Shown in pieces: positions 1-64,000 of a stretch of 64,000 nt of DNA (positions are counted from its first letter, which is position 1; each line of letters starts with the position of its first letter). The translations under genes were made by a program, and so were the position numbers. Origin of the DNA: Comamonas endophytica (GTDB lineage Bacteria > Pseudomonadota > Gammaproteobacteria > Burkholderiales > Burkholderiaceae_C); contig NZ_CP106883.1 in NCBI RefSeq assembly GCF_023634805.2, positions 67,046-131,045 on the forward strand, in the 5' to 3' direction. The notes under the pieces are model-generated. The model made no database searches. It saw only the letters and a list, made by a program, of their open reading frames with translations, and was not told the DNA's origin.

Positions 1-650
1 CTCTTCTTGGAATCCAGCACCGTTATCTGCTTTTCCTTTGCGGGCAGGATCTGGTCTTCGGCGTATTCGCCATTGAAGTCAATGATCACAAACTGGCTCT
101 TGCGTTTGAGAGCGGGAAGTTTCTCATTGAAGAGGGTTGTGTAGAGCTTTGCCAATGTGTTGGACTTGCCGCTCCCCGTATTCCCAAAGATTCCAAGGTG
201 GCTGTTAAATATACGTGTCCACGGCAAGTTGATGGACACGTTTTCCTTAAGCATGGAACCAATTGAAAAATTGCTCTTTCCCTCTGTACCATAGATCTTT
301 CCCACCGTGGGCTCACTAAGCAGGGATGCCTTGTCCCTGATCATTGGCATGTACTTCACACCCTCAAAGAAATTGTCATCCACGATGTAGCCAATGGGGC
401 GAACATCTATCTTCCGGATGTACTGGGTTTTCTCGGCCTCAGCCTCTATCTTGCGTTCATCAAGATATTCTCCTTCTACAAGACAGACAATGTCTATGAA
501 ACCACGTTGAATAGTAATATGCTCTCTGAGTGAGACGCCCCGATACTTCACGCCGTCATAGAAAATTGATTCTTGGCTGGATTCTTCAAAGATTCGCAAG
601 GATATGCGGACGCCTGATACGGCAATTACTTCGCCTACGACGATGCTCAT
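1..650 (-). CDS. herA: HerA-type DNA translocase ATPase, C-terminus beyond window
   Basis: This gene reads leftward off the window edge, so only about the first 216 residues are visible. An N-terminal beta-rich HAS-barrel-like region leads into a Walker A motif GNTGSGKS near residue 145, followed by a FVIIDFNGEY strand typical of the HerA/DUF87 family. The ATG at 650 overlaps the stop of the upstream SIR2 gene by four bases (ATGA), so the pair is translationally coupled. HerA ATPases paired with SIR2 proteins form hexameric anti-phage complexes that deplete NAD on infection, and that role is inferred here from family and context. The C-terminal Walker B and arginine finger lie outside the window. 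Confidence 0.85.
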   Translation of the reverse strand, partial: MSIVVGEVIAVSGVRISLRIFEESSQESIFYDGVKYRGVSLREHITIQRGFIDIVCLVEGEYLDERKIEAEAEKTQYIRKIDVRPIGYIVDDNFFEGVKYMPMIRDKASLLSEPTVGKIYGTEGKSNFSIGSMLKENVSINLPWTRIFNSHLGIFGNTGSGKSNTLAKLYTTLFNEKLPALKRKSQFVIIDFNGEYAEDQILPAKEKQITVLDSKK

Positions 651-1789
651 AGAGGGTCCTCGCCTTCAGCTGGCGCTTCATACTTCTCAGCCTTGAGGGA
701 AAATATGTATTTATTGAAGTTGGTGAAGTCTAGTTTTTCACCATCTGGCGGACCTATGACGGTTACGTTCTTCCAGAGCTTGAATTCCTCTCTCAGGCTC
801 TTTGCACTACCCTGGCTGTAACAGCAAATGAATGTCTGAAGCTGCGGGTTAGATAGGGAGCGTTGCACAAGCTTTCTGATGTGCTCATCGGCAAAAGAAA
901 ATCCGAAAGTAATTAGGATGGAATTGGGCTTCTCAAGCTCATAGCTTAAGATCCTGAGCATCTGGTAGTAATGCTCTTCAAAAACAGTTTCGTGAAATTT
1001 CCACTTTGTTGGATTGACGATGGGCAGCTTGTTGTACTCATCCCAGAAATTTTGTCTTTGTGCCAGCGTGAAACTTATAGGCGGAATTTTCGCCGTGCGA
1101 CCGCCATCTGTTACAAGATAATCAGAAAACTTACCAATCTTCTCCAGTGTCTTCCTATGGATCATGTGTTTGAAGTCGTTGGCATAATTGACTTCAATCC
1201 TATCGCCACTTTTAGACCAGTAGACAGAACCGTGGAGATGGATAATGTTGAGCTGCGGAACCCCATAGTTGCTTCGCTCGAAGATACCAGTCTGGCACTG
1301 GAAGGTGTTGAAGTTCTTAGCATGAAGGTGCTTCCTGTGAAAGCCTGAAGTGCCATCATTGACGACGAAATCATACGAACCCTGCATGAGAATGTTGTCG
1401 GCACAATGAGCCAAGCATCCGTCATAGTTGGTAGTGAAGATGTTGATCTTTCGATTGAGATCCTTCCTTCTGTCTAGCAGCCCAAGAAGGGTTTTTAGGA
1501 AGACTTCATAGTTTTGAAGATTGGCTTTCCCTTTGTCAGATGTGACGGTGCTGGGCGTAAAGGTTTGAACTGGAAAAATGCACGTGTTGTAGTAATGCAT
1601 GAACAAGGCAGTTTTTTTATCCTGCCAAGTCTCAAACTTGGTAGCAAGTGTCTCAATCGTCTCCCATTCGCCATTTCCCCCCTTGATCGCGAGACCAAGA
1701 GTTGGGAACAAATCTGCTGAAGAACCAGAGCCAATGAGTATATTGATGTTCTTGCTGTAAATGTCCAGTGGATCAATCGATTCAAACAT
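647..1789 (-). CDS. SIR2-family NAD-consuming defence protein
   Basis: A 380-residue SIR2_2-like protein. Near the N-terminus is the NAD-binding segment LIGSGSSADLFPTLG, then TTNYDGCL near residue 120, a HLHGSVYW segment near 190 carrying the expected catalytic-type histidine, and ITFGFSFADEHI near 295. Standalone SIR2 domains of this kind act as NADases in abortive-infection systems. It is the upstream partner of a HerA ATPase, and the ATGA overlap matches the described two-gene SIR2-HerA architecture. A purine-rich AAAGGGATGGG stretch precedes the ATG at 1789. The general system is known; this copy is assigned by motif and neighbour only. Confidence 0.85.
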   Translation of the reverse strand: MFESIDPLDIYSKNINILIGSGSSADLFPTLGLAIKGGNGEWETIETLATKFETWQDKKTALFMHYYNTCIFPVQTFTPSTVTSDKGKANLQNYEVFLKTLLGLLDRRKDLNRKINIFTTNYDGCLAHCADNILMQGSYDFVVNDGTSGFHRKHLHAKNFNTFQCQTGIFERSNYGVPQLNIIHLHGSVYWSKSGDRIEVNYANDFKHMIHRKTLEKIGKFSDYLVTDGGRTAKIPPISFTLAQRQNFWDEYNKLPIVNPTKWKFHETVFEEHYYQMLRILSYELEKPNSILITFGFSFADEHIRKLVQRSLSNPQLQTFICCYSQGSAKSLREEFKLWKNVTVIGPPDGEKLDFTNFNKYIFSLKAEKYEAPAEGEDPL

Positions 1790-2184
1790 CCCATCCCTTT
1801 ATATATTTGGTTCCATGGAATCTAGCAAGCAGCGTGGCGACTCATGCCTGCCGAGCGTCTGCTTCGCTCATTGCCTGTAGCTCCTGCCAGAGATATCGAA
1901 CTTTCGCCCACATCTGAAACCAATCGTATCTCAACCTTGATCTACATAAAAGCGTTGCCTCCGTGTGATGCAACAATCAAATGACCGCTGCCAGTCGAAG
2001 CGGTCTGTCAGCCCGAAATCCCAGCCGTCAACTACTGGCCGATTGCGGACGCTGAGTGCACTTTGGCAAACGGTGCCAATGAACAACGCCAAGCTCAGCT
2101 ACTTAAGCCAATCCCAAATAAGTAACGATAAGCGCCGCTTATAGCAAGCGGACAACACCTGGCAACAGAAGATGTTCAGTCTTT
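1790..2184. other. Non-coding spacer between defence genes and a decayed regulator
   Basis: I see no supported gene here. The left edge holds the upstream region of the SIR2 gene, with an AT-rich TTTATATATTTGG stretch that could be part of its promoter. The rest shows no long open frame and no clear repeat. It probably marks a junction between the defence module and the copper island. Confidence 0.5.
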
Positions 2185-3115
2185 ATCCACCGTTGCCCTG
2201 ATTGAATATCCGCACTTCAACCTGTTCCACTTTGGCGTGCCTTTCACGATCTTCGGGGCGGCCTGCCCAAGCATGCCCTGTTTGATCTGAAGGTGGTCAC
2301 TGCGCACAGCAATGCGATGGCAGCCGAGCGGGCGCTGTCAGTGCAGTCCGATGGCGGGCTGAAACCCGTGCCGCAGGCCGACGTCGTGATCGTGCCGGGC
2401 TGGCACGATCGCAAAACTCCACCCCAGGCCGATCTGATACTGGCATTGCGCCAGGCACATCAGCGCGGAGCCCATGTGGTGGGGTTTGTGCTACCGCGAC
2501 TATGCGTTCGTCTGTGCTGACTTGCTCGATGGCCGACGCGCCAGCACACACTGGATGGCGGAGCAGGACTTCACCCGCCGCTTCGCGCAGGTCCAGCTCG
2601 ACATGACGCGCTATATGTCGACGACGATCGCTTGATTACATCCGCGGGCACGGGCGCGGGTCTGGACAGCGCGCAAATACTATGGCCAGAAAATCGCCAA
2701 CAAAGTCGCGCGCGTCATGGTGGGGCCGCCGCACCGCGAAGGCGGCCAGGCGCAGTTCATCGAGCAACCTGTGGGTTGCTCCACGCAAGACGCGAGAATC
2801 AACCAGCTGCTGGCTCATCTGCGCCAGTACCTCAGTCACGTGCACAGCGTTGATGCCCTGGCGCAACGCGCCGCGATGAGCCGGCGCACGTTCACCCGCC
2901 ATTTCAGCAAGGCCACCGGCATATCGCTGGGAGACTGGTTGATCAACGAGCGGCTGCAGCGCAGGCGGGAGTTGCTAGAGCGCATCTCGCTGCTAGTGGA
3001 GGCCATTTCGGGCCTGGTTGGATTCCAGAAGGCCACCTCACTGCCCCAACACTTCAAGCGCCGCAATCAGGTCAGTCTCAGCGAATGGCGCAGAACCTTT
3101 GGACGCGGTGCGTGA
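2185..3115 (+). pseudogene. Decayed GlxA-type AraC-family transcriptional regulator
   Basis: Pieces of a DJ-1/PfpI-AraC fusion regulator lie in order but in different frames. The start-side strand (VALIEYPHFNLFHFGVPFTIFG) ends in a stop, and the next piece (LPKHALFDLKVVTAHSNAMA) is in another frame. The GlxA amidase-like region LLDGRRASTHWM follows in a third frame. The C-terminal AraC helix-turn-helix is intact from about 2717 (PHREGGQAQFIEQPV, then RRTFTRHFSKATG). At least three frameshifts and one stop separate the parts, so a full regulator cannot be made. The C-terminal HTH alone (2717-3115) could be translated but lacks an obvious start signal. Confidence 0.8.
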
Positions 3116-3283
3116 GCGGCAGAGCCGGGCAACAGAGCCACGAAATCGCGTCGGTTCCAGCCAAGCCTTGAACTATTCCTCGCCGTGGTTTTCGGCAATG
3201 CGGCTGATCATGTCCATCAGCACCTGGCTCATCGCATCGACCTTGCGCGGCCATGCCATGTGGCAATGATATGTCTAGGCCCC

Positions 3284-3314
3284 TTGACCTTCCCATTATG
3301 GGAAGCTTTAGTCT
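3284..3314 (+). promoter_or_regulatory. CueR/MerR-type copper promoter of copA
   Basis: A TTGACC -35 element (3284-3289) and a TAGTCT -10 element (3309-3314) are separated by 19 bases. That long spacer is the hallmark of promoters remodelled by MerR-family activators. A perfect 17-bp dyad, CTTCCCATTATGGGAAG (3289-3305), sits in the spacer. The layout matches known CueR promoters of copA genes. The regulator is probably the cueR-like gene downstream at 5875. Confidence 0.88.
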
Positions 3315-3354
3315 ACAGGCTGTCGCGCGGCAACGCGCAAAGAAGGAACCGCTC

Positions 3355-5847
3355 ATGAACGCATCAGCCAACGCCCGGGTTCAACCCGGCACGCCCACTA
3401 TAAGCCTGCCGCTCGAGGGCATGACCTGTGCCAGTTGCGTCGGCCGGGTCGAGGCGGCACTAGCCAAGGTCGAAGGCGTCGCTCAGGTAGCAGTGAACCT
3501 TGCCACACAGCGTGCGGTCATCCGCTCCAGCGGCCCGGTCGATCGCCTGGCGCTGATACAGGCCGTCAAGAAAGCGGGCTACGACGTGCCCACCAGCACG
3601 ACGGAGCTGGCGGTCTCTGGCATGACCTGCGCCTCGTGCGTTGGCCGCGTCGAACGTGCCCTAAAGTCTTTGCCCGGCGTTACCGAAGCCGGCGTGAACC
3701 TCGCCACCGAGCGCGCGACCATCCGCGGCGTGGTGGGTGTGGAATCGCTGGTTGCGGCCGTGGAAAAAGCCGGCTACGAAGCCCGCGTCATCGAGGCCAC
3801 CGCCCCGGTCGGCAACGACGAAGCCATGGCGCACAAGGACGCCGAGCGTGCGGCGCTGCGCCGCGACTTAACCATTGCTGCCGCATTGGCTCTGCCGGTA
3901 TTCATTCTTGAAATGGGCGCGCACATGATTCCGGCCGTGCACCATTGGGTGTCGCAGACACTAGGGATGCAGACCAGTTGGATAGTGCAGTTCGTGCTGG
4001 CCACTTTGATACTTCTGATCCCGGGCCGGCGCTTCTATGCCAAGGGCATTCCCGCGCTGCTGCGCCTGGCCCCCGACATGAACTCGCTGGTTGCCGTGGG
4101 CACCTTGGCAGCCTATGCGTACTCAGTGATCGCCACCTTCGCGCCCACCATGCTGCCCGAGGGCACGGTCAACGTCTACTACGAAGCTGCGGCGGTGATC
4201 GTCGCGCTGATCCTGCTTGGACGCTTTCTGGAAGCGCGCGCCAAGGGGCGCACGTCCCAGGCGATCCAGCGCCTGGTTGGAATGCAGTCCAAGACGGCAC
4301 ATGTCGTGCGTGACGGTCGCAGCAGCGACATTCCCATTGGCGAGGTCGTTTGTGGCGACCACGTCGAAGTGCGCCCGGGCGAGCGCGTACCGGTCGACGG
4401 TGATGTGCTCGAAGGGCAGAGCTATGTCGACGAATCCATGATCACTGGCGAGCCCATTCCCGTAGCGAAATCGGTGGGCAGTAGCGTCGTCGGCGGCACC
4501 GTGAACCAGAAGGGCGCGCTGACCCTGCATGCAACCGCCGTGGGCAGCCAGACCGTGCTGGCGCAGATCATTCGCCTGGTCGAGCAAGCGCAAGGCTCCA
4601 AGCTGCCGATCCAGGCTGTGGTGGACAAGATAACGCTGTGGTTTGTGCCGGCCGTGATGGCCGCCGCGCTGCTGACCTTCCTGATCTGGGCGGTGTTCGG
4701 CCCCTCGCCCGCGCTGGGATTCGCACTGGTCAACGCCGTGGCCGTGCTCATCATTGCCTGCCCCTGTGCCATGGGCCTTGCCACGCCCACTTCTATCATG
4801 GTGGGCACCGGCCGCGGCGCGGAGCTCGGCATATTGTTTCGCCAAGGCGAAGCCCTGCAACTGCTCAGGGATGCCAAGGTGGTGGCCGTGGACAAGACCG
4901 GCACGTTGACCGAGGGCCGGCCGGTACTCACCGATCTGGAGGTAGCCGAAGGCTTCGACCGTGCCCAGGTGCTGGCACTGATCGCGGCGGTGGAGGCGCG
5001 CTCCGAGCATCCGATTGCCCGGGCCATTGTCGACGCCGCCGCACAGCAGGGCCTCGCCTTGCCTGTGCTCAGCGGTTTCGAGTCCATTACTGGCATGGGC
5101 GTGCGCGCCAGCACCGACGGACGGCGTGTGGAAGTCGGCGCCGACCGCTTCATGCACTCTCTGAGTCTGAATGTGAAAGAGTTTGACGCCAGCGCGCAGC
5201 GCCTGAGCAGCGAGGGCAAGTCACCGCTGTATGCGGCCATCGACGGCCGCCTGGCAGCCATCGTCGCCGTTGCCGACCCTATCAAGCCCAGCACCCCAGC
5301 AGCCATCGCAGCATTGCACGCACTAGGCCTGAAAGTTGCCATGGTCACTGGCGACAACGAACGCACCGCCCGCGCCATCGCGGCGCGGCTGGGGATCGAC
5401 GAGGTGGTGGCCGAGGTACTGCCGGAAGGCAAGGTTCACGCCATTCAGCGGCTCAAGGCCGCGCACGGCAGGCTGGCCTTCGTGGGCGACGGCATCAATG
5501 ACGCGCCAGCGCTGGCCGAAGCCGACGTGGGCTTGGCCATCGGCACCGGCACTGACGTGGCCATCGAAGCTGCCGATGTGGTGTTGATGTCCGGCAGCCT
5601 GCTGGGCGTGCCCAACGCAATTGCCCTGTCCAAGGCCACCATCGGCAATATTCGCCAGAACCTGTTCTGGGCATTTGCCTACAACACCGCATTGATTCCG
5701 GTGGCGGCGGGAGCACTCTACCCAGCCTATGGCCTCCTCCTCTCGCCGATCTTCGCGGCAGGCGCCATGGCCCTGTCCAGCGTGTTCGTGCTGGGCAACG
5801 CGCTGCGGCTGCGGGGTTTCCGCGCGCCGCTGGCCGCCCACGCCTAA
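3355..5847 (+). CDS. copA: Copper-exporting P1B-type ATPase CopA
   Basis: An 830-residue inner-membrane pump that exports Cu(I) from the cytoplasm using ATP. Two N-terminal heavy-metal-associated domains carry GMTCASC (about residues 22-28 and 89-95). The membrane metal site is ACPCAMG near 468, the phosphorylation site DKTGTLTEG begins at about 513, and the hinge is GDGINDAP. The ATG at 3355 is chosen because AAGAAGGAACC precedes it and the protein then begins just before the first metal domain; an in-frame start at 3253 lies upstream of the promoter. It is controlled by the MerR-type promoter just upstream and is followed after 27 bases by cueR. Confidence 0.96.
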
Positions 5848-5874
5848 GCAATAGAGACCAGAGGAGAAACAGTC

Positions 5875-6324
5875 ATGAATATCGGTGAAGCGGCGCAGGC
5901 TTCCGGGGTCTCTGCCAAGATGATCCGCTACTACGAATCGGTGGGCCTGACGCCTGCGGTGGCGCGCACGGAATCCGGCTATCGCGCCTACTCAGAGTCG
6001 GATGTGCACATGCTGCGCTTCATCGGGCGCGCCCGCGACCTAGGCTTCGCGGTTGCCGAGATCCACGACCTGCTGGGTTTGTGGCGCGACCGCTCGCGCA
6101 AGAGCGCTGATGTCAAGGAGGTGGCGCAACGGCACATCGCCGATCTGCAGCGTCGCATCGACCAGCTGCGGCAGATGGCCGATACCTTGCAAAGCTTGGT
6201 GAGCTGCTGCGCCGGCGATGACCGGCCGGACCGCCCGATCCTGGCCGACCTCGAAAAAATCGAAGACACATCCGCGTCAGCGCAAAGCAAGGGCCGGCGG
6301 CGCGCTTCGTTGGCGCACACCTGA
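5875..6324 (+). CDS. cueR: MerR-family copper regulator, CueR-like
   Basis: A 149-residue regulator with an N-terminal winged helix (MNIGEAAQASGVSAKMIRYYE), a coiled-coil dimer helix containing KSADVKEVAQ, and the C-terminal metal loop. In CueR, two cysteines spaced by seven residues bind Cu(I). Here the loop reads CCAGDDRPDRPIL, so the first cysteine is present and the second position is arginine. The serine that favours monovalent metal (the S in KSADVK) is kept. An AGGAG ribosome site precedes the ATG. By position it should control copA, but the lost cysteine makes its copper response uncertain. Confidence 0.87.
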   Translation: MNIGEAAQASGVSAKMIRYYESVGLTPAVARTESGYRAYSESDVHMLRFIGRARDLGFAVAEIHDLLGLWRDRSRKSADVKEVAQRHIADLQRRIDQLRQMADTLQSLVSCCAGDDRPDRPILADLEKIEDTSASAQSKGRRRASLAHT

Positions 6325-6389
6325 CAGGACGATGGCCCCTGCTTGCGGCATTAGCGCCTCGGTGCATACCACCCCTTCTCGCCTTCCGC

Positions 6390-6655
6390 TCAGCCGGCCA
6401 GGTATTCGTCCGTCGTGACGATGGTTACATCAGTGAAATCGTGAACGACGATGGCCTTGTAGCCAAAGTCCGAGGCAGCGCGCGTGGTGCGTTGATGCAC
6501 ATATGGCTCATTGCACCAACGATGATGACTTCCTCTAAGCCCTGGTCATCGAGGAACTTCTTCAGATCGGTTTTCAGGAAGGAGTTGGGGTAGTTTTTGG
6601 TGATGACCGCTTCGTCCGGCTGCAGCGTCACCTGCGCAATGAACTTCACACCTCA
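6390..6655 (-). pseudogene. Isochorismatase-family hydrolase remnant
   Basis: The minus strand encodes the C-terminal part of a cysteine hydrolase: VITKNYPNSFLKTDLKKFL, then the active-site segment EEVIIVGAMSHMC. Directly after the catalytic cysteine the frame breaks. TTRAASDFGYKAIVVHD continues in a different frame, ending near 6390. The N-terminal half is absent. This is a truncated, frameshifted remnant with no expected activity, lying between cueR and the DUF305 gene. Confidence 0.75.
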
Positions 6656-6894
6656 GATTGGCTGGAGTCAACTTGACCTTGTGAGGCTATAAAAGGGCGG
6701 TATGCCAACGATGGACAAACCTAGAACAGCAGTGAAATAGACCCTTAAACTTCGGACAAGATCTACATCGTCCCTGGCCAAGGAGGCAAGCGGGGCGTCC
6801 ACACATCACCTGCACAAATGGACGCTGCCCCGTCCCTGTCCCTGTCCCTAAGGCTCCCCCAGGTACCGGGCAGCATCAGCGGCGTTTGCGCAGG

Positions 6895-7311
6895 TTACTT
6901 TGCAGTTCCCGCAGCCGGCTTGGCATTGCGAGCCAGAAACGCATCAAGCACTGCGATTTCCTTTTTTTGCGCCGAGATGATGTCTTTCGCCATCTTCAGC
7001 ATTTGCGGATCTTTGCCATCGCGCAAGAGACTCTTGGCCATGTCGATCGCGCCTTGGTGGTGAATGCGCATCATCTGCGCGAAATCCACATCGGCATTGC
7101 CTGTCATCGGCACAGCGGCCATTTTCTCGTTGTTCTCCTTCATCATTGACTTCATGTTCATCTTTGCATCTGATGCTGAGTGATCCATTCCGTCTGCCTT
7201 AGAACCGGAGGATGGCCCTGCCTGGGCATGGAGCGCCAAAGGCGAAGCAACCGAGGCCACAAAAAGTGCTGCGACGACCGAGTGTTTCTGGATCAGGAAT
7301 GTTTTTTTCAT
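6895..7311 (-). CDS. Exported DUF305 protein, copper-associated
   Basis: A 138-residue protein with a signal peptide (MKKTFLIQKHSVVAALFVASVASPLALHAQ, cleavage near residue 30) and a DUF305 domain. The signature MMRIHHQGAIDMAKSLL is present at about residues 80-96, and the region before it is rich in Met and His (MDHSASDAKMNMKSMM). DUF305 proteins form ferritin-like helical bundles, and some, such as cyanobacterial CopM, bind copper in the periplasm. GGAG lies upstream of the ATG. The 27-bp gap to the Csp-like gene upstream suggests co-transcription. A metal-buffering role is inferred from His/Met content and neighbourhood. Confidence 0.85.
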   Translation of the reverse strand: MKKTFLIQKHSVVAALFVASVASPLALHAQAGPSSGSKADGMDHSASDAKMNMKSMMKENNEKMAAVPMTGNADVDFAQMMRIHHQGAIDMAKSLLRDGKDPQMLKMAKDIISAQKKEIAVLDAFLARNAKPAAGTAK

Positions 7312-7338
7312 GGAGTTCTCCTGTGGTTCACGAGGCGC

Positions 7339-7680
7339 TCAGTGGGCCGATGTCATGGCGGCGCACTCATCGGCGCATTGGTAGCAAGCCTCGGCGCACG
7401 CCTTGCAATGCTGCGCGTCGTGCTTGGCGCATTCATCGCCACACGCCCTGCAGACCTTGGCGCACAGGGCGCAGATGGCCTGCGCATGTTCGCTCTTGCG
7501 GGCCATCGCGTTGGCGGCCAGGCTGCACATAGCCGCGCAATCCACATCAAGTGCGATGCAACGCGCCATCATCTTGACGTCAACTTCCTGAAGACAGGCG
7601 GCAAAGCATTGATTGCAGGCCGTGGCGCAAGCAATGCAGGCTTGAATACAGGTTTGGTTAGGTGTTTCGTTAAGCTCCAT
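7339..7680 (-). CDS. Four-helix-bundle cysteine-rich copper storage protein (Csp-like)
   Basis: A 113-residue protein packed with regularly spaced cysteines (QTCIQACIACATACNQCFAA, later CKACAEACYQCADECA). It matches the four-helix-bundle copper-binding family in which Cys side chains line the bundle core and hold many Cu(I) ions. No signal peptide is present, so it is the cytosolic type. The ATG at 7680 is chosen over an upstream in-frame start at 7845 because CTAAGGAG sits eight bases before it and the upstream extension looks non-coding. It lies just upstream of the DUF305 gene on the same strand. Confidence 0.9.
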   Translation of the reverse strand: MELNETPNQTCIQACIACATACNQCFAACLQEVDVKMMARCIALDVDCAAMCSLAANAMARKSEHAQAICALCAKVCRACGDECAKHDAQHCKACAEACYQCADECAAMTSAH

Positions 7681-8649
7681 ATGAAGCTCCTTAGGTAGTT
7701 GGAGGGTGCTGATTGAACAAAAATCCTGCGCTTTTGCGTTGCGAGGACAGGCCATCTTCTGTGCCTGCATGCGATATGCGCTGTAGGTAAGCACCGACGA
7801 TTGACCACTCGACAGCGCGTTTTGTGCGGATAAAGTGTCGAGCATGACGCGGAGATTTCAGAGCCGTAATCGCGAGGTCGCTTTCAGGTCTAACATGGCT
7901 TCCAGACTTGATTCCTTGGCACAAAACGCCACCTGATAGTCCATATCGGGCATTCTCGATTCGGATCACTGCAACCTGTCGTAGGTTCGCAGTAGGTCTG
8001 CGGATAACCCCCCTGTTTACCTGTGTGAGCGTGGTGAGGTGCTGAAGGCTAAGGCTGCGATTCTGCGAGCCCTAATAGAGCTCGGGTCCGAGCACATCAC
8101 CCTAACTAGCAAAGCTCAAGAAGGCCGACATTGCTACACGACCCCAACGGCTGAAAGCCGCGGTCTTCACTTGGCTTAAACGTTGAAGGCATCACTGTGG
8201 TTCGCAATGCCGTCGGCGCTGGCCCATCCCAGCACTGGGACCATAGCGCCTTGGATTGAAGACTCCGCGCCATCACATGACGCTGTGCTGCCTAGAAGGC
8301 CGGCCATCGCGCAGAACCAGGCCATATTGGGCTATGGACAAGGAAGTCGTCACCGCCCATGTCCAGCCTAGAAGCTCTTCACCGGGCTGGTGTCATGAAG
8401 CATGCGGCCGAGGGACTATGAAACGTGTCTAGCAGGCGCTACAAATGCTGGATGACGGCATAGGTTCATGCAGGCAGCAGAAACCGGTTCGAGCAGCGGT
8501 TGGGAAAGCAATTTGCCAAGACGGGGCGCGGCAGTGAGGTCTCAGAGAAATTGGACAGTGGCCGGAGCTATCCAGCGGTAGCCAGGCCAATGCCAGCGAT
8601 CTCACAGCAAGGATTCAATGTGATCCGCTGCAATTCCAACTGAAGGCGA
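7681..8649. other. Long stretch without a supported gene inside the copper island
   Basis: Nearly 1 kb separates the Csp-like gene from the DUF4148 gene. I find no complete gene, tRNA or clear repeat. One short open stretch on the plus strand (about 8012-8180, including EVLKAKAAILRALIELG) looks protein-like but has no start and no family I recognise, so it may be a remnant. The promoter of the leftward Csp-like/DUF305 pair should lie near 7690-7850. Confidence 0.5.
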
Positions 8650-8997
8650 TCAACCCGGGTAGTAGAGACGCTCACGCGTGTCGCGTTCGGCAGATGACTC
8701 GTTCAGCATTTCATTGATCACTTGCTCACGCGTCTTGCCAGGACCCGCCTCAGATGTGCGGAACGGGTAGTTGCTTTGGCCATACGACAGGCGCCCTTGC
8801 TGCATGGCAGCCTTGGTTTCCGCGATCACCTGCTCTCGCGTCTTCTCGCTCTTCCAGTGTTCCTGGTGAACGATTATTCCCTTTTCATTGTTGGCAGGAT
8901 GCTCGTATGCTGCCGAAGCCATCCCTGGAAGGCCCAGAGCAACCACTGCGGTTGCGGCTGCGATGATGGAAGCAAGGGAGAGGCGTTGTTGGATCAT
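8650..8997 (-). CDS. Exported DUF4148-type small protein
   Basis: A 115-residue protein with a signal peptide (MIQQRLSLASIIAAATAVVALGLPGMASA). The rest holds two copies of a K-T-R-E-Q-V-I motif (SEKTREQVIAETKAAMQQG and PGKTREQVINEMLNE), the pattern of DUF4148 proteins common in Burkholderiales. The function of that family is not established. The start at 8997 follows GTTAGGAGC; an upstream in-frame ATG would spoil the signal peptide. A CusR/CopR-like box lies 113 bases upstream, so copper induction is likely. Confidence 0.8.
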   Translation of the reverse strand: MIQQRLSLASIIAAATAVVALGLPGMASAAYEHPANNEKGIIVHQEHWKSEKTREQVIAETKAAMQQGRLSYGQSNYPFRTSEAGPGKTREQVINEMLNESSAERDTRERLYYPG

Positions 8998-9109
8998 GAT
9001 TGAAGCTCCTAACGAAGGTGGATGAAACTTGCATCTCATGCCCTGGTGGGGCGTTGAGGTGATGTGTCCATCTTAGGAAGCGCAACCCAACAGAATCTGG
9101 ACCACCCGA

Positions 9110-9123
9110 TGACAATGTTGTCA
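9110..9123 (-). promoter_or_regulatory. CopR/CusR-like box upstream of the DUF4148 gene
   Basis: The sequence TGACAATGTTGTCA has two perfect six-base arms around a TG spacer. It equals the core of the E. coli CusR box (TGACAA, two bases, TTGTCA). It overlaps the stop codon of copS and lies upstream of the leftward DUF4148 gene, which is therefore a likely target of CopR. Only sequence identity supports this. Confidence 0.7.
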
Positions 9124-10530
9124 GCTTGATGATTGAGAGCCCCGATGGGGAAACACCAGGGCAAAGCAGGTTCGCCCGTGGCCCGACGTCACCGTGACAC
9201 GGCCACCGTGGGCTTGTGCGATAGCGCGTGTGATGGCCAGGCCCAGCCCGGAGCCATCGGAGTCGGGATGGGCCCTGGAAGCATCGGCTCGATAGAAGCG
9301 GTCGAACAGCCGGTGCAAGATCTTGGCATCGATGTCGGTACCAGTGTTCTCCACGGCCACTGTCGTCGCTTGTGCTGTACTGGTGATGTGAATAGTGATA
9401 TCTCCAGCCTCGGGCGTGTAACGCACGGCATTGGACAGCAGGTTGCTCACTGCACGGCGAAACATCAGGCGATCGCCTTCAACCTCGCCATCGCCTTTCA
9501 ACTGGAGTCGGATGCGCTTTTCCTCGGCTACGGCCTCATAAAAATCCAGCAGCGCTAGTGCGTCCTGGCGGGCGGAGAACAGCTCCTTATGCGGCAGATC
9601 CACGCCGCGCTCGGTCTTGGCAAGGAACAGCATGTCGGACACCATGCGCGCCAAACGCTGAAATTCCTCGGCATTGGAAGCCAGGATGTCGCGGTACGTC
9701 GCAGCATCGCGCTTGGTTACCAGCGCCACCTGTGTCTGCGTCAGCAGATTGCTGATGGGGGTGCGCAGCTCGTGTGCCAGGTCCGACGAGAATTCGGTCA
9801 GGCGCTGAAAGTCCTCCTGCAGGCGGTCCAGCATGCGATTGAGCTCCTGCGCCAGATCGGCCATTTCCACCGGAACAGCTTCCACTGGCATGCGCTCGGA
9901 AAGTTTCTGACCAGTGACCACCGCTGCGCGTGACTTCATTTCACGCAGAGGCGCGAGCCCGTGGCGTGCCGCGAGCCACGACAGCAGACTACACACGAGA
10001 ATGGCTGCGACCACGTAGAACGCCAAACTGCTGCGCAGCCCATTGAGGAATTGGGTGTGGTGTTTGGTATCCGCTGCGATCAAAACCTGCAACGCCGATG
10101 CGGAGTAAGCCGGGGCAGTTCCAAAGCTCAAGGTGTGGAACTCGGTATCGTGGTGACGCCAGACCCCGAAAATGCTTTGCTCCTCGGTGCTAAGAGCAAC
10201 GCCACTTTGCACATTGAGGTTGGATGCTGACGATTGAAAAACTGTCCTTCCCTGGGCGTCCTGCACCAGGACATGGAGGTCGTGGTGATAATTCAAAGCC
10301 TCGCTCAAGCGCAAGCTTGCGTCGTCCACTGCGCTTGCATTGCCAAGAATTTCCTCGATCAAATGCCGCTTTTCCTGCAGGGCCATCCGGTCCATCTCGA
10401 CGAAGTGTTGATCAATTTCCACCAGAAAAAGACCTCCCAACCCAAGCACCACAGCCGCGGCCACCATGCTGAAGAAAAGGGTTAAGCGGCGGGTCAGCGA
10501 AAGCTTGCCCAAAGACAGTTTCGACTCCAC
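9121..10530 (-). CDS. copS: Heavy-metal sensor histidine kinase CopS/CusS
   Basis: A 469-residue membrane kinase with an N-terminal membrane helix (FFSMVAAAVVLGLGGLFLVE), a periplasmic sensor loop, and a second helix near residue 175 (FYVVAAILVCSLLSWLAA). HAMP and HisKA domains follow, with the phosphorylated His in DLAHELRTPISNL, then an N box LLSNAVRYTP and a G box DGSGLGLAITRAIA. It phosphorylates the adjacent CopR when periplasmic copper rises. The gene begins with GTG at 10530, immediately after the copR stop, so the two are coupled. Confidence 0.93.
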   Translation of the reverse strand: MESKLSLGKLSLTRRLTLFFSMVAAAVVLGLGGLFLVEIDQHFVEMDRMALQEKRHLIEEILGNASAVDDASLRLSEALNYHHDLHVLVQDAQGRTVFQSSASNLNVQSGVALSTEEQSIFGVWRHHDTEFHTLSFGTAPAYSASALQVLIAADTKHHTQFLNGLRSSLAFYVVAAILVCSLLSWLAARHGLAPLREMKSRAAVVTGQKLSERMPVEAVPVEMADLAQELNRMLDRLQEDFQRLTEFSSDLAHELRTPISNLLTQTQVALVTKRDAATYRDILASNAEEFQRLARMVSDMLFLAKTERGVDLPHKELFSARQDALALLDFYEAVAEEKRIRLQLKGDGEVEGDRLMFRRAVSNLLSNAVRYTPEAGDITIHITSTAQATTVAVENTGTDIDAKILHRLFDRFYRADASRAHPDSDGSGLGLAITRAIAQAHGGRVTVTSGHGRTCFALVFPHRGSQSSS

Positions 10531-11214
10531 CTATTCCTCCTCTGGCATATCCAGCACATAGCCCATGCCGCGCACGGTCTGGATAAGCTTGACCGGTTGG
10601 CCTTCATCAATTTTCACGCGCAGGCGGCGCATCGCCACTTCGATGACATTGGTGTCGCTGTCAAAGTTCATGTCCCACACCTGCGATGCGATCAGGGAGC
10701 GTGGCAGCACTTCACCGTGGCGGCGCATCAGCAGCTCCAGCAGGCCGAATTCCTTGGCCGTCAGATCGATACGCTTGCCATTGCGGGATACCCGGCGGCG
10801 CAGCAAGTCCAGCTCCAGATCGGCCACTCGCAACATAGTGCTTTCGTTGCCAGGGTGGCCGCGCCGCAGAATGATCCGCACCCTGGCCAGTAACTCGGCG
10901 AACGAGAACGGCTTGACAAGGTAGTCGTCGGCCCCGAGCTCCAGTCCCTTGACACGATCTTCCACTTGATCGCGGGCAGTCAGGAACAGGACGGGCATGC
11001 CCATCCCCCGGTCACGCAGGGATTGCAGCACTTGCCAGCCATTCAGGCCGGGCAGCATGACATCCAGGATCACCAAGTCATATTCGCCCTGCAAGGCCAT
11101 ATGCAGGCCATCCGCGCCGTTGGCCACTAGGTCGGAAATGTATCCGGCTTCTGTCAAACCCTGACGCAGGTACTCACCCGTTTTGGGTTCGTCTTCGACG
11201 ATCAATATTTTCAC
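10531..11214 (-). CDS. copR: Copper response regulator CopR/CusR
   Basis: An OmpR-family regulator of about 227 residues. The receiver domain starts [16 protein letters not shown], has the phospho-acceptor Asp in [13 protein letters not shown] and the switch Lys in [13 protein letters not shown] winged-helix DNA-binding domain follows (ending [14 protein letters not shown]). The GTG at 11214 is chosen because family members begin MKILIVEDE; an in-frame ATG at 11271 would add 19 atypical residues. GGAG lies upstream of the GTG. It is divergent from the copper export operon at 11371 and probably controls both sides. Confidence 0.92.
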
Positions 11215-11276
11215 GTATGCGCTCCGTTCAATGCTGGGTGAGAGTTTGCCAAGCCTGAGCGGTTCTGACATGTAGA

Positions 11277-11290
11277 TAACAACAATGTAA
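11277..11290. promoter_or_regulatory. Degenerate CopR box between copRS and the efflux operon
   Basis: TAACAACAATGTAA resembles the CusR-type core TGACAA-NN-TTGTCA at nine of twelve arm positions. It lies in the divergent spacer between copR and the rightward copper operon, where a CopR site is expected. The match is imperfect and nothing else supports it. Confidence 0.45.
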
Positions 11291-11370
11291 TTTTCAGAAC
11301 ATCTGAATGAAAGGGTGATCTCTTCAGAATCTCTCCATACCGTGAGACTGAAATTCTTCTAGAGGAGACC

Positions 11371-11703
11371 ATGGCCACTTCCAACTACCTGCCGCCATTC
11401 AGGGCTGTGTTGCCTTCGACATTCGTGTTGTTTGTGGGGGTGGCTTTCGCCCAGGCTCCAGCAGACACCGAGGCGCCCAAGCCAGCGCCGCTGACGACGC
11501 TGCAGTATTCGTCCCCTATCGGGGCTTACCAAGCCTATGCGGATCAACCGGTGCAGTCTTGGCGCGGAGCCAATGATCGCGTGGGCCAGATTGGCGGCTG
11601 GCGCGCCTATGCCAAGGAAATCAAGATGAGTGATCCCGCGTCAGACAAAAACAGCCCCGCCAGCGACCCGCATTCTGGTCATCATGGAGGAGACAAGCCA
11701 TGA
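11371..11703 (+). CDS. Small exported protein leading the copper efflux operon
   Basis: A 110-residue protein with a likely signal peptide (helix VLPSTFVLFVGVAFAQA, cleavage near residue 28). A Pro-rich stretch, the segment QSWRGANDRVGQIGGWRAYA and a C-terminal tail with His (DPHSGHHGGDKP) follow. I do not recognise a named family, but proteins of this form commonly precede TolC-like genes in betaproteobacterial metal operons. AGAGGAG precedes the ATG, and the stop overlaps the next gene by four bases (ATGA). The His-rich tail suggests metal binding, which is inference. Confidence 0.8.
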   Translation: MATSNYLPPFRAVLPSTFVLFVGVAFAQAPADTEAPKPAPLTTLQYSSPIGAYQAYADQPVQSWRGANDRVGQIGGWRAYAKEIKMSDPASDKNSPASDPHSGHHGGDKP

Positions 11704-13130
11704 TTGGGTTGCGTGCCACCCATGCCAAACTGGCCCTGTCTGCACTCGGCTTGGCAGTGCTAGCCGGTTGTGCCAGCGTCAACCTGGATCAGAACATTCA
11801 ACGCATCAACAACGAGGCTGGCAACTTTACCGGGGGCCAACTCGCATTGGCTCGTACCCAGGATGAACGCGGCCAGCGTGCACAAGCCGCTCAAGCCTTG
11901 CTGGCGCAGCCCCTGGAACAGAAAGATGCTGTCCAGTTGGCCTTGGTAAACAGCCCATCCCTGCAGACCCTTCTGGCGCAGGGTTGGGCCGAGTCGGCGA
12001 ATGCCGCGCAGGTCGGGCGAATTGCCAACCCCATTTTCAGTTTTGAGCGCATGGTCGCGGGCGACGAGCTGGAGTTGGGGCGCGCTTTGTCCTTCGGCTT
12101 GTTGGATCTTTTAACTCTTCCAGCACGCCACGGCGTCGCTACCCGGCGCATTGAGCAAGCGCAACTGCGCCTGACCAGTGACGTGGTGGACCAGATCACC
12201 CGTGTGCGTCAGGGCTGGGTGCGGGCCGTTGCCGCGCAGCAAGCGCTCAAATACGCCAAACAGGTCTATGAAAGTGCGGAAGCAGGAGCGGAACTCGCCA
12301 AGCGCATGCAGGCGGCGGGCAACTTCAATCGGATTACACGTGCTCGCGAGCAAGTCTTCTACGCCGATGCCGCCACCCGGCTGAGCGCCGCGCAGCACCA
12401 GGCTACGGCCACCCGTGAAGAACTCGTGCGACTGATGGGACTGGATGAGGCGCAGGAACAAGCGCTTAAGCTGCCGGAGCGGCTGCCGGAGCTGCCCAAG
12501 AAGCCGCTGGATCCACAGACTGTCGCCTCGCAAGCGACCCAGGCGCGTCTGGACATCCGTCTGGCGCAATCCGCGTTGGATGGTGCAGCCAAGGCCCAGG
12601 GTCTGAACATGGCGACCAGTTTCACCGACATCGAATTGCAGGGGAGCCGCAATACCAGCTTTGATCGCGCAGAAGGCACACGTTCGACCGCACGCGGCTG
12701 GGAAATCGCAGTACGCCTACCCATTTTCGACTGGGGCGGGATGCAGCGAGACGCGATGAATGCCCAGACCCTGGCGGCGGCCAATCAGCTCGAAGCCACG
12801 GTACGCTCTGCCGGCTCCAGCCTGCGCGAAAGCTATTCAGCGTATCGCACGGCCTATGACGTGGCGCGTCACCACCGCGATGAAGTCATGCCGCTGCGCA
12901 AGGTGATCTCAGAGGAAAACCAGCTTCGCTACAACGGCATGCTGATCAGCGTCTTTGAGCTATTGGCCGACGCGCGCGATCAGATTAGCGCCGTCACGGC
13001 CGCCATTGATGCGCAACAGCAGTTCTGGCTGGCCGATGCCGCCATGCAGGCATCCGTAATCGGGCGCCCTATCAACACCACGTTGTCAGTCACGTCAGGC
13101 GCGCCCAGTGCGGGCGATGCGGGCCACTAA
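11700..13130 (+). CDS. TolC-family outer membrane efflux lipoprotein
   Basis: A 476-residue outer-membrane-factor protein. The N-terminus is a lipoprotein signal (LALSALGLAVLAGCASV, lipobox LAGC near residue 24). Two outer-membrane efflux repeats follow, with long helices rich in Ala and Gln (for example AARLSAAQHQATATREELVRL) and WEIAVRLPIFDWGG in the second repeat. Such proteins form the channel of a periplasm-spanning exporter. No inner-membrane RND or adaptor gene sits beside it, so its partners may be elsewhere. Its start is coupled to the upstream small exported protein. Confidence 0.88.
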   Translation: MIGLRATHAKLALSALGLAVLAGCASVNLDQNIQRINNEAGNFTGGQLALARTQDERGQRAQAAQALLAQPLEQKDAVQLALVNSPSLQTLLAQGWAESANAAQVGRIANPIFSFERMVAGDELELGRALSFGLLDLLTLPARHGVATRRIEQAQLRLTSDVVDQITRVRQGWVRAVAAQQALKYAKQVYESAEAGAELAKRMQAAGNFNRITRAREQVFYADAATRLSAAQHQATATREELVRLMGLDEAQEQALKLPERLPELPKKPLDPQTVASQATQARLDIRLAQSALDGAAKAQGLNMATSFTDIELQGSRNTSFDRAEGTRSTARGWEIAVRLPIFDWGGMQRDAMNAQTLAAANQLEATVRSAGSSLRESYSAYRTAYDVARHHRDEVMPLRKVISEENQLRYNGMLISVFELLADARDQISAVTAAIDAQQQFWLADAAMQASVIGRPINTTLSVTSGAPSAGDAGH

Positions 13131-13146
13131 AGCAAAGATCCATGTC

Positions 13147-14559
13147 ATGACATCCAGAAGAGATTTTTTTAAATACGCAGGCATCGCAGGCGGAGCAGTC
13201 GCGGCCAGCACGGTGAGCCGCGTGGCCATGGCGGCACTGCCCGAGCCGGTGATCCAAACCAGCCCGAATACCATGGCCCCCTTGGTGCCTAACTCGGGGC
13301 GGCCCTACAACCCGGTGGTCACCCTCAACGGCTGGACGCTGCCGTGGCGAATGAACCAGGGTGTCAAGGAGTTTCACCTGGTGGCCGAACCGGTGGTGCG
13401 CGAAATGGCACCTGGCTTCAAGGCCCATTTGTGGGGCTACAACGGCCAGAGCCCAGGTCCGACCATTGAAGTGGTCGAAGGCGACCGCGTGCGCATTTTC
13501 GTTACCAACAAGTTGCCCGAGCACACCAGCATCCACTGGCATGGGCAACGCCTGCCCAACGGCATGGATGGCGTGACCGGCCTCACACAGCCGGCCATCC
13601 CAACGGGCAAGACGTTTGTCTACGAGTTCGTCGCGCGTCGTCCCGGCACTTTCATGTACCACCCGCATGCCGACGAAATGGTGCAGATGGCCATGGGCAT
13701 GATGGGCTTCTGGGTCACGCACCCTAAAGCCAAGCACCCCCTGATCGACGAAGTGCAGCGGGATTTCTGCTTCCTGCTCAGTGCGTATGACATCGAACCA
13801 GGGGCCGCGACACCCAAGGTCGCGGAAATGACGGACTTCAACCTGTGGACGTGGAACAGCCGTGTCTTTCCTGGCATCGATTCCTTGAATGTCCGGCTCA
13901 ATGACAAGGTTCGCATTCGCATGGGCAATCTCACCATGACCAATCACCCGATGCACTTGCATGGACACGAGTTTGTGGTGACCGGCACCGACGGTGGCCC
14001 GACGCCCAAGAGCACGCGCTGGCATGAGGTAACCACCGACGTGGCCGTGGGCCAGATGCGTCAGATCGAGTTCGTGGCCGACGAGGAAGGAGATTGGGCC
14101 TTCCACTGCCACAAGAGCCACCACACCATGAACCCCATGGGCCACGACGTTCCCACTCTCATTGGCGTGGATCACAGCGGCCTAGCCAAGAAAGTCAACA
14201 AGCTCATTCCAGACTACATGGTCATGGGCGAACGCGGTATGTCTGACATGGTCGAGATGGAGATGCCAATCCCCGACAACACTATGCCCATGATGACCGG
14301 CCAGGGGCCGTTCGGATCGGTGGAGATGGGTGGAATGTTCAGCGTGCTCAAGGTGCGCAAGGACCAGCAGCCCGGCGTCTACAAAGACCCCGGATGGTTC
14401 AAGCATCCGGCAGGCACGGTCGCGCATGAATACACCGGCCCGATGACCGAGCCCGCGCGCTTTAGCGCAGAGGGCGGCCAGTCCATGCCGCGCCTTCGCA
14501 GGCCTGCAACTCCGACCGAAGTCAAGGTGCGTAAGCCTACATCGCATGGCGAGCATTGA
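13147..14559 (+). CDS. Tat-exported multicopper oxidase (CopA-like copper oxidase)
   Basis: A 470-residue periplasmic multicopper oxidase thought to turn Cu(I) into less toxic Cu(II). The ATG at 13147 gives a Tat signal (SRRDFFKYAGIAGGAVAAST). Copper ligands are in HWHGQRLPNGMDG, YHPHADEM, NHPMHLHGHEF and FHCHKSHHTMNPM; the last carries the type 1 Cys, His and axial Met. Met-rich segments near residues 360-400 (MSDMVEMEMPIPDNTMPMM) resemble copper-recruiting loops. An alternative start at 13108 would overlap the upstream gene and hide the Tat motif. It belongs to the CopR-linked operon. Confidence 0.92.
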   Translation: MTSRRDFFKYAGIAGGAVAASTVSRVAMAALPEPVIQTSPNTMAPLVPNSGRPYNPVVTLNGWTLPWRMNQGVKEFHLVAEPVVREMAPGFKAHLWGYNGQSPGPTIEVVEGDRVRIFVTNKLPEHTSIHWHGQRLPNGMDGVTGLTQPAIPTGKTFVYEFVARRPGTFMYHPHADEMVQMAMGMMGFWVTHPKAKHPLIDEVQRDFCFLLSAYDIEPGAATPKVAEMTDFNLWTWNSRVFPGIDSLNVRLNDKVRIRMGNLTMTNHPMHLHGHEFVVTGTDGGPTPKSTRWHEVTTDVAVGQMRQIEFVADEEGDWAFHCHKSHHTMNPMGHDVPTLIGVDHSGLAKKVNKLIPDYMVMGERGMSDMVEMEMPIPDNTMPMMTGQGPFGSVEMGGMFSVLKVRKDQQPGVYKDPGWFKHPAGTVAHEYTGPMTEPARFSAEGGQSMPRLRRPATPTEVKVRKPTSHGEH

Positions 14560-14591
14560 TTTTTTCTTCCATTTTCAACGAGAACCCATCC

Positions 14592-15083
14592 ATGAAATTC
14601 AAACACTCCTCTATTTCCCAACTCATCGCCATGATTGCACTGGCCACATCGGGGACAGCCTTCGCTAGCGGCACCCATGCAGGTGGTCACGGTGACGGGG
14701 GAGAGACAGCCATTGGCAAACCCGGCGTCGCCGCCAAGGCCAGTCGCACCATCACCATCGAAATGAGCGACAACATGCGTTACACGCCGTCGAACATTCA
14801 GGTCAAACAGGGCGAAACCGTGCGCTTCATCGTCAAAAACGTCGGACAGGTCAAGCACGAACTCAGCCTGGGCACAGAGAAAGAACTGCTGGAGCACTTG
14901 GAACAGATGAAGAAGTTCCCGGAAATGGAGCACGACGAACCCAGCAAGGTGACGCTGCAGCCTGGCAAGCAGGGCGAAATCGTATGGCAGTTCACCAAGG
15001 CGGGAGGCGTGAACTTTGCCTGTCTGATGCCTGGTCACTACGAAGCCGGCATGAAGGGTGCCGTCCAAGTTGGCAAGAAGTAA
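14592..15083 (+). CDS. Periplasmic cupredoxin, copper-binding
   Basis: A 163-residue exported protein. A signal peptide (cleavage after TAFAS near residue 26) is followed by a His/Gly linker (GTHAGGHGDGG) and a cupredoxin domain. Type 1 copper ligands are visible: the His in QVKHELSLG and the Cys, His and Met in FACLMPGHYEAGM. It would carry copper or electrons for the upstream oxidase. The start at 14592 follows AACGAGAAC. An upstream in-frame ATG at 14556 would add 12 residues before the signal peptide. Confidence 0.9.
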   Translation: MKFKHSSISQLIAMIALATSGTAFASGTHAGGHGDGGETAIGKPGVAAKASRTITIEMSDNMRYTPSNIQVKQGETVRFIVKNVGQVKHELSLGTEKELLEHLEQMKKFPEMEHDEPSKVTLQPGKQGEIVWQFTKAGGVNFACLMPGHYEAGMKGAVQVGKK

Positions 15084-15120
15084 TACCCCATTGCAACGCG
15101 TCGAATCAGGAGTCCACTTC

Positions 15121-15603
15121 ATGTCATCGTCAGCTTCTTATATGAACCCTCAGCGACGCAGATTGCTGCTGGGAACCGTGCTCCTTGGCTCGAGCGCGCT
15201 GCCCGCCCTTGCCGCGCCGCAATCCGTTGCCATTCAGGTCTGGAAAGACCCGAACTGCGGATGCTGCAAGGACTGGATAGTCCATCTGCAGCAAAACGGC
15301 TTTACCGCTAGCGTGATCGACCAGGGCAACGGCGCGATGCGCAGCCGGCTGGGCATGCCGCAAAAACACGGCTCGTGCCATACCGCTCTTGTGCAAGGCT
15401 ATGTGATCGAGGGCCACGTGCCTGCTGCCGATATTCGGCGCTTGCTCAAGGAAAAACCCAAGGCACTCGGTTTAGCCGTGCCAGGGATGCCCATCGGATC
15501 GCCCGGGATGGACGGACCAGTTTATGGCGGTCAGCGCGATCCTTACAAAGTGCTGCTGATCCAGAAAGATGGCTCAGTGGAAGTTTTCAACTCGTACTCG
15601 TGA
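15121..15603 (+). CDS. DUF411 exported metal-binding protein
   Basis: A 160-residue protein with a Tat- or Sec-like signal (MNPQRRRLLLGTVLLGSSALPALA). A DUF411 domain follows, whose motif WKDPNCGCCKDWIVHL is near residue 41. The domain has a thioredoxin-like outline with a CGCC metal site, and later HGSCHTALVQGYVIEGHVP carries further Cys and His. DUF411 genes are regularly found in copper and silver clusters. AATCAGGAG precedes the ATG at 15121, and the next gene follows within eight bases. The exact biochemical role of the family is not settled. Confidence 0.88.
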   Translation: MSSSASYMNPQRRRLLLGTVLLGSSALPALAAPQSVAIQVWKDPNCGCCKDWIVHLQQNGFTASVIDQGNGAMRSRLGMPQKHGSCHTALVQGYVIEGHVPAADIRRLLKEKPKALGLAVPGMPIGSPGMDGPVYGGQRDPYKVLLIQKDGSVEVFNSYS

Positions 15604-15610
15604 GTTCATC

Positions 15611-15952
15611 ATGAACATAATCAAACAAATGCTTGCCATTTCCGCTGTAGCTTTGGGCCTAGCACTGCCTATGAGCAGCTTTGCTCAGCCAGCCATGGAT
15701 CCGGCCAAGACAGAAGCGACTCAACCAACGTCCCTGACTGATGGCGAGATCAGGAAAGTTGATCTGGATAACGGTAAGGTCACCATCAAGCATGGCGACA
15801 TCCAGCATCTGGATATGCCCGGCATGACCATGGTCTTTACTGCCAAGGACAAGAATTTATTGTCCAACGTGAAGCCTGGCGACAAAGTGAAGTTTATGGT
15901 TGTCACCGAGGAGGGGAAGATGATCGTCACCGATATCCAGCCCGCGCGCTGA
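15611..15952 (+). CDS. CusF-like periplasmic copper chaperone
   Basis: A 113-residue protein with a signal peptide (MNIIKQMLAISAVALGLALPMSSFAQ) and a CusF-type OB-fold (GEIRKVDLDNGKVTIKHGDI, then MPGMTMVFTAKD). The His and the two Met ligands of CusF are present. The tryptophan that caps copper in E. coli CusF (WPEMTM) is replaced by methionine (MPGMTM). It is the last gene of the copper operon and should deliver Cu(I) in the periplasm. The start at 15611 is just eight bases past the previous stop; an in-frame start at 15569 lies inside that gene. Confidence 0.88.
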   Translation: MNIIKQMLAISAVALGLALPMSSFAQPAMDPAKTEATQPTSLTDGEIRKVDLDNGKVTIKHGDIQHLDMPGMTMVFTAKDKNLLSNVKPGDKVKFMVVTEEGKMIVTDIQPAR

Positions 15953-16120
15953 TCGTGCGCTCACCACGCACTGGCGCACCATCGAACATGACCGCTGCCA
16001 CAGGCAATAGAAATGAAATCGGCAACGTGCTCAATTATTCATGGGACATGATTGGCGAACGGGTTTCCTAATCTGCAGAGGATGCTCACAGAACCCCACT
16101 TTTTGCTCCCTGCGCTCTGG

Positions 16121-18820
16121 CTACAGGTCCGCGTCATAGCCTTGGCTTCGGCCTGAAATCACGTCCAACCCCGCCGCCTTGCGCAGTGCAATGGGTGCAT
16201 CCTTCGGCAGCGAAACGGCTCGGCCGCTTCTCACCAGGTCCTCTTTCGCTTGGCGCACGTCTAGCGGCAGCTTCTTCCAGGAGATCTCTGAAGCTTGGTC
16301 TAGACCGCTGTTTTGGACTTCCTGGCGCTCCAGCTTGGCCTTGTCATGCATGGCTCCGGTTTTGCGGTCTAGGCCAGCTTTGACGGCTCCTATCGACCGC
16401 TTTCCCTTTTCATTGCCCAACTTGCCATCTGCCGCCAAGCCCCGTACCTCACCCAGCTGGGACTGCGCGCCAGCCATGGTTTCGGCAGCCCGGCCCCGCT
16501 CCAAGGCAAGCTTTGCGTCGTCCGCACTGGTGGTTGGGTCGTTGCGCGCTTCCATGTCGCGCTCGCGGGCCAGAGTGGTCAAGCGATCCGCAGTGATCGC
16601 CGCATCCCTGGTTGCAATGGCCATCTGCTCCGCGAGCATCTTGCGGGCGGCTTCATCACCGCCCATGGCCGCCACATCGTTCCAGTCCGATCCCCGAGCG
16701 CCAGGCATGAATTGGGGCGCCATCACTCCCCCGCCATACTTCTGGGCCACCTCCATGGCCTTTTGCAGCCCCACATTGGGTTTGTTTTCTGCCTGCGCCT
16801 GGTGGTCATTGTCCGCAGCAATCAAGAGCAGCCTGCTGGGGTACTGCTCCCGCAAGCTCTTTGCCACTGCATCCAAATTGCCGGCGTCAAACGCCGCGAT
16901 GACAGGAGCTCCCTCCAGCAGCCGCGAAACCGTGTCGGCCGTGGCATACCCCTCTGCAAGCACCAAAGGGGAATTTCCCGGCCCATCCGGGCCAGTGGCA
17001 CAGAAAACGCCATGCTTTCGCCCGCCCTTCATGAAGCTCTTGAAGTGGGGATTCACGCTTTGCAGCGTCCACAGCTTGCCCCCGGCATCCCGCCCCGGGA
17101 CCAGCAGGTCGCCTTCCTTGAAGACCCGGTTTGTGGGAGCTTCTTCACGCAGCTCCTTGGCTTCCGCGGGTGTCTTGGCGATCCTTATTCCGTGAGCCGC
17201 TGCTGCCGCTGAGATGGCCGCAGGCACCACGCGCAGGCCGGCTGGATTCTGGATGCCTTTGGCTTTGCAATAGGCGTTTTCTGCCGTTGCTGCAGGCGCT
17301 TCGTGCCACAACGCGGCGGCGGCGGCGGCGGTCGCCTGATGCTCTGCTGCGCGTTCTGCGGATCGCGCTTGCCGCTGCAAATCGGCCGCCGCCGCGAACC
17401 GGGCACGCTCCTCGGCCGAGACAGCATCTGTCTTTCCTTCAGGCTTCCAATGCACGATCTGGCCGGTCTTGTAGTTCTGGATAAAGCCGCCAGGCATGGC
17501 GTCGTGCCGGTGGAAGGCATATGCGCCACTGGTCGCGCCGGCCTTGTCATCCACCACCGGGACCCGATGGATCTTGCCGTCGGCCACCGGGTGGACCTTG
17601 TCATCGTGCGCGGCCTTGATGTCCAAGCCGGCGTCGCGCAGCGCTTTCAGGAACTGCTGTTCGATAGGTGCTGGTGGCGCGGCTTGGATCACGCCCGGCT
17701 TGTCGATGCTCCAGCGGGCAAGCCCCGACGTGGCCACATCGACCCCAGCCTTGGCGTACCAGGCCTTGGCCTCTTTATCCCATTTGGCCCCTTGCGCCTT
17801 GGCTTCTTCCTTCTCGGCATAGGGTACCGCCAGGTAGGTGCGGGATGGCATAGGCTTCTCCGGCTGTTCGTGCAAAACGGCACGGGACGGAGCCGCCGAC
17901 GGCTGTGTCGCCGAATGTTCCGTTGTCTGCTCCAGGCGCTGCTCCTGCTCGAAGGCCATCACGAAACCGCTGATCCGCTCGGCGTCCGACGCAGCCCGGA
18001 AGATTTCACGCGGGTCTTCCTGCAAGGCCTTCACCCAGGAACCGACATAGGCAGCATGGCGGCTCGGGTCGTGCCCGAGATCGAGGCGTTCGCCCAGCAT
18101 CAGGGAGGCGATCTCCGCGCGCAGCTCCTCGCGCGCGTAGCCCTCGGAACCAAAGGGATGGGTTAGTTCACGGTGGAGCCGGCTGGGATGTCCCGTCCAG
18201 TGCCCGAGCTCATGGAAGGCGGTCGCATAGTAGGCATCGACTGTTGGGAACTGGCCGCGCTCCGGCAAGTGGATGCTGTCAGTGCGGGGCCGGTAAAACG
18301 CCCGGTCGCCTTCCTCGTGGTGCAGCCGCGCGCCGCTGTTTTGCAAAATGCGCTCAGCTCTTTCGTGGCGCTCGTATTCTGCGGCCACTGGGCGGGCCTC
18401 TATCGACGGCAGCCCGTCTATCTGCTCCCCGTTGAACACTACGGCCGTAAACGAACGTGGCCGCTCCAGCTGCACGGTGACGGTTTGCTGCTTCCCGCGT
18501 TTGTCCAGCACAGGCCTGCCGTTCTCGTCCTGCAGCTTCCTTTCTTCATTGGTTTTCCAGTAGACAACATGCGCTCCCTTGGCGCCCTTTCTGACCTGTG
18601 CGCCCGCTGCGTTGGCTTGGTTGTAGGTCATCCACCGCGGGTCGCCATGGCCTTGCATGTGCAGCCACATGCTGTTCATGCCGCGGTAGGCCTGGCCGGT
18701 TGTGGGGTTGTAGGGCAAACGCAATTCGCCGGGCTTCCAGGGCTTTTGCCAAGGGGCAACGCCCTGCTGCAACTGCTCGATGATTCGGGCCGCCACCTGT
18801 TCTGCGTATTCCTGTTTCAT
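16121..18820 (-). CDS. traC: TraC-type primase with ArdC antirestriction and zincin domains
   Basis: An 899-residue plasmid protein. Residues 1-130 match the ArdC single-stranded-DNA-binding domain (GVAPWQKPWKP, then RGMNSMWLHMQ). A zincin motif HELGHWTGH is at about 203-211. A DUF5710-type segment (LAVPYAEKEEAKAQGAKWD) is near 330. A Toprim-like primase region near 615-700 carries LVLAEGYATADTVSRLLEG and LLLIAADND. Proteins of this sort enter the recipient with the transferred strand, prime its copying and counter restriction. It is the last gene of the leftward tra operon, two bases after the transglycosylase gene. RP4 TraC is the positional equivalent. Confidence 0.88.
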   Translation of the reverse strand: MKQEYAEQVAARIIEQLQQGVAPWQKPWKPGELRLPYNPTTGQAYRGMNSMWLHMQGHGDPRWMTYNQANAAGAQVRKGAKGAHVVYWKTNEERKLQDENGRPVLDKRGKQQTVTVQLERPRSFTAVVFNGEQIDGLPSIEARPVAAEYERHERAERILQNSGARLHHEEGDRAFYRPRTDSIHLPERGQFPTVDAYYATAFHELGHWTGHPSRLHRELTHPFGSEGYAREELRAEIASLMLGERLDLGHDPSRHAAYVGSWVKALQEDPREIFRAASDAERISGFVMAFEQEQRLEQTTEHSATQPSAAPSRAVLHEQPEKPMPSRTYLAVPYAEKEEAKAQGAKWDKEAKAWYAKAGVDVATSGLARWSIDKPGVIQAAPPAPIEQQFLKALRDAGLDIKAAHDDKVHPVADGKIHRVPVVDDKAGATSGAYAFHRHDAMPGGFIQNYKTGQIVHWKPEGKTDAVSAEERARFAAAADLQRQARSAERAAEHQATAAAAAALWHEAPAATAENAYCKAKGIQNPAGLRVVPAAISAAAAAHGIRIAKTPAEAKELREEAPTNRVFKEGDLLVPGRDAGGKLWTLQSVNPHFKSFMKGGRKHGVFCATGPDGPGNSPLVLAEGYATADTVSRLLEGAPVIAAFDAGNLDAVAKSLREQYPSRLLLIAADNDHQAQAENKPNVGLQKAMEVAQKYGGGVMAPQFMPGARGSDWNDVAAMGGDEAARKMLAEQMAIATRDAAITADRLTTLARERDMEARNDPTTSADDAKLALERGRAAETMAGAQSQLGEVRGLAADGKLGNEKGKRSIGAVKAGLDRKTGAMHDKAKLERQEVQNSGLDQASEISWKKLPLDVRQAKEDLVRSGRAVSLPKDAPIALRKAAGLDVISGRSQGYDADL

Positions 18821-18822
18821 GG

Positions 18823-19665
18823 TCAGCCACCTCTGCCCTTCCTCTGCACGCGCTTGCCTCCGACCAAGATCGCAGTGCCCTGGGGATCGTCGGCAGCCAG
18901 GTCTGCATTTGCCTCCCAGGCATCGGCCTCGCTGAGTGCGGTTTCCTCAAAGGCGCCATTGCGCTCTGCTTCCTCAGCCGTGTACTCCACCTGAACGCCC
19001 GGCAAGCCCGCGTCGGCCTGCGAACGGCTGATGACTGGATCGACCCGGATGGCGACGGGAGCGGCTTGGTCCTTGGTGTCATTCATGGAGGCATCCTTTC
19101 TTGGCTGCTGGCGAACAAAGATGGCAGTGGGGGAGGTGCGGGGATCGAGGGCGGGCACGTTGACGCCCGGCGCTGCCCCGCCTGCTATGCCGTATCGCGC
19201 GACATAGCCGTTAAGAAAGCCCCGGTTGAAATTGCCGGTGTTGTAGGCAGACAAGGCGGCCCGCAGGGCGGCCTGCTCGCTGCCGAATCTTGGCAAGGCG
19301 GACGCATAGAAAGCCGCCAATACCTGCGCCCCGGCAGCAACGTTCTTGCAGCCATCTGACAGCATTTCTTCCACGCTCATCCCCAGCGCGGGCAGATTTC
19401 GGCTGTTGACCTGCATGTAACCTAGATCCACGGAATGGCCTGCCTCGATGGCGGCGTAGGCCACGGTCACGGCATCCTGTGCCGACTGGATGGGAATGGG
19501 CGCCTTGAACCTCACGCGCGTCTTCGTGCCATCCTTGCCGGCCACGACACGGTCATTGGCGTTGACCGCTATGGGGTTGCCACGGCTTTCGACATGGATG
19601 ATTTTCTGGATGGTTGCGGGTGCGACATTGGGGGCGCATGCCGCCAGCAGTTCCAATCCAGTCAT
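18823..19665 (-). CDS. VirB1-like lytic transglycosylase
   Basis: A 280-residue peptidoglycan hydrolase that opens the wall for the mating channel. The catalytic Glu is in IIHVESRGNPIAVN near residue 26, and SVDLGYMQVNSRNLPALG and ALSAYNTGNFNRGFLNGY are typical lytic-transglycosylase segments. The C-terminal 90 residues are acidic and disordered-looking (AEEAERNGAFEETALSEADA). No clear signal peptide is seen. The start overlaps traF by four bases and the stop is two bases before traC, so it is in the tra operon. Confidence 0.9.
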   Translation of the reverse strand: MTGLELLAACAPNVAPATIQKIIHVESRGNPIAVNANDRVVAGKDGTKTRVRFKAPIPIQSAQDAVTVAYAAIEAGHSVDLGYMQVNSRNLPALGMSVEEMLSDGCKNVAAGAQVLAAFYASALPRFGSEQAALRAALSAYNTGNFNRGFLNGYVARYGIAGGAAPGVNVPALDPRTSPTAIFVRQQPRKDASMNDTKDQAAPVAIRVDPVISRSQADAGLPGVQVEYTAEEAERNGAFEETALSEADAWEANADLAADDPQGTAILVGGKRVQRKGRGG

Positions 19666-20225
19666 TGGGCACCCCCGCTTGATAGCGCAGCAGTGCTGCC
19701 TGAGACCCAGAGCGGAGTTGCAATGCCTCGCACGCGAGACAGCGGGACAGGCCCGAAGTAACGGCTGTCAAAGCTCCCGTCGCTATAGCTGGAGAAGACC
19801 CATACCTCCCCTGGCCCCACCTGGTACTCCCCCGCCGGGTAGGCGCGCATAAAAGGCAGGGCCCGGGTGTTCTGGAGCTCCCTGCCATTGACCACGGCAG
19901 GCCTGCCTGGCTGCAGCCGGACGACATCGCCCGCGATCGCCTGGATCGGCTTGAGAAGCGGTGCAACTTGCATGTCGCAGCCTCCTGCTGCCAGATAGCC
20001 GCGGTCGCGCATCCAGTCGACTACCGGGGCCGCCGGCGGACAGATCTCCACCAGCCGCCGGCGCCCCAGCCTGTCTATGCCGACCTTTTTGACCATCCAG
20101 AGGCCGGTGGGTGCCGACGCCGTAGCATTGATCCGCAACCCGGTAGCGCGGCCGCCGACGGCGAAAGCCGCCACTAGCCCGGTCAAGGATAGTGCCCAGA
20201 TGGCGAAGGATTTGCCCGTTTTCAT
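19662..20225 (-). CDS. traF: TraF conjugal transfer peptidase (S26 family)
   Basis: A 187-residue membrane protein with one N-terminal helix (FAIWALSLTGLVAAFAVGG). The signal-peptidase-like region has NATASAPTGLW, where the serine aligns with the catalytic serine of RP4 TraF, and later GDVVRLQPG around the general-base position. RP4 TraF cleaves and cyclises the TrbC pilin, and trbC is present at 28398. The segment FSSYSDGSFDSRYFGPVP is typical of the family. Four-base overlaps join it to traG and to the transglycosylase gene. Confidence 0.9.
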   Translation of the reverse strand: MKTGKSFAIWALSLTGLVAAFAVGGRATGLRINATASAPTGLWMVKKVGIDRLGRRRLVEICPPAAPVVDWMRDRGYLAAGGCDMQVAPLLKPIQAIAGDVVRLQPGRPAVVNGRELQNTRALPFMRAYPAGEYQVGPGEVWVFSSYSDGSFDSRYFGPVPLSRVRGIATPLWVSGSTAALSSGGAQ

Positions 20226-22177
20226 GAAACCACGAAGCTCTTTGGCTTGGAATCGCCCTGCGCTGGCTTGCCTGCATCATCCTTGGGAGGGCCGTCGCGT
20301 AGGGAGTCCGTGGGCACCGGCTTGACCTTGGAGCGCTTGGAGAAAGTGGGGTCCAGGAAATACAGGATCTGGCGGCCACGGATTACTGGCTGGCCAGCGA
20401 CAAAAATCAGCATTTCGCCGGGCTCTGTGATCGCCCTGCCGCTGGTGTCTTTCTTTGGTCCCGGCAGGCGCATGATCTCGTCCGGCGTCATCAACGGCCG
20501 CTGGACTTCCTGGTAGCTGCGCGAGACCTGCTCGAGCACCAGGCCAAACCGCTTGCCTGAGGTCGAAATCTGCTCCTTGACGACGGTTGTCGTGCCGGTC
20601 ATCTTCGACATCCATTCCGCTGTCTCTACCTTGTTGGGTGCAAAGGCAATGCGCACATGGCAGTTGGAAATGATGCTTTCGTAGTTGGTATAGGCCTTGT
20701 AGAGCTGCTGCACGTCCTGCGTGATGAGGTACGCCTTCATGCCATAGCCAGCGATATAGGCGAGGGCTTCCTCGAAGACCTCCAGCTTTCCCAGCGTGGG
20801 AAATTCATCCAGCATCAGCAGCAGGCGGTGCTTGTGGGCAGTCTTCGAACGTCCGTCGTCAAACTCCATCTCGTCCGCCAGGGTGAAGACGATCATCGTC
20901 AACAGCAGCCGGGTCAGCGGCACCAGGCGCTTGGAGGTTTTTGGCGTGGATATGAGGTACAGCGAGACGGGGCGCTCGTGGTCCATCAGGTCGGCAATCC
21001 TGAAGTCGCTGCGGCTGGTGTTCTCTCCGACGATGGGGTCGCGGTAGAGAGAAAGCGCGTTGTTGGCGGTGGAAATGATGCTTCCGAGTTCGCGCGCGGG
21101 CGTGTTCAGCATGCGGCTGCCCACGCTGGTGATCACCAGGGCGGCCTCTCCGTCAGCAGGCTCCTGGCTCTTGAATTTGACTTCGCGCATTTCAGCGAAC
21201 AACCCGGCCAGAGCCCTTGGATCGCCGTCTGAATCGTCCGCAAGATCGTTTTTGGTGCCTGGGGCCGCAAAGACACCGACCCCGGTGAGCATGTGTCCGA
21301 TGTCCTGTAGGCAGGGGGTACGGCCCACTTTTTCGGCCTTGTAGAGGGCGTGCAGGATCAGCCCGACCAGCAGTTCGAACGCCGCGCTGCGGAAGTGGTT
21401 GCCCTCGATGCCCTTGCCGTCCGAGTCCACCACCATCAGCGCGATGTTTTGCGTGTCGCTGACCTGGAAGCGGGTGCGGTGCCCGATCTCCGACAAAGGG
21501 TTCCAGGCGCAGCTTGAGCCTGGCTTGGCTGGGTCGAAGCGAAGCACCACGTTGTTGGCGTGGTGCTTTCTCCAGCCTGAAGTCATGGCGTAGTTCTCGC
21601 CCTTGATGTCCAGGACGAAAACGCTCTGTGGCCAGCTCAGCAAGGTAGGAATGACCAGGCCGACCCCCTTGCCGGATTGCGTGGGCGCGAGTGCCGCGAT
21701 ATGTTCCGGGCCATCGTGCCGAAGGTAATGGGTCGCCCCGGTTTTGGGGTCGTCAAACGCGCCGCAGTAGACGCCCTGTCCCGGCTTGCCATCGGGGGGC
21801 AGCAGCCCCGTTTTCCTTACCTGCTCCAACGTCGCGAACTGCGCTGTTCCGTGCACCTCCTCGTGCTTGCGCGGGCTGCGTGACTTCAGGCCAATCCACG
21901 ACACATAGAACATCAGCCCGAACAGCACGCTGCTGAAAAAAATGATGGCCGCGTAGTGGTAGGTGCTGGGGGCGTGGTCATAGAACTTGAACAGCCATCG
22001 CCACCAGTCGAAGGGGCCGTAGAGCATGCCGGCAACCGGTTTCCCGAGCGATGTGGGGTAGCCCAGGCGGCTGGCGACGAATTGCGTGCAGACGCTGCTG
22101 GCGGCCGTCACGAACAGCAGGAAAACACCGCCGCCCACCATCCTTAGCCAAACGATGGAGGAATTTTTTGCGTTCAT
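20222..22177 (-). CDS. traG: VirD4/TraG type IV coupling protein
   Basis: A 651-residue inner-membrane ATPase that links the relaxosome to the mating pore. Two N-terminal membrane helices (about 9-30 and 70-95) precede the cytoplasmic domain. Walker A is APTQSGKGVGLVIP near residue 170 and Walker B is LLLMLDEFPTLGKLE near 430. The GMKAYLITQDVQQL segment is also characteristic. It overlaps the relaxase gene and traF by four bases each. It corresponds to RP4 traG in sequence type and gene order. Confidence 0.95.
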   Translation of the reverse strand: MNAKNSSIVWLRMVGGGVFLLFVTAASSVCTQFVASRLGYPTSLGKPVAGMLYGPFDWWRWLFKFYDHAPSTYHYAAIIFFSSVLFGLMFYVSWIGLKSRSPRKHEEVHGTAQFATLEQVRKTGLLPPDGKPGQGVYCGAFDDPKTGATHYLRHDGPEHIAALAPTQSGKGVGLVIPTLLSWPQSVFVLDIKGENYAMTSGWRKHHANNVVLRFDPAKPGSSCAWNPLSEIGHRTRFQVSDTQNIALMVVDSDGKGIEGNHFRSAAFELLVGLILHALYKAEKVGRTPCLQDIGHMLTGVGVFAAPGTKNDLADDSDGDPRALAGLFAEMREVKFKSQEPADGEAALVITSVGSRMLNTPARELGSIISTANNALSLYRDPIVGENTSRSDFRIADLMDHERPVSLYLISTPKTSKRLVPLTRLLLTMIVFTLADEMEFDDGRSKTAHKHRLLLMLDEFPTLGKLEVFEEALAYIAGYGMKAYLITQDVQQLYKAYTNYESIISNCHVRIAFAPNKVETAEWMSKMTGTTTVVKEQISTSGKRFGLVLEQVSRSYQEVQRPLMTPDEIMRLPGPKKDTSGRAITEPGEMLIFVAGQPVIRGRQILYFLDPTFSKRSKVKPVPTDSLRDGPPKDDAGKPAQGDSKPKSFVVS

Positions 22178-24594
22178 AGCTCGACACCTTTATTGCGGTC
22201 AATAAAGCGCCCCCGGGCGTCCAGATGGACTGTCTGGCCCACGCGCCACCGCGCGGCCTTGGCGACAACATGCACGCTTGCAGGCTTCACCACCACCTCG
22301 TTTGCGTGCTGAAGCAAAAGCACCTCCGAGCCATCTTGCATACGCCGCTTGCCGGCGTACCGGAAGGCTCCGGCATCGCCGGGCATCCATAGCCGGTGAT
22401 AGCCTATAGACGATATTTTTTGGCCCAATGCATTGCGCTCATTGACCCAAATTGTTACGTTCAACAGGTTTCCTTCCGAGGTGTTCGGCTCCCCTGCCCT
22501 CGCGTTCTTGCGCTGTTCCCCGGGTGATTGCTTCTGGCTAGCAGGGGCTGGAGTTCCTGCTGCAGCCCTTTTGACCGATTCTTGGGATGACGCCAGCAAA
22601 TCCGCTGTAGGCGGTACGGCCACCTCCCTGCTTTTCGGCCCTTCTTTTGGTGCCTGTTCTTGGCTGGCTTGGATTGGATTCGCCGGTGGCATCTGTACCT
22701 TGAAACGCATCGAGGCCTGCCTCGACTGCTCCATTGACTCGTCCACGAAAGTGACCTGCAAGCCATGCAGGCCGGCCAGCGCAGCTACTTCGAGCCGGAA
22801 TGCAGCACTTCCCTCCACAATCAATGGCTGGCTCTCGAATTTCTGCGCGGCCAAGTCCAACGCCACCATGGCGGCCCCCGTGGTCGCGATCTGCGCATGG
22901 ACATGGGTCTTCCGGTCGATCACCACCCCACCGTCCACAGTCCGGTACGCCACGCTTCCGTCCCTGCGCACCTTGGGCATCAAGGAGTTCATCACGATGG
23001 CCTTTGCCTGGTCTGCCCTCTCGGCGGTAAGCAGGTCGCCATGCCATTTGCGTGCGACCTCGTCTCGCTCGCGCAGTACAGCCAAGGCCTCGAGGTTTCC
23101 GCTTTCGGCTTGCTCGGTCAGCCAGCGAGCCCAGCCCGGCATACTGGTGCGGGAAAAAAGCGCCCTCCTTTGCTGTTTCAGCGCCTGGCGGTTGTTGGCT
23201 CTTGTGGCTTGGAACTGCTGCCGTAAGGTGCCTTGCGTGATGCTGCGCACGGCTCCCTTGGGTGCGGCTTTCAGCAAGGTGCGCTGGGCGTGCATCCACT
23301 TCCGCAATCGGGCGTTGGCTTCCAGCCCGGTTAGCCTGATCCGCTCGAGCCCCATGCGCCGTGCCGCTGCTTGCTCCTGGCGCTCGCGCAGGTAGCTTGC
23401 ATAGAGCGCAGCGGCGGATACGCCCATTCCCCGTGGCCGGGGGGCATAGGACTTGTTGCTCTTGCGCTGCAATTTATGCGCTGCCGGCTGATAGGGTCCC
23501 AGCCGGTCCGATAGGGCTTTTAAGGACAGGTCGCGTCCGCAGCTGCTGGCCTTGGTCCAGAGTGGGAGTCCGGGATCGCCAAAGACCAGGCCCGCTCCGC
23601 GCAGATTGGCTTCTAGCCCATGCCTGGCCACAGCCATGTGTATTTCAGCCCAGCTGGTAGCGGCACGCAGCTCTGCGGCAATTTCGCGTGCCACATAACC
23701 CGTGAGCGTTTCGATGCCGCTCTTGGCCTCTATATCTATTCCTTTATGGCCAACATTTTCTCTATGGCCATTTCCCGCCCGTCGCATGCCGTCAGCGCTG
23801 CTTTCTCCTGCGGCCCCCAGACCACTACATGCATCACCCGGCAATAGCACCTTATTTCGGTTGGCAGCGTGTGCCAAACCGCAGCCGGACAGCGTTCGCA
23901 AATCGTTGAAGGTGTTGGCCTCTGGTGACTCTTCAAACGAGATATCGTAGGACTTAAGTAAGTATTTTCTGAATTTGCTATCTCTCTCGCTGCAGATCTG
24001 CTCTGGTCCGAGCTGAATGAATCCTTGTCGTTCATTTTCAATCTCCTTGGCTCCATGGAAAGTTCGTTGCAAGGCGTATTTGATCTCAAGCGCATCGCAT
24101 GCCTGCATGAGCCGTTTCTTGTCGTAGTAAGGCTCGATATTCTGCAGCCCCGTAGGATGGACCTTATTGATTGCTACATGGACATGCAAGTGATCCGTGT
24201 CCTTATGGATGGCAGATATCCTTTGGTGGTCCGCCAAGCCTATGGCTGCGCACAATTCATCTTCAATCGCATGCAAGACATCAAGGCTTGGATTTTCACC
24301 TTGCGGAAATGAAAACACCAAATGATAGGTTTTATCGGCCTTTGATTTCCTGTTTTCTGCTTGTTTCGCGCTGATCAATATCGTGGCAATGGCCGGGTCG
24401 TCCGTACCGCAGTTTGTCACTCTATAGCTAGCCACCCGTTCACCTACGGCAGTCGTCTCCTGGGTGTCCAAAATATAGTCTGCGGTCCTTAGCCACGAGG
24501 CAGGATCGATACCTCCCTTGGCGGCAATCATGTACCGCACCAGCCTGGCCGGGCTTGAGGTTCCCTTGGCCCGAGGTATTCTTTTGGCAATCAT
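22174..24594 (-). CDS. traI: MOBP relaxase TraI, RP4 type
   Basis: An 806-residue relaxase that nicks oriT and pilots the transferred strand. The N-terminus aligns with RP4 TraI (MIAKRIPRAKG), with the probable nucleophile Tyr21 in RLVRYMIAAK. The metal-binding His motif is HKDTDHLHVHVAINKVHP near residue 150. A central relaxase-associated region and a C-terminal segment with repeated basic patches follow. The first third is clearly AT-richer than the rest of the gene, which hints at recombination. It is coupled by ATGA overlaps to traJ and traG, and oriT lies immediately beyond traJ. Confidence 0.95.
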   Translation of the reverse strand: MIAKRIPRAKGTSSPARLVRYMIAAKGGIDPASWLRTADYILDTQETTAVGERVASYRVTNCGTDDPAIATILISAKQAENRKSKADKTYHLVFSFPQGENPSLDVLHAIEDELCAAIGLADHQRISAIHKDTDHLHVHVAINKVHPTGLQNIEPYYDKKRLMQACDALEIKYALQRTFHGAKEIENERQGFIQLGPEQICSERDSKFRKYLLKSYDISFEESPEANTFNDLRTLSGCGLAHAANRNKVLLPGDACSGLGAAGESSADGMRRAGNGHRENVGHKGIDIEAKSGIETLTGYVAREIAAELRAATSWAEIHMAVARHGLEANLRGAGLVFGDPGLPLWTKASSCGRDLSLKALSDRLGPYQPAAHKLQRKSNKSYAPRPRGMGVSAAALYASYLRERQEQAAARRMGLERIRLTGLEANARLRKWMHAQRTLLKAAPKGAVRSITQGTLRQQFQATRANNRQALKQQRRALFSRTSMPGWARWLTEQAESGNLEALAVLRERDEVARKWHGDLLTAERADQAKAIVMNSLMPKVRRDGSVAYRTVDGGVVIDRKTHVHAQIATTGAAMVALDLAAQKFESQPLIVEGSAAFRLEVAALAGLHGLQVTFVDESMEQSRQASMRFKVQMPPANPIQASQEQAPKEGPKSREVAVPPTADLLASSQESVKRAAAGTPAPASQKQSPGEQRKNARAGEPNTSEGNLLNVTIWVNERNALGQKISSIGYHRLWMPGDAGAFRYAGKRRMQDGSEVLLLQHANEVVVKPASVHVVAKAARWRVGQTVHLDARGRFIDRNKGVEL

Positions 24595-24959
24595 TGCTTA
24601 TGCATCCGCGACATCAAAAATGTCATTTCGGTCTGCAAGGCCCGGAAATCCATCATCATGGCCTCGACATCGATTGGCCGCGCACCCTGCCCCCGCTTTT
24701 CAGCCAGCCAAAGTTTCAATAGCCCAGCGACGCGGCCAAGATCGCCATTGACCTTTGCGATATCACTGACCGCTTGGAAATCAAGCTTTGAACGGATTGG
24801 GTTCTTTAATCCGGCAGCCAGAAGGTAGGCGGACAGGGATAAACCGGCTTGGTCGGCCAATTCCGCAACCTTTGCTTTTTCCACGTCTGTCACCCAGACT
24901 TTGATGGGCGGCACTTCACGGCGTGGCCGAGGCTGCTGATCGTCGTTTTCGTGTGACAT
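24591..24959 (-). CDS. traJ: TraJ relaxosome accessory protein
   Basis: A 122-residue DNA-binding protein. After a basic start (PRPRREVPPIKVWVT) comes a ribbon-helix-helix-like fold (KAKVAELADQAGLSLSAYLLAAGL), the arrangement found in RP4 TraJ and MobC proteins that bind beside nic and load the relaxase. The start at 24959 (MSHENDDQQ) is preferred over 24974 because the first five codons add nothing conserved. It lies next to oriT and overlaps traI by four bases. Confidence 0.87.
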   Translation of the reverse strand: MSHENDDQQPRPRREVPPIKVWVTDVEKAKVAELADQAGLSLSAYLLAAGLKNPIRSKLDFQAVSDIAKVNGDLGRVAGLLKLWLAEKRGQGARPIDVEAMMMDFRALQTEMTFLMSRMHKQ

Positions 24960-25036
24960 CTGGAATGCCCTCACTGGAACTGGTGCGCCAACCTGGCGTT
25001 TGTCTTTGGTGCTATTCGCGGCAGCGAATCCCAGCC

Positions 25037-25140
25037 TCGCAGAGCAAGATGCGTCGAGCCGAAGGCGAGTAAGCAGGGGGGCTGGAGGCAGGAGCGGCGC
25101 AGCCGCGTAGGCCTACAGCACACATCTTGCCGTCAAGCTT
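25037..25140 (+). other. oriT: oriT, RK2/RP4 type, with predicted nic site
   Basis: Between leftward traJ and rightward traK the sequence keeps the landmarks of the RK2 oriT in order: CTCGCAGAGCAAGAT, an AATAAGG-like GAGTAAGCAGG, a GTAGGCCTAC palindrome (25107-25116), then CACATCTTGCC. The core CATCTTG/C (25123-25130) matches the IncP/IncI nick consensus, placing nic after base 25129 on the plus strand. An inverted copy of the nick core (GCAAGATG) sits at 25044-25051. The match to RK2 is from remembered sequence, so the exact nick base is a prediction. Confidence 0.8.
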
Positions 25141-25367
25141 TTGCGCCGCGTGGATAATCCAGCGTAGCACGCAGGCCGCAATTAATCCTCCATAGACTAT
25201 ATTTTCCGCAAGGAATTGCGCCACTCTTCCAAAGTTGCCTTAAATTTCCTTTGTGCAGGCTTCGAGCTTTCAAAAGTTTCGCTAAATTTCCTTGATTTTC
25301 ATTAAATTGCTTTGCACGCATCGCTAGAAATCTGCTTGGTTTGAGCGCACGCGCTAAGGAGAACAGC

Positions 25368-25724
25368 ATGCAAGATCAGCCTACTCAGGCCCAGCGCGGC
25401 CAAGGGCGCGTGGCCTTCCTGGCATTGCTTGAGAAATTCCGGACGCTGCTTCTAGAGGGCCATTCACTGCTCACCATCCACAAGGATCACCAGCAGCAAC
25501 TCGGCATCTCCTATCCGCAATTCACCAAATATATCAACCGATATCTGAGTGCGGAAGTAAAGGATAGGCACCAAAAGGAAATTTCCGTCGGCTTGGGTAG
25601 ACATCTGCTGAATGCTTCCCGAATGAAAAACCACAGTCTAAAGACACAGAAAAAACCTGCAGGCAATCCCAATGGATTTACCTACAACCCCAACAGCGGA
25701 AACTCACGCGGCGATCTCATTTGA
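25368..25724 (+). CDS. traK: TraK-like oriT-binding protein
   Basis: A 118-residue basic protein of the TraK type. The conserved part is VAFLALLEKFRTLLLEGHSL followed by GISYPQFTKYINRYLS, an HTH-like region seen in plasmid TraK proteins that bend oriT. The C-terminal tail is Asn/Gly-rich and probably flexible. AAGGAGAACAGC precedes the ATG at 25368; an in-frame ATG at 25341 is less well placed. It begins the rightward traKLM operon, as in RP4. Confidence 0.85.
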   Translation: MQDQPTQAQRGQGRVAFLALLEKFRTLLLEGHSLLTIHKDHQQQLGISYPQFTKYINRYLSAEVKDRHQKEISVGLGRHLLNASRMKNHSLKTQKKPAGNPNGFTYNPNSGNSRGDLI

Positions 25725-25740
25725 ATCAAGAGGATTTAAA

Positions 25741-26460
25741 ATGAAACAGGTTCATTTTACCCTGCAAGGCAAAGGCGGCGTTGGCAAATCCTTCATATCG
25801 GCCTTGCTGATTCAATACCTTCGCTCCAAAGGCAATGAGGTACAGGCGGTTGATACCGACCCTGTGAATGCCACGCTGTCCGGCTACAAGGCATTCAATA
25901 CGCAGCGCCTTGAGCTCATAAAGAACGGCACACTGAATGAAAGAAATTTCGACAACCTGATTGAACAGATTGTGGCGGAAGACAGCGACTTTGTTGTTGA
26001 CAATGGCGCGGCATCATTCCTTCCGCTGACCTACTACCTTGCAGAGAATGACGCAATAAATATCATCCAGGAAAATGGCAAGCAGGTCGTAATTCACACG
26101 GTCATTACCGGCGGACAAGCCATGCGCGACACTTTGGCCGGGCTGGCCTCGTTGGCTGAGCAAATGCCCGGAGATGCGCAAATAGTAGTATGGCTCAATG
26201 AATATTTCGGCGACATTGAAGCTGCGGGCACGCAATTCGAGCACATGCAGGTCTACAAGAATAACAAGGATCGCATTGCTGGAATTGTTCGGATTGCACG
26301 ACAAACCAGCACAACCTATGGCGAGGACATCAAACTGATGCTCGACAGCAAGCTTACTTTTGAAGAAGTAAAGCAAGCGCCAGAGTTCAAGTTGATGGCC
26401 AAGTCGCGTTTGGAAAAAACAAAATCTGCAATCTTTGACCAGCTTGCGCTTGTTGTCTGA
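25741..26460 (+). CDS. traL: TraL ParA-like ATPase of the transfer region
   Basis: A 239-residue ATPase with a deviant Walker A motif (LQGKGGVGKSFISALL) near residue 10 and VQAVDTDPVNATLSGY after it, as in RP4 TraL. The later segment DSDFVVDNGAASFLPL corresponds to the Walker B region. The exact role of TraL in conjugation is not well defined. The ATG at 25741 is favoured over 25672, because the extra N-terminus would lie inside traK. It is followed after 11 bases by traM. Confidence 0.88.
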   Translation: MKQVHFTLQGKGGVGKSFISALLIQYLRSKGNEVQAVDTDPVNATLSGYKAFNTQRLELIKNGTLNERNFDNLIEQIVAEDSDFVVDNGAASFLPLTYYLAENDAINIIQENGKQVVIHTVITGGQAMRDTLAGLASLAEQMPGDAQIVVWLNEYFGDIEAAGTQFEHMQVYKNNKDRIAGIVRIARQTSTTYGEDIKLMLDSKLTFEEVKQAPEFKLMAKSRLEKTKSAIFDQLALVV

Positions 26461-26471
26461 GGGAGGCAACG

Positions 26472-26924
26472 ATGATCGACTTCGATGAAATCAGGAAAGA
26501 GCTCGCGATTCGCCACAATGTTTTGCTTGGCAAGGACGACCCTATACTTGTCACCGTCACACTCAATGAATTGGTTCTCAAGCAATATCTCGATTTAGTT
26601 GAAAGCCAGTATGCGGAGACCAGCAAGGAGCTTACTGTCATCCTGCAGCAGCACGTTGAGCAATCTAAGCAAACCGCTGGGAAAATAATCACCGAGGCGT
26701 CCAATTATGTCAGTGAGCAAGTACATAAATCTATGGAATCCACTTTGCAGCAGGTCACAACCGAATTAAAGAAGGATATTCAGTCTGCGATGAACCTTCA
26801 AAGAAGGTCACTGGCCTCTGCTGTCGAGGCCCAATCTTTCAGGAAAGCAGCGTATATTTCAGCTATTACGGCAGGAGTATCTGCCTTGATTGCTGTGGGG
26901 GCAGTTATCTTCGCTGCGCTTTGA
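26472..26924 (+). CDS. traM: TraM-like transfer protein
   Basis: A 150-residue protein with an N-terminal globular part (LGKDDPILVTVTLNELVLKQ), a long alpha-helical middle with coiled-coil character (about residues 45-115), and a C-terminal membrane helix (AAYISAITAGVSALIAVGAV). This is the outline of RP4 TraM, and it occupies the same place after traL. GAGGGAGGC lies upstream of the ATG. Its molecular function is not established in the family. Confidence 0.82.
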   Translation: MIDFDEIRKELAIRHNVLLGKDDPILVTVTLNELVLKQYLDLVESQYAETSKELTVILQQHVEQSKQTAGKIITEASNYVSEQVHKSMESTLQQVTTELKKDIQSAMNLQRRSLASAVEAQSFRKAAYISAITAGVSALIAVGAVIFAAL

Positions 26925-26984
26925 TAAGATGCTGATTGCCCCGTCTACGTAGGGGGTCCTCTCACTACGGAAACAGGAGGTGCC

Positions 26985-27239
26985 ATGCGAACGGATTCGC
27001 AAGACGCCGATGACGCACACAGCAAAGCGATCTCCCCAGAGCGATTGATCTTCGCTCGCAACTTCCGTAAAGCACGGACAAAAGCCAAGTTGACCCAGCG
27101 GGGCGTCACCAAGCGAACCGGATTCGCCCAGTCATGGATCAGCGCAGTTGAAACAGGACGTAGCAATATCAATCTCGACAACATGGCAGTTTTAGCCAAA
27201 TGCGTTGACGTTCCGCTCTGGCAACTCCTTGTGCCATAG
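26985..27239 (+). CDS. Small XRE-family regulator, TrbA-like by position
   Basis: An 84-residue Cro/C1-type repressor. The helix-turn-helix spans FARNFRKARTKAKLTQRGVT and SWISAVETGRSNINLDNMAV. A strong AGGAGGTG ribosome site precedes the ATG. It sits between traM and trbB, the place where IncP plasmids carry the transfer repressor trbA, so a role in controlling the tra and trb promoters is likely but inferred. A strong terminator follows 38 bases after the stop. Confidence 0.82.
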   Translation: MRTDSQDADDAHSKAISPERLIFARNFRKARTKAKLTQRGVTKRTGFAQSWISAVETGRSNINLDNMAVLAKCVDVPLWQLLVP

Positions 27240-27276
27240 GAAAAAAATTGGCTTAAACCTCCATCCATAATGGATA

Positions 27277-27307
27277 AAACCATGCTTCTGGGCATGGTTT
27301 TTTTTTG
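27277..27307 (+). terminator. Rho-independent terminator after traKLM and the regulator
   Basis: A perfect nine-base stem (AAACCATGC, loop TTCTGG, GCATGGTTT) is followed by a run of T. It separates the traK-L-M-regulator unit from the trb operon. Confidence 0.88.
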
Positions 27308-27417
27308 TTTCATGTGTATGTTGCGCCATTTTTCCAATTGATAGTCTACTGACTATCACGCCGCACAGGCATTGGTGACCGAACGCGCCAGGAAAGCACC
27401 CAAGGACGGGGGGCAAT

Positions 27418-28389
27418 ATGCAAAGTTCAGAACCCTTCAACCTGTCACTGAACCGATCGGAGCATGAGCGCCGCATCAATGAGAAGCTGCGCCGCGAACT
27501 TGGTCCGAACATCTGCCGGCTCCTGGAAGATCCGGATGTGATCGAGATCATGCTCAACCCCGACGGAAAGTTGTGGGTGGAATGCCTTGGGGCGCCGATG
27601 GTATCGATCGGGGGGCTTTCAGCCTCGCAAGCAGAGTCGCTCATGGGGACGGTGGCCTCGACCCTGAAGACGCAGATAACCGCTCAGAACCCCATCCTGG
27701 AATGCGAGTTGCCGCTGGACGGCTCGCGTTTCGAGGCGCTGATCCCTCCCGTTGTGCGCTCGCCTACCTTCACCATCCGCAAGAAGGCGATCAGGATCTT
27801 TTCGCTGGATGACTATGTAGACGCTGGGACCATGAACTCGGACCAGCGTGACGCGATCCAGGCGGCTGTGCGCAACCGACGCAACATCCTGGTGGTGGGG
27901 GGAACGGGGACCGGCAAGACGACGCTCACCAACGCCATCACCGACTACATGACGAAAGTCTGTCCCCAGGATCGGCTGGCGATCATCGAGGACACCGGCG
28001 AGCTGCAATGCAATGCGCCCAATGCCGTGACGATGAGGTCCGTCGATCACGTGGACATGACGCGGCTGCTCAAGGCCACGATGCGGCTGCGCCCGGACCG
28101 GATCCTGGTGGGCGAAGTCCGCGATGGCGCTGCCCTGGCGCTGCTCAAGGCCTGGAACACGGGGCACCCCGGCGGGGCTGCAACCGTGCACGCGAACTCG
28201 GCTGCTGCCGGATTGATCCGCCTGGAACAGCTGGTCGCTGAAGCCACCCAGGCACCAATGCAATCGCTCATCGCCGAAGCCATCGATCTGATTGTTTCCA
28301 TCGGGAAGGAGAGCGGCAAAAGGCGCGTTCAGGAGGTCGTCTTGGTTGAAGCCTACGACGGCCATGCTTACGTCACCAAACCAGTCTAG
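27418..28389 (+). CDS. trbB: TrbB (VirB11-type) traffic ATPase
   Basis: A 323-residue hexameric ATPase at the cytoplasmic base of the mating pore. Walker A is VVGGTGTGKTTLTNAI near residue 160, the Asp box is LAIIEDTGELQ, and the His-box region carries NTGHPGGAATVHANSAAAG. The N-terminal domain ends in SPTFTIRKKAIRIFSLDDY. GGGG lies upstream of the ATG at 27418. It is the first gene of the rightward trb operon, after the terminator, so a promoter should lie at about 27310-27400. Confidence 0.94.
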   Translation: MQSSEPFNLSLNRSEHERRINEKLRRELGPNICRLLEDPDVIEIMLNPDGKLWVECLGAPMVSIGGLSASQAESLMGTVASTLKTQITAQNPILECELPLDGSRFEALIPPVVRSPTFTIRKKAIRIFSLDDYVDAGTMNSDQRDAIQAAVRNRRNILVVGGTGTGKTTLTNAITDYMTKVCPQDRLAIIEDTGELQCNAPNAVTMRSVDHVDMTRLLKATMRLRPDRILVGEVRDGAALALLKAWNTGHPGGAATVHANSAAAGLIRLEQLVAEATQAPMQSLIAEAIDLIVSIGKESGKRRVQEVVLVEAYDGHAYVTKPV

Positions 28390-28397
28390 AGGTCCTT

Positions 28398-28865
28398 ATG
28401 CAAGTTGCATCCACTTCGGCACCGTCCTCACTCACCGGCAAGGCGTGGGCCATCGTATCCAGCCCGTACTTCTGGCTGGGTGTTGTCCTCGTGGTTTTTC
28501 TGTTCGGCCTCATCCAGCCTGCGCATGCAGCGGATGCGTCCGATGGTGGCGGCGCCGGCCTGCCGTGGGAAGTCCCCCTGGGCAAGCTCAAGAAATCGGT
28601 GAGCGGGCCGGTGGCCTTTGCCATCGCGCTGCTGGGGATCATTGCCTGCGGATCCACGCTCATCTGGGGTGGCGAAGTGTCGGAGTTCACCCGCCGGATG
28701 GTCTATGTCGTCCTGGTGGTCTGCATGATCGTCTTTGCCAACACCATGCTGACGGGCGCGCTGTTCTCGGGTGCCTTGGTGCCCCCTCAAGCTGCCGCTG
28801 GTGCGGCAATGCATACCCAGCCACAGCCGGCGCGCTGGCCGGCCCTGGGAGGCACCAATGGATAG
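28398..28865 (+). CDS. trbC: TrbC (VirB2-type) pilin precursor
   Basis: A 155-residue propilin. A long leader ends near PAHAAD (about residue 46), and two hydrophobic helices follow (SGPVAFAIALLGIIACGSTL and MVYVVLVVCMIVFANTML). RP4 TrbC is trimmed and joined head to tail by TraF, and a traF gene is present. The tail after the second helix is longer than in mature pilins and would be removed. The stop overlaps the trbD start region. Confidence 0.9.
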   Translation: MQVASTSAPSSLTGKAWAIVSSPYFWLGVVLVVFLFGLIQPAHAADASDGGGAGLPWEVPLGKLKKSVSGPVAFAIALLGIIACGSTLIWGGEVSEFTRRMVYVVLVVCMIVFANTMLTGALFSGALVPPQAAAGAAMHTQPQPARWPALGGTNG

Positions 28866-29172
28866 CAACGAACCGCTGCGCCTGACGCCATTTCACCGGG
28901 CGCTGCACCGCCCGCAGCAAATCATGGGCGGAGAGCGCGAGCTGATGCTGTTCTCCATGCTGATTGCCGGTGGCCTGGTGGTTTCGGCGCTCAACCTGCT
29001 GGCAACGGGCATTGGCCTGGTGCTCTGGCTGGTCTGTGTCTATGGCCTGCGCAAGATGGCCAAGGCCGATCCTGAAATGTCGAAGGTCTATCTGCGGCAA
29101 CTGAAATACCGGGCCTACTACAGCCCGTTTTCCCGGCCCTTCCGCCTCGCGAAATCGCCCCGGGTCTACTAG
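28858..29172 (+). CDS. trbD: TrbD (VirB3-type) mating-pore protein
   Basis: A 104-residue membrane protein. It begins DSNEPLRLTPFHRALHRPQ, followed by a hydrophobic hairpin (FSMLIAGGLVVSALNLLATG and GLVLWLVCVYGL), then a basic tail (LRQLKYRAYYSPFSRPFR), the standard VirB3/TrbD outline. The ATG at 28858 is chosen over an in-frame start at 28771 because the upstream part is the shadow of trbC. The start lies eight bases inside the trbC end. Confidence 0.9.
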   Translation: MDSNEPLRLTPFHRALHRPQQIMGGERELMLFSMLIAGGLVVSALNLLATGIGLVLWLVCVYGLRKMAKADPEMSKVYLRQLKYRAYYSPFSRPFRLAKSPRVY

Positions 29173-29184
29173 AAGGAGCTCGCA

Positions 29185-31692
29185 ATGCTCGCCCTCGCCC
29201 CCTTCCGCAGCAAAGCCGCGGGGCTGCCTGACCTGCTCAACTTTGCGGCGCTGATCGATGACGGGGTCGTGCTGGGAAAGGACGGCTCGCTGATGGCTGG
29301 CTTTTTCTTCCGCGGGGACGATGCCGCCTCGGCAACGACCGAGGAACGCAACTATCTCACCGCGCTCGTCAACCAATACCTGGCGCGCTTTGGCTCGGGC
29401 TGGGCCATGTGGATGGATGCCGCCCGGCTCCCCTCGCCAGGCTATCCGGCACCAGAAAAATCCCATTTTCCAGAGCCCGTGACGGCGCTGATCGACGCGG
29501 AACGCCGCGCCGCCTTCGAGGCCAAGGATGCCCTGTTTGAAACGGAGTACGCCCTGATCCTGCAGTTCCTGCCACCGACCCGGCGCGACTCGAGGGTTGG
29601 CGAACTCGTCTATGACGATGAAGGCCGCGACGACTCAAACCCCGCAGACCGCCTGCTGGCGGAATTCAAGAAAAAGATAGACGACCTGCAAGACGGGCTG
29701 GGCGACCTTCTGCACATGCGCCGCATGGGATCCATCGTTGTGTCCAAGCCTCCTGGTGAACGGGAAGAAGCCTACGAGTCCGACGAACTGGTGAACTACC
29801 TTCACTTTGCGCTGACCAATGAGCCGATCGCGCTGCGCATCCCGGATTGCCCCATGTACCTCGACGCGTGGCTAGGATTCCATGAGCTATGGCCTGGCGA
29901 CACGCCCAAGCTGGGAAAGAAATTCATCAGCTGCGTCGCCATCGAGGGCTTCCCAGGCCACTCATATCCCGGAATCCTCGACATGCTCGACGGCTTGCCG
30001 CTCGCCTACCGCTGGTCGAGCCGCTTCATCTTCCTTGAGCAGCACGAGGCCATTGCCGCGCTCAACCGGTACCGGCTGAAGTGGCAGCAGAAGATCCGCG
30101 GATTCTGGTCGCAGGTAATGAAGTCCCAAAAGGGCATGGTCAATACCGACGCATTGGAAATGTCGCGGCAGACCGAGGTAGCCATCAACGACGCCAAATC
30201 CGGGCTCGTGGCCTATGGCTACTACACGCCGGTCATCGTGTTGATGAGCGAGAGCCGCACGGTACTTGAAGACCAGGCGCGCCACGTCAAGCGGGAACTT
30301 GAACGCCGGGGTTTTGGCGCCCGCGTGGAATCCGTCAATGCCCTGGAGGCTTGGCTGGGGTCTTTGCCGGGCCAGACCTTCCCCAATGTGCGCCGGCCCC
30401 TGGTGCACACGCTGAACCTTGCGGACCTGTTGCCGCTGGCCAGCGTCTGGCCCGGGCTGCGTGAGAATCCATGCGAGTTCTACCCAGCAGGCTCTCCCCC
30501 GCTCATGCAGACGGTCACCACCGGTGACACGCCGTTCCGGCTGAATCTGCATGTGGGCGACGTCGGGCACACCCTGATCTTCGGCCCGACGGGCGCCGGC
30601 AAATCGACGCTTCTGGCTTCGCTCCACGCCCAATTCAGGCGCTATCGCAGCCGTCCGCGGCGTGACGGATCGCATGTGCCGGCAACCATCACGGCGTTTG
30701 ACAAGGGACGCTCCCTGTTTGCCTTGTGCAAAGCGACCAGCGGCATTCATTACGACATTGGCAACGACGAAGCGGACACCCCGGCGCTGACGCCGCTGAT
30801 CGACATCGACAGCGAGTCGGACGCGCTTTGGGCCGAGGAATGGATCGCCACATGCTTTGAGCTGCAAGCCAGGAAACAGCCCTCGCCGCAGCAGAAGTCG
30901 GAGATCCATCGGGCCATGAATCTCTTGCGGGACTCGCCACGCGACTTCCGCTCGATGACTGACTACGTTTCAACCATACAGGACGGCGAGATCCGGGCCG
31001 CCCTGTCGCACTACACGCTGAACGGCTCCATGGGTCATCTACTGGATGGCAAAGACGATTCTCTGAAATTGAGTAGCTACACCGTCTTTGAAATAGACGA
31101 GCTAATGAACATGGGGAATGCAAACGCCATCCCTGTGCTTCTATTCCTTTTTCGCCGCTTTGAGCGGTCCTTGAAAGGTCAGCCAGCAATGCTTTCGCTG
31201 GATGAGGCATGGGTGATGCTGGGCCATCCAGTTTTCCGGGAAAAACTGCGCGAATGGCTCAAGGAGCTTAGAAAGAAGAACTGTTTGGTCATTTTGGCAA
31301 CGCAGAGCCTGTCCGATGCAGTGGGCTCTGGTCTGCTCGATGTCCTTATGGAACAGTGCCCCACAAAGATTCTCCTGCCCAACAAAGAGGCTGAGCTTCA
31401 CGGGACCAAAGACAGCCCTGGCCCGGCTGATCTTTACGCGATGTTTGGACTGAACAATAAAGAAATTGCTCTGCTGAAGAACGGTCGATACAAGCGCCAA
31501 TATTATTACAAGTCACCGCTTGGACGGCGGATATTTGAGCTAGGCCTGGGGCCTCTTGCACTGGCTTTTGTTGCGATATCAGACAAGGAAACACTGGCGG
31601 AAATTCGTCGCCTTATCGATACAGAAGGCGCGGACTGGCCGCTTCATTGGATGACCAAAAAGGGGGTGGACTATGAGAAATATCTCGCATAA
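29185..31692 (+). CDS. trbE: TrbE (VirB4-type) ATPase
   Basis: An 835-residue ATPase that powers pore assembly. Walker A is IFGPTGAGKSTLLASL near residue 468 and Walker B is AMLSLDEAWVMLG near 670. The C-terminal CagE/VirB4 region includes LVILATQSLSDAVGSGLL. AAGGAG precedes the ATG. Base composition changes within the gene: to about 31040 it is GC-rich like trbB-D, and after that it becomes AT-richer like the rest of the operon. This suggests a recombination junction. Its end overlaps trbJ by 20 bases. Confidence 0.95.
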   Translation: MLALAPFRSKAAGLPDLLNFAALIDDGVVLGKDGSLMAGFFFRGDDAASATTEERNYLTALVNQYLARFGSGWAMWMDAARLPSPGYPAPEKSHFPEPVTALIDAERRAAFEAKDALFETEYALILQFLPPTRRDSRVGELVYDDEGRDDSNPADRLLAEFKKKIDDLQDGLGDLLHMRRMGSIVVSKPPGEREEAYESDELVNYLHFALTNEPIALRIPDCPMYLDAWLGFHELWPGDTPKLGKKFISCVAIEGFPGHSYPGILDMLDGLPLAYRWSSRFIFLEQHEAIAALNRYRLKWQQKIRGFWSQVMKSQKGMVNTDALEMSRQTEVAINDAKSGLVAYGYYTPVIVLMSESRTVLEDQARHVKRELERRGFGARVESVNALEAWLGSLPGQTFPNVRRPLVHTLNLADLLPLASVWPGLRENPCEFYPAGSPPLMQTVTTGDTPFRLNLHVGDVGHTLIFGPTGAGKSTLLASLHAQFRRYRSRPRRDGSHVPATITAFDKGRSLFALCKATSGIHYDIGNDEADTPALTPLIDIDSESDALWAEEWIATCFELQARKQPSPQQKSEIHRAMNLLRDSPRDFRSMTDYVSTIQDGEIRAALSHYTLNGSMGHLLDGKDDSLKLSSYTVFEIDELMNMGNANAIPVLLFLFRRFERSLKGQPAMLSLDEAWVMLGHPVFREKLREWLKELRKKNCLVILATQSLSDAVGSGLLDVLMEQCPTKILLPNKEAELHGTKDSPGPADLYAMFGLNNKEIALLKNGRYKRQYYYKSPLGRRIFELGLGPLALAFVAISDKETLAEIRRLIDTEGADWPLHWMTKKGVDYEKYLA

Positions 31693-32446
31693 ATCCTTCG
31701 GCTTGCATGCTTCGGCGGCAATCATGGCGAGCGTGCTCATTGGTTCTGTTTTCTATCTATCGGCTCCCAAACCTGCTCATGCCATTTATTGCTCGAACTG
31801 CGCTACGTGGTATCACCAAATGCGTGAGTACGCTGAAGCTGTATCGACGAATTTGAATACGGCCAAACAGCTGCAGACCCAAATTAGTCAATACAACGAC
31901 ATGGTGAAGCAAGGCATGTCCTTGCCATCGAGAAATTTCAAAAATATAACGCGCGATCTGGAAAACATCGCAGATGTCTACCGCGGAACCCAGGCGATTG
32001 GGAGGAACATTTCAAACCTTGAAGAAGCATTCAAGCAGCAGTTTCCTGGCTACCAAACCTATCTTCAATCATCTAGCAGAGCGTCCGAGATGATGCCAAG
32101 CCGCTATGAAAAGTGGGATAGGCAAGGGCAGGATAACGCGCGCACGGCAATGCTATCCGCAGGAATGAACATCAGCACATTCGCCTCAGAAGAGGCGCAA
32201 CTCAGAACGCTGGTCAGTCGCTCCCAAAACGCAGAGGGGCGCCTTCAGGCCATCCAAGCAGGCAACGAAATCGCGGCCTCCAACGTGCAGCAACTTCAAA
32301 AACTCCGGGATTTGCTGGCTACACAAATTCAGATGCAAAGCAATTATATGGCTCAAGAGCAAGAACGCATGTCTATTGAAAACGCACTTCAACAGCAGCG
32401 CAGTTCAATGATAATTAATGACACCGGCCTGGATAAGGGGTACTAA
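31673..32446 (+). CDS. trbJ: TrbJ (VirB5-type) pilus-associated protein
   Basis: A 257-residue exported protein with a signal peptide ending APKPAHA near residue 36. The mature start IYCSNCATWYHQ carries a CSNC pair typical of TrbJ. The rest is predicted helical, with long heptad stretches. VirB5-like proteins sit at the pilus tip and help contact the recipient. The start overlaps trbE. The last residues (DTGLDKGY) are echoed by the next small gene (DTDLNKGY). Confidence 0.9.
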   Translation: MRNISHKSFGLHASAAIMASVLIGSVFYLSAPKPAHAIYCSNCATWYHQMREYAEAVSTNLNTAKQLQTQISQYNDMVKQGMSLPSRNFKNITRDLENIADVYRGTQAIGRNISNLEEAFKQQFPGYQTYLQSSSRASEMMPSRYEKWDRQGQDNARTAMLSAGMNISTFASEEAQLRTLVSRSQNAEGRLQAIQAGNEIAASNVQQLQKLRDLLATQIQMQSNYMAQEQERMSIENALQQQRSSMIINDTGLDKGY

Positions 32447-32448
32447 CA

Positions 32449-32652
32449 ATGATGAAAATCAACATATGGATTTTTTTATCCTCTATTATTACAGCAATAA
32501 TTATTGGAGGATTGGGAACTTCATTGTTTATCACAAGAAACACAATTTCAGAAAAAGTTCACCTTTTACCACAAGAATGCGTTTCAGAACCAAAAGAAAC
32601 TTTCCGTTTTGATGCAAAACAAAATGACACCGACTTAAATAAGGGGTATTGA
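32449..32652 (+). CDS. Small membrane protein in the trbK position
   Basis: A 67-residue protein with one N-terminal membrane helix (WIFLSSIITAIIIGGLGTSL) and a short polar tail. By position between trbJ and trbL it matches trbK, which in RP4 encodes the entry-exclusion lipoprotein. No lipobox cysteine follows the helix here, so it is not a standard TrbK. The codons are AT-rich. The DTDLNKGY ending mimics that of TrbJ, which suggests a local duplication. Function is inferred only. Confidence 0.65.
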   Translation: MMKINIWIFLSSIITAIIIGGLGTSLFITRNTISEKVHLLPQECVSEPKETFRFDAKQNDTDLNKGY

Positions 32653-32653
32653 A

Positions 32654-34537
32654 ATGTTTTTAACACGACGTAGCCGGCCAATGTTTTTGGTGTCAGCTCT
32701 GATGGTTGTCGTGTTGACATTTTTTCCTGGCGAGACATTTGCACATCTCACTGACCCGAGTGGCTCACTTAACGGCTTACTTGATCTTGTAAAAAACAGC
32801 GCGTCCTCTTGGGACGCCCGATTACGCGGCTACGCCATTAGTATTTTTTGGTTACTTGCCTCGATCCAGTTTGTATGGATATTCTTCCCACTAATATTCC
32901 GCCAAGCTGATTTTGGAGAGATTGTTGGGGAACTCATACGATTTATCTTGATAATTGGTTTTTTCTATGCTCTTTTACTATTTTCTACTGATTGGGGACA
33001 GGCAGTAGTCAACAGCTTCAGAGAAGCGGGATCCCATGCTATCGGAATTAGTGAAAAAACCTTGAAACCAGGCGCTGTTTTTTCAGAAGCCATCAAGTTA
33101 GCCAACACCATTGGAAATGTGAAGACTATTAATCCGCTTACCGCATTACTGGTTTCTCTTTCAGCATTTATTGTCGTGATTTGCTTTACATTTATCGCAG
33201 CATTTATGGCAGTCACTCTCATCGAGTCCTATATAGTTATTCATGCCTCTGTACTTTTTATGGGTTTTGGTGGATCCCAATGGACACGTGAATTTTCGCT
33301 TGCCATGATTAGATATGCAGTTTCCGTGGGAGCCAAGTTGTTTGTTTTGACGCTAATTGTTGGAATGGTCTTGCAATCAGCAAAAAAATGGGCGCAAGCA
33401 TATACAGCAGACAACGTATCAATGTGGACGATGGTTGGATTGAGCCTTGTCTGTGCTTATCTTGCCAAAACCGTCCCTGAACTCGTAGCTGGCATGATTA
33501 ATGGCTCATCCATGGGAGGTGGATCGGCTCTTGGAGGGATGGCAGCAGCTGGTGCGGCGGGCGCGGCTGCGGCCGTGGCAACGATTGCGACGGCAGGTGC
33601 AGCAGCGCCGGCGGCTGGGGTATTAGGCACTGGCGGCGGAGCAGCCAGTGGAACTGGCGGGGGCTTAGCGGGAGTCTTGAACTCCAGCATTGGAGGGAAT
33701 GCGGGTGCGGGTGGAGGAACATCCGCCGCGAAGTCCGACTTGGGCGCAACCACTGGCGGGTCAAATGCAGCAGCAACGGCGCCAACAAGGGTTGGGGGTA
33801 ATCTGCCATCCGACCCGGCACAACCAATTTCCACTCGTTCCACCAGCGCGGTTCAGCAGGCAACAAAGCAAACGGCGAAGTCACCGACAACGCACGGTGA
33901 CGCAGCTGTAAAGGCGTCAACGGAGGACACTGCAAGCTCTGCTTCAATGACTACTTCACCAACTTCAACGACAGCTTCTCCAGAAGTAGAAGCTTCTGAC
34001 AACACGATATCTGCCCCAATAGTCGAAACCTCCAACACAGAGGCGAAACCCCCAATAGCCACACCCCCAGTGGCAGCCACCCCATCAACTGATACGGCTC
34101 CATCAGCTGCGTCGACTCCACCAGCCGCTACTGCTCCAACAGCAGCTACTGCTTCACCAGCTGCAGGTTCGCCAACTGCTGCTTCACCAGCTGCTGCTCG
34201 ACCAACTGCTGCTCCACCAGCTGCAGGGGCTACAGGTAACACCGCGAACATTCCTCCAGCGGGTGTCGCAACGTTGGCAACAAAGATGGGTGAAGCCATT
34301 CTCACAGCAGCGCAAAAGGGTCCGATAACAGGTCTGCAAGTTGCATCAGGCGTAGTGAAAGGGACGGGCATTTTGGCGGCCATTTCCGTCCCCGGCATGG
34401 AAGGAGCTGCGGGGTTGTCTTTAACAAGCGGCGCCCCACGGGTTAACGCACCAATAGATGATTCCGACAGTTTTGATTCCCGTAGTGATCCAGAAAACAT
34501 CATTAGACCCTCTAAGCCTAAAGGAGGTAAGCCATGA
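32654..34537 (+). CDS. trbL: TrbL (VirB6-type) polytopic pore protein with a long low-complexity tail
   Basis: A 627-residue inner-membrane protein. A signal-like start (FLVSALMVVVLTFFPGETFA) precedes five to six hydrophobic segments to about residue 290, including FIVVICFTFIAAFMAVTLIE and GFGGSQWTREFSLAMIRY, which are TrbL hallmarks. From about residue 290 the chain becomes Ala/Gly-rich, then Thr/Ser/Pro/Ala-rich to about 545 with many imperfect TASPAA-like repeats. TrbL tails vary, but this one is unusually long and repetitive. The gene end overlaps the next start by four bases. Confidence 0.9.
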   Translation: MFLTRRSRPMFLVSALMVVVLTFFPGETFAHLTDPSGSLNGLLDLVKNSASSWDARLRGYAISIFWLLASIQFVWIFFPLIFRQADFGEIVGELIRFILIIGFFYALLLFSTDWGQAVVNSFREAGSHAIGISEKTLKPGAVFSEAIKLANTIGNVKTINPLTALLVSLSAFIVVICFTFIAAFMAVTLIESYIVIHASVLFMGFGGSQWTREFSLAMIRYAVSVGAKLFVLTLIVGMVLQSAKKWAQAYTADNVSMWTMVGLSLVCAYLAKTVPELVAGMINGSSMGGGSALGGMAAAGAAGAAAAVATIATAGAAAPAAGVLGTGGGAASGTGGGLAGVLNSSIGGNAGAGGGTSAAKSDLGATTGGSNAAATAPTRVGGNLPSDPAQPISTRSTSAVQQATKQTAKSPTTHGDAAVKASTEDTASSASMTTSPTSTTASPEVEASDNTISAPIVETSNTEAKPPIATPPVAATPSTDTAPSAASTPPAATAPTAATASPAAGSPTAASPAAARPTAAPPAAGATGNTANIPPAGVATLATKMGEAILTAAQKGPITGLQVASGVVKGTGILAAISVPGMEGAAGLSLTSGAPRVNAPIDDSDSFDSRSDPENIIRPSKPKGGKP

Positions 34538-34821
34538 ACGGATTCCTCGGTTTTCTTCCTTTATTGCTAATGCTTATTTTCGGAATTGCGCTATGGGCGC
34601 TGGGCCAGTTTTTGCGACGCCGTGGCTGGGGAGAGCGGCTGGACTTTATAGACACACGACTTCGCAAAGCGCAAGCCATAATAGGCCGCTTTTCCGCGAT
34701 ATTAGGGTTGGCTTGGTTAGGCGCCGGCTCCGCATTGAGCCATACCCCCTTATTGGGAAGCAAAAGTAGCAGGAAAATTCTTGACACGTTTAAATCACAA
34801 GAAAAAAACGGTCGATATTAA
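34534..34821 (+). CDS. Small membrane protein between trbL and trbF
   Basis: A 95-residue protein with an N-terminal hydrophobic helix (FLGFLPLLLMLIFGIALWAL) and a second, weaker one (GRFSAILGLAWLGAGSAL). I do not recognise a family. The ATGA overlap with trbL and a Shine-Dalgarno match (AAAGGAGG) support translation. Its place in the operon suggests a mating-pore or exclusion accessory role. Confidence 0.65.
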   Translation: MNGFLGFLPLLLMLIFGIALWALGQFLRRRGWGERLDFIDTRLRKAQAIIGRFSAILGLAWLGAGSALSHTPLLGSKSSRKILDTFKSQEKNGRY

Positions 34822-34883
34822 TAATTCAAATCATCGATTTTTTTACGTGTCAAAAGTCCTCCACTATAGAAATGGAGTAAATT

Positions 34884-35573
34884 ATGCGCTCCAAGCAGAA
34901 AGCACCGACATCAAAGGCAATCTCGGAAACGCCCTACCTAGCGGCACGGCGTGAATGGAACGAACGCTATGGTGATTACATCTCCAGGGCGAACAACTGG
35001 CGACTCGTGGCATTTGGCTGTGTAGCAACGTCGAGCATTTTGGCGGCGGGACTGGTTTGGATTTCAGGTCAGCAAAAAGTTATTCCTTACATCGTGGAAA
35101 CCAACGGCTATGGTGAAGTCATCCGCGTGTCCCCTGCAAACAGCCTTGGAAGACCAAGCGAAAAACAAATAAAGTCTACATTGCGCCAGTGGATTACAGG
35201 CGCTCGGACTGTTTATGTCGATGCGCGTGCACAGCAACAAATCGTGGCAGCGACATATGCCACAACGCTGCCGGATAGTCCCGCATATACAACGCTTTCC
35301 ACTTACCACCGTGACCACAATCCCTATCAGCGGGCAAAAAAAGAAACTGCCGAAGTGGCTTGGCACGGCGCCAGTCTGATTGGGGGAGATACATGGCAAA
35401 TCGAATGGACAGAAACTGTCCATTCTAGAGATGGAAAACCCATTTCAGATCCGACAACATACACCGCAACAATCATGACCTCATTGGCCACCCCAACCGA
35501 TGAAGACACGATTACCTTAAATCCCTTTGGAATCTATGTAAAGCAGTTCTCCTGGAATCAACGAATCAACTAG
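34884..35573 (+). CDS. trbF: TrbF (VirB8-type) pore scaffold protein
   Basis: A 229-residue bitopic inner-membrane protein. A short cytoplasmic start is followed by one membrane helix (VAFGCVATSSILAAGLVWIS) and a periplasmic VirB8-like domain with VIPYIVETNGYGE and WQIEWTETVHSRDG. It nucleates the channel by touching the VirB9 and VirB10 homologues, whose genes follow. AAATGGAG lies upstream of the ATG. The 62-base gap after the previous gene has a T-rich run but no clear terminator. Confidence 0.92.
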   Translation: MRSKQKAPTSKAISETPYLAARREWNERYGDYISRANNWRLVAFGCVATSSILAAGLVWISGQQKVIPYIVETNGYGEVIRVSPANSLGRPSEKQIKSTLRQWITGARTVYVDARAQQQIVAATYATTLPDSPAYTTLSTYHRDHNPYQRAKKETAEVAWHGASLIGGDTWQIEWTETVHSRDGKPISDPTTYTATIMTSLATPTDEDTITLNPFGIYVKQFSWNQRIN

Positions 35574-35586
35574 TTGGGTGATTACC

Positions 35587-36510
35587 ATGAAAAAAACGAC
35601 TGTCTGGATCGCTGGTTCTTTATTTGCGGTAGCAGGCAGTGCGGCGCTTGCTCAAACAAAAGTACCGGCACTTTCGAGTTCTCCAAAAGAGGCTCTCCCG
35701 CCCGTCAATTTGACTTCTCCGCATTCAGCTCCACTAGACGCCAAGGAGCGTTATGGTGCCCAGCTGGCAAACGACTGGAAAATAAACCCAGAAAGACCAC
35801 GCAAAGGCGCCGATGGCAGCGTGAAATATCTCTTTGGTGCGACTTTGCCAACACTCGTTTGTACCCCATTGCAAGTTTGCTCCATCGAATTGCAATCCGG
35901 GGAAATTGTCAATGACGTTCATGCTGGAGATAGCGCACGCTGGAAGATTTCTCCCGCTTCCATCGGCAACGGGTCATCGGCAAAGACCGTTATTATCGTG
36001 AAGCCTACTAATACCGGATTGGTGACCAATCTAACAGTAACGACGGATCGCCGCCTTTACACCATAAAGCTTGCTAGTACGCAGCGGGACTGGATTCCTG
36101 TCCTTTCTTTCGATTACCCAGATGAAACGGAAAAGATGTGGGCTGAACATCGTGAAAGGCAACTGAAGCAGTTGCAAAGCAACACCATGCCTACCGGCCA
36201 GAATCTCGCGAATCTGGATTTTGGATTTCAATTGAGCGGTGATTCTCCAAGCTGGAAGCCTATACGCGTTTATAGCGATGGCAGCAAGACCTTTATCCAA
36301 TTCCCATCGTCCGATTTCGGTGGATCGGCTCCAGCGCTAGTCGCACTTGGCAAGGATGGTGGCCTATTCTCTGATCCATCAATAAAAATTGTGAACTATC
36401 GCGTGATCGGAGATCGGTACGTTGTCGATAAAGTGCTGGATCGGGCGGCATTGATTAGCGGCGTAGGCCGAGACCAAGTCAAGGTGATCCTTATTCGCGG
36501 AGGAAATTGA
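35587..36510 (+). CDS. trbG: TrbG (VirB9-type) outer-membrane complex protein
   Basis: A 307-residue periplasmic/outer-membrane protein. The signal peptide (VWIAGSLFAVAGSAALAQ) is followed by the CagX/VirB9 domain, including SVKYLFGATLPTLVCTPLQV, NFTL-like NLTVTTDRRLYTIKL and a C-terminal GDRYVVDKVLDRAALISG. It pairs with TrbH and TrbI to make the outer ring. The ATG at 35587 starts directly at the signal peptide; an in-frame start at 35578 would add three residues. Confidence 0.92.
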   Translation: MKKTTVWIAGSLFAVAGSAALAQTKVPALSSSPKEALPPVNLTSPHSAPLDAKERYGAQLANDWKINPERPRKGADGSVKYLFGATLPTLVCTPLQVCSIELQSGEIVNDVHAGDSARWKISPASIGNGSSAKTVIIVKPTNTGLVTNLTVTTDRRLYTIKLASTQRDWIPVLSFDYPDETEKMWAEHRERQLKQLQSNTMPTGQNLANLDFGFQLSGDSPSWKPIRVYSDGSKTFIQFPSSDFGGSAPALVALGKDGGLFSDPSIKIVNYRVIGDRYVVDKVLDRAALISGVGRDQVKVILIRGGN

Positions 36511-36511
36511 T

Positions 36512-37000
36512 ATGCGCTTTTGTCTTTTCATCTCATTTTCAGCTGCTCTTTTCCTAAGTGCGTGTGCTGCGCCTTTACGATCTTCGTCCTCCTACGTTGA
36601 TTCAAATATCAATGCCGCCGACGCCATCACATTAGCGAACGATGCTGCCGTATACCTGTCCAAATCGCTGTCCCCTGCCAAAACCATGCTGGTGATTGAT
36701 CCACCACCGACCCGCAACGTGGCGGATGAGCTTACGCCTGCGATGCAAACTGCATTACGGGAAAAAGGCTATGGCGTTCTTATTCTTTCAACGAAAAATC
36801 CTGAAAAAAAAGAAAAGGCGGATCCTCCGGCAGGAACAGCACTGCGTTATTTGGCCTCCCCGCTGGAAACCGGGGTCCTTTTACGTTTGCAATTTCAAGG
36901 GATAGAAGCTTCGCGCTTCTATCAGCGGAATAAGGATGGTGCTTTGCTGCCAAATGGCTTTCCATTTACCGTGGGAGGTGGCCCCAATGACATACGATAA
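36512..37000 (+). CDS. trbH: TrbH (VirB7-type) lipoprotein
   Basis: A 162-residue lipoprotein with signal and lipobox (FLFISFSAALFLSACAAP, cysteine at 18). The remainder is a small periplasmic domain (AADAITLANDAAVYLSKSLS, later ALRYLASPLETGVLLRL), as in TrbH proteins that stabilise the VirB9-like subunit. CGGAGG is well placed before the ATG. The end overlaps the trbI start by 14 bases. Confidence 0.88.
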   Translation: MRFCLFISFSAALFLSACAAPLRSSSSYVDSNINAADAITLANDAAVYLSKSLSPAKTMLVIDPPPTRNVADELTPAMQTALREKGYGVLILSTKNPEKKEKADPPAGTALRYLASPLETGVLLRLQFQGIEASRFYQRNKDGALLPNGFPFTVGGGPNDIR

Positions 37001-38330
37001 AAATTCTGATTTTTCTCCCGAGGAGACACAAATCGACGAACGCCACGACTACGAAGCCGACCAGTCTCCCGATTTTTTGTCGTCTACCCGACGAGGGCAA
37101 GGGGTGAGACGGCTAAACAAGGTACCCCTGGTCATCGTTGGTGCGATCTTGCTAATGGCGGTCGCAGGCATGACATACACCTTTTTTTCCAAACAAGCAG
37201 ATGCTGTTGCGCAGACTAAGCCGGCTGCACTTCCTGTCGTCACAGAAGCAGCCCGCCCACCAGTGTGGCCTCCTGGAGAAGACTTTGTTCCACCTGGAAA
37301 ACCGGCCCCCTTGGAGTCTGCATTGGCACCCGGTGAGGCTGCAGCCGCGGCAGTAGGCCCGTCGTCTCTTCCCCCGGTCAACGAAACAATGGAGCGCCGC
37401 CTGCAACTCATTCAGCAGGTCGAAGAAAAACACCTTGCCAAATGGGAGGCCGCATTGGATAGCGATGGGGCCATTCAAAAATTTGAGAGAAAGTCGGGAG
37501 CCCCAACGCCGGGTGCTCCAGATAGTCCCGGATCACAGCTCAACCCGCAGGAAATGATGCAGCGATACATGGCCGCAGGCCCTATGCCAAGCTCTGGGGA
37601 CCCCTATGGCATGGGCGCTGTGAGTGGGATGGCTGCTGAAAATGGTCAAGCCCAAAAGCGCGCATTTTTGTCTGGCACTCCCGAAGCAAATGTCTATCTG
37701 GCAAACCAGCGCAAAGCCCCCCTCGCGCCATCTCAAGAGATCAAAGCAGGAACGGTAATTCCGAGCGTCTTGGTGTCCGGGGTTAATTCAGACTTGCCAG
37801 GGCAAATCATTGGACGCGTAGCCGAAGCGGTCTATGACTCAGCCACCGGTTCCCAACTGCTCATCCCGCCAGGAGCTACGCTCATCGGCACCTATGACAG
37901 CAGCGTAACTTTAGGACAGAGCCGTGCACTCGTTGTATGGAAACGGATCATCTATCCCGATAGCTCGTCTATTTCACTTGATGGCATGCCAGGCGCGGAT
38001 CAGGGCGGGTATGCCGGTTTCCATGACAAAGTTAACAACCACTACGGGCGGCTTTTCGGGCATGGTCTGTTGCTTTCATTGTTTTCGGCAGGAATTCAGC
38101 TCTCACAACCGCAGGCCCAAAACGGAGAAAACTACAGCAGCTCGCAAATCATCGCGGGTTCGCTGGGTCAGCAAATGGGACAGCTTGGTATGCAGATGGC
38201 GCAAAGGAACATGAACATACAGCCTACATTGCAAATCCGACCAGGCTATGAGTTCAATGTTATGGTGACAAAAGATATTATATTGCCAACGTGGGAGGGA
38301 CACCCCTTGTCAAGCATTTCTTCTCAATGA
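36987..38330 (+). CDS. trbI: TrbI (VirB10-type) channel protein
   Basis: A 447-residue protein spanning inner to outer membrane. A charged cytoplasmic start is followed by one membrane helix (VPLVIVGAILLMAVAGMTYT), a Pro-rich periplasmic linker and the VirB10 domain. Signature segments are VIPSVLVSGVNSDLPGQI, LLIPPGATLIGTYDSSVTLG and GAGIQ-like LFSAGIQLSQ. GTGGGAGGTGG precedes the ATG at 36987. It closes the trb operon; no terminator-like hairpin is obvious in the 53 bases that follow. Confidence 0.93.
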   Translation: MTYDKNSDFSPEETQIDERHDYEADQSPDFLSSTRRGQGVRRLNKVPLVIVGAILLMAVAGMTYTFFSKQADAVAQTKPAALPVVTEAARPPVWPPGEDFVPPGKPAPLESALAPGEAAAAAVGPSSLPPVNETMERRLQLIQQVEEKHLAKWEAALDSDGAIQKFERKSGAPTPGAPDSPGSQLNPQEMMQRYMAAGPMPSSGDPYGMGAVSGMAAENGQAQKRAFLSGTPEANVYLANQRKAPLAPSQEIKAGTVIPSVLVSGVNSDLPGQIIGRVAEAVYDSATGSQLLIPPGATLIGTYDSSVTLGQSRALVVWKRIIYPDSSSISLDGMPGADQGGYAGFHDKVNNHYGRLFGHGLLLSLFSAGIQLSQPQAQNGENYSSSQIIAGSLGQQMGQLGMQMAQRNMNIQPTLQIRPGYEFNVMVTKDIILPTWEGHPLSSISSQ

Positions 38331-38383
38331 AATTATTGGCATTAATTCAATATCCATATTGGGCAGTCACTTCACATCAATTA

Positions 38384-39370
38384 CTAAGTGAATTGGTTCA
38401 CTCGGAAGGCAGACTTCCAAGTTCGATCTTGTGCCCCTGTTGCTCGAACGAGGCTTTCAATCAAGGCTTTGCTTCTTCCCAGAATGAACTCATGTGCCGA
38501 TGCCGCAATTAGCAGATTCATGTAATTTACAAATTCTCGATCCGCGATCTTTCTTGATATATCTGGTATACCAGGTGTGGAGATGATGCATATATCACTG
38601 CTTAAGGGTATTGCACGAGACGATTGCGCAAAGCCTATGGAGTTTTTTTCACGAGATGGTAGCAACACAACTGGACTATCTCCAGTTACGAAAAACTCCT
38701 TCTTTGGCGCCTGAATAATTGTTAATTTGGAATCCCAAAAAAGTTGACAAATAAGCGGAACAAGCCGCACTACTGCAGGAACGACCCCATGATTTTCATA
38801 AATAATTTCATATTCTTCTGAGTGCACTAAATCGAATAACTCTTGGGCGCTTAGCCCATCCAGGTTAGGATCTTCATCAATCCGCTCCTGAGTTTTCTCA
38901 AGCGACGAATACTGAGATTTTATTTCCATCAAGTGAAGTTCACTATAAATCGCTTTGTAGGAACGAATTAGATCATGTGAGCGACAGAACGAGACTCCAA
39001 GGAAATAGCAGAGCCAGAATCTATCTTCCTCGGATAAATCCTTGCCTGCTAAGATACGCTCAATAACTGGTGCTGATATATCTTCGATAGCTGCTAAGAA
39101 GTGTTCAACTACATAGCTAGGCTCGCCCTAATTTTTAGGAAGAGTGTATAGGTCTTGAATTACCCCAATTCTTCTTGGAAAACTTTCCCTAATGCTTTTC
39201 ATTGAGAAAATGTATACCCAAAGCTTTTCGTCATCTGCCCGAAACCTTGCTTGGTAACTCGCCGGAACAAAATGCTGCCTTCGAGGTTTCTGCGGATTCC
39301 GGCTTTGCTTTTCTATGCGTCCCCTAATTATTTCCTGGATCTTGGAAAAGAATGCATAACGTTCGTTCAT
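38384..39370 (-). pseudogene. DUF4238 gene interrupted by one in-frame amber codon
   Basis: The minus strand carries a 329-codon frame broken only by a TAG at 39128-39130. The first part (about 80 codons) has the DUF4238 opening RRQHFVPASYQARF. After the stop the same frame continues GEPSYVVEHFLAAI and runs through ITGD-like FFVTGDSPVVLL to the end at 38384, with no further stop. DUF4238 proteins are of unclear biochemical role and recur in accessory and defence loci. The frame is otherwise intact, so this may be a recent mutation, a base error or read-through. A TTG at 38932 could restart translation. Confidence 0.8.
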
Positions 39371-39539
39371 TTCTCTCCTAGTAAGGTAGCCTATCTTCTT
39401 TGCACTCTAATATGTGCCAAACCAAAGCAGCCCCTTTGTCATCCGTCTTTATACCCTCGACAATATGAAAATTTTGCACCTCAGGTTGGACAAATAACAA
39501 AAAAGGATGACTACTGCCATCCTTTTTATTTAAAACCTA

Positions 39540-39848
39540 TTAAGCCGCCGAGGTCTGAATCAAAAACTTTTGGCGATCCTCATTAGCAATCCACTTTGGC
39601 GCCTTCCCGCGGCCAGTCCAGGTATCGCCCGTGGCGGGATTGCGATATTTTGCTTCTACCTTATGACCAGCAGATGCTTTGCGTTGTCCGCGCGCAGGCG
39701 CAAAAACATCTTCAGCGGTCAAAGAATATTCGGCAACAATGGAGCGAACTTTGGATACGGCTTCGTCGAGCTCTGCCTTACGTGCAGCCTGGATCTGTTG
39801 TTCCAGGGCATCGCGCTGAGCCATCAATTCTTTATAAGTAGTTTGCAT
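39540..39848 (-). CDS. H-NS family nucleoid protein
   Basis: A 102-residue H-NS-like protein. The N-terminal half is a coiled-coil dimer region (MAQRDALEQQIQAARKAELDEAV) and the C-terminus is the DNA-binding motif (YRNPATGDTWTGRGKAPKW). Plasmid-borne H-NS proteins coat AT-rich DNA and reduce the burden of new plasmids. This is relevant because the plasmid carries many AT tracts and an AT-rich pore operon. The start at 39848 is preceded by AAAGGA; an upstream in-frame ATG at 39887 extends into AT-rich spacer. Confidence 0.9.
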   Translation of the reverse strand: MQTTYKELMAQRDALEQQIQAARKAELDEAVSKVRSIVAEYSLTAEDVFAPARGQRKASAGHKVEAKYRNPATGDTWTGRGKAPKWIANEDRQKFLIQTSAA

Positions 39849-39913
39849 AAAAATCCTTTCATTTATCTTATTAAACATTATCCACAAAATTCAATGAGAA
39901 TTCTAACATCTAC

Positions 39914-40150
39914 TTAACGAATTCTCATCAAAATGTTACTCATTACTCTTGGAATTATATAAGCAGCGAAAACAGCCAAACCAGCTTTAATAAAATGAGG
40001 AAGCAACGTCATCAACGGAATATCGGCCACCGACGCAGCTATTGAAAGGAGAGCGACGTTCAAACATAGCACCCAAGCAAATAGCTTCAGAAAGAGGCGG
40101 ACTACTCCGCTTACTTTAGCCAGTGGCGCGTACATATGATGGTAACTCAT
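39914..40150 (-). CDS. Small two-helix membrane protein
   Basis: A 78-residue protein with two hydrophobic helices (LFAWVLCLNVALLSIAASVA and FIKAGLAVFAAYIIPRVM). A good ribosome site (GGAGG, seven bases before the ATG) supports expression. I do not recognise its family. It lies just upstream of the H-NS gene on the same strand, with 65 bases between them. Confidence 0.6.
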   Translation of the reverse strand: MSYHHMYAPLAKVSGVVRLFLKLFAWVLCLNVALLSIAASVADIPLMTLLPHFIKAGLAVFAAYIIPRVMSNILMRIR

Positions 40151-40181
40151 AGTTTACCTCCGTCTAGGATGTTGAATCAAC

Positions 40182-40745
40182 TTTTAGCGCTTCATAAAGC
40201 ACAGTCTTCTCCACTTTGATGCTGCAGCGACTTCTCGGAATGTAAGCCCCTTGTCCACTATCTGTTTCGCTTGCTGAAGCTTTGCAGTGAGGATTACGGG
40301 CTTTCTTCCTCCCTTGCGCCCCTGGCTGCTACTGACGTCAGCCCAGCAACGGTCCGCTCGAGGATCAAATCACGCTCGAATTCCGCGAGTGAAGCAGATT
40401 GGTAAGCAGTCTTTCGCTGCGTGTTGTCGTATCGATCTCTGGATCACTCAATGATCTAAATGAAATTCCGCGTTTCCCTTAGTCTAAGACCGTTTGCACC
40501 AAATGTTTAAGGGATCGGCCCAGTCTGTCCAGCTTCCAAACGATAAGGGCGTCACCTTCGCGCAGGTACTGCAATGGTTTTTCAAGTCCTGGCCTATCGT
40601 CCTTATCTTCCCTGACGACATCTGAGAGCTCCTTAATCTTCGGGCCACTTGAGGCTCCAAGCTTCGCATATAGCCAAGATACGTACTCGGCCATTCGGTA
40701 CCAGCCTGTGGAGATCCGCTCTGCCCCAGCGTAGGGCCCCCAAGC
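40182..40745 (-). pseudogene. Serine resolvase/invertase remnant
   Basis: Pieces of a Tn3-type resolvase are visible on the minus strand. DDRPGLEKPLQYLREGD followed by ALIVWKLDRLGRSLKHLVQT is a clear catalytic-domain segment, ending in a stop. Further left, ERDLILERTVAGLTSVAARG leads by a frameshift to a C-terminal HTH-like tail near 40182-40330. The N-terminal serine region is degraded. It is inactive but points to a former transposon or resolution system between H-NS and the toxin-antitoxin genes. Confidence 0.75.
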
Positions 40746-40826
40746 ACAGAAGCATGTCATTGCTGGGTGCCCATTTCTCACTGGGTAAATCGTACTGGCG
40801 CGCGTTTGATCTTCCCAGCCGACTAT

Positions 40827-41153
40827 CTACGCTACCGCTTTGCCGCTCAGATCGGCGAAGTTATTGATCTTCACCGCGCCGTCCGGGAAGCGCGCCACGA
40901 TCTCCAGCTGTCCGCCCATCGCCTCGATGTGACTGCGTAGCGTGGAAAGGTACATATCCGTGCGCCTCTCCATTTTGGCAATGGAAGGCTGCTGAACGCG
41001 GAGTACATCCGCCAGCATCTTTTGCGACAGGCCACGCGCTTGGCGCAGCTCATTGAGCGGCATCTCGGCAAGCATTGCCTGTGCCTGAACCTCGGCGCGG
41101 GCCTGTGCCTCGGGTGACATTTGCTGCCGCAGTTCAGAGAATTTCTTAGCCAT
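40827..41153 (-). CDS. higA: HigA-type antitoxin, XRE family
   Basis: A 108-residue antitoxin. The helix-turn-helix is MPLNELRQARGLSQKMLADV followed by QQPSIAKMERRTDMYLSTL. The C-terminal strand-rich tail (LEIVARFPDGAVKINNF) is usual for antitoxins of this clade. It overlaps the upstream toxin gene by eight bases, so toxin and antitoxin are coupled, in the toxin-first order of HigBA systems. It probably binds toxin and represses the shared promoter near 41520-41560. Confidence 0.88.
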   Translation of the reverse strand: MAKKFSELRQQMSPEAQARAEVQAQAMLAEMPLNELRQARGLSQKMLADVLRVQQPSIAKMERRTDMYLSTLRSHIEAMGGQLEIVARFPDGAVKINNFADLSGKAVA

Positions 41154-41511
41154 TGATCAGCCCTTCCTTTCGAAGTTGCTCCAGATGTTCGTCGTAAAGC
41201 CTGTCGGCGATGGGAACATGGACGTCATACCAACGGTCGTTTCCTGTCTTGTCCCCGCCAATCAACAAAATAGCTGATCGTCGGGGATCAAACGCGTACA
41301 AGGTTCGAAGTGGGCGCCCATCATGCTGAGTGCGCAATTCCCGCATATGGCTGTGCCGTGAGCCATTGATTCCGCTGCTATGAGGAAAACCCAGGGTAGG
41401 CCCACGCGCTTCCAACAGACGTACCGATGTATCCAGCGATTCCTGCTCTTCTGCAGTCAAGCCGGCCCACCAGTCGCCAAAGTCATCTGTGTACTCGACA
41501 TCCCATTTCAT
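41146..41511 (-). CDS. higB: HigB/RelE-type mRNA interferase toxin
   Basis: A 121-residue toxin of the phage-derived Gp49-like HigB clade. Its segments are VEYTDDFGDWWAGLTAEEQE, LGFPHSSGINGSRHSHMREL and PLRTLYAFDPRRSAILLIGG, ending in DKTGNDRWYDVHVPIAD. The basic residues around RELRTQHDGRPLR form the expected ribosome/mRNA contact. Family toxins cut mRNA on the ribosome and stabilise plasmids. The start at 41511 lies only about 150 bases from umuD on the opposite strand. Confidence 0.88.
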   Translation of the reverse strand: MKWDVEYTDDFGDWWAGLTAEEQESLDTSVRLLEARGPTLGFPHSSGINGSRHSHMRELRTQHDGRPLRTLYAFDPRRSAILLIGGDKTGNDRWYDVHVPIADRLYDEHLEQLRKEGLING

Positions 41512-41650
41512 GACTCAAGTATAGCTTCCATGGAATATTCCGTCAAAGGAATACATGTAAAGGTCAAGCAACTTCTTTTAAGCGTGGTAAGCGCACCGTT
41601 AGACCCGCAGCGTTATGAAAATCATTTCAAGCTCCGCAACCAAACGTATA

Positions 41651-41666
41651 CTGTACGCATGTACAG
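41651..41666 (+). promoter_or_regulatory. LexA (SOS) box at the umuD start
   Basis: CTGTACGCATGTACAG is a perfect match to the LexA consensus CTGT-N8-ACAG. It overlaps a TATACT -10 element (41647-41652) and includes the ATG of umuD (41659). Bound LexA would block both promoter and start codon. No ribosome site is visible upstream, and the spacing predicts a transcript that begins at or near the ATG. Confidence 0.85.
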
Positions 41667-42102
41667 CAATTCATTAATCGCCGGCCAGCCGATTCCTTGG
41701 CTTGCAACTCCTTTGGTGCTGCCATTAGCGGATTGCTCTGTGCGTGCCGGCTTTCCCTCTCCCGCGGAAGACTTCAGCGGTAAGCGCCTGGACATTTCGG
41801 AAATTCTGGTGGAACACCCCCAGGCTACCTATCTGCTGCGTGTGGCTGGGCCCTCAATGACCGAATACGGCATCGATGACGGCGATTTGATCGTGGTGGA
41901 CCGAGCGCTGACGGCGCGCCATGGCTGCATAGTGGTTGCAATCCTGGACAGCGAATTCACCGTGAAGGTTCTGCACCAGGTCAACGGCACTTTTCGCCTT
42001 AAGGCGGGCAACCGCACCTATCCCGACATTGTTCCGCGCGAGGGCCAGACCCTCGAGATCTGGGGCGTGGTCACGGCCTGTGTGAAGCGATTCTCGAGAT
42101 AG
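41659..42102 (+). CDS. umuD: UmuD-like SOS mutagenesis protease
   Basis: A 147-residue LexA/UmuD-type serine protease. The self-cleavage site is Ala-Gly in [13 protein letters not shown] near residue 32. The nucleophile Ser is in [18 protein letters not shown] near 66 and the general-base Lys is in [10 protein letters not shown]. Cleavage is triggered by RecA filaments, and the product activates UmuC as polymerase V. The start at 41659 gives the usual N-terminal length. It is three bases upstream of umuC, which is split by a transposon, so UmuD probably lacks its partner here. Confidence 0.9.
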
Positions 42103-42104
42103 CC

Positions 42105-42232
42105 ATGTTCGCGCTGATCGACGGGAATAATTTCTATGTGTCGTGCGAACGCGCCTTTCGCCCCTCGCTGCGCGGCATTCCGGTGGTCGTGCTGTCCAAC
42201 AACGACGGTTGCGCCATTGCCAGATCAGACGA
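42105..42232 (+). pseudogene. umuC: umuC, 5' fragment interrupted by a transposon
   Basis: This encodes the first 42 residues of a Y-family polymerase ([20 protein letters not shown], then [11 protein letters not shown]). At 42233 the frame runs into the left end of an inserted element and continues as foreign sequence to a stop at 42405-42407. The remainder of umuC begins at 50657. Joining 42105-42232 to 50657-51833 gives an uninterrupted 434-codon gene with the normal junction (ARSDEAKALGIKMGQP). The fragment keeps the catalytic Asp in LIDGNNF but lacks the rest of the active site. Confidence 0.95.
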
Positions 42233-42244
42233 TTATGTGGAATG
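42233..42244 (+). repeat. Left terminal inverted repeat of the ars transposon
   Basis: TTATGTGGAATG at the left end matches the complement of 50639-50650 at 11 of 12 bases. It abuts the umuC codon for Glu (GA of GAG). Confidence 0.85.
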
Positions 42245-42418
42245 CAATCATCCGTCAACCAGGTATCGTTTCAACATCATCGCGATAAGCTGTGCATATG
42301 AGACTCCACTTCCCCAAGAGTCGCAGAAGCCACGCTACGTTGTCATGGCAGTCGTGGAGAAATCGGGCGCCGCACGTTTTCCTCTGCCGCCGAATGCCCC
42401 CTCGTGACATCCATTCCG

Positions 42419-43618
42419 CTACAGGTTTGGCTTGTCTAGCTCAGTGACATGTTGCGGAAGCCGTATACCGTGAAGCGCCCAGAAGGCGGTGATTCCCAGC
42501 AATGAGGACAGCCACAGTGCGCCTGAACCCCACTGGGAGACGGCCATGCCAAAGAGAAACGGCGAGCCGGCTTGCAGAATGCGCGCCGGTACCATCAGCC
42601 AGCCCTGGCGCAGACCATAGCCGTGCGCGCCGAACACCTTGAGCGGCAGCGTACCCACGGCGATGGTCAGAATGCCGTTTCCCAACCCATGCAGAATGGC
42701 AAAAACGCTGGCCGCAGGGGCACCAACCAAACCCAGACAGATGGCGGCCAAGGGATGGGCAAGGATCGCCAGTTTTGCGCACAGCAGCGGATGTGCATTC
42801 CTGAGGAACCCGTACTCTGCCAAGCGTCCCGCCACCTGTGCAGGCCCCACAAGCGCTGCGGCCCAGATAGCTACCGCCACCGTTCCGCCTGTAATTTGCA
42901 GCAACTGTGGCAGGTGGGCAGCCATGGCGGTGCTGATAAACCATGAGACAGCGAACACATAGGCCATTAGACACACGGTGCGCCTGCGGAACTGCACTTC
43001 CTCGCTTGCGTCCTGCATTCCTTCTTGTCTGCGGTCGCTTGACCCCTCCTCGGCCGCTTTTGCAGCCCGTGGCAACAACATGTTGAGCGGGAGCCCCAGC
43101 AACAGGTGCAGCGCCGCCCAGGTCAAACAGGCCTCGCGCCATCCAAACTCATGCGCAAGATGGCTGGATAGTGGCCACCCGATGGTGCTGGCGAATCCTG
43201 CAAACAGCGTGATGCCAGTGATGGCGGGTCGGGCGTCCTGACCATAGAGGCGCACAACCGTGGAAAACGCTGCCTCGTACAGGCCGCTGCCCATGGCAAT
43301 ACCCATGATGGCCCAGGCCAGAAACACCTCGCTGGACTGGGTGGCCTGACTCAGTATCGCCAGTCCGGCAGCAAATACCAGGTTGCTTGCGATCAAAACC
43401 GGACGGCCACCGAAACAGTCGATGAGCCGACCGGCCACGGGCCCAGTGGCAGCTGAAACCAGCAGTGCCGCTGAGAACGCGGCGAACACTGTGGAGTACG
43501 CCATGCCAACGGCACGGCTGATTGATTCAGCCAGCACCGCGGGCAGGTAGTACGACGATGCCCAGGACAGCGTTTGCGCCACACCCAGCATGACGGTGGT
43601 CTGTGTGCGGCGCTGCAT
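42419..43618 (-). CDS. MFS transporter of the ars operon
   Basis: A 399-residue major facilitator protein with about twelve hydrophobic segments. The first loop motif is GRLIDCFGGRPVLIASN near residue 62. It is the last gene of the leftward ars operon, 12 bases after arsH. Related MFS genes often accompany arsH, and export of arsenite, antimonite or organoarsenicals is plausible. The sequence does not identify the substrate, so I give no gene name. Only 12 bases separate its stop from the umuC fragment frame on the other strand. Confidence 0.85.
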   Translation of the reverse strand: MQRRTQTTVMLGVAQTLSWASSYYLPAVLAESISRAVGMAYSTVFAAFSAALLVSAATGPVAGRLIDCFGGRPVLIASNLVFAAGLAILSQATQSSEVFLAWAIMGIAMGSGLYEAAFSTVVRLYGQDARPAITGITLFAGFASTIGWPLSSHLAHEFGWREACLTWAALHLLLGLPLNMLLPRAAKAAEEGSSDRRQEGMQDASEEVQFRRRTVCLMAYVFAVSWFISTAMAAHLPQLLQITGGTVAVAIWAAALVGPAQVAGRLAEYGFLRNAHPLLCAKLAILAHPLAAICLGLVGAPAASVFAILHGLGNGILTIAVGTLPLKVFGAHGYGLRQGWLMVPARILQAGSPFLFGMAVSQWGSGALWLSSLLGITAFWALHGIRLPQHVTELDKPNL

Positions 43619-43630
43619 CGTCGCGTCGCC

Positions 43631-44349
43631 TTAAATGCTGCGTTGGTTGACCCGCTGGGACAGCGCCTCGGCGCTTTCGCGCCGTTCGCTGTAGCGGTCC
43701 ACCAGGTAGTCCGCGCAGTCGCGGGTCAGGATCGTGAACTTGATCAACTCCTCCATCACATCAACCACCCGTTCGTAATATGAGGACGGCTTCATGCGAC
43801 CTGCTTCGTCGAACTCTGCAAAGGCCTTGGCGACGGACGACTGGTTGGGGATGGTGAGCATGCGCATCCAGCGACCCAGCACGCGCATCTGGTTGACAGC
43901 ATTGAAGGACTGCGAGCCCCCGGAGACCTGCATCACGGCCAGGGTCTTGCCCTGGGTCGGCCGTACGGCGCCCACGGCAAGGGGAATCCAGTCGATCTGG
44001 GCCTTCAGGATTCCGGTCATGGCCCCATGGCGCTCGGGTGAGGTCCAGACCATGCCTTCCGCCCATAGCGCCAACTCACGCAACTCCTGCACCTTAGGGT
44101 GGTTGTCCGGTGCATCGTCGGGCAGAGGCAGTCCGCGTGGGTCAAAATCCGCGGCTCGGCCCCCATTGCTCGCAGCAGCCGGGCTGCCTCCTCCGTCAAC
44201 AGCCGGCTGTAAGAGCGCTCCCGGGCCGACCCATAGAGCAGCAAGATGCGAGGGGGATGTGCAGCGCGCTGCTGCGGCAGCAGCCGCGCCAGGTCTGGCA
44301 CTTCGAACGATTGCATATCCAGGTTGGGGAGATCAGTGCTTTGCAACAC
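43631..44349 (-). pseudogene. arsH: arsH (organoarsenical oxidoreductase) with a single frameshift
   Basis: The product would be a 239-residue NADPH-dependent flavin oxidoreductase that detoxifies trivalent methylarsenicals. The first part ([20 protein letters not shown]) is in one frame. The rest ([47 protein letters not shown]) is in another. The frames join cleanly if one T is added to the four-T run opposite 44144-44147, giving [18 protein letters not shown], the usual ArsH sequence. It starts with GTG at 44349, overlapping arsC. It may be a real mutation or a homopolymer read error. Confidence 0.88.
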
Positions 44350-44764
44350 ATTGTCCTTTCGCGTCGATGACGGCTTCGCCGTCTTCCTTGGAGAGTGCGC
44401 CCTGTTGGGGCCGAGGTAGGATGTCCAGCACAGCCTCGGAAGGGCGGCACAGGCGGGTGCCGAGCGGCGTCACCACGATGGGGCGATTGATCAGGATCGG
44501 ATGCTCGAGCATGAAATCGATCAACTGCTGGTCGGTCCACTTCGGGTCGGCCAAGCCCAGTTCATCAAAAGGCGTGCCCTTTTGCCGCAGAAGATCGCGC
44601 ACGGGAATTGCCATCGTGGCCAGCAAACGCTCCAGCGTAGCCCGGTCGGGTGGCGTCTTGAGATACTCAATGACGCAGGGCTTTTCGCCGCTGTTGCGGA
44701 TCAAGGCCAGCACGTTGCGGGACGTGCCGCAGGCGGGGTTGTGGTAGATGGTGATGGTGCTCAT
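44333..44764 (-). CDS. arsC: Arsenate reductase, glutaredoxin-linked type
   Basis: A 143-residue ArsC of the E. coli R773 type, which reduces arsenate to arsenite using glutathione and glutaredoxin. The active-site Cys is in [15 protein letters not shown] near residue 11. The anion-binding arginines are in [18 protein letters not shown] near 90-105. The ATG at 44764 directly precedes the conserved start; an in-frame start at 44797 lies inside arsB. It overlaps arsH by 17 bases. A second, unrelated ArsC type lies upstream in the same operon. Confidence 0.94.
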
Positions 44765-44789
44765 GGCAGGTCCAAAGCAAAGGGGCGCT

Positions 44790-46079
44790 TCAAGCAAAAA
44801 GGCTCAGGCGCAATGCCAGGGCCGCGAGGGTGGCCAGCAGAACCGGGACGGTCAACACCGCACCGACCTTGAAGTAGTAGCCCCAGCCAATCGTCATGCC
44901 CTTCTTGGCCAGCACATGCAGCCACAGCAGCGTGGCCAGGCTGCCGATGGGGGTGATCTTGGGGCCCAGGTCACAGCCGATCACATTGGCGTAGACCATG
45001 GCTTCCTTGACGATGCCACTGGCACTGGAGGCATCGATAGACAAAGCGCCCACCAGCACGGTCGGCATGTTGTTCATCACGGACGACAGCAGGGCAGACA
45101 GCAGGCCTGTGCCCAGGGCCGCGCCCCATATGCCGCCCTGCGCAAAACGGTCCAGTAACGCCGCCAGGTAGTCTGTCAGGCCCGCATTGCGCAGACCGTA
45201 GACCACCAGGTACATGCCCAGGGAGAAAACCACGATTTGCCAAGGAGCGCCGTGCAATACCTTCTTGGTGCTGATGACAGCCCCGCGCCCAGCCACCGCC
45301 AGCAAAATGGCAGCGCCCACCGCCGCGACGGCGCTGACCGGCACGCCCAGGGGCTCCAGGCCGAAGAAGCCAACCAGCAACAGGACCAGCACCACCCAGC
45401 CCGCACGGAAGGTGGCCGGGTCCTTGATGGCATCGGCGGGGCGTTTGAGCTTGCCAAGGTCGTAGGCTGCGGGAATGTCACGGCGGAAGAACAACAGCAG
45501 CATGGCCAAGCTGGCGATCACCGAGACGATGTTGACCGGCACCATGACCGCGGCGTATTCATTGAATCCGATATCGAAGAAGTCGGCCGAAACGATATTG
45601 ACCAGATTGGAAACGATCAGCGGCAGGCTGGCCGTGTCGGCGATAAACCCTGCCGCCATGACAAAGGCCAAAGTGGTTGCCGGCGAGAAGCCCAGGGCCA
45701 CCAGCATCGCCATGACGATGGGCGTGAGGATCAGCGCGGCCCCATCGTTGGCGAACAAGGCAGACACGGCCGCGCCCAGCAGCACGATGAGCGCAAAGAG
45801 CCTGGTGCCACGGCCGCCGCCCCAGCGCGCAAAGTGCAGCGCGGCCCATTCAAAGAACCCGGCCTCATCAAGCAGCAAGCTGATGATGATCACTGCGACA
45901 AAGGTGGCCGTAGCGTTCCACACGATATTCCAGACCACCGAAATATCCGTCAGCTGCACGACCCCCAGCAGCAGCGCAATGGCCGCGCCCAGTGAAGCGC
46001 TCCAGCCGATGCCCAGGTTACGGGGTTGCCAGATAACCAAAACCAGGGTGAAAACAAAGATCAGGGCAGCCGTGAGCAT
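44790..46079 (-). CDS. arsB: ArsB arsenite efflux pump
   Basis: A 429-residue inner-membrane carrier with about twelve hydrophobic helices, which expels arsenite and antimonite by exchange with protons. Typical segments are [38 protein letters not shown] and [16 protein letters not shown], and also [19 protein letters not shown], which is near-invariant in ArsB. No arsA is present, so it works without the ATPase subunit. It lies between two arsC genes in the leftward operon. Confidence 0.95.
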
Positions 46080-46133
46080 AGTGTGGGAGTGCGAGGGTGA
46101 GAGGTCTGCGTTCGTGGGCGACGGCGCAGGAAA

Positions 46134-46640
46134 TCAGGAGGCCGACATGTCGCGCGCCGTGCCTTGCAAGCGCGCCTTGTCCAGCTTGTCGGCGGGCAGG
46201 TTGACCAGTAGTTCCAGGCGGCGACGCATCAGGTGCATGGTCTGGCGGAAGGCTTCCAGCTTGGTGTCCTCAGGCGCATCGCCTGCGGAAGGATCGGGGT
46301 AGCCCCAGTGCGCCGTGGCTGGATGCCCAGGCCAGATCGGGCAGACCTCGCCCGCAGCGTTGTCGCAAACCGTAATGATCAGATCCATGTGGGGTGCCTC
46401 GGGCGTGGCGAACTCGTCCCAGGTCTTGCTGCGCAGGCCGTCCACCGACACGCCGGCGCGCTGCAACACTTGCAGGCCCAGGGGGTTGGGCTGTTGGTTG
46501 GCACGTGGGCTGCTGCCGGCCGAATAGGCCTTGAAGCGGCCCCGGCCCATGTCGTTGAGCAGGGCTTCTGCCAGGATGCTGCGCGCCGAGTTGTGGGTGC
46601 ACAGGAACAGGACATTCAAGGGGGCAGTGGTATCGGTCAT
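46134..46640 (-). CDS. arsC: Arsenate reductase, low-molecular-weight phosphatase type
   Basis: A 168-residue ArsC of the phosphatase fold. The P-loop is VLFLCTHNSARSILAEALL near residue 14. The redox Cys region is IITVCDNAAGEVCPIWPGHP, and HWGYPDPSAG is the conserved acid loop. It reduces arsenate, usually with thioredoxin or glutaredoxin. The start at 46640 matches family members; an in-frame ATG at 46721 adds an atypical leader. It lies between arsR and arsB. Confidence 0.93.
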   Translation of the reverse strand: MTDTTAPLNVLFLCTHNSARSILAEALLNDMGRGRFKAYSAGSSPRANQQPNPLGLQVLQRAGVSVDGLRSKTWDEFATPEAPHMDLIITVCDNAAGEVCPIWPGHPATAHWGYPDPSAGDAPEDTKLEAFRQTMHLMRRRLELLVNLPADKLDKARLQGTARDMSAS

Positions 46641-46748
46641 AGGTTTTAGCAGCAGGACTTGAGGACGAATGGTGCGAGGTGCGCAGACGGTCACCGCTGC
46701 GGCACGCGGGGAAAGGCACAAAGCAAGCGGTGCCGCTCGCCTGTTAGA

Positions 46749-47072
46749 TCAGCAATTGCAGGCGGAGGCATCCGCAGGCGTGCAAACAGCGCCCTGACAG
46801 CAGTTCTCGGTGAGATAAGCCAGCAGTTCGTTCATCGTTGGGAAGGCTGCGCGGTAAATCACGTTGCGCCCTTGGCGCTCCTGACTGACCAGTTCCGCAT
46901 GGGACAACTCCTTGAGGTGGAAGGACAGCGCATTGGGTGCAATGCCCAACTGCTCTGCCAGGACGCTAGGGGTAAGGCCCTCCGGTCCAGCCACCACCAG
47001 AGCGCGGAACACACGCAGGCGGGCCTCATGTGCGAGGGCTGATAGCGAACGAATGACTTGGGTCTCTTGCAT
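46749..47072 (-). CDS. arsR: ArsR arsenic-responsive repressor
   Basis: A 107-residue winged-helix repressor (SALAHEARLRVFRALVVAG, then GIAPNALSFHLKELSHAELV). The metal site is not the alpha-3 CVC type. Instead cysteines cluster at the C-terminus (ENCCQGAVC, then ACNC), as in the Acidithiobacillus ferrooxidans ArsR type with a C-terminal arsenite site. It leads the leftward ars operon, and a dyad operator lies just upstream of its start. Confidence 0.93.
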   Translation of the reverse strand: MQETQVIRSLSALAHEARLRVFRALVVAGPEGLTPSVLAEQLGIAPNALSFHLKELSHAELVSQERQGRNVIYRAAFPTMNELLAYLTENCCQGAVCTPADASACNC

Positions 47073-47075
47073 AAA

Positions 47076-47097
47076 TCAATGATACAACGATTATTGA
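47076..47097 (-). promoter_or_regulatory. Probable ArsR operator
   Basis: A 22-bp dyad with eight-base arms (TCAATGAT and ATTATTGA around six bases, one mismatch) lies four bases upstream of the arsR start, in an AT-rich stretch. ArsR-type repressors bind such AT-rich dyads over the promoter. The short distance implies a very short leader. Confidence 0.65.
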
Positions 47098-47136
47098 ATT
47101 AATGGTTAAAAAAGAGTATTTCGATCGCAATGTTCG

Positions 47137-47340
47137 TTACCGGTCGGCCGCGTGATGGGCGGGTTTGAGCTGGACTTCACAGTTGTACTGCCGTCCAGCG
47201 ACGGCAATGCACGCGGCCTGTAGGTCATCGCAAGCGAGCTTGCAGGGGGCAGTGTGATCAAGCACTGAGAATGGGCGTCTTGTGCTGCCGTCTTGATCAT
47301 GGTCGCTGTGTCTTTTTGATGGCATTCGGTGTTCGTCCAT
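47137..47340 (-). CDS. Possible small third gene of the transposition module
   Basis: A 67-residue frame begins inside the end of the large recombinase gene and runs on to 47137. Codons after about residue 25 have the GC-rich third positions of neighbouring genes, and SVLDHTAPCKLACDDLQAAC looks protein-like. Tn554 carries a small third gene (tnpC) in this place, but I cannot show homology. A competing frame (47106-47300) starts with an ATGA overlap. Only one of the two is likely to be real. Confidence 0.35.
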   Translation of the reverse strand: MDEHRMPSKRHSDHDQDGSTRRPFSVLDHTAPCKLACDDLQAACIAVAGRQYNCEVQLKPAHHAADR

Positions 47341-49549
47341 CAGGCGTAATGGTGTGGCTCAGGCTATCGACCAATTTCTCCATGGCTTCTATTCCATCTT
47401 CAACCGCAGCACGCTCTGTGTCTTGCAACGGGATTTCCTGAAGCATGCGCGTGAGATTCGCCCCCGCTTCGAGCGCCTGGGCCTTGGCCGAATCTTTCGG
47501 TAAATAGAACGAGCATTTGGCACACGCCATCCGGTGTGGACATTGATCGAAGAAGTCGTAGGTGCATAACCCATGTCCCAGGTCGTAGAAACGCCAGGGC
47601 TCGCCCCGGGCAGCTGCGCCGCTGCGCACTGCATCCTGGTCGACGAGCACGGCGATCGTGCGCAAGTTGCGCTCGAAGTACCCAGCCCGCTCGATTGAAC
47701 CCGCGAGCTTAGTCGGTGTCACCGTGACGTAGTGTTGGGTGGATTGAGGTGAAGCGTGGCCGAGCCAGGCCTGCAGCTCGAATATACCCAGCGGTTCCCT
47801 GGCGTTGAAGAGCTGGCTTGCAATGGTGGCGCGCGCGCGGTGGCTGGTGATGCGACCGCGTGCGTCTTCCAGTGGTATGCCGGCCTTCCTGCACAACAGC
47901 GGAATGAGAGCTCGGTTGAGGTATGCCCCGGCAACGCGTCTTCCGCGATGCACAAATAGATAATCCACCACGCTACCCGTCTTAGCATCGGTCATGCTCG
48001 GATGAGGCAAGCGCTCTCGTTCCCAGGCCTCGACTGCATGGCCCACGACGGCATCAATCGGCTTCGTGAAGGCGGTGGACGTCTTGTTAACGGGCACGTC
48101 GAGAAAACACGTCGGTGAAGCAGCCACATCGTTGGGGCCTGGTTGCCAGCGGATACAACCGATCTGCAGCCGCAGCGATTCGTCGCGGCGTAGTCCTGCG
48201 AACAGCCAGAGTACTGCCAGGGCCCGAATCATCGTGATCGGATAGCGTGTTGGTTGATCGGCACAGCCTTGCCGACTTGGGGTAGGTTTCAAGTCTTCTT
48301 CACTCAGATTGAGACCCGCCCACATTAGCTTTGCCCACGCGCCGTCGGCCACGATGCGTGGCTGGGGTCCGATCAGTACACCGACGGCGCGCGGCAACCC
48401 GAGCGCGCGCACCGGATCGAAGCGTTGAGGGATCCACTCCCATTCCTGAAGGTCACGGAAGAAGCTGCGAACGCTACGCAGATGCGAAGCCTTGGCAGCA
48501 GGCTTGAGCGGGTCACCACGCTGCTTCAGGTACATGCCACCGGGATTCGACCATCGGCCAATCGTCATTCGGGCAACAGTCGCCACGTATTCCAGCGCCG
48601 TCGCGCGAGTCCAGTCGGCAGGACTATTGATCTCAGGATGTATTTCGGCGAGCCAGCGACCACACTTCAGCAGCGCATAGTAGTCTCCCGTGATCGAGGA
48701 GGCAGCTCGTACGGCAGTGGCTCTCCAACGCTCGCACCACTGCAGCCACTCATCTGGGATACCGTCGGTCGCACGGTACTCGTCTGCCGGACGGCGACGA
48801 TCGTTGACGCGGTGATCCAAGCCATGCGTGAGCAACTTCAGACGCACCAATGTCCGAGAGAGTGTTGCAACCCCACTGCGAATGAATGCCGCACCGGTTC
48901 GAGCAACTTGCTGCAATGTATGAAGGGTCAGGTCGTCGATACGTGGACTGCGTTGGATGAGCAGCGCGGTATAGAGCGCGTTCGAAACGCTGGGCCGATG
49001 GACCGACCTAAAACCGACCTTGCTCATCTCGTCGAAAACTTGGCGGTTGGCGTGCTCTACGGCTTCGCGTCCGAACACCTTGATCGCGAGGCGGTACGGG
49101 AAGAAGCGTCCGATCTCCGGGATCCGATCAAAGCCGCACAGGAGATAGGCCACTGCGATAACGTACTGGCGGCAGTTGCCGTTGCCCCCGTAGCGACTTC
49201 GGAAGGCCGCTTCGCTGCTGCACAGCACGTCGAGCCAGTCATCACTGGTCCATCCCCAGTAGGCGATACCGCGGTATTGCATCTCGACAATCACAAGGTG
49301 AATCACAGAATTGCGTGGCGCCTGTGCGGCAGGTATGCGTTCCAGCAGTTCGTGAAGCGGGCATAACAGTCGCGCCAGTGCTTTACGGGACGCTGTGGGC
49401 CATTGCCGTCCATGGCTAGCGAAGTGCACGCGAAGCACCTCCAGTGCCGCACGCTCGTTGGCAGCAAGCACAGGGCTTTGTTCCTTGAGCGAAAACGACT
49501 TTTGCGGTATCGCATTCGCCGGCGCGATCGCGTTCGCCACATTGCTCAT
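47297..49549 (-). CDS. Large tyrosine recombinase of the transposon, TnpB-like
   Basis: A 750-residue site-specific recombinase. The catalytic region is in the second half: the first Arg in LFAGLRRDESLRLQIG, HRARATIASQLFNA, and GHASPQSTQHYVTVTP carrying the nucleophilic Tyr. Near the C-terminus a cysteine cluster (FFDQCPHRMACAKCSFYLP) resembles a zinc-binding element seen in large recombinases of this clade. It overlaps the smaller recombinase by four bases (ATGA), like tnpA-tnpB of Tn554. It lies at the right end of the element and reads inward. Confidence 0.88.
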   Translation of the reverse strand: MSNVANAIAPANAIPQKSFSLKEQSPVLAANERAALEVLRVHFASHGRQWPTASRKALARLLCPLHELLERIPAAQAPRNSVIHLVIVEMQYRGIAYWGWTSDDWLDVLCSSEAAFRSRYGGNGNCRQYVIAVAYLLCGFDRIPEIGRFFPYRLAIKVFGREAVEHANRQVFDEMSKVGFRSVHRPSVSNALYTALLIQRSPRIDDLTLHTLQQVARTGAAFIRSGVATLSRTLVRLKLLTHGLDHRVNDRRRPADEYRATDGIPDEWLQWCERWRATAVRAASSITGDYYALLKCGRWLAEIHPEINSPADWTRATALEYVATVARMTIGRWSNPGGMYLKQRGDPLKPAAKASHLRSVRSFFRDLQEWEWIPQRFDPVRALGLPRAVGVLIGPQPRIVADGAWAKLMWAGLNLSEEDLKPTPSRQGCADQPTRYPITMIRALAVLWLFAGLRRDESLRLQIGCIRWQPGPNDVAASPTCFLDVPVNKTSTAFTKPIDAVVGHAVEAWERERLPHPSMTDAKTGSVVDYLFVHRGRRVAGAYLNRALIPLLCRKAGIPLEDARGRITSHRARATIASQLFNAREPLGIFELQAWLGHASPQSTQHYVTVTPTKLAGSIERAGYFERNLRTIAVLVDQDAVRSGAAARGEPWRFYDLGHGLCTYDFFDQCPHRMACAKCSFYLPKDSAKAQALEAGANLTRMLQEIPLQDTERAAVEDGIEAMEKLVDSLSHTITPDGRTPNAIKKTQRP

Positions 49550-50583
49550 GCTGAGCCTCCCCGGAGTTGGTCCAGTCGTGCCTCATGGACCGCAGCCATG
49601 CTGCGGGTAAACCGGTCTGAGAGATCACGCGCGCTCAGATGAATGTAGAGCAAGGTCGATTGAATGCAGCGATGGCCGGCAAAACGGGCGATCTCCTGGA
49701 TGTCCCAGCCAGCACGTGCCAGGTCCGTCAGGCAGAGGTGACGGAAGCTGTGGGTCGTCAGTGCGGGCACCCCGGCGTGCAACGCGAGCCTGTGTACTAC
49801 TTTCGACCAAGTCCACTTGGTCAGGGGCGTCGCTCGATTGCGTGAGGACTCCGATAGGAACAATGGACCTCGCGGGCTGCCCAAGCGACGACGTTCGGTA
49901 AGGTAGGCCACGTAGAGCTCTGCGCTCACCACCGAGTAGGGGACAATTCGCTCCTGCCGGGTCTTGGTCGTCTCGGCCCGAATGCGAAGCAGGCGTCTTG
50001 CCGGATCGATGTCTCCCGTGGCAAGCGAACACAGTTCCTCCCGACGCAGCGCACAGTCATACGCAAGGGCGAGCATCAAGCGGTTGCGGACTGGCTCGCT
50101 GCGCGCCGTGCACAGTAAAGCCTGCCAATCCGAATCGTCGGGAATCCAGGGAAGCCGCCGCTGAATGGGGATGAGGCCGCGTTGTCCGACACCGAACCCA
50201 CCGGAAGCGGCTCCGCGTCGCCCGCGCGCGACAGGATTCGTTGTGCGCACACCCTCTTCGACCAAGTAGTCATAGAACAACCGGACAACGGTGAGCCGAT
50301 GGCGGATGGAAGCGTTGGAAAGAGCGGAGACGGTGCTGGAAGGGACCTCCACGCCACAGGAGCGCCCAGCCAGTTCGCGCACGTAAGCAGCGATCTGAGC
50401 GCTCCCAACACTTGTGACATTCAACTCCATCCGTCGACAGAAACCGAGGTAGTGATCCAGCCCACGCGCGTAGGCGGCGACGGTATTGGGAGCTCTTAGC
50501 AGATCAACCTGCAAGGACACCCACGCGTACGCAAGGGCATCGCTGCAGAGGTTCGCCAACGCACGCCAAGGTTCTGTAGACAT
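49546..50583 (-). CDS. Tyrosine recombinase of the transposon, TnpA-like
   Basis: A 345-residue integrase. The N-terminal core-binding domain (PNTVAAYARGLDHYLGFCRR) precedes the catalytic domain with Arg in ALRREELCSL, HSFRHLCLTDLARAGWDI, GHRCIQ and the nucleophile Tyr in STLLYIHLSARDL. All catalytic residues expected for the family are visible. It is the first gene of the recombinase pair, 67 bases from the right end of the element. An upstream promoter in the right end would read inward. Confidence 0.9.
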   Translation of the reverse strand: MSTEPWRALANLCSDALAYAWVSLQVDLLRAPNTVAAYARGLDHYLGFCRRMELNVTSVGSAQIAAYVRELAGRSCGVEVPSSTVSALSNASIRHRLTVVRLFYDYLVEEGVRTTNPVARGRRGAASGGFGVGQRGLIPIQRRLPWIPDDSDWQALLCTARSEPVRNRLMLALAYDCALRREELCSLATGDIDPARRLLRIRAETTKTRQERIVPYSVVSAELYVAYLTERRRLGSPRGPLFLSESSRNRATPLTKWTWSKVVHRLALHAGVPALTTHSFRHLCLTDLARAGWDIQEIARFAGHRCIQSTLLYIHLSARDLSDRFTRSMAAVHEARLDQLRGGSA

Positions 50584-50638
50584 CGTGCCTCCTGGGGATT
50601 GCCTACGCTACTCCAGTTGGGCACGGCAGTCAGTCAGA

Positions 50639-50650
50639 CATTCCACGTAA
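50639..50650 (-). repeat. Right terminal inverted repeat of the ars transposon
   Basis: CATTCCACGTAA is the inverted counterpart of the left end (11 of 12 bases). The six bases that follow (TAGATA) are foreign to umuC and sit directly before the resumed reading frame at 50657. Confidence 0.85.
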
Positions 50651-50656
50651 TAGATA

Positions 50657-51833
50657 GGCCAAGGCGCTTGGAATCAAGATGGGCCAGCCGCACTTCGAGA
50701 TCCGGCACCTGGAGCAGAGCGCTGGACTTGTCTGCCTGTCAGCGAATTTCGAGCTCTACGGCGACATCAGTGACCGGATGATGACGCTGGCTGCTGGCCT
50801 GGGTCCTCTGCAGGAGATCTATTCCATCGACGAGAGCTATGTCGGCGACTTGGAGGGCGTTCGCGACCTGACGCAGCGCGCTTGGGCGGTCCGCTCGCGC
50901 ATCCACCGCTGGACCAGCATTCCGACCTGTGTCGGCCTGGCACCCACGAAGACGCTGGCCAAGTTGTGTAACCACGTGGCCAAGGACGCTGAGCGCAAGC
51001 CGGGAAGCTACCCCAAGGAGTTTGCCCAGGTATGCAACTGGGCAGAAATGTCGGCAGCCGCACGCCAGGATATTCTCCAGCGCACGGCTGCGGCGGAAGT
51101 CTGGGGCATTGGCCGCAGGATCGCGGCCCAGCTGGCGGAGCAGGGAATCCTGACGGCCTGGGATGTTGCCCGGATGCCCCCGGGCAAGGCCCGCAGGGAG
51201 TGGAGCGTGGTGCTCGAGCGCACCGTACTCGAGCTACAGGGCATGAGCTGCATCAGCCTGGAGCAGGCGCCGCCGCCGAAGAAGCAGATTGCCAGCACGC
51301 GCAGCTTTGGCCAGGCAATCACCGATTTGCCGCCGCTGATCGAGGCGGTGAGCGAATTTGCTACGCGCGCCGCGGAGAAACTGCGCGCCGGCGGCCAGCG
51401 CGCCGGTGCGCTGCAGGTCTTTGCGCATACCTCGCCGTTTCGCCCGGGACCGCGCTTTTACCGCTCGGCCACCATCCAGCTGCAGCCTGCCTCATCAGAC
51501 ACCAAGGTGCTGGTGGGCGCAGCCGTTGCGGGCCTGCGCTCGATCTATGAGCCTGGCTACCAACTGGCCAAGGCTGGGGTGATGCTGCTGGACTTGGCAG
51601 CCCCCGGGCCGGAGCAGCAGGCGCTGGATTTCGCAGTGCCGGGCCCAGTGCGCGACCAGAGCCCGCTGATGGAAGTGATGGATCGAATCAACGGTCGCTG
51701 GGGCAAGGCCACGGTGCATGTGGCCAGCACCGGGAATGCCGAGAAAGCCGTATCCGATTGGAGGATGAGACCAGAGCGCCGGACCCCAAGGTACACCACG
51801 GTTCTGGATGAGGTGCCGATTGCACGCGCTTAA
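50657..51833 (+). pseudogene. umuC: umuC, main 3' fragment after the transposon
   Basis: This encodes residues 44 to 434 of UmuC. It resumes as AKALGIKMGQPHFEIRHLEQ, contains the catalytic pair in YSIDESYVGDL near residue 110 of the joined protein, and has the fingers/palm segment VGLAPTKTLAKLCNHVAK. The C-terminus is the DUF4113 region (PLMEVMDRINGRWGKATVHV, TPRYTTVLDEVP). A start at 50679 would give a 384-residue protein without the first catalytic strand, so activity is doubtful. The match of the junction to the 42105-42232 fragment shows the gene was whole before insertion. Confidence 0.93.
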
Positions 51834-52134
51834 GGGCACTGCAGCGGAATCTGCGCAGCAAGCGCACGGCCTTGGAGGCTCCCTCCCCTCCTGGAGCTTC
51901 TTGACCTATGGGCTTCGCCCTTCCCCCCTTTAGTACACACCTTGCCGTAGGCGTCCCTTAACTTGTGCCAGCTGCTGACGGTATCAATCGGCGCAGCGCT
52001 GGCATGGACCAGTTCACACTCCACTAATATATATACTTATATATATACATACCTGCACCTGTCTCTTCTCATTTGCGCGAGTGAGCTCTGTCATCAACGA
52101 TGCTCGAGTTAGTTTGAGCCTGACTTGCAAGTAA
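51834..52134. other. Spacer with a TA tract between umuC and a second umuC tail
   Basis: I see no gene. The stretch ends in two short (TA)n tracts at 52025-52054 and leads directly to the umuC-like remnant at 52135. It may itself be a degraded remnant of the second umuC copy. Confidence 0.5.
52025..52054. repeat. TA-tract repeat, copy 1
   Basis: Two alternating TA runs (TAATATATATAC and TTATATATATAC) are followed by CATACCT. The second half shares TATATATACATACCT with the copy at 61000-61019. It belongs to a family of similar tracts confined to 52-61 kb. Confidence 0.75.
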
Positions 52135-52470
52135 TCCAAGGTGCTGGGGAGCGCGGCTGTTGCGGGCCTGTGCTCGATCTACGCGCCGGGTTACCAGCTG
52201 GCCAAGGCGGGGGACATGCTGCTGCACTTGGCGGGAATGGGTCCCGAGCAGCGGGCCCTCGACTTCGCGGCGCCGGGCCTGACGCGCAGCCAAAACCCGC
52301 TGATGGAAGTTATGGACCGGATCAACGGACGCTGGGCAAAGCTGCGGTACATGTCGCCAGCACAAGGAATGCCGAAGGTCGAGTTCGGCTGGAGGATGAG
52401 GCAGGCGCTCCAGACACCTCGGTATACGACGGCACTGGACAGTTGCCGATTGCGCATGCCTACATGTGAA
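52135..52470 (+). pseudogene. Second umuC C-terminal remnant
   Basis: The plus strand repeats the UmuC tail: AAVAGLCSIYAPGYQLAKAG, LDFAAPGLTRSQNPLMEVMD and WRMRQALQTPRYTTALDS all align with the tail of the umuC at 50657-51833. The two copies differ at many positions, so this is a diverged relative and not a recent copy. There is no upstream polymerase part, so it is a remnant of another umuC gene, perhaps left by recombination between two umuDC loci. Confidence 0.85.
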
Positions 52471-52507
52471 GGCTCCGAAGGCGTCATAGTCAAACGGATT
52501 CACTCGA

Positions 52508-52554
52508 ATATATATACCTATATATATTTATATATACGTATATATATACCTACC
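52508..52554. repeat. TA-tract repeat, copy 2
   Basis: A long alternating TA region with ATATATATACCTA (52508-52520) and TATATATACCTACC at the right end (52541-52554). It lies within the umuC remnant and before the fic gene end. Confidence 0.75.
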
Positions 52555-52662
52555 ACAATTGTCTTGCTGGCTCTTCCTGTGGTTGTCTACTCGAGTGTCC
52601 TGTCGTACAACGATGCCTCCCTAAAAGTGGCATGCGTTTGGGGCAGTAAAATCCCCGGCAGG

Positions 52663-54033
52663 TTACCTCGGCCGTCCTGCGTCAATCCACCTTTGGGTCA
52701 TGCCCCGCGCGAGGTTGTAGCGAGCGCAGTTGTATTGCTCCATATGATCTAGCTCTGTGTTAGCTATGACGCGCAGCGCAGCAAGGTCAGCAGCGTCGAC
52801 AGGCACCTGCAAAAATGCGTCTTCCAGCGTTCGGCCGTAAAAGACAACGAACTGCATGAGCTCATTGAGGGCCTGGCGGTATCGGGCGCGAAGCGGATCG
52901 GGTACGCCCAGGGAGGCTCGCAGCACGCTGTACTTCTCAATCGAGCGACGGTAGATAAATTCAAACAGCTCCACAGCTGCAGCGACATTGCGCTGTTCGT
53001 AGACGCCAAGCATGGCGGTCGCATAGTCGTTGCGCTCCACATCCAGGAAAGACAGCGGCGCGCAGTTGTACAGCATGAGCGGCATGTTGGCGCTCAGCCT
53101 GCTCGTGCGCTTGTTGCCATCCGCAAAGGGTTGTAGATAGGCTACGTTGACCCATAGGAAGAATGCTGCTTCCACCGGGTTACGGATGTGTCGGACCTTG
53201 TCGATGATGACCTTGAGCGTTTCTTCCAAGAGGGTGGGGATGTTGCTCGGGGTGTACACAGAGCCGTGGATGTTCACCACGCGCTGGCGGATGCTGCCAA
53301 TGTCGCGCGAGTCCTTCAAAAGGTCCTTCATCAACTTGGCTTGCAGGTCAACAATGATGGGCACGGTAATGCCCTGTGTCGGCACAGCATCGACCATGAA
53401 CTCGATGGCGTTCTTGTGGTTGAGCAGCATCAAGGTGTCTTCATCGAGGGGACCCACTTGCTCACCGAGCTCAAAGAGCTCCTTGGTATCTAGCAAACTC
53501 TTGCTATTGCCCTCCAGTCGCGATGACGACCAGGACAGGTCGATGAGCAGCTGCTCCAGAACCTCGCGCGCATAGGTTCCTGCGGGCTGCTGATCACGAC
53601 TGCGACCGGCATTGAACAGCTCGGTGGCCAACTGCTGCGGCAGCAAGCTGGATTGGTTCGGGATGTAGTTACCCAAAAAACTGCTTTCATAACCCACCAG
53701 AGTACGTGTTCCGAGAGGCGCAAGAAGCGTTTCGACCAAGGGCATCGCAACGGGCGACCAACGCAGCGGACCAGGCCCCGCTGGCATGGGCGCGGCTGCA
53801 GTCGAAACTCGCAGTGCCGCTCTGGCCGCATCGGTGGCCACGTAGCGAGTGGACCGACCATCCCCCAGCTTTTCCAGAAATCCCGTGGTCAGGAGGTCTC
53901 GCAAATCCCGGTTGATAGTGGGCCGGGAAACTTGGAGGGCTTGCTCCAGTGCGCCGGGCTGTATAGGCCCGCTGGCAGCAAGGACCAAGCGCAGCAACGC
54001 ATGGTGACGAGGCAACAGACGGGGGGTGCTCAT
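52663..54033 (-). CDS. Fic-domain protein with N-terminal winged helix and altered active site
   Basis: A 456-residue protein. An N-terminal winged helix (QPGALEQALQVSRPTINRDL) is followed by an inhibitory-helix-like SSSRLEGNS near residue 190 and a Fic domain. Fic AMP-transferases carry HPFxDGNGR. Here the motif reads LQPFADGNKRTSRL, so the catalytic His is Gln. Loss of that His normally abolishes AMPylation, so the protein may instead act as a regulator. Several repeated operator-like sequences lie just upstream of the ATG at 54033, suggesting self-control by the winged helix. Confidence 0.85.
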   Translation of the reverse strand: MSTPRLLPRHHALLRLVLAASGPIQPGALEQALQVSRPTINRDLRDLLTTGFLEKLGDGRSTRYVATDAARAALRVSTAAAPMPAGPGPLRWSPVAMPLVETLLAPLGTRTLVGYESSFLGNYIPNQSSLLPQQLATELFNAGRSRDQQPAGTYAREVLEQLLIDLSWSSSRLEGNSKSLLDTKELFELGEQVGPLDEDTLMLLNHKNAIEFMVDAVPTQGITVPIIVDLQAKLMKDLLKDSRDIGSIRQRVVNIHGSVYTPSNIPTLLEETLKVIIDKVRHIRNPVEAAFFLWVNVAYLQPFADGNKRTSRLSANMPLMLYNCAPLSFLDVERNDYATAMLGVYEQRNVAAAVELFEFIYRRSIEKYSVLRASLGVPDPLRARYRQALNELMQFVVFYGRTLEDAFLQVPVDAADLAALRVIANTELDHMEQYNCARYNLARGMTQRWIDAGRPR

Positions 54034-54051
54034 GAAATAAAGATTCTCTTC

Positions 54052-54073
54052 AATCTTGTCAGCTGATAAGATT
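54052..54073 (-). promoter_or_regulatory. Palindromic operator upstream of the fic gene
   Basis: AATCTTGTCA and TGATAAGATT form a 22-bp inverted repeat with one mismatch, 18 bases upstream of the fic ATG. The half-site TGAYAAGATT recurs twice more just beyond. Confidence 0.75.
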
Positions 54074-54094
54074 ATGGGCGTAAACTCATCAAAA

Positions 54095-54146
54095 TGACAA
54101 GATTAGACACTAATCTAATCGGCCGGATAGGTTTATGACAAGATTA
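54095..54146. promoter_or_regulatory. Two further operator half-sites upstream of the fic gene
   Basis: TGACAAGATTA occurs at 54095-54105 and again at 54136-54146, with a GATTAG-ACA-CTAATC dyad (54101-54115) overlapping the first. They match the arms of the 54052-54073 palindrome and probably bind the same regulator. Confidence 0.7.
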
Positions 54147-54190
54147 TTGATGGCAGTGAACCACCGATGCATCAGGAGCACATGTTTGTA

Positions 54191-54216
54191 GTATATATAT
54201 AGGTATATATATACCT
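54191..54216. repeat. TA-tract repeat, copy 3, with perfect palindrome
   Basis: GTATATATAT runs into the perfect 16-bp palindrome AGGTATATATATACCT (54201-54216). The same palindrome, extended to 18 bp, occurs at 59954-59971. Confidence 0.8.
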
Positions 54217-54417
54217 TCGAATTTCATGTCTTTTCCATGTTCAACCAGCAATGATTCAGGTTGCCAAAAGTGTTCGACCCAATTGCGGAGCAAGAAGTCG
54301 CTAATAGGGTTGCCATGAGATGGCTACGGCTTCGTTCTACGCGGGCAATCACGTAAGAAGACGCCACACCCTTTCCACTCTGGTATCGAACACATGACAA
54401 TTTCAAAACCAAATCTT

Positions 54418-54435
54418 CTTATATATATATACCTA
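54418..54435. repeat. TA-tract repeat, copy 4
   Basis: TTATATATATATACCTAC has the half-palindrome TATATATACCTA of the family. It is in non-coding sequence upstream of the fic gene. Confidence 0.7.
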
Positions 54436-54607
54436 CTTCTTCTCTCGCGTTGGATCTTAGCCAGTCTTGTGATTGCAAAAAAGGGAGGATGCCTGCGGCA
54501 GGCAGCTGGCAACTTGGCCAGTAGGAGGAGGATGTACGCAGGCCTGGGGCGTGCGCTCTGTCCTGACGCGTCCTGCGCGGAAATCTCGATATGCACACTA
54601 CCAAAAA

Positions 54608-54630
54608 CATATGTATATACATATATACTT
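54608..54630. repeat. TA-tract repeat, copy 5
   Basis: A looser member: ATATGTATATACATATATAC. It contains a perfect TATGTATATACATA dyad. Confidence 0.6.
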
Positions 54631-55279
54631 AGCAGTTGTTTCTCTACGTCATACAGACCCTCAGGAGTCGCAGAAGCACCCTACGAACGGATTCTTAGCT
54701 CCACTTCTGCCCAAAGTCTGATTGTGCTTCCAACACTGGCTGCTGGAAAATTCAGGCACTGCGATGAGTTTGTCGCAGGGTATTGAAGGAGATAGCGATG
54801 AAGCGTAATTTGGTAATCAATAGCGAAATCACTACGGCATTGAACCGGGCAACAAGTCCCACACCGGGCCAAGGAGACGGCTGGCCAAGCAAAACCGGGG
54901 AAGATTCTGGTGGCGGCCGCTGGAACAATCCGCCAAGGAAGTAACTTTTCTTGGTCGACACTGGCGAGCATTCCGCGTTGGTGACCTACCAGTGATCGAA
55001 AGAGTCGATTGCGGCAGGGCCCCCAATGTTGTGCATCCATAGCAGTGTCAATGCGACACCCCCGAAAATCCAGCCATCTCGAGTTGGGCCGTGATCGAAC
55101 GGCTGAGCCATCGAAAGCAGGTATGGAGCGCAGACAGGTTGGCGGTATTTGTGAAAAAGCCAGTGGTGGTGATGCACCGGGCAATGGTGCTGCAGTGCGA
55201 TCGCCTTGACTCAAGCGTATGAGCGCGCGAGGGTGAAAACTCCGTGCTAATCGACAGTATCCAACGTATGCTCGGCTAC

Positions 55280-56191
55280 ATGGCCATACCTGATTACCAA
55301 ACCTGCATGCTTCCGTTCCTTCGCCACTTAGGAGATGGAAAAGAACATTCTTTAAGGGACACAGAAGAGGCGCTTGCTGAGCACTTCAACCTAACCCCTG
55401 CCGAGAGAGCTGAACTTCTGCCAAGTGGACAACAAGGAATTTTTAAAAACCGTATTGGCTGGGCAAGGACATACCTAAAAAAGGCCGCTCTGATCGAAGC
55501 TCCGAAGCGAGCCGTTTTCAAAATTACAGAGCGCGGCCTGCAGACTTTGGCATCAAATCCAAAAAGAATTGACGCAAGATTTCTAGAGCAATGGCCCGAG
55601 TTCATTGAATTTAGGGATATATCCAGAGCCAGTATATTACAAGAGCAGCCTGTTGATTTACCAATAACAACAACGACTCCTGAAGAAACTATCGAGAACG
55701 CCTATCAAGGATTAAGAGAGCAACTTGCTCAAGAGCTGCTGGCAAAAATTTTGTCTTGTTCACCGACGTTCTTCGAACAGCTTGTCGTCGAGCTTCTCGT
55801 AAAAATGGGCTATGGCGGATCGCGCCGAGATGCTGGCGAGCGAATTGGTCAAACTGGAGACGGTGGTATTGACGGAATTATCAAAGAGGACCGGCTTGGT
55901 CTTGATACGATCTTTATTCAAGCTAAACGTTGGCAGGGATCGGTTGGCAGGCCAGAAATTCAAAAATTTGTTGGCGCATTGCAAGGTCAGCGTGCACGCA
56001 AAGGCGTTTTTATTACAACCTCTTATTATACGACTGATGCGATAGATTACGTGACACGTATTGATACGAAGGTGGTTCTCATAGACGGTAAGCAATTATC
56101 CGGGTTAATGATTGATTTCGATATTGGTGTTTCGGTCGCATCTTCATTTGTTGTCAAACGCATTGATTCAGATTATTTCGAGGAAAGTTAA
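55280..56191 (+). CDS. mrr: Mrr-type restriction endonuclease
   Basis: A 303-residue modification-dependent endonuclease that cuts DNA carrying foreign methylation. The N-terminal winged-helix domain (MAIPDYQTCMLPFLRHLGDG) is followed by the catalytic Mrr domain, with CSPTFFEQLVVELLVKMGYG and the PD-(D/E)xK residues in TGDGGIDGIIKED and FIQAKRWQGSVGRPEIQ. Length and ends match E. coli Mrr. The ATG at 55280 aligns with that protein. A GTG at 55244 with GAGGG upstream is a possible earlier start. Confidence 0.92.
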   Translation: MAIPDYQTCMLPFLRHLGDGKEHSLRDTEEALAEHFNLTPAERAELLPSGQQGIFKNRIGWARTYLKKAALIEAPKRAVFKITERGLQTLASNPKRIDARFLEQWPEFIEFRDISRASILQEQPVDLPITTTTPEETIENAYQGLREQLAQELLAKILSCSPTFFEQLVVELLVKMGYGGSRRDAGERIGQTGDGGIDGIIKEDRLGLDTIFIQAKRWQGSVGRPEIQKFVGALQGQRARKGVFITTSYYTTDAIDYVTRIDTKVVLIDGKQLSGLMIDFDIGVSVASSFVVKRIDSDYFEES

Positions 56192-56378
56192 TACTTGTTT
56201 ATGTAGCGAATCCCGTCAACCCGCATTCTCCAGCGATCAAGCGTCAGATAAATTTGGCTAATGCTGGCGAATACATGGAGCATTAGACATACGGCTGCAG
56301 TGGTCGTTTCCATGTGCTCCGTAGTGCTTCAAACCCAACGCCAGCTTATCAAGCATTCCTTCCCCCTCTGCCTCTCTC

Positions 56379-56394
56379 AATATATATATATATC
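56379..56394. repeat. TA-tract repeat, copy 6
   Basis: A simple run AATATATATATATATC with no flanking ACCT. It is listed with the family because of location and composition. Confidence 0.55.
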
Positions 56395-56587
56395 ATCTAA
56401 TTTTCTTTTCGATCGCACCTAGATAGCGCCTTCGTCACTTTCAACTTCTACAGGTCGTGTACGTTCGGCTTGCAACGGTCGCAACAAATTTTCGGTGAGG
56501 ACTGACTTTGAAATGAGGCCCATGCTCGTGTGGACCGTACTCCGCATGAGCATGGCCTCAATCCATAACATGGTGCAGCACAGAAGC

Positions 56588-56617
56588 TATATATATATAT
56601 ATATATATAGATGTATA
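56588..56617. repeat. TA-tract repeat, copy 7
   Basis: The longest uninterrupted alternating TA run in the window, more than 20 bases, ending in TAGATGTATAG. It lies in the spacer between two convergent genes. Confidence 0.6.
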
Positions 56618-56738
56618 GCTGCGGCTTTGCTTTCGGTATATCCCAGCTAAACGAATACGCAGAAGCGAACAGTCAAGATGTCTGTGGGTTTCCATACGCG
56701 AATTCCGTGGCCGCTGGGACAGTCAGCACCAGAAATAG

Positions 56739-57808
56739 CTAGCTCAGGCCTTTAATGGTAAGCATCTCGCGCCAGTGATGTTGCCAGTGCTCGAAAGACT
56801 CCACGGCCCATTGCGATGGGCTTGCAGCACCTACATATTTTTCGGTAGCAATAACATCGGCGCAACGCCATAAATCAGCCATGGCAAGTACCGCCGTGAA
56901 TCTACGTGCAACATAAAACTGAGCGAATAGCAGCTGCTCACCTGATTGACCTAGAAATTGTTCCGCTCCCAGCTGTGCAAGCGCCTGCAGAAACGGTTCA
57001 AAACGCTTTTGAGCGGGGAAAATGCTGCCGCTGCACCAACGGATGAACGTTGCATCACTGGGGAACTGAGGTTCAGCGCACAGATCAGCTACTGCATCTT
57101 TCAACTTAGCCAGTGACCCCAGACAAGCAAAATGCTGAAAGTGCCTCAACATGGTTTGACCAGGCTTCGCTGGCGACCCGATCAGCATATTCCTGAAAGA
57201 GCCACAGATACCTTGCGAAGCGATCGCTATCCCATTGGTCAGGCTCACTTTAGCCAGAATCGACATCTGCAACTCTAACCATGCTTTTAATCTGGGAGCC
57301 AGGGTCTGCTCCATTGATTTCGCCCTAGCAAGCTCGTCTAAAGCTCCGTGACGCCAGAAAATTGAAATTGCACCCGTATCCGTGACCTCACTGGCGACAT
57401 CAGAAAATTGCCAGCGGCAAGGACTGTATTGGCCTTGGCACAGGCTGGCTCAAGCTCCACGTACGCTTTGGAAAAAGCCGAAAAAGGCTCTGTCTGACCC
57501 AGCACGAACCAATTCCAGGCTCCCAATTGCTCGACCTGGCGAAGGGCGGTGTTATCACCATCGAGCGCATGCAGCAAGGACTGTGACTGCTGCAATGCCA
57601 GTTGATCGCTGGAACCCATTTTCGTGATCATCGCTCTCATTTTCAAAGCATCGGGAACAGTGTCTTGACGACGCACATTGCGCATCAAAGTCCCAATCCT
57701 TGGGCAGTCTTCCAAGTCCCGCCAAGGAACCTCTTCGAGCTTCATTTCCCATTCAATGCTCGGAAGGAAAAGGCCAGAGAAGCCAACCTTCGCTGGCCTG
57801 CCTTTCAT
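56739..57808 (-). pseudogene. Unrecognised gene with a single frameshift
   Basis: A protein of about 356 residues would be made if one T were added to the four-T run opposite 57404-57407. The first frame (from MKGRPAKVGFSGLFLPSIEW) ends soon after VLAAGNF. The second frame continues SDVASEVTDTGAISIFWRHG, then ALDELARAKSMEQTLAPRLK, and on to 56739. GAGGG lies eight bases before the ATG at 57808. The protein is rich in Trp and Ala helices and I do not recognise its family. The break may be a mutation or a homopolymer read error. Confidence 0.7.
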
Positions 57809-58005
57809 AAACAATGCCCTCAAAAGGATTTCCTTCACAACTGGCCATATAGCCAATGAAACCTGCGTGCTGGCTATGCACGAAAGCACGGTCAACCCAG
57901 CAGCCTGCCTACATCAGGCTCATCCGAAAGCTCTTCACCAATCCAGCTTACGTGCGCAGCGAATTTCACCTTCGAGTGTATGCAAGAGACTCACTGGAAA
58001 AGCAA

Positions 58006-59277
58006 TCAACTTGAATCTTCACCTTGAGGCGCAACAGCCACAAGCTTGAACAATGGCAACGAATCACCAACATGCCCAACATCGGGTCCAAACTCCCCAG
58101 AAAACAACCGGGGAGGGGTTACCTGATGTACACCAAACTTAACAAACTCAGGAGGGCGTGCATCGTGCGCCAGCGCAGCGGTAGCCGGTGGCGAAGGTCG
58201 TAGGAAGTCATCAATCACGCGCTGGTAAGTGGCCACGGCCTGGCGGGAAAGCTGGGTCAATCGGGCAATGGCGGTCTGGGTGATCTTTTCGCCTCTGGCG
58301 TGCAGGGCGGCGCAGGCGGTGCGCACACTGTCGCCCGTCTTCCTGGTGCGTTCGCTGTGGGTGCGTTCGGCAGCCAGGCGCTGCCGCTGTACCAAAGAAA
58401 GCGAGGGATCGAGCTGCATCACACCGCGATTGCAGCGCCCATCGCCCGTGTAGCGGTCCCACGTCCAGCGGGCCACACTTTTGACCGTGTAGCGCAGCGC
58501 GGAGACGGCCAGGTTGCCCTTGGAAACGCCGGTTTTGGGGTCCAGGAAGCCGCGACGCTCGAAATCGTTGATCTGGTGGGCGTAATCTTCGAGACGCCGC
58601 GAGAAGGACTCGAAACTGCCCCTGTCTCGCTCGATGTTGACCACGCTATACGCAAAGAAGCGCAGCTGCTCAAACAGCGTCACTGCACGGGAATGCATCA
58701 CCGGCAGCAGATCCGGCCCTTTGCTGAACCGCGGCTTCTCGGCGGGGATATCGAAGTACTCGTGAAGTTCACCCAGGCTGTATTCATGGGGATGCAGCTC
58801 TGCGGTATGCCACCAAGCATGGCCTGGAGTTTTGCACACCGGCCCTCCGTGATAGTCCGGGTCGGCATCCAGCAAGCGCGCCATCTCGCCATAGATGGCC
58901 TTCATGTAGCGGATCGGATGCGACCTGGCCTTGGCAGAGGTACAGACGGGATCAATGGCGTACAGCAGGTGAAAACTGCTGACGCTGCCGTTCTTGCCGC
59001 TCGATACGATCAAATTCGGCGCCGGCAGTCCTACCCTCTCCCAGCGATAGATATCTCCGTGATCGCAGTCGAACACCAGCCAGCTCACGAAGTTCGGGCG
59101 GTTGATCTGCATATACGGCCAGCGAATGGCGTATTCGACCGGCCGCGACAAGGTGGCGCTCTTGTTGTCGCTGACGCGCGGGTAATAAGCCGCTTCGGCC
59201 AGCACGCGGCCCAATGCAGTAGCCGGTGCTTCGTAGCGTTGTCTTAACGTGTTTTCAAGTACGGCTGTCGCTGTCAT
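58006..59277 (-). CDS. repA: ColE2-type plasmid replicase
   Basis: A 423-residue replication initiator of the replicase family, which in ColE2-like plasmids also primes synthesis at the origin. Recognisable segments are PNFVSWLVFDCDHGDIYRWE, APNLIVSSGKNGSVSSFHLL with later CKTPGHAWWHTAELHPHEYS, and a helical C-terminal DNA-binding part (KITQTAIARLTQLSRQAVAT). The ATG at 59277 is preferred because upstream residues are not conserved; 59313 is the alternative. Such replicases usually act on an origin close to the gene, which I could not place. Confidence 0.88.
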   Translation of the reverse strand: MTATAVLENTLRQRYEAPATALGRVLAEAAYYPRVSDNKSATLSRPVEYAIRWPYMQINRPNFVSWLVFDCDHGDIYRWERVGLPAPNLIVSSGKNGSVSSFHLLYAIDPVCTSAKARSHPIRYMKAIYGEMARLLDADPDYHGGPVCKTPGHAWWHTAELHPHEYSLGELHEYFDIPAEKPRFSKGPDLLPVMHSRAVTLFEQLRFFAYSVVNIERDRGSFESFSRRLEDYAHQINDFERRGFLDPKTGVSKGNLAVSALRYTVKSVARWTWDRYTGDGRCNRGVMQLDPSLSLVQRQRLAAERTHSERTRKTGDSVRTACAALHARGEKITQTAIARLTQLSRQAVATYQRVIDDFLRPSPPATAALAHDARPPEFVKFGVHQVTPPRLFSGEFGPDVGHVGDSLPLFKLVAVAPQGEDSS

Positions 59278-59437
59278 GGTCCCATAGCGCACATCCCATA
59301 GGGACGCGCGCACGCTTGCGCGCAGGGTTCAGGACACGTACAATAAAAGCATTCCAAGGCGCTTCATTGCGTTGGTAAGTGTCCACCCGTCAAAGTGTTC
59401 ACTCACCTTGTGTCCCGGCCCCGCCCGGTTTCACTGT

Positions 59438-59465
59438 CAAAGCCCGCTCGTCAAAGCGGGCTTTG
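59438..59465. terminator. Strong hairpin upstream of repA
   Basis: CAAAGCCCGCT and AGCGGGCTTTG form a perfect 11-bp stem with a 6-base loop. No T run follows on the minus strand, while TCTTTG follows on the plus strand. It could end transcripts from either side, or control repA, whose relatives use small antisense RNAs here. A CGCGCGCACGCTTGCGCGC hairpin lies nearer to repA. Confidence 0.55.
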
Positions 59466-59517
59466 TCTTTGATCGTCCAGTTTTCTACTGTCTGGTCAGC
59501 ACTCTCCTGTTCTTGAC

Positions 59518-59820
59518 TTACTCATCTGCCTCGGCGCCACCGCCTTGTTGCGGCCGCATTGTCCTAGGCACCCAATCACCGGTTTCTACGGTAAAGCGTG
59601 TAATGCCGTAGCTCTGCAAAACACTTGCTACGCCATCCAGGCTTTGAAAATAGCGCAAACCGCCACGCGCAGCCCCGAGCACGCGCTCGTTCACTCCGGC
59701 GCGCAGAACAATCACTAGCCCTTTGTCGTCGGGTTCCACGCGGGCATCCGAAACCACGCCGGCGACGACGAGTTCCTTCAGGATCCGCGGCAAAACCACG
59801 CTTGCAGTTGTTGTCAACAT
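59518..59820 (-). CDS. Small conserved protein between partition genes and repA
   Basis: A 100-residue protein whose sequence (VVLPRILKELVVAGVVSDAR, then VLGAARGGLRYFQSLDGVAS) suggests a small alpha-beta domain. It may belong to the partition-associated proteins sometimes called ParC in related plasmids, which I cannot confirm. GGG and an AT-rich leader precede the ATG. It shares direction with parA and its partner upstream, from which it is separated by 148 bases holding a TA-tract palindrome. Confidence 0.6.
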   Translation of the reverse strand: MLTTTASVVLPRILKELVVAGVVSDARVEPDDKGLVIVLRAGVNERVLGAARGGLRYFQSLDGVASVLQSYGITRFTVETGDWVPRTMRPQQGGGAEADE

Positions 59821-59932
59821 CGTTTTTATACCCTATTGTACGATCAAAGGCAACAATATTAAAAATTGTCGCGATTTTACACGCTTCATACGTGCTCGGC
59901 CTCGCGTCATGAAGATCCTAGATTGCATATCG

Positions 59933-59971
59933 TTATATATATACTTACTTATATAGGTATATATATACCTA
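59933..59971. repeat. TA-tract repeat, copy 8, with 18-bp perfect palindrome
   Basis: A (TA)n run leads to TTATATAGG and then the perfect palindrome TAGGTATATATATACCTA (59954-59971). The palindrome overlaps the stop codon of the ribbon-helix-helix gene. It is the best member of the family and is a candidate partition or regulatory site. Confidence 0.8.
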
Positions 59972-60289
59972 TTTTTGCCTGAAGAGCATTTCAAGCGCCT
60001 CAACGACGATGTCCTTCTCGGTCACTCGCCGACCCTTGTCCCGGGTACGGGCCTGCGCTTCGTCACGCAAGCGGTCTGCCAAATCTTCGGGAAAATTGAA
60101 GATCTTTTGCACCCTGCCTCTGCGTGGCGCAGCTGTTTCCTCTTCCAGCGCCGCGATGGGAGCAGGGGCTACCACCACAGGCGATCTGGCTAAATTTTCC
60201 GCCTTGTCAGCTTGGCCACCTTCCAAAAAAGCCGTCGGATCCTTGGGCGTCTTGAACTGGGAGGTGTTGGGTTTTCCCTTCATGCTCAT
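59969..60289 (-). CDS. Ribbon-helix-helix partition partner of ParA
   Basis: A 106-residue protein with a flexible N-terminal half rich in Ala/Pro and a C-terminal ribbon-helix-helix (RVQKIFNFPEDLADRLRDEA, then RRVTEKDIVVEALEMLFRQ). Small RHH proteins of this kind (ParG-like) replace ParB in type Ib partition systems: they bind the centromere, repress the par promoter and stimulate ParA. The four-base overlap with parA supports a pair. Its binding site may be among the TA tracts nearby. Confidence 0.83.
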   Translation of the reverse strand: MSMKGKPNTSQFKTPKDPTAFLEGGQADKAENLARSPVVVAPAPIAALEEETAAPRRGRVQKIFNFPEDLADRLRDEAQARTRDKGRRVTEKDIVVEALEMLFRQK

Positions 60290-60918
60290 GCCGTCACCTC
60301 GCGGAAAAATGCTTCCATCTCGGCGATCGCCGCCTGATCACGTCCCAACTCTTTCACGCTCGCTCCCTCACCGATGGCACGACGAAACGCCACGCGCTCG
60401 CACACCTTCGTGGTCAGAACCCTCAGTTTCTGTTCCGTCAAAAATTCCAGCATTTCCGCTGCGTCCTTGGTTCTTGGATCAACCCGGGTAAGCAGCACGC
60501 GCACGTCCAGGTCTGGGTTGTAATCACGCGCCAGTTCGACAACTTCGAGCAAGTCGGTCATGGCGGCGGCATCCAGATTGCTCGCCCCAACGGGGATCAC
60601 GGCGCGCTGGGCCAGCAGCAGGGCAGAGCGCAAGCCCACGGAATCACGGCCGCCGGCATCGACCACCACATGGTCAAAACCCGTGGCCAGCTGCTTGCCC
60701 TCGGAGAGGATTGCCTTGCCTGCCAAGCAGGTCGTCGTGGGAGTAGGGCCGCTGCTGTACTCCGAATCCCGGCGCCATGCGGCCCAGCTCGCTGCCGATG
60801 CCTGCGGGTCACCGTCAATCAAAAGCGTGCTGCCTTGACGAGCCAACATCACGGCCAAATGCACAGCAGTAGTTGTCTTGCCCACGCCGCCCTTGGTGTT
60901 CACACACGCGAAGATCAT
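60286..60918 (-). CDS. parA: ParA-type plasmid partition ATPase
   Basis: A 210-residue ATPase of the short ParA (type Ib) class, lacking the N-terminal HTH of longer ParA proteins. The deviant Walker A is VNTKGGVGKTTTAVHLAV near residue 7, Walker A' is LLIDGDPQASAASWA, and Walker B lies in HVVVDAGGRDSVG. It moves plasmid copies to daughter cells using the nucleoid. The partner gene overlaps downstream, and TA tracts lie within 10 bases and about 80 bases upstream of the start. Confidence 0.93.
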   Translation of the reverse strand: MIFACVNTKGGVGKTTTAVHLAVMLARQGSTLLIDGDPQASAASWAAWRRDSEYSSGPTPTTTCLAGKAILSEGKQLATGFDHVVVDAGGRDSVGLRSALLLAQRAVIPVGASNLDAAAMTDLLEVVELARDYNPDLDVRVLLTRVDPRTKDAAEMLEFLTEQKLRVLTTKVCERVAFRRAIGEGASVKELGRDQAAIAEMEAFFREVTA

Positions 60919-60927
60919 GCCTTCTCC

Positions 60928-60943
60928 TAGATATGTATATATA
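60928..60943. repeat. TA-tract repeat, copy 9
   Basis: ATATGTATATATACCG, immediately upstream of parA, so it may be part of the par promoter or operator. Confidence 0.65.
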
Positions 60944-60999
60944 CCGATTTATCCGCACCGACAGTTGACCATCGGCCATCGGAAGCCCTCAGGCATCAA

Positions 61000-61019
61000 G
61001 TATATATATACATACCTAG
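61000..61019. repeat. TA-tract repeat, copy 10
   Basis: GTATATATATACATACCTAG lies in the divergent spacer between parA and the abiE pair and shares TATATATACATACCT with copy 1 at 52025-52054. Confidence 0.75.
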
Positions 61020-61072
61020 AAACGCACCATTGCGATGATCTTTTCTAGGCAATACGTAGCTTAAGGTTCGCA

Positions 61073-61100
61073 GTCCGAAAAATATACACAAATTTCGGAC
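61073..61100 (+). promoter_or_regulatory. 28-bp operator repeat 1 upstream of the abiE pair
   Basis: A 28-bp site starts GTCCGAAA and ends TTTCGGAC, a perfect 8-bp inverted repeat around an AT-rich centre. A second 28-bp site of the same design begins 45 bases further on. AbiEi-type antitoxins bind such repeats to repress their own promoter. Confidence 0.8.
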
Positions 61101-61108
61101 AAGATGAA

Positions 61109-61137
61109 TTGCAAGTTGTCCGAAAAATGTATATAAA
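61109..61137 (+). promoter_or_regulatory. Promoter of the abiE pair
   Basis: A -35 TTGCAA (61109-61114) and a -10 TATAAA (61132-61137) are separated by 17 bases. The -10 element lies inside the second operator repeat. It ends only 11 bases before the first start codon, so the mRNA should be nearly leaderless. Confidence 0.75.
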
Positions 61138-61145
61138 TAACGGAC
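61118..61145 (+). promoter_or_regulatory. 28-bp operator repeat 2, covering the promoter
   Basis: It begins GTCCGAAAAATGTA and ends ACGGAC, matching the first copy at most positions and with the same length. It covers the -10 element and ends three bases before the start codon. Confidence 0.8.
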
Positions 61146-61148
61146 ACT

Positions 61149-61874
61149 ATGTCTGATCTCAAATCGCAAGTCACTGCCATCGTTCGATCGGGTGGCCCCA
61201 ACACCGTTTGGGTCCCCAGCGATTTTGCTTGCCTGGGAAACCGTGCCGCGGTCGACAAGACGCTGCAGCGCTTGGTGCAAAGCGGTGCGTTGCGGCGCAT
61301 CGAGCGCGGCCTCTATGACCGACCGGGCATGAACAGTCTCACCAAGCGACCGACCCGACCGGACTACCGTGCCGTGGTCGATGCCATTGCGCGCCGCGAT
61401 CAACTGCGTCTGCTGGTTGACGGTATGACGGCCGCCAATGATCTTGGCCTGACCGATGCCGTGCCCGCGCGCGTCACGATCCATACGGATGCGCGACGGC
61501 GCAGCATCAAGCTGGACCAGCTCGCCATTGATTTCAAGCACACCGCGCCAAGTCGACTGTATTGGGCTGGCAGGCCTGCAATGCGCGTGGTGCAGGCGCT
61601 GCATTGGCTCAAGGACACATTGGCTACAGACCGGCAACGCGTCCTGGACAAGCTGACCAAGGTGCTGGTAGACCCTCAGTATGGCGACGCTATACGCAAC
61701 GACCTCTTGGAGGGCTTCGCCCTGCTTCCAGCCTGGATGCAAAGCGTGGTGCGCGAATTGCCAGGATGTGACCCTGCTACGGCCATCGTTCAGCCGTTGA
61801 CCCAGTCGAAGAAGATGAAGACCGCTCTCCCCGTCCGCAAAGCAGCATTGAAGGAGAGCTCAATTGAAAGCTGA
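61149..61874 (+). CDS. abiEi: AbiEi-type antitoxin (DUF6088)
   Basis: A 241-residue antitoxin-like transcriptional repressor. The N-terminal winged helix (PSDFACLGNRAAVDKTLQRL, then RIERGLYDRPGMNSL) is followed by an AbiEi C-terminal domain. In AbiE (type IV) systems the antitoxin does not bind the toxin but represses the operon and opposes the toxin effect. The promoter and two 28-bp operators lie upstream. No ribosome site is visible before the ATG. The end overlaps the toxin gene by 11 bases. Confidence 0.88.
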   Translation: MSDLKSQVTAIVRSGGPNTVWVPSDFACLGNRAAVDKTLQRLVQSGALRRIERGLYDRPGMNSLTKRPTRPDYRAVVDAIARRDQLRLLVDGMTAANDLGLTDAVPARVTIHTDARRRSIKLDQLAIDFKHTAPSRLYWAGRPAMRVVQALHWLKDTLATDRQRVLDKLTKVLVDPQYGDAIRNDLLEGFALLPAWMQSVVRELPGCDPATAIVQPLTQSKKMKTALPVRKAALKESSIES

Positions 61875-62904
61875 TTTCCAAACGGTCATCGCCGCGTCGG
61901 ATGCCGACCGGCTCGGCCTATTCCTGGCTACCGCCGCGCGCCTTGGCACCCCGGTGCAGAACGTCGAAAAAGATTTCTGGGTCTGCTGGACACTGGATGC
62001 CTTGTTCAATGGACTGCCCGCCGGCGGTCCACGGCTGCTGTTCAAAGGCGGCACATCGCTCTCTAAAGCCTTTGGACTCATCTCCCGATTTTCGGAAGAC
62101 ATCGACATCACGGTCTTCCGCGAAGACCTTGGCCAGCCTGTCGAGGCCGCCGACCTCGATGTCCTCACTGGCAAGAAGCGCCGTGCCAAACTGGATGACA
62201 TCCGCGATGCCTGCCAGGCCTATATAACGGCACCGTTCACCCCCCAGCTGTATGAACTGGCCGCGCAATCCATGTCTAAGGGCTTCAAGATAGAGGCCGA
62301 TGAGGACGACAAGGATGGGCAGACCGTACTGTTTTGGTACCCTACAGTCACTGGGGCAGAAAGCGACTACATCCGAGCGGCGGTCAAGATCGAGGCAGGC
62401 GCCAAATCCGCACTCGACCCCCACATACCGGCCACAGTGACGCCGTATGTGGCGCAGGATCTGCCCGACCTGGACCTGCATATCGGCAATGTGACCACCG
62501 TCAAACCAGAGCGGACGTTCTGGGACAAGATCATGATCCTGCATGGCCTGCGCCAGTGGCACGAAAACCGCGGCGTGCTGCGTCACGGCGGACAGCGGGT
62601 TTCACGCCACTACTATGACATTTACCGTCTCGCGCAGGCCAAGGACATCGCGGATTGGCAAGCTGACAAAGCACTGGCCGAGGACTGCGCCACCCATGCC
62701 AGGCTGTTTTTCGGCAGCCCGGATCTGGGCCTGGATACCGCAACTGCTGGAAGCTTCACGCTGAGTCCCAGCGAAGAAATGCGTGACGCGCTCATCAAGG
62801 ACTACGCCGCCATGTCAGGGATGATTTTTGGCGAGGTTCCCACGCTGGACGACGTTTTGGCCAAGGTTGCCGATGTCGAGCAAGTGCTGAACAGCACTAC
62901 ATAA
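61864..62904 (+). CDS. abiEii: AbiEii-type nucleotidyltransferase toxin
   Basis: A 346-residue DUF1814/AbiEii toxin. The nucleotidyltransferase motif is LLFKGGTSLSKAFGLISRFS followed by EDIDITVF, with the catalytic acidic pair. KPERTFWDKIMILHGLRQ and RHYYDIYRLAQAKD are further conserved blocks. Family toxins add nucleotides to tRNA or otherwise stop growth on phage infection. The gene starts with TTG at 61864 after AAGGAGAGC, overlapping the antitoxin end. The pair also stabilises plasmids. Confidence 0.9.
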   Translation: MKADFQTVIAASDADRLGLFLATAARLGTPVQNVEKDFWVCWTLDALFNGLPAGGPRLLFKGGTSLSKAFGLISRFSEDIDITVFREDLGQPVEAADLDVLTGKKRRAKLDDIRDACQAYITAPFTPQLYELAAQSMSKGFKIEADEDDKDGQTVLFWYPTVTGAESDYIRAAVKIEAGAKSALDPHIPATVTPYVAQDLPDLDLHIGNVTTVKPERTFWDKIMILHGLRQWHENRGVLRHGGQRVSRHYYDIYRLAQAKDIADWQADKALAEDCATHARLFFGSPDLGLDTATAGSFTLSPSEEMRDALIKDYAAMSGMIFGEVPTLDDVLAKVADVEQVLNSTT

Positions 62905-63119
62905 GCGTTTCTCCTGGGCAACTCTCTCCACGGCAGCATTTCGCTGCACGCCCACCCTACCATGGTGCTTTAGGCCATGTTTGCGGCGAAGAGTACCTAA
63001 AGGGTGCTCTATTGTTTACCGGATAAGAGGTTAAACGACACACACCACAATGACTTTACGCAGGGTTTGATAAACTGGGCTAGCACGATGCGCACCTCGT
63101 GACCAATGGTCGCCCCACA

Positions 63120-64000
63120 TCAAATCGACTTTTGCACGCCGCGTAGCAAACGCAGGCCATTGAACACGACCAGCAGGCTCGCACCCATGTCTGCAAAGAC
63201 GGCCATCCACATCGTCGCGCTGCCGAACACGGCCAGCACGAAGAACACAGCTTTGATGCTGAGTGCCAGCACGATGTTCTGCCAGAGCACCGCATAGGTC
63301 TTCTTCGACAGGCGGATGGTTTCGGGCACCTTGCGCAGGTCATCGTTCATGATGAGCACGTCGGCCGCTTCCTTGGCGGTGTCGGTGCCGGCAGCGCCCA
63401 TCGAGAACCCGATGTCGGCGGCAGCAAGCGAAGGGCTGTCGTTGACGCCATCGCCCACCATGCCGACATGCCGGCCCTGGCCGCGCAGCTCGGCCACCAC
63501 TTTCTGCTTATCCTCAGGCAGCAGGCCGGCGCGCACGTCCTCGATGCCGACCTGCTTGGCAATGGCATTTGCGGTGGTAGCGTTGTCGCCGGTCAGCATG
63601 ATCGGCCGCACGCCAAGCGCTAGCAGCTCAGCGACCGCCTGCCTGCTGGTCTCCTTGGTCGTGTCGGCTACGGCAAAAAGCGCCAGGGCGTGCTGCTCGT
63701 CCGCCAGCACCGAGAGCGTGCGCCCTTGCGCTTCATGTTCCAACATCAGCGCCTCGAGCTCCGGCGTGCACTGGCCGCGTTCGTGCAGCCAGCGGTGGTT
63801 GCCGAGGATATAGGCCCGGCCTTCGATGGAACCATGGACGCCCTTGCCAAGCTCGGCCCCGAAATCCACGACATCGGCTGTCGGACCCGGCAAGCCCGCA
63901 GCGACCGCCTTGGAGACTGGGTGGTCCGAGCGCGCCGCCAGGCTGCGCGCGATGCGCAGGATCGCTTCCTCGGATACGTCGTTTGCCAGCACACGCTGGG
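63120..64000 (-). CDS. cadA: Cd/Zn-exporting P-type ATPase, C-terminal part
   Basis: The gene enters from the right edge, and about 293 C-terminal residues are visible. The nucleotide-binding part (SDHPVSKAVAAGL), the actuator of the P domain (PIMLTGDNATTANAIAKQVG) and the hinge GMVGDGVNDSPSLAAADIGF are clear. The last membrane helices and a short basic tail (RLLRGVQKSI) follow. The family exports Cd, Zn or Pb. The N-terminal metal sites and the phosphorylated Asp are outside the window, so the exact metal cannot be judged. Confidence 0.88.
   Translation of the reverse strand, partial: QRVLANDVSEEAILRIARSLAARSDHPVSKAVAAGLPGPTADVVDFGAELGKGVHGSIEGRAYILGNHRWLHERGQCTPELEALMLEHEAQGRTLSVLADEQHALALFAVADTTKETSRQAVAELLALGVRPIMLTGDNATTANAIAKQVGIEDVRAGLLPEDKQKVVAELRGQGRHVGMVGDGVNDSPSLAAADIGFSMGAAGTDTAKEAADVLIMNDDLRKVPETIRLSKKTYAVLWQNIVLALSIKAVFFVLAVFGSATMWMAVFADMGASLLVVFNGLRLLRGVQKSI

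Follow-up and report, generated by a model that had tools for sequence, protein, structure and literature searches.

An arsenic element with two tyrosine recombinases splits a plasmid umuC gene of Comamonas endophytica and probably keeps its own 6-bp spacer

The target of Tn554 is att554, located within radC. Tn554, Tn558 and Tn552-II carry a tyrosine recombinase pair and, in the portions of the reports available to us, are described as inserting site-specifically at a 6-7 bp tract, without target duplication, with the native tract on one side and another tract on the opposite side (PMC10214605, PMC12486829, PMC7843796). A Tn554-like class lacking TnpC (Famint36/Famint41) was delineated by Van Houdt et al. 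2012, and the accessible text places its adjacent long (611-828 aa) and short recombinases in Rhodococcus, Streptomyces and other Actinobacteria (PMC3414803). Islands with recombinases in umuC-type genes have been in print since 2014 and 2015. The available sections on rulB ILEs describe recombinase islands in umuC-type genes of plasmids and demonstrate entry into rulB of pWW0 (PMC4542609). For ICEPan and umuDC islands of Erwinia plasmids, the accessible part of De Maayer 2015 reports XerC-/XerD-like genes beside a split umuC, with insertions after aa 37 and at aa 88 (PMC4458695). No description of an element like the one reported here was present in the parts of PMC10425158, PMC6205034 and PMC9448873 at hand.

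The window analysed here, a 64,000-nt stretch of C. endophytica DNA, contains a plasmid umuC gene split within codon 43 by an arsenic element of 8,424 bp (42233-50656). The gene is preceded by umuD (41713-42102, + strand; annotated, its start placed from an alignment with C. antarctica umuD, window 41641-42232 against L002 3001-3592). The 5' part of umuC (42105-42232, +; PF00817 and alignment to C. antarctica umuC) comprises codons 1-42 and two bases of codon 43, and it ends at the tnpA-distal junction in the native target tract AGACGA (42227-42232), followed by TTATGTGGAATGC. At the right junction, ..GACATTCCACGTAA is followed by TAGATA (50651-50656) and then by GGCCAAGG, where the 3' part (50657-51833, +) resumes with the last base of codon 43. 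The two umuC parts, 128 nt to the left and 1,177 nt to the right with the stop included, add up to 1,305 nt, or 434 codons plus stop, as long as the uninterrupted C. antarctica gene (434 aa). The element is bounded by inverted ends of 12 bp that are identical at 11 of 12 positions, with the arm TTATGTGGAATG at the tnpA-distal end (42233-42244, +) and its inverted copy CATTCCACGTAA at the tnpA-proximal end (50639-50650, -). Strict end motifs are found at two places in the window, both of them element ends, and a chance origin of these ends is ruled out by sequence comparison because the same motif bounds relatives in several phyla. TAGATA, for which the family consensus is CTNATA, is read as the element's own spacer and is best counted within the element, hence the span given above.

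Both recombinase genes lie on the - strand. The tnpA-like gene (49546-50583, 345 aa) overlaps the start of a long tnpB-like gene (47297-49549, 750 aa) by 4 bp, and both products match PF00589; no tnpC was found in the element, which has just these two recombinase genes beside the ars genes. The cargo, also on the - strand, consists of an arsR-type regulator gene (46749-47072; NF033788), two arsenate-reductase genes, arsB, arsH and an arsK-like gene. One reductase-like protein belongs to the LMW-phosphatase family (46134-46721; below NCBIfam cut-offs) and the other, ArsC, is of the glutaredoxin type (44333-44797; TIGR00014). The arsenite efflux pump gene arsB (44790-46079; TIGR00935) lies between them, and the ArsK-like MFS transporter gene (42419-43618) matches NF033733 at 234 bits, below the cut-off of 400. 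arsH (43631-44349; TIGR02690 on the downstream piece) is broken into two frames by a frameshift in this assembly pass, and the other pass differs there at a homopolymer. An arsenic function is predicted for the cargo. The operon would be cargo placed between tnpB and the tnpA-distal end, and it may derive from a chromosomal operon resembling the C1 copy of this host (88% identical). Much of the original prediction was thus borne out: a mobile element with paired tyrosine recombinases and arsenic cargo, near-identical inverted ends, a native AGACGA on the left and a foreign TAGATA on the right, and a 434-codon umuC rebuilt by excising 42233-50656.

The 131,045-bp contig ends in a repeat of its first 40.18 kb, with no mismatch and indels only; on this evidence the assembly ran on past the starting point of a single circular plasmid of ~90.87 kb. 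A second copy of the element in the host genome was considered as a case of transposition and rejected, as the contig end repeats the contig start. The element junctions are identical in both passes of the over-long contig.

The intact umuC of C. antarctica matches the window in two stretches, one ending at 42232 and one starting at 50656 (83% and 86%), and it reads across the empty site as ..GGTCGGACGAGGCCAAG... The nearest relative of the window element is a C. antarctica copy in an independently hit umuC. The two share 96.4% identity over the recombinases and end but only 80.5% over the 3' part of umuC, and identity drops from 95.3% (50501-50650) to 80.1% (50651-50800). Their spacers, TAGATA and CAGATA, are one base apart. 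A search of the 27 kb to the left of the C. antarctica copy did not reveal its distal end. Copper genes adjoin this copy, and their status as cargo is uncertain.

Relatives share the umuC/mucB position of the window element in several phyla, and others sit in different genes. Family members are found in Actinobacteria, Acidobacteria, Chloroflexi and Proteobacteria. The relatives were mainly drawn from plasmids and 80 loci. Genomes of the host's phylum and order yielded few, with TnpA matches at E<=1e-40 in 3 of 398 genomes for the phylum and 2 of 399 for the order, the host being counted in both. Fifteen minimal relatives (3,275-3,634 bp) contain hardly more than the two genes and the ends, and at these lengths a third transposition gene hardly fits. 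Within umuC/mucB, two conserved motifs serve two subfamilies of paired recombinases, sometimes simultaneously, and the cargo at these docking sites comprises arsenic-resistance genes or, probably, anti-phage genes. The two insertion positions in the available text of De Maayer 2015 (after aa 37; at aa 88) probably represent this family's two umuC sites.

The original prediction held that the foreign core had been carried over from the previous site. Under such passing of the core, as in Tn554 and the SEs, the circle picks up the 6 bp adjoining the element at its last site and deposits them at one end of the next, and TAGATA would be the footprint of a previous home. The unequal recombinase pair, the 6-bp tract, the lack of target duplication and the pairing of one native with one foreign 6 bp are all SE/Tn554 features. 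The foreign tract is conserved across the family, however. Its first base is C in 81 of 84 tnpA-side ends (consensus CTNATA), which came from 82 of the 99 sequences searched; the count omits three sequences without a tnpA match, eight matches not starting near the N-terminus, and 13 tnpA matches that lack an arm motif within 420 bp or have fewer than 6 bp past it. Of the three non-C tracts, those in L039 and L041 resemble flipped recombinase modules, and L039 has a C-type tract (CTGAGA) at its opposite end. L135 (GGCGGG) and L136 (TCATTG; contains a stop codon) depart from the consensus. In the 38 elements with both ends, 36 tnpA-side tracts start with C but only 15 target-side ones do (Fisher 2.9e-7), and no element has equal tracts on its two sides (0/38).

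The tract also follows element relatedness. We compared 22 related pairs with different flanks (at least 74% nucleotide identity over >2 kb aligned; pairs with short or similar flanks were dropped), and their spacers differed by 0.82 bases on average against 2.44 with shuffled labels, a value as low being reached in none of 10,000 shuffles; 11 of the 22 had identical spacers. L035 and L067, outside this set because their flanks are too short, are 99.7% identical with different flanks, and both have CTATTG. When both-end pairs were chosen by identity only, six at >=80% differed by 0.17 in the spacer and 3.33 on the target side, and five at 74-80% by 1.4 and 2.6. The five flank-filtered pairs with both ends (spacer differences 1, 0, 3, 3 and 0; target-side 2, 6, 2, 2 and 1) do not separate the models. 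In addition, TAGATA matches none of the native umuC tracts compared, and the native and foreign sides are reversed relative to the first recombinase gene when set against the published SE order. Carry-over from a previous site is thus quite unlikely, and the tract conserved family-wide, with CAGATA in the nearest relative, appears instead to be inherited with the element. A constant donor site would give constant footprints even under a carry-over rule, if every copy came from one reservoir with a CTNATA-like 6 bp. This would need the same donor tract in Actinobacteria, Acidobacteria, Chloroflexi and Proteobacteria, and tracts that vary with element relatedness also speak against it; we regard it as highly improbable.

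At their last three bases the two tracts agree more often than they do after shuffling. The last base is common to both in 26 of 38 elements, which 13 of 5,000 shuffles reached, and the agreement at positions 4 and 5 was reached by 33 and 51 of 5,000; these shuffles ignore relatedness. Such agreement may mean that the target and the spacer trade some of their bases, or that insertion requires a short match. Strand exchange inside the 6 bp, or a heteroduplex repaired either way, would make the first 3-4 bases the element's and the last 2-3 partly the target's, and 6-nt staggered cuts with 3-nt heteroduplexes have been put forward for GInt circle variants in the available part of PMC5385486. Against this, AGACGA and TAGATA in the window differ at position 5, and in an IncN mucB the native TTACCT is whole on one side and CATAGA lies on the other, so none of the last three native bases is seen there. 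Such partial exchange is unlikely.

We therefore favour, with a probability of about 75%, a two-recombinase integrative transposon of a TnpC-less Tn554-like family that keeps its own 6-bp spacer. TAGATA is probably this spacer, kept through each move, because C is conserved on the tnpA side, the tracts are never equal, spacers are alike across differing flanks and the nearest relative has CAGATA. We infer a circle in which the ends are joined as ATTCCACGTAA-TAGATA-TTATGTGGAAT, two inverted recombinase-binding arms flanking the 6-bp spacer. The 6-bp site with which TnpA and TnpB would recombine this junction lies in the NNDGCxxARSxEAK motif, conserved in umuC genes; strand exchange would take place at one spacer edge only, beside the tnpA-distal arm, leaving the target 6 bp distal and the element's spacer next to tnpA. 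Both the window and the umuC relatives have the native 6 bp on the tnpA-distal side; L039 and probably L041, with flipped modules, are exceptions. Excision by the same exchange would restore the whole target and carry the spacer away, and the spacer would thereby be inherited with the element. Circle or tandem junctions were found in none of 117 loci, and the joined-end form in none of 45 genomes and, with a stricter pattern, in no viral contig.

It is somewhat better than an even bet that these elements form a multi-phylum superfamily that uses no factor beyond its two tyrosine recombinases and keeps the spacer through single-edge exchange. This conservative, target-restoring mode would be unlike the core passing of Tn554 and the SEs, and in Proteobacteria it would be specialised on two umuC-type motifs that dock metal-resistance and phage-defence cargo. 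The analysis distinguishes two treatments of non-identical 6-bp spacers by tyrosine-recombinase transposons, passing on and keeping, and supplies a short list of loci for testing one against the other. Split umuC/mucB genes of plasmids are likewise explained, by docking of paired recombinases; the insertion disrupts a plasmid gene for an error-prone polymerase and adds a trait.

The original prediction that arsenic elements in plasmid umuC are little described stands for the arsenic cargo, but targeting of umuC/rulB had already been published. In the source text available to us, we found no earlier account of how the ends are built, of a retained spacer or of arsenic cargo; the accessible part of De Maayer 2015 gives neither end sequences nor 6-bp tracts, and neither a link to Tn554 nor arsenic cargo (PMC4458695). 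GInts and rulB ILEs are likewise recombinase islands, the ILEs, in the sections available, in umuC-type genes of plasmids, but they have a ginABCD operon or three recombinases where our element has two recombinase genes only. They also differ by a 3-bp GAT repeat; in the pWW0 record, this GAT (6488-6490) is the D codon of the NNDGC-like motif, nine codons upstream of our element's site. The authors found no repeats in the available part of PMC4542609. SEs need four genes (intA, tfp, intB and srap), and their spacer moves from attL to attR, whereas the element has two recombinase genes and probably keeps its spacer. The target 6 bp is at the intA side in SEs and the circle spacer at the far side, an order reversed here; descriptions of Tn554 relatives, as far as available, also place the target-derived 6 bp on the left, as against the tnpA-distal side.

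Tn554 and its relatives share with the element the recombinase pair, site specificity, short tract and lack of target duplication. Tn554 in the strict sense has three genes, tnpA, tnpB and tnpC, and its target is radC rather than umuC; going by published descriptions, its foreign 6 bp comes from the last site, whereas here it is conserved with the element. Among the Pfam and NCBIfam models matching the element proteins, none was named Tn554, and no staphylococcal record was among the matches listed (40 of 621). With no tnpC, a target 6 bp away from tnpA and a foreign 6 bp that appears to be inherited, assignment to Tn554 in the strict sense is not supported. Matches on Rhodococcus and Streptomyces plasmids suggest that the recombinases may belong to the same protein families as Famint36/41. 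The available text on that class gives adjacent short (~350 aa) and long (611-828 aa) recombinases without TnpC, as in our element (345 and 750 aa, with a 4-bp overlap), and does not describe ends, target gene or a 6-bp rule (PMC3414803). Relative to this class, there described from Actinobacteria, the element brings a umuC target and metal cargo in Pseudomonadota.

The element occupies window 42233-50656, ending in TTATGTGGAATG and, in inverted orientation, TTACGTGGAATG (11 of 12 positions alike). All of its genes read leftward: tnpA (345 aa), tnpB (750 aa) and then, in this order, arsR, a gene resembling LMW-type arsenate reductases, arsB, arsC, arsH and an ArsK-like MFS gene. Both recombinases retain residues of the R...HxxR...H...Y type. 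The plasmid contig is 131,045 bp long, and its initial 40.18 kb reappear at the far end (G000:C3:1-40179 and 90871-131045, the latter being window 23826-64000) with 0 mismatches and differences by indels alone, mostly in homopolymers. It is thus read as a single circular plasmid of about 90.87 kb, sequenced beyond its start. Frameshifts within the window therefore need caution, including the one that breaks arsH, which may well be an assembly error since the other pass differs there at a homopolymer. The element junctions are identical in both passes. The chromosome of the same genome has an ars operon with 88% identity to the cargo block (42479-47099). That operon lies at L015 (G000:C1:3253074-3257698), and a further arsB-like stretch (85%) is found on contig C2 (L006, G000:C2:465251-466540).

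The observation that an element splits umuC holds: besides the agreement of the two passes, an uninterrupted umuC is present on a plasmid of Comamonas antarctica (NZ_CP054842.1). This plasmid carries intact umuDC, with a umuC of 434 aa that aligns with window 41641-42232 and 50656-51829, is joined where the element is inserted, and encodes SDEAK across the site. It also has the 3' part of another umuC, adjoining a close relative of the element. The recombinase genes and end of this relative are 96.4% identical to those of the window, and the umuC 3' parts only 80.5%; in 150-bp bins, identity drops from 95.3% (50501-50650) to 80.1% (50651-50800) at the end of the arm. These contrasts make it most likely that the two insertions arose independently, at the same codon. 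Just downstream of the split umuC, window 52136-52455 holds a second umuC C-terminal-like stretch (69-75% nucleotide identity to both C. antarctica genes). Beside umuD, small genes lie within 40479-41511: a resolvase-like ORF (40479-40781, judged by eye), a helix-turn-helix ORF resembling antitoxins (40827-41153) and a RelE/ParE-like ORF (41146-41511) with the same annotation in related plasmids.

TnpB has relatives at E<=1e-10 in 585 plasmid records, and 222 stretches of genome contigs were confirmed to hold them, of which 80 were kept. At E<=1e-40, TnpA was found in 3 of 398 genomes of the phylum and 2 of 399 of the order, the host included in each. The arms are almost invariant across Proteobacteria, Actinobacteria, Acidobacteria and Chloroflexi. 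Both junctions could be read at the first umuC/mucB site in the window, L019, L020, L022, L027, L034, L107, L108 and L110, and also in L039 and, in opposite orientation, L111. Away from umuC, L087 interrupts a gene resembling an ISL3-type transposase (by eye), and the annotation next to L113 is likewise ISL3. A second subfamily, with TnpB about 34% identical, inserts near umuC codon 76, in the conserved stretch SSNYALY, where its tnpA-side end is seen in L020, L023, L025, L102, L103, L106, L114 and L115. L020, L023, L025 and L106 retain one short umuC piece of about 100 bp between ends of both subfamilies, a single umuC having been hit twice, in codon 43 and around codon 76.

In enterobacterial members the cargo is a WYL regulator plus a metallohydrolase and an E2-E1-JAB fusion in L107, an OLD-like ATPase/TOPRIM protein in L020 and a type II restriction-modification pair in L115. 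Such cargo fits umuC as a docking site for survival genes. The first of these cassettes is ubiquitin-like and probably anti-phage; it spans L107 17204-22125, with the fusion as a single chain, and annotation is similar in L019, L109, L110 and L111. The annotation tables for 15 plasmid stretches around relatives name no ars genes between the ends; the only ones named are those of C. antarctica, outside the ends and beyond the umuC 3' part. Fifteen relatives of 3,275-3,634 bp are scarcely longer than tnpA plus tnpB, so a TnpC homologue within the element seems dispensable, unless provided from elsewhere.

An element in mucB of an IncN plasmid retains native TTACCT at its tnpA-distal end and has foreign CATAGA at its tnpA end. 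Of the 6-bp tracts at 84 tnpA-side ends, drawn from 82 of the 99 sequences searched, 81 begin with C, 60 carry T at the second position and 70 finish with A. The three exceptions to the initial C are L041, L039 and the window (TAGATA). L039 has its recombinase genes flipped with respect to the ends: a C-type tract (CTGAGA) stands at its far end, and native GGATGA is the tnpA-side tract. Since the polarity of the ends is kept, L039 shows that it follows the ends, not the genes; the same is probable for L041, which resembles L039 (far tract CTCCGA, read outward). Tracts in L135 and L136, divergent or broken copies, are off consensus.

The original prediction of a core carried over from the previous site would make the foreign 6 bp a footprint of the last target, expected to resemble native targets and to alter with each move, but on the whole they do neither. 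In 38 two-ended elements, C comes first in 36 tnpA-side versus 15 target-side tracts (Fisher 2.9e-7), and the two are never equal (0/38). Related elements with different flanks (22 pairs, 31 elements) show 0.82 tract differences versus 2.44 when shuffled (0 of 10,000 shuffles as low); tracts are identical in 11 of the 22 pairs, and L035 and L067, of the two-gene kind, 99.7% identical and differently flanked, both have CTATTG. For pairs chosen by identity alone, differences were 0.17 in the spacer versus 3.33 on the target side at identities of at least 80% (n=6), and 1.4 versus 2.6 at 74-80% (n=5). Counting against spacer keeping, in the flank-filtered pairs with both ends (n=5) spacers did not clearly vary less than target-side tracts.

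On this comparative evidence, we replace core passing with probable spacer retention, the simplest reading being a spacer that would belong to the element and exchange at a single edge. The joined-end site would consist of two inverted arms flanking this spacer, and with exchange confined to one edge of the spacer, whichever the direction, the 6 bp of the target would never be removed. We infer a circular form; joined ends were not found in 117 loci, viral contigs (under a stricter pattern) or 45 genomes. In 26 of 38 elements the last base of the spacer matches that of the target tract (reached by 13 of 5,000 shuffles, relatedness uncorrected), and agreement likewise exceeds expectation at positions 4 and 5 (n=38, relatedness uncorrected). 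This suggests a short match beside the point of exchange, or else occasional replacement of part of the spacer.

Earlier reports describe several comparable systems. ILEs with three recombinases enter rulB of pWW0 with a GAT repeat (Rhodes et al. 2014, PMC4542609); the GAT found at 6488-6490 of the pWW0 record encodes the D of the NNDGC-like motif. De Maayer et al. (2015, PMC4458695) reported islands bearing XerC/XerD in umuC after aa 37 and at aa 88, Tn554-like recombinase pairs occur without TnpC (Van Houdt et al. 2012, PMC3414803), and GInts are treated by Bardaji et al. (2017, PMC5385486). At title level, nothing beyond a Listeria plasmid survey joined umuC with Tn554, and no title among the matches listed, drawn from open-licence literature and few subscription journals, concerned arsenic cargo on such a umuC-targeted element. 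The core-passing rule appears in Idola et al. (2023, PMC10214605) and in a 2025 Tn552-II paper (PMC12486829); with the spacer retention that our comparison supports, the present element would differ from the core passing of such Tn554-type descriptions.
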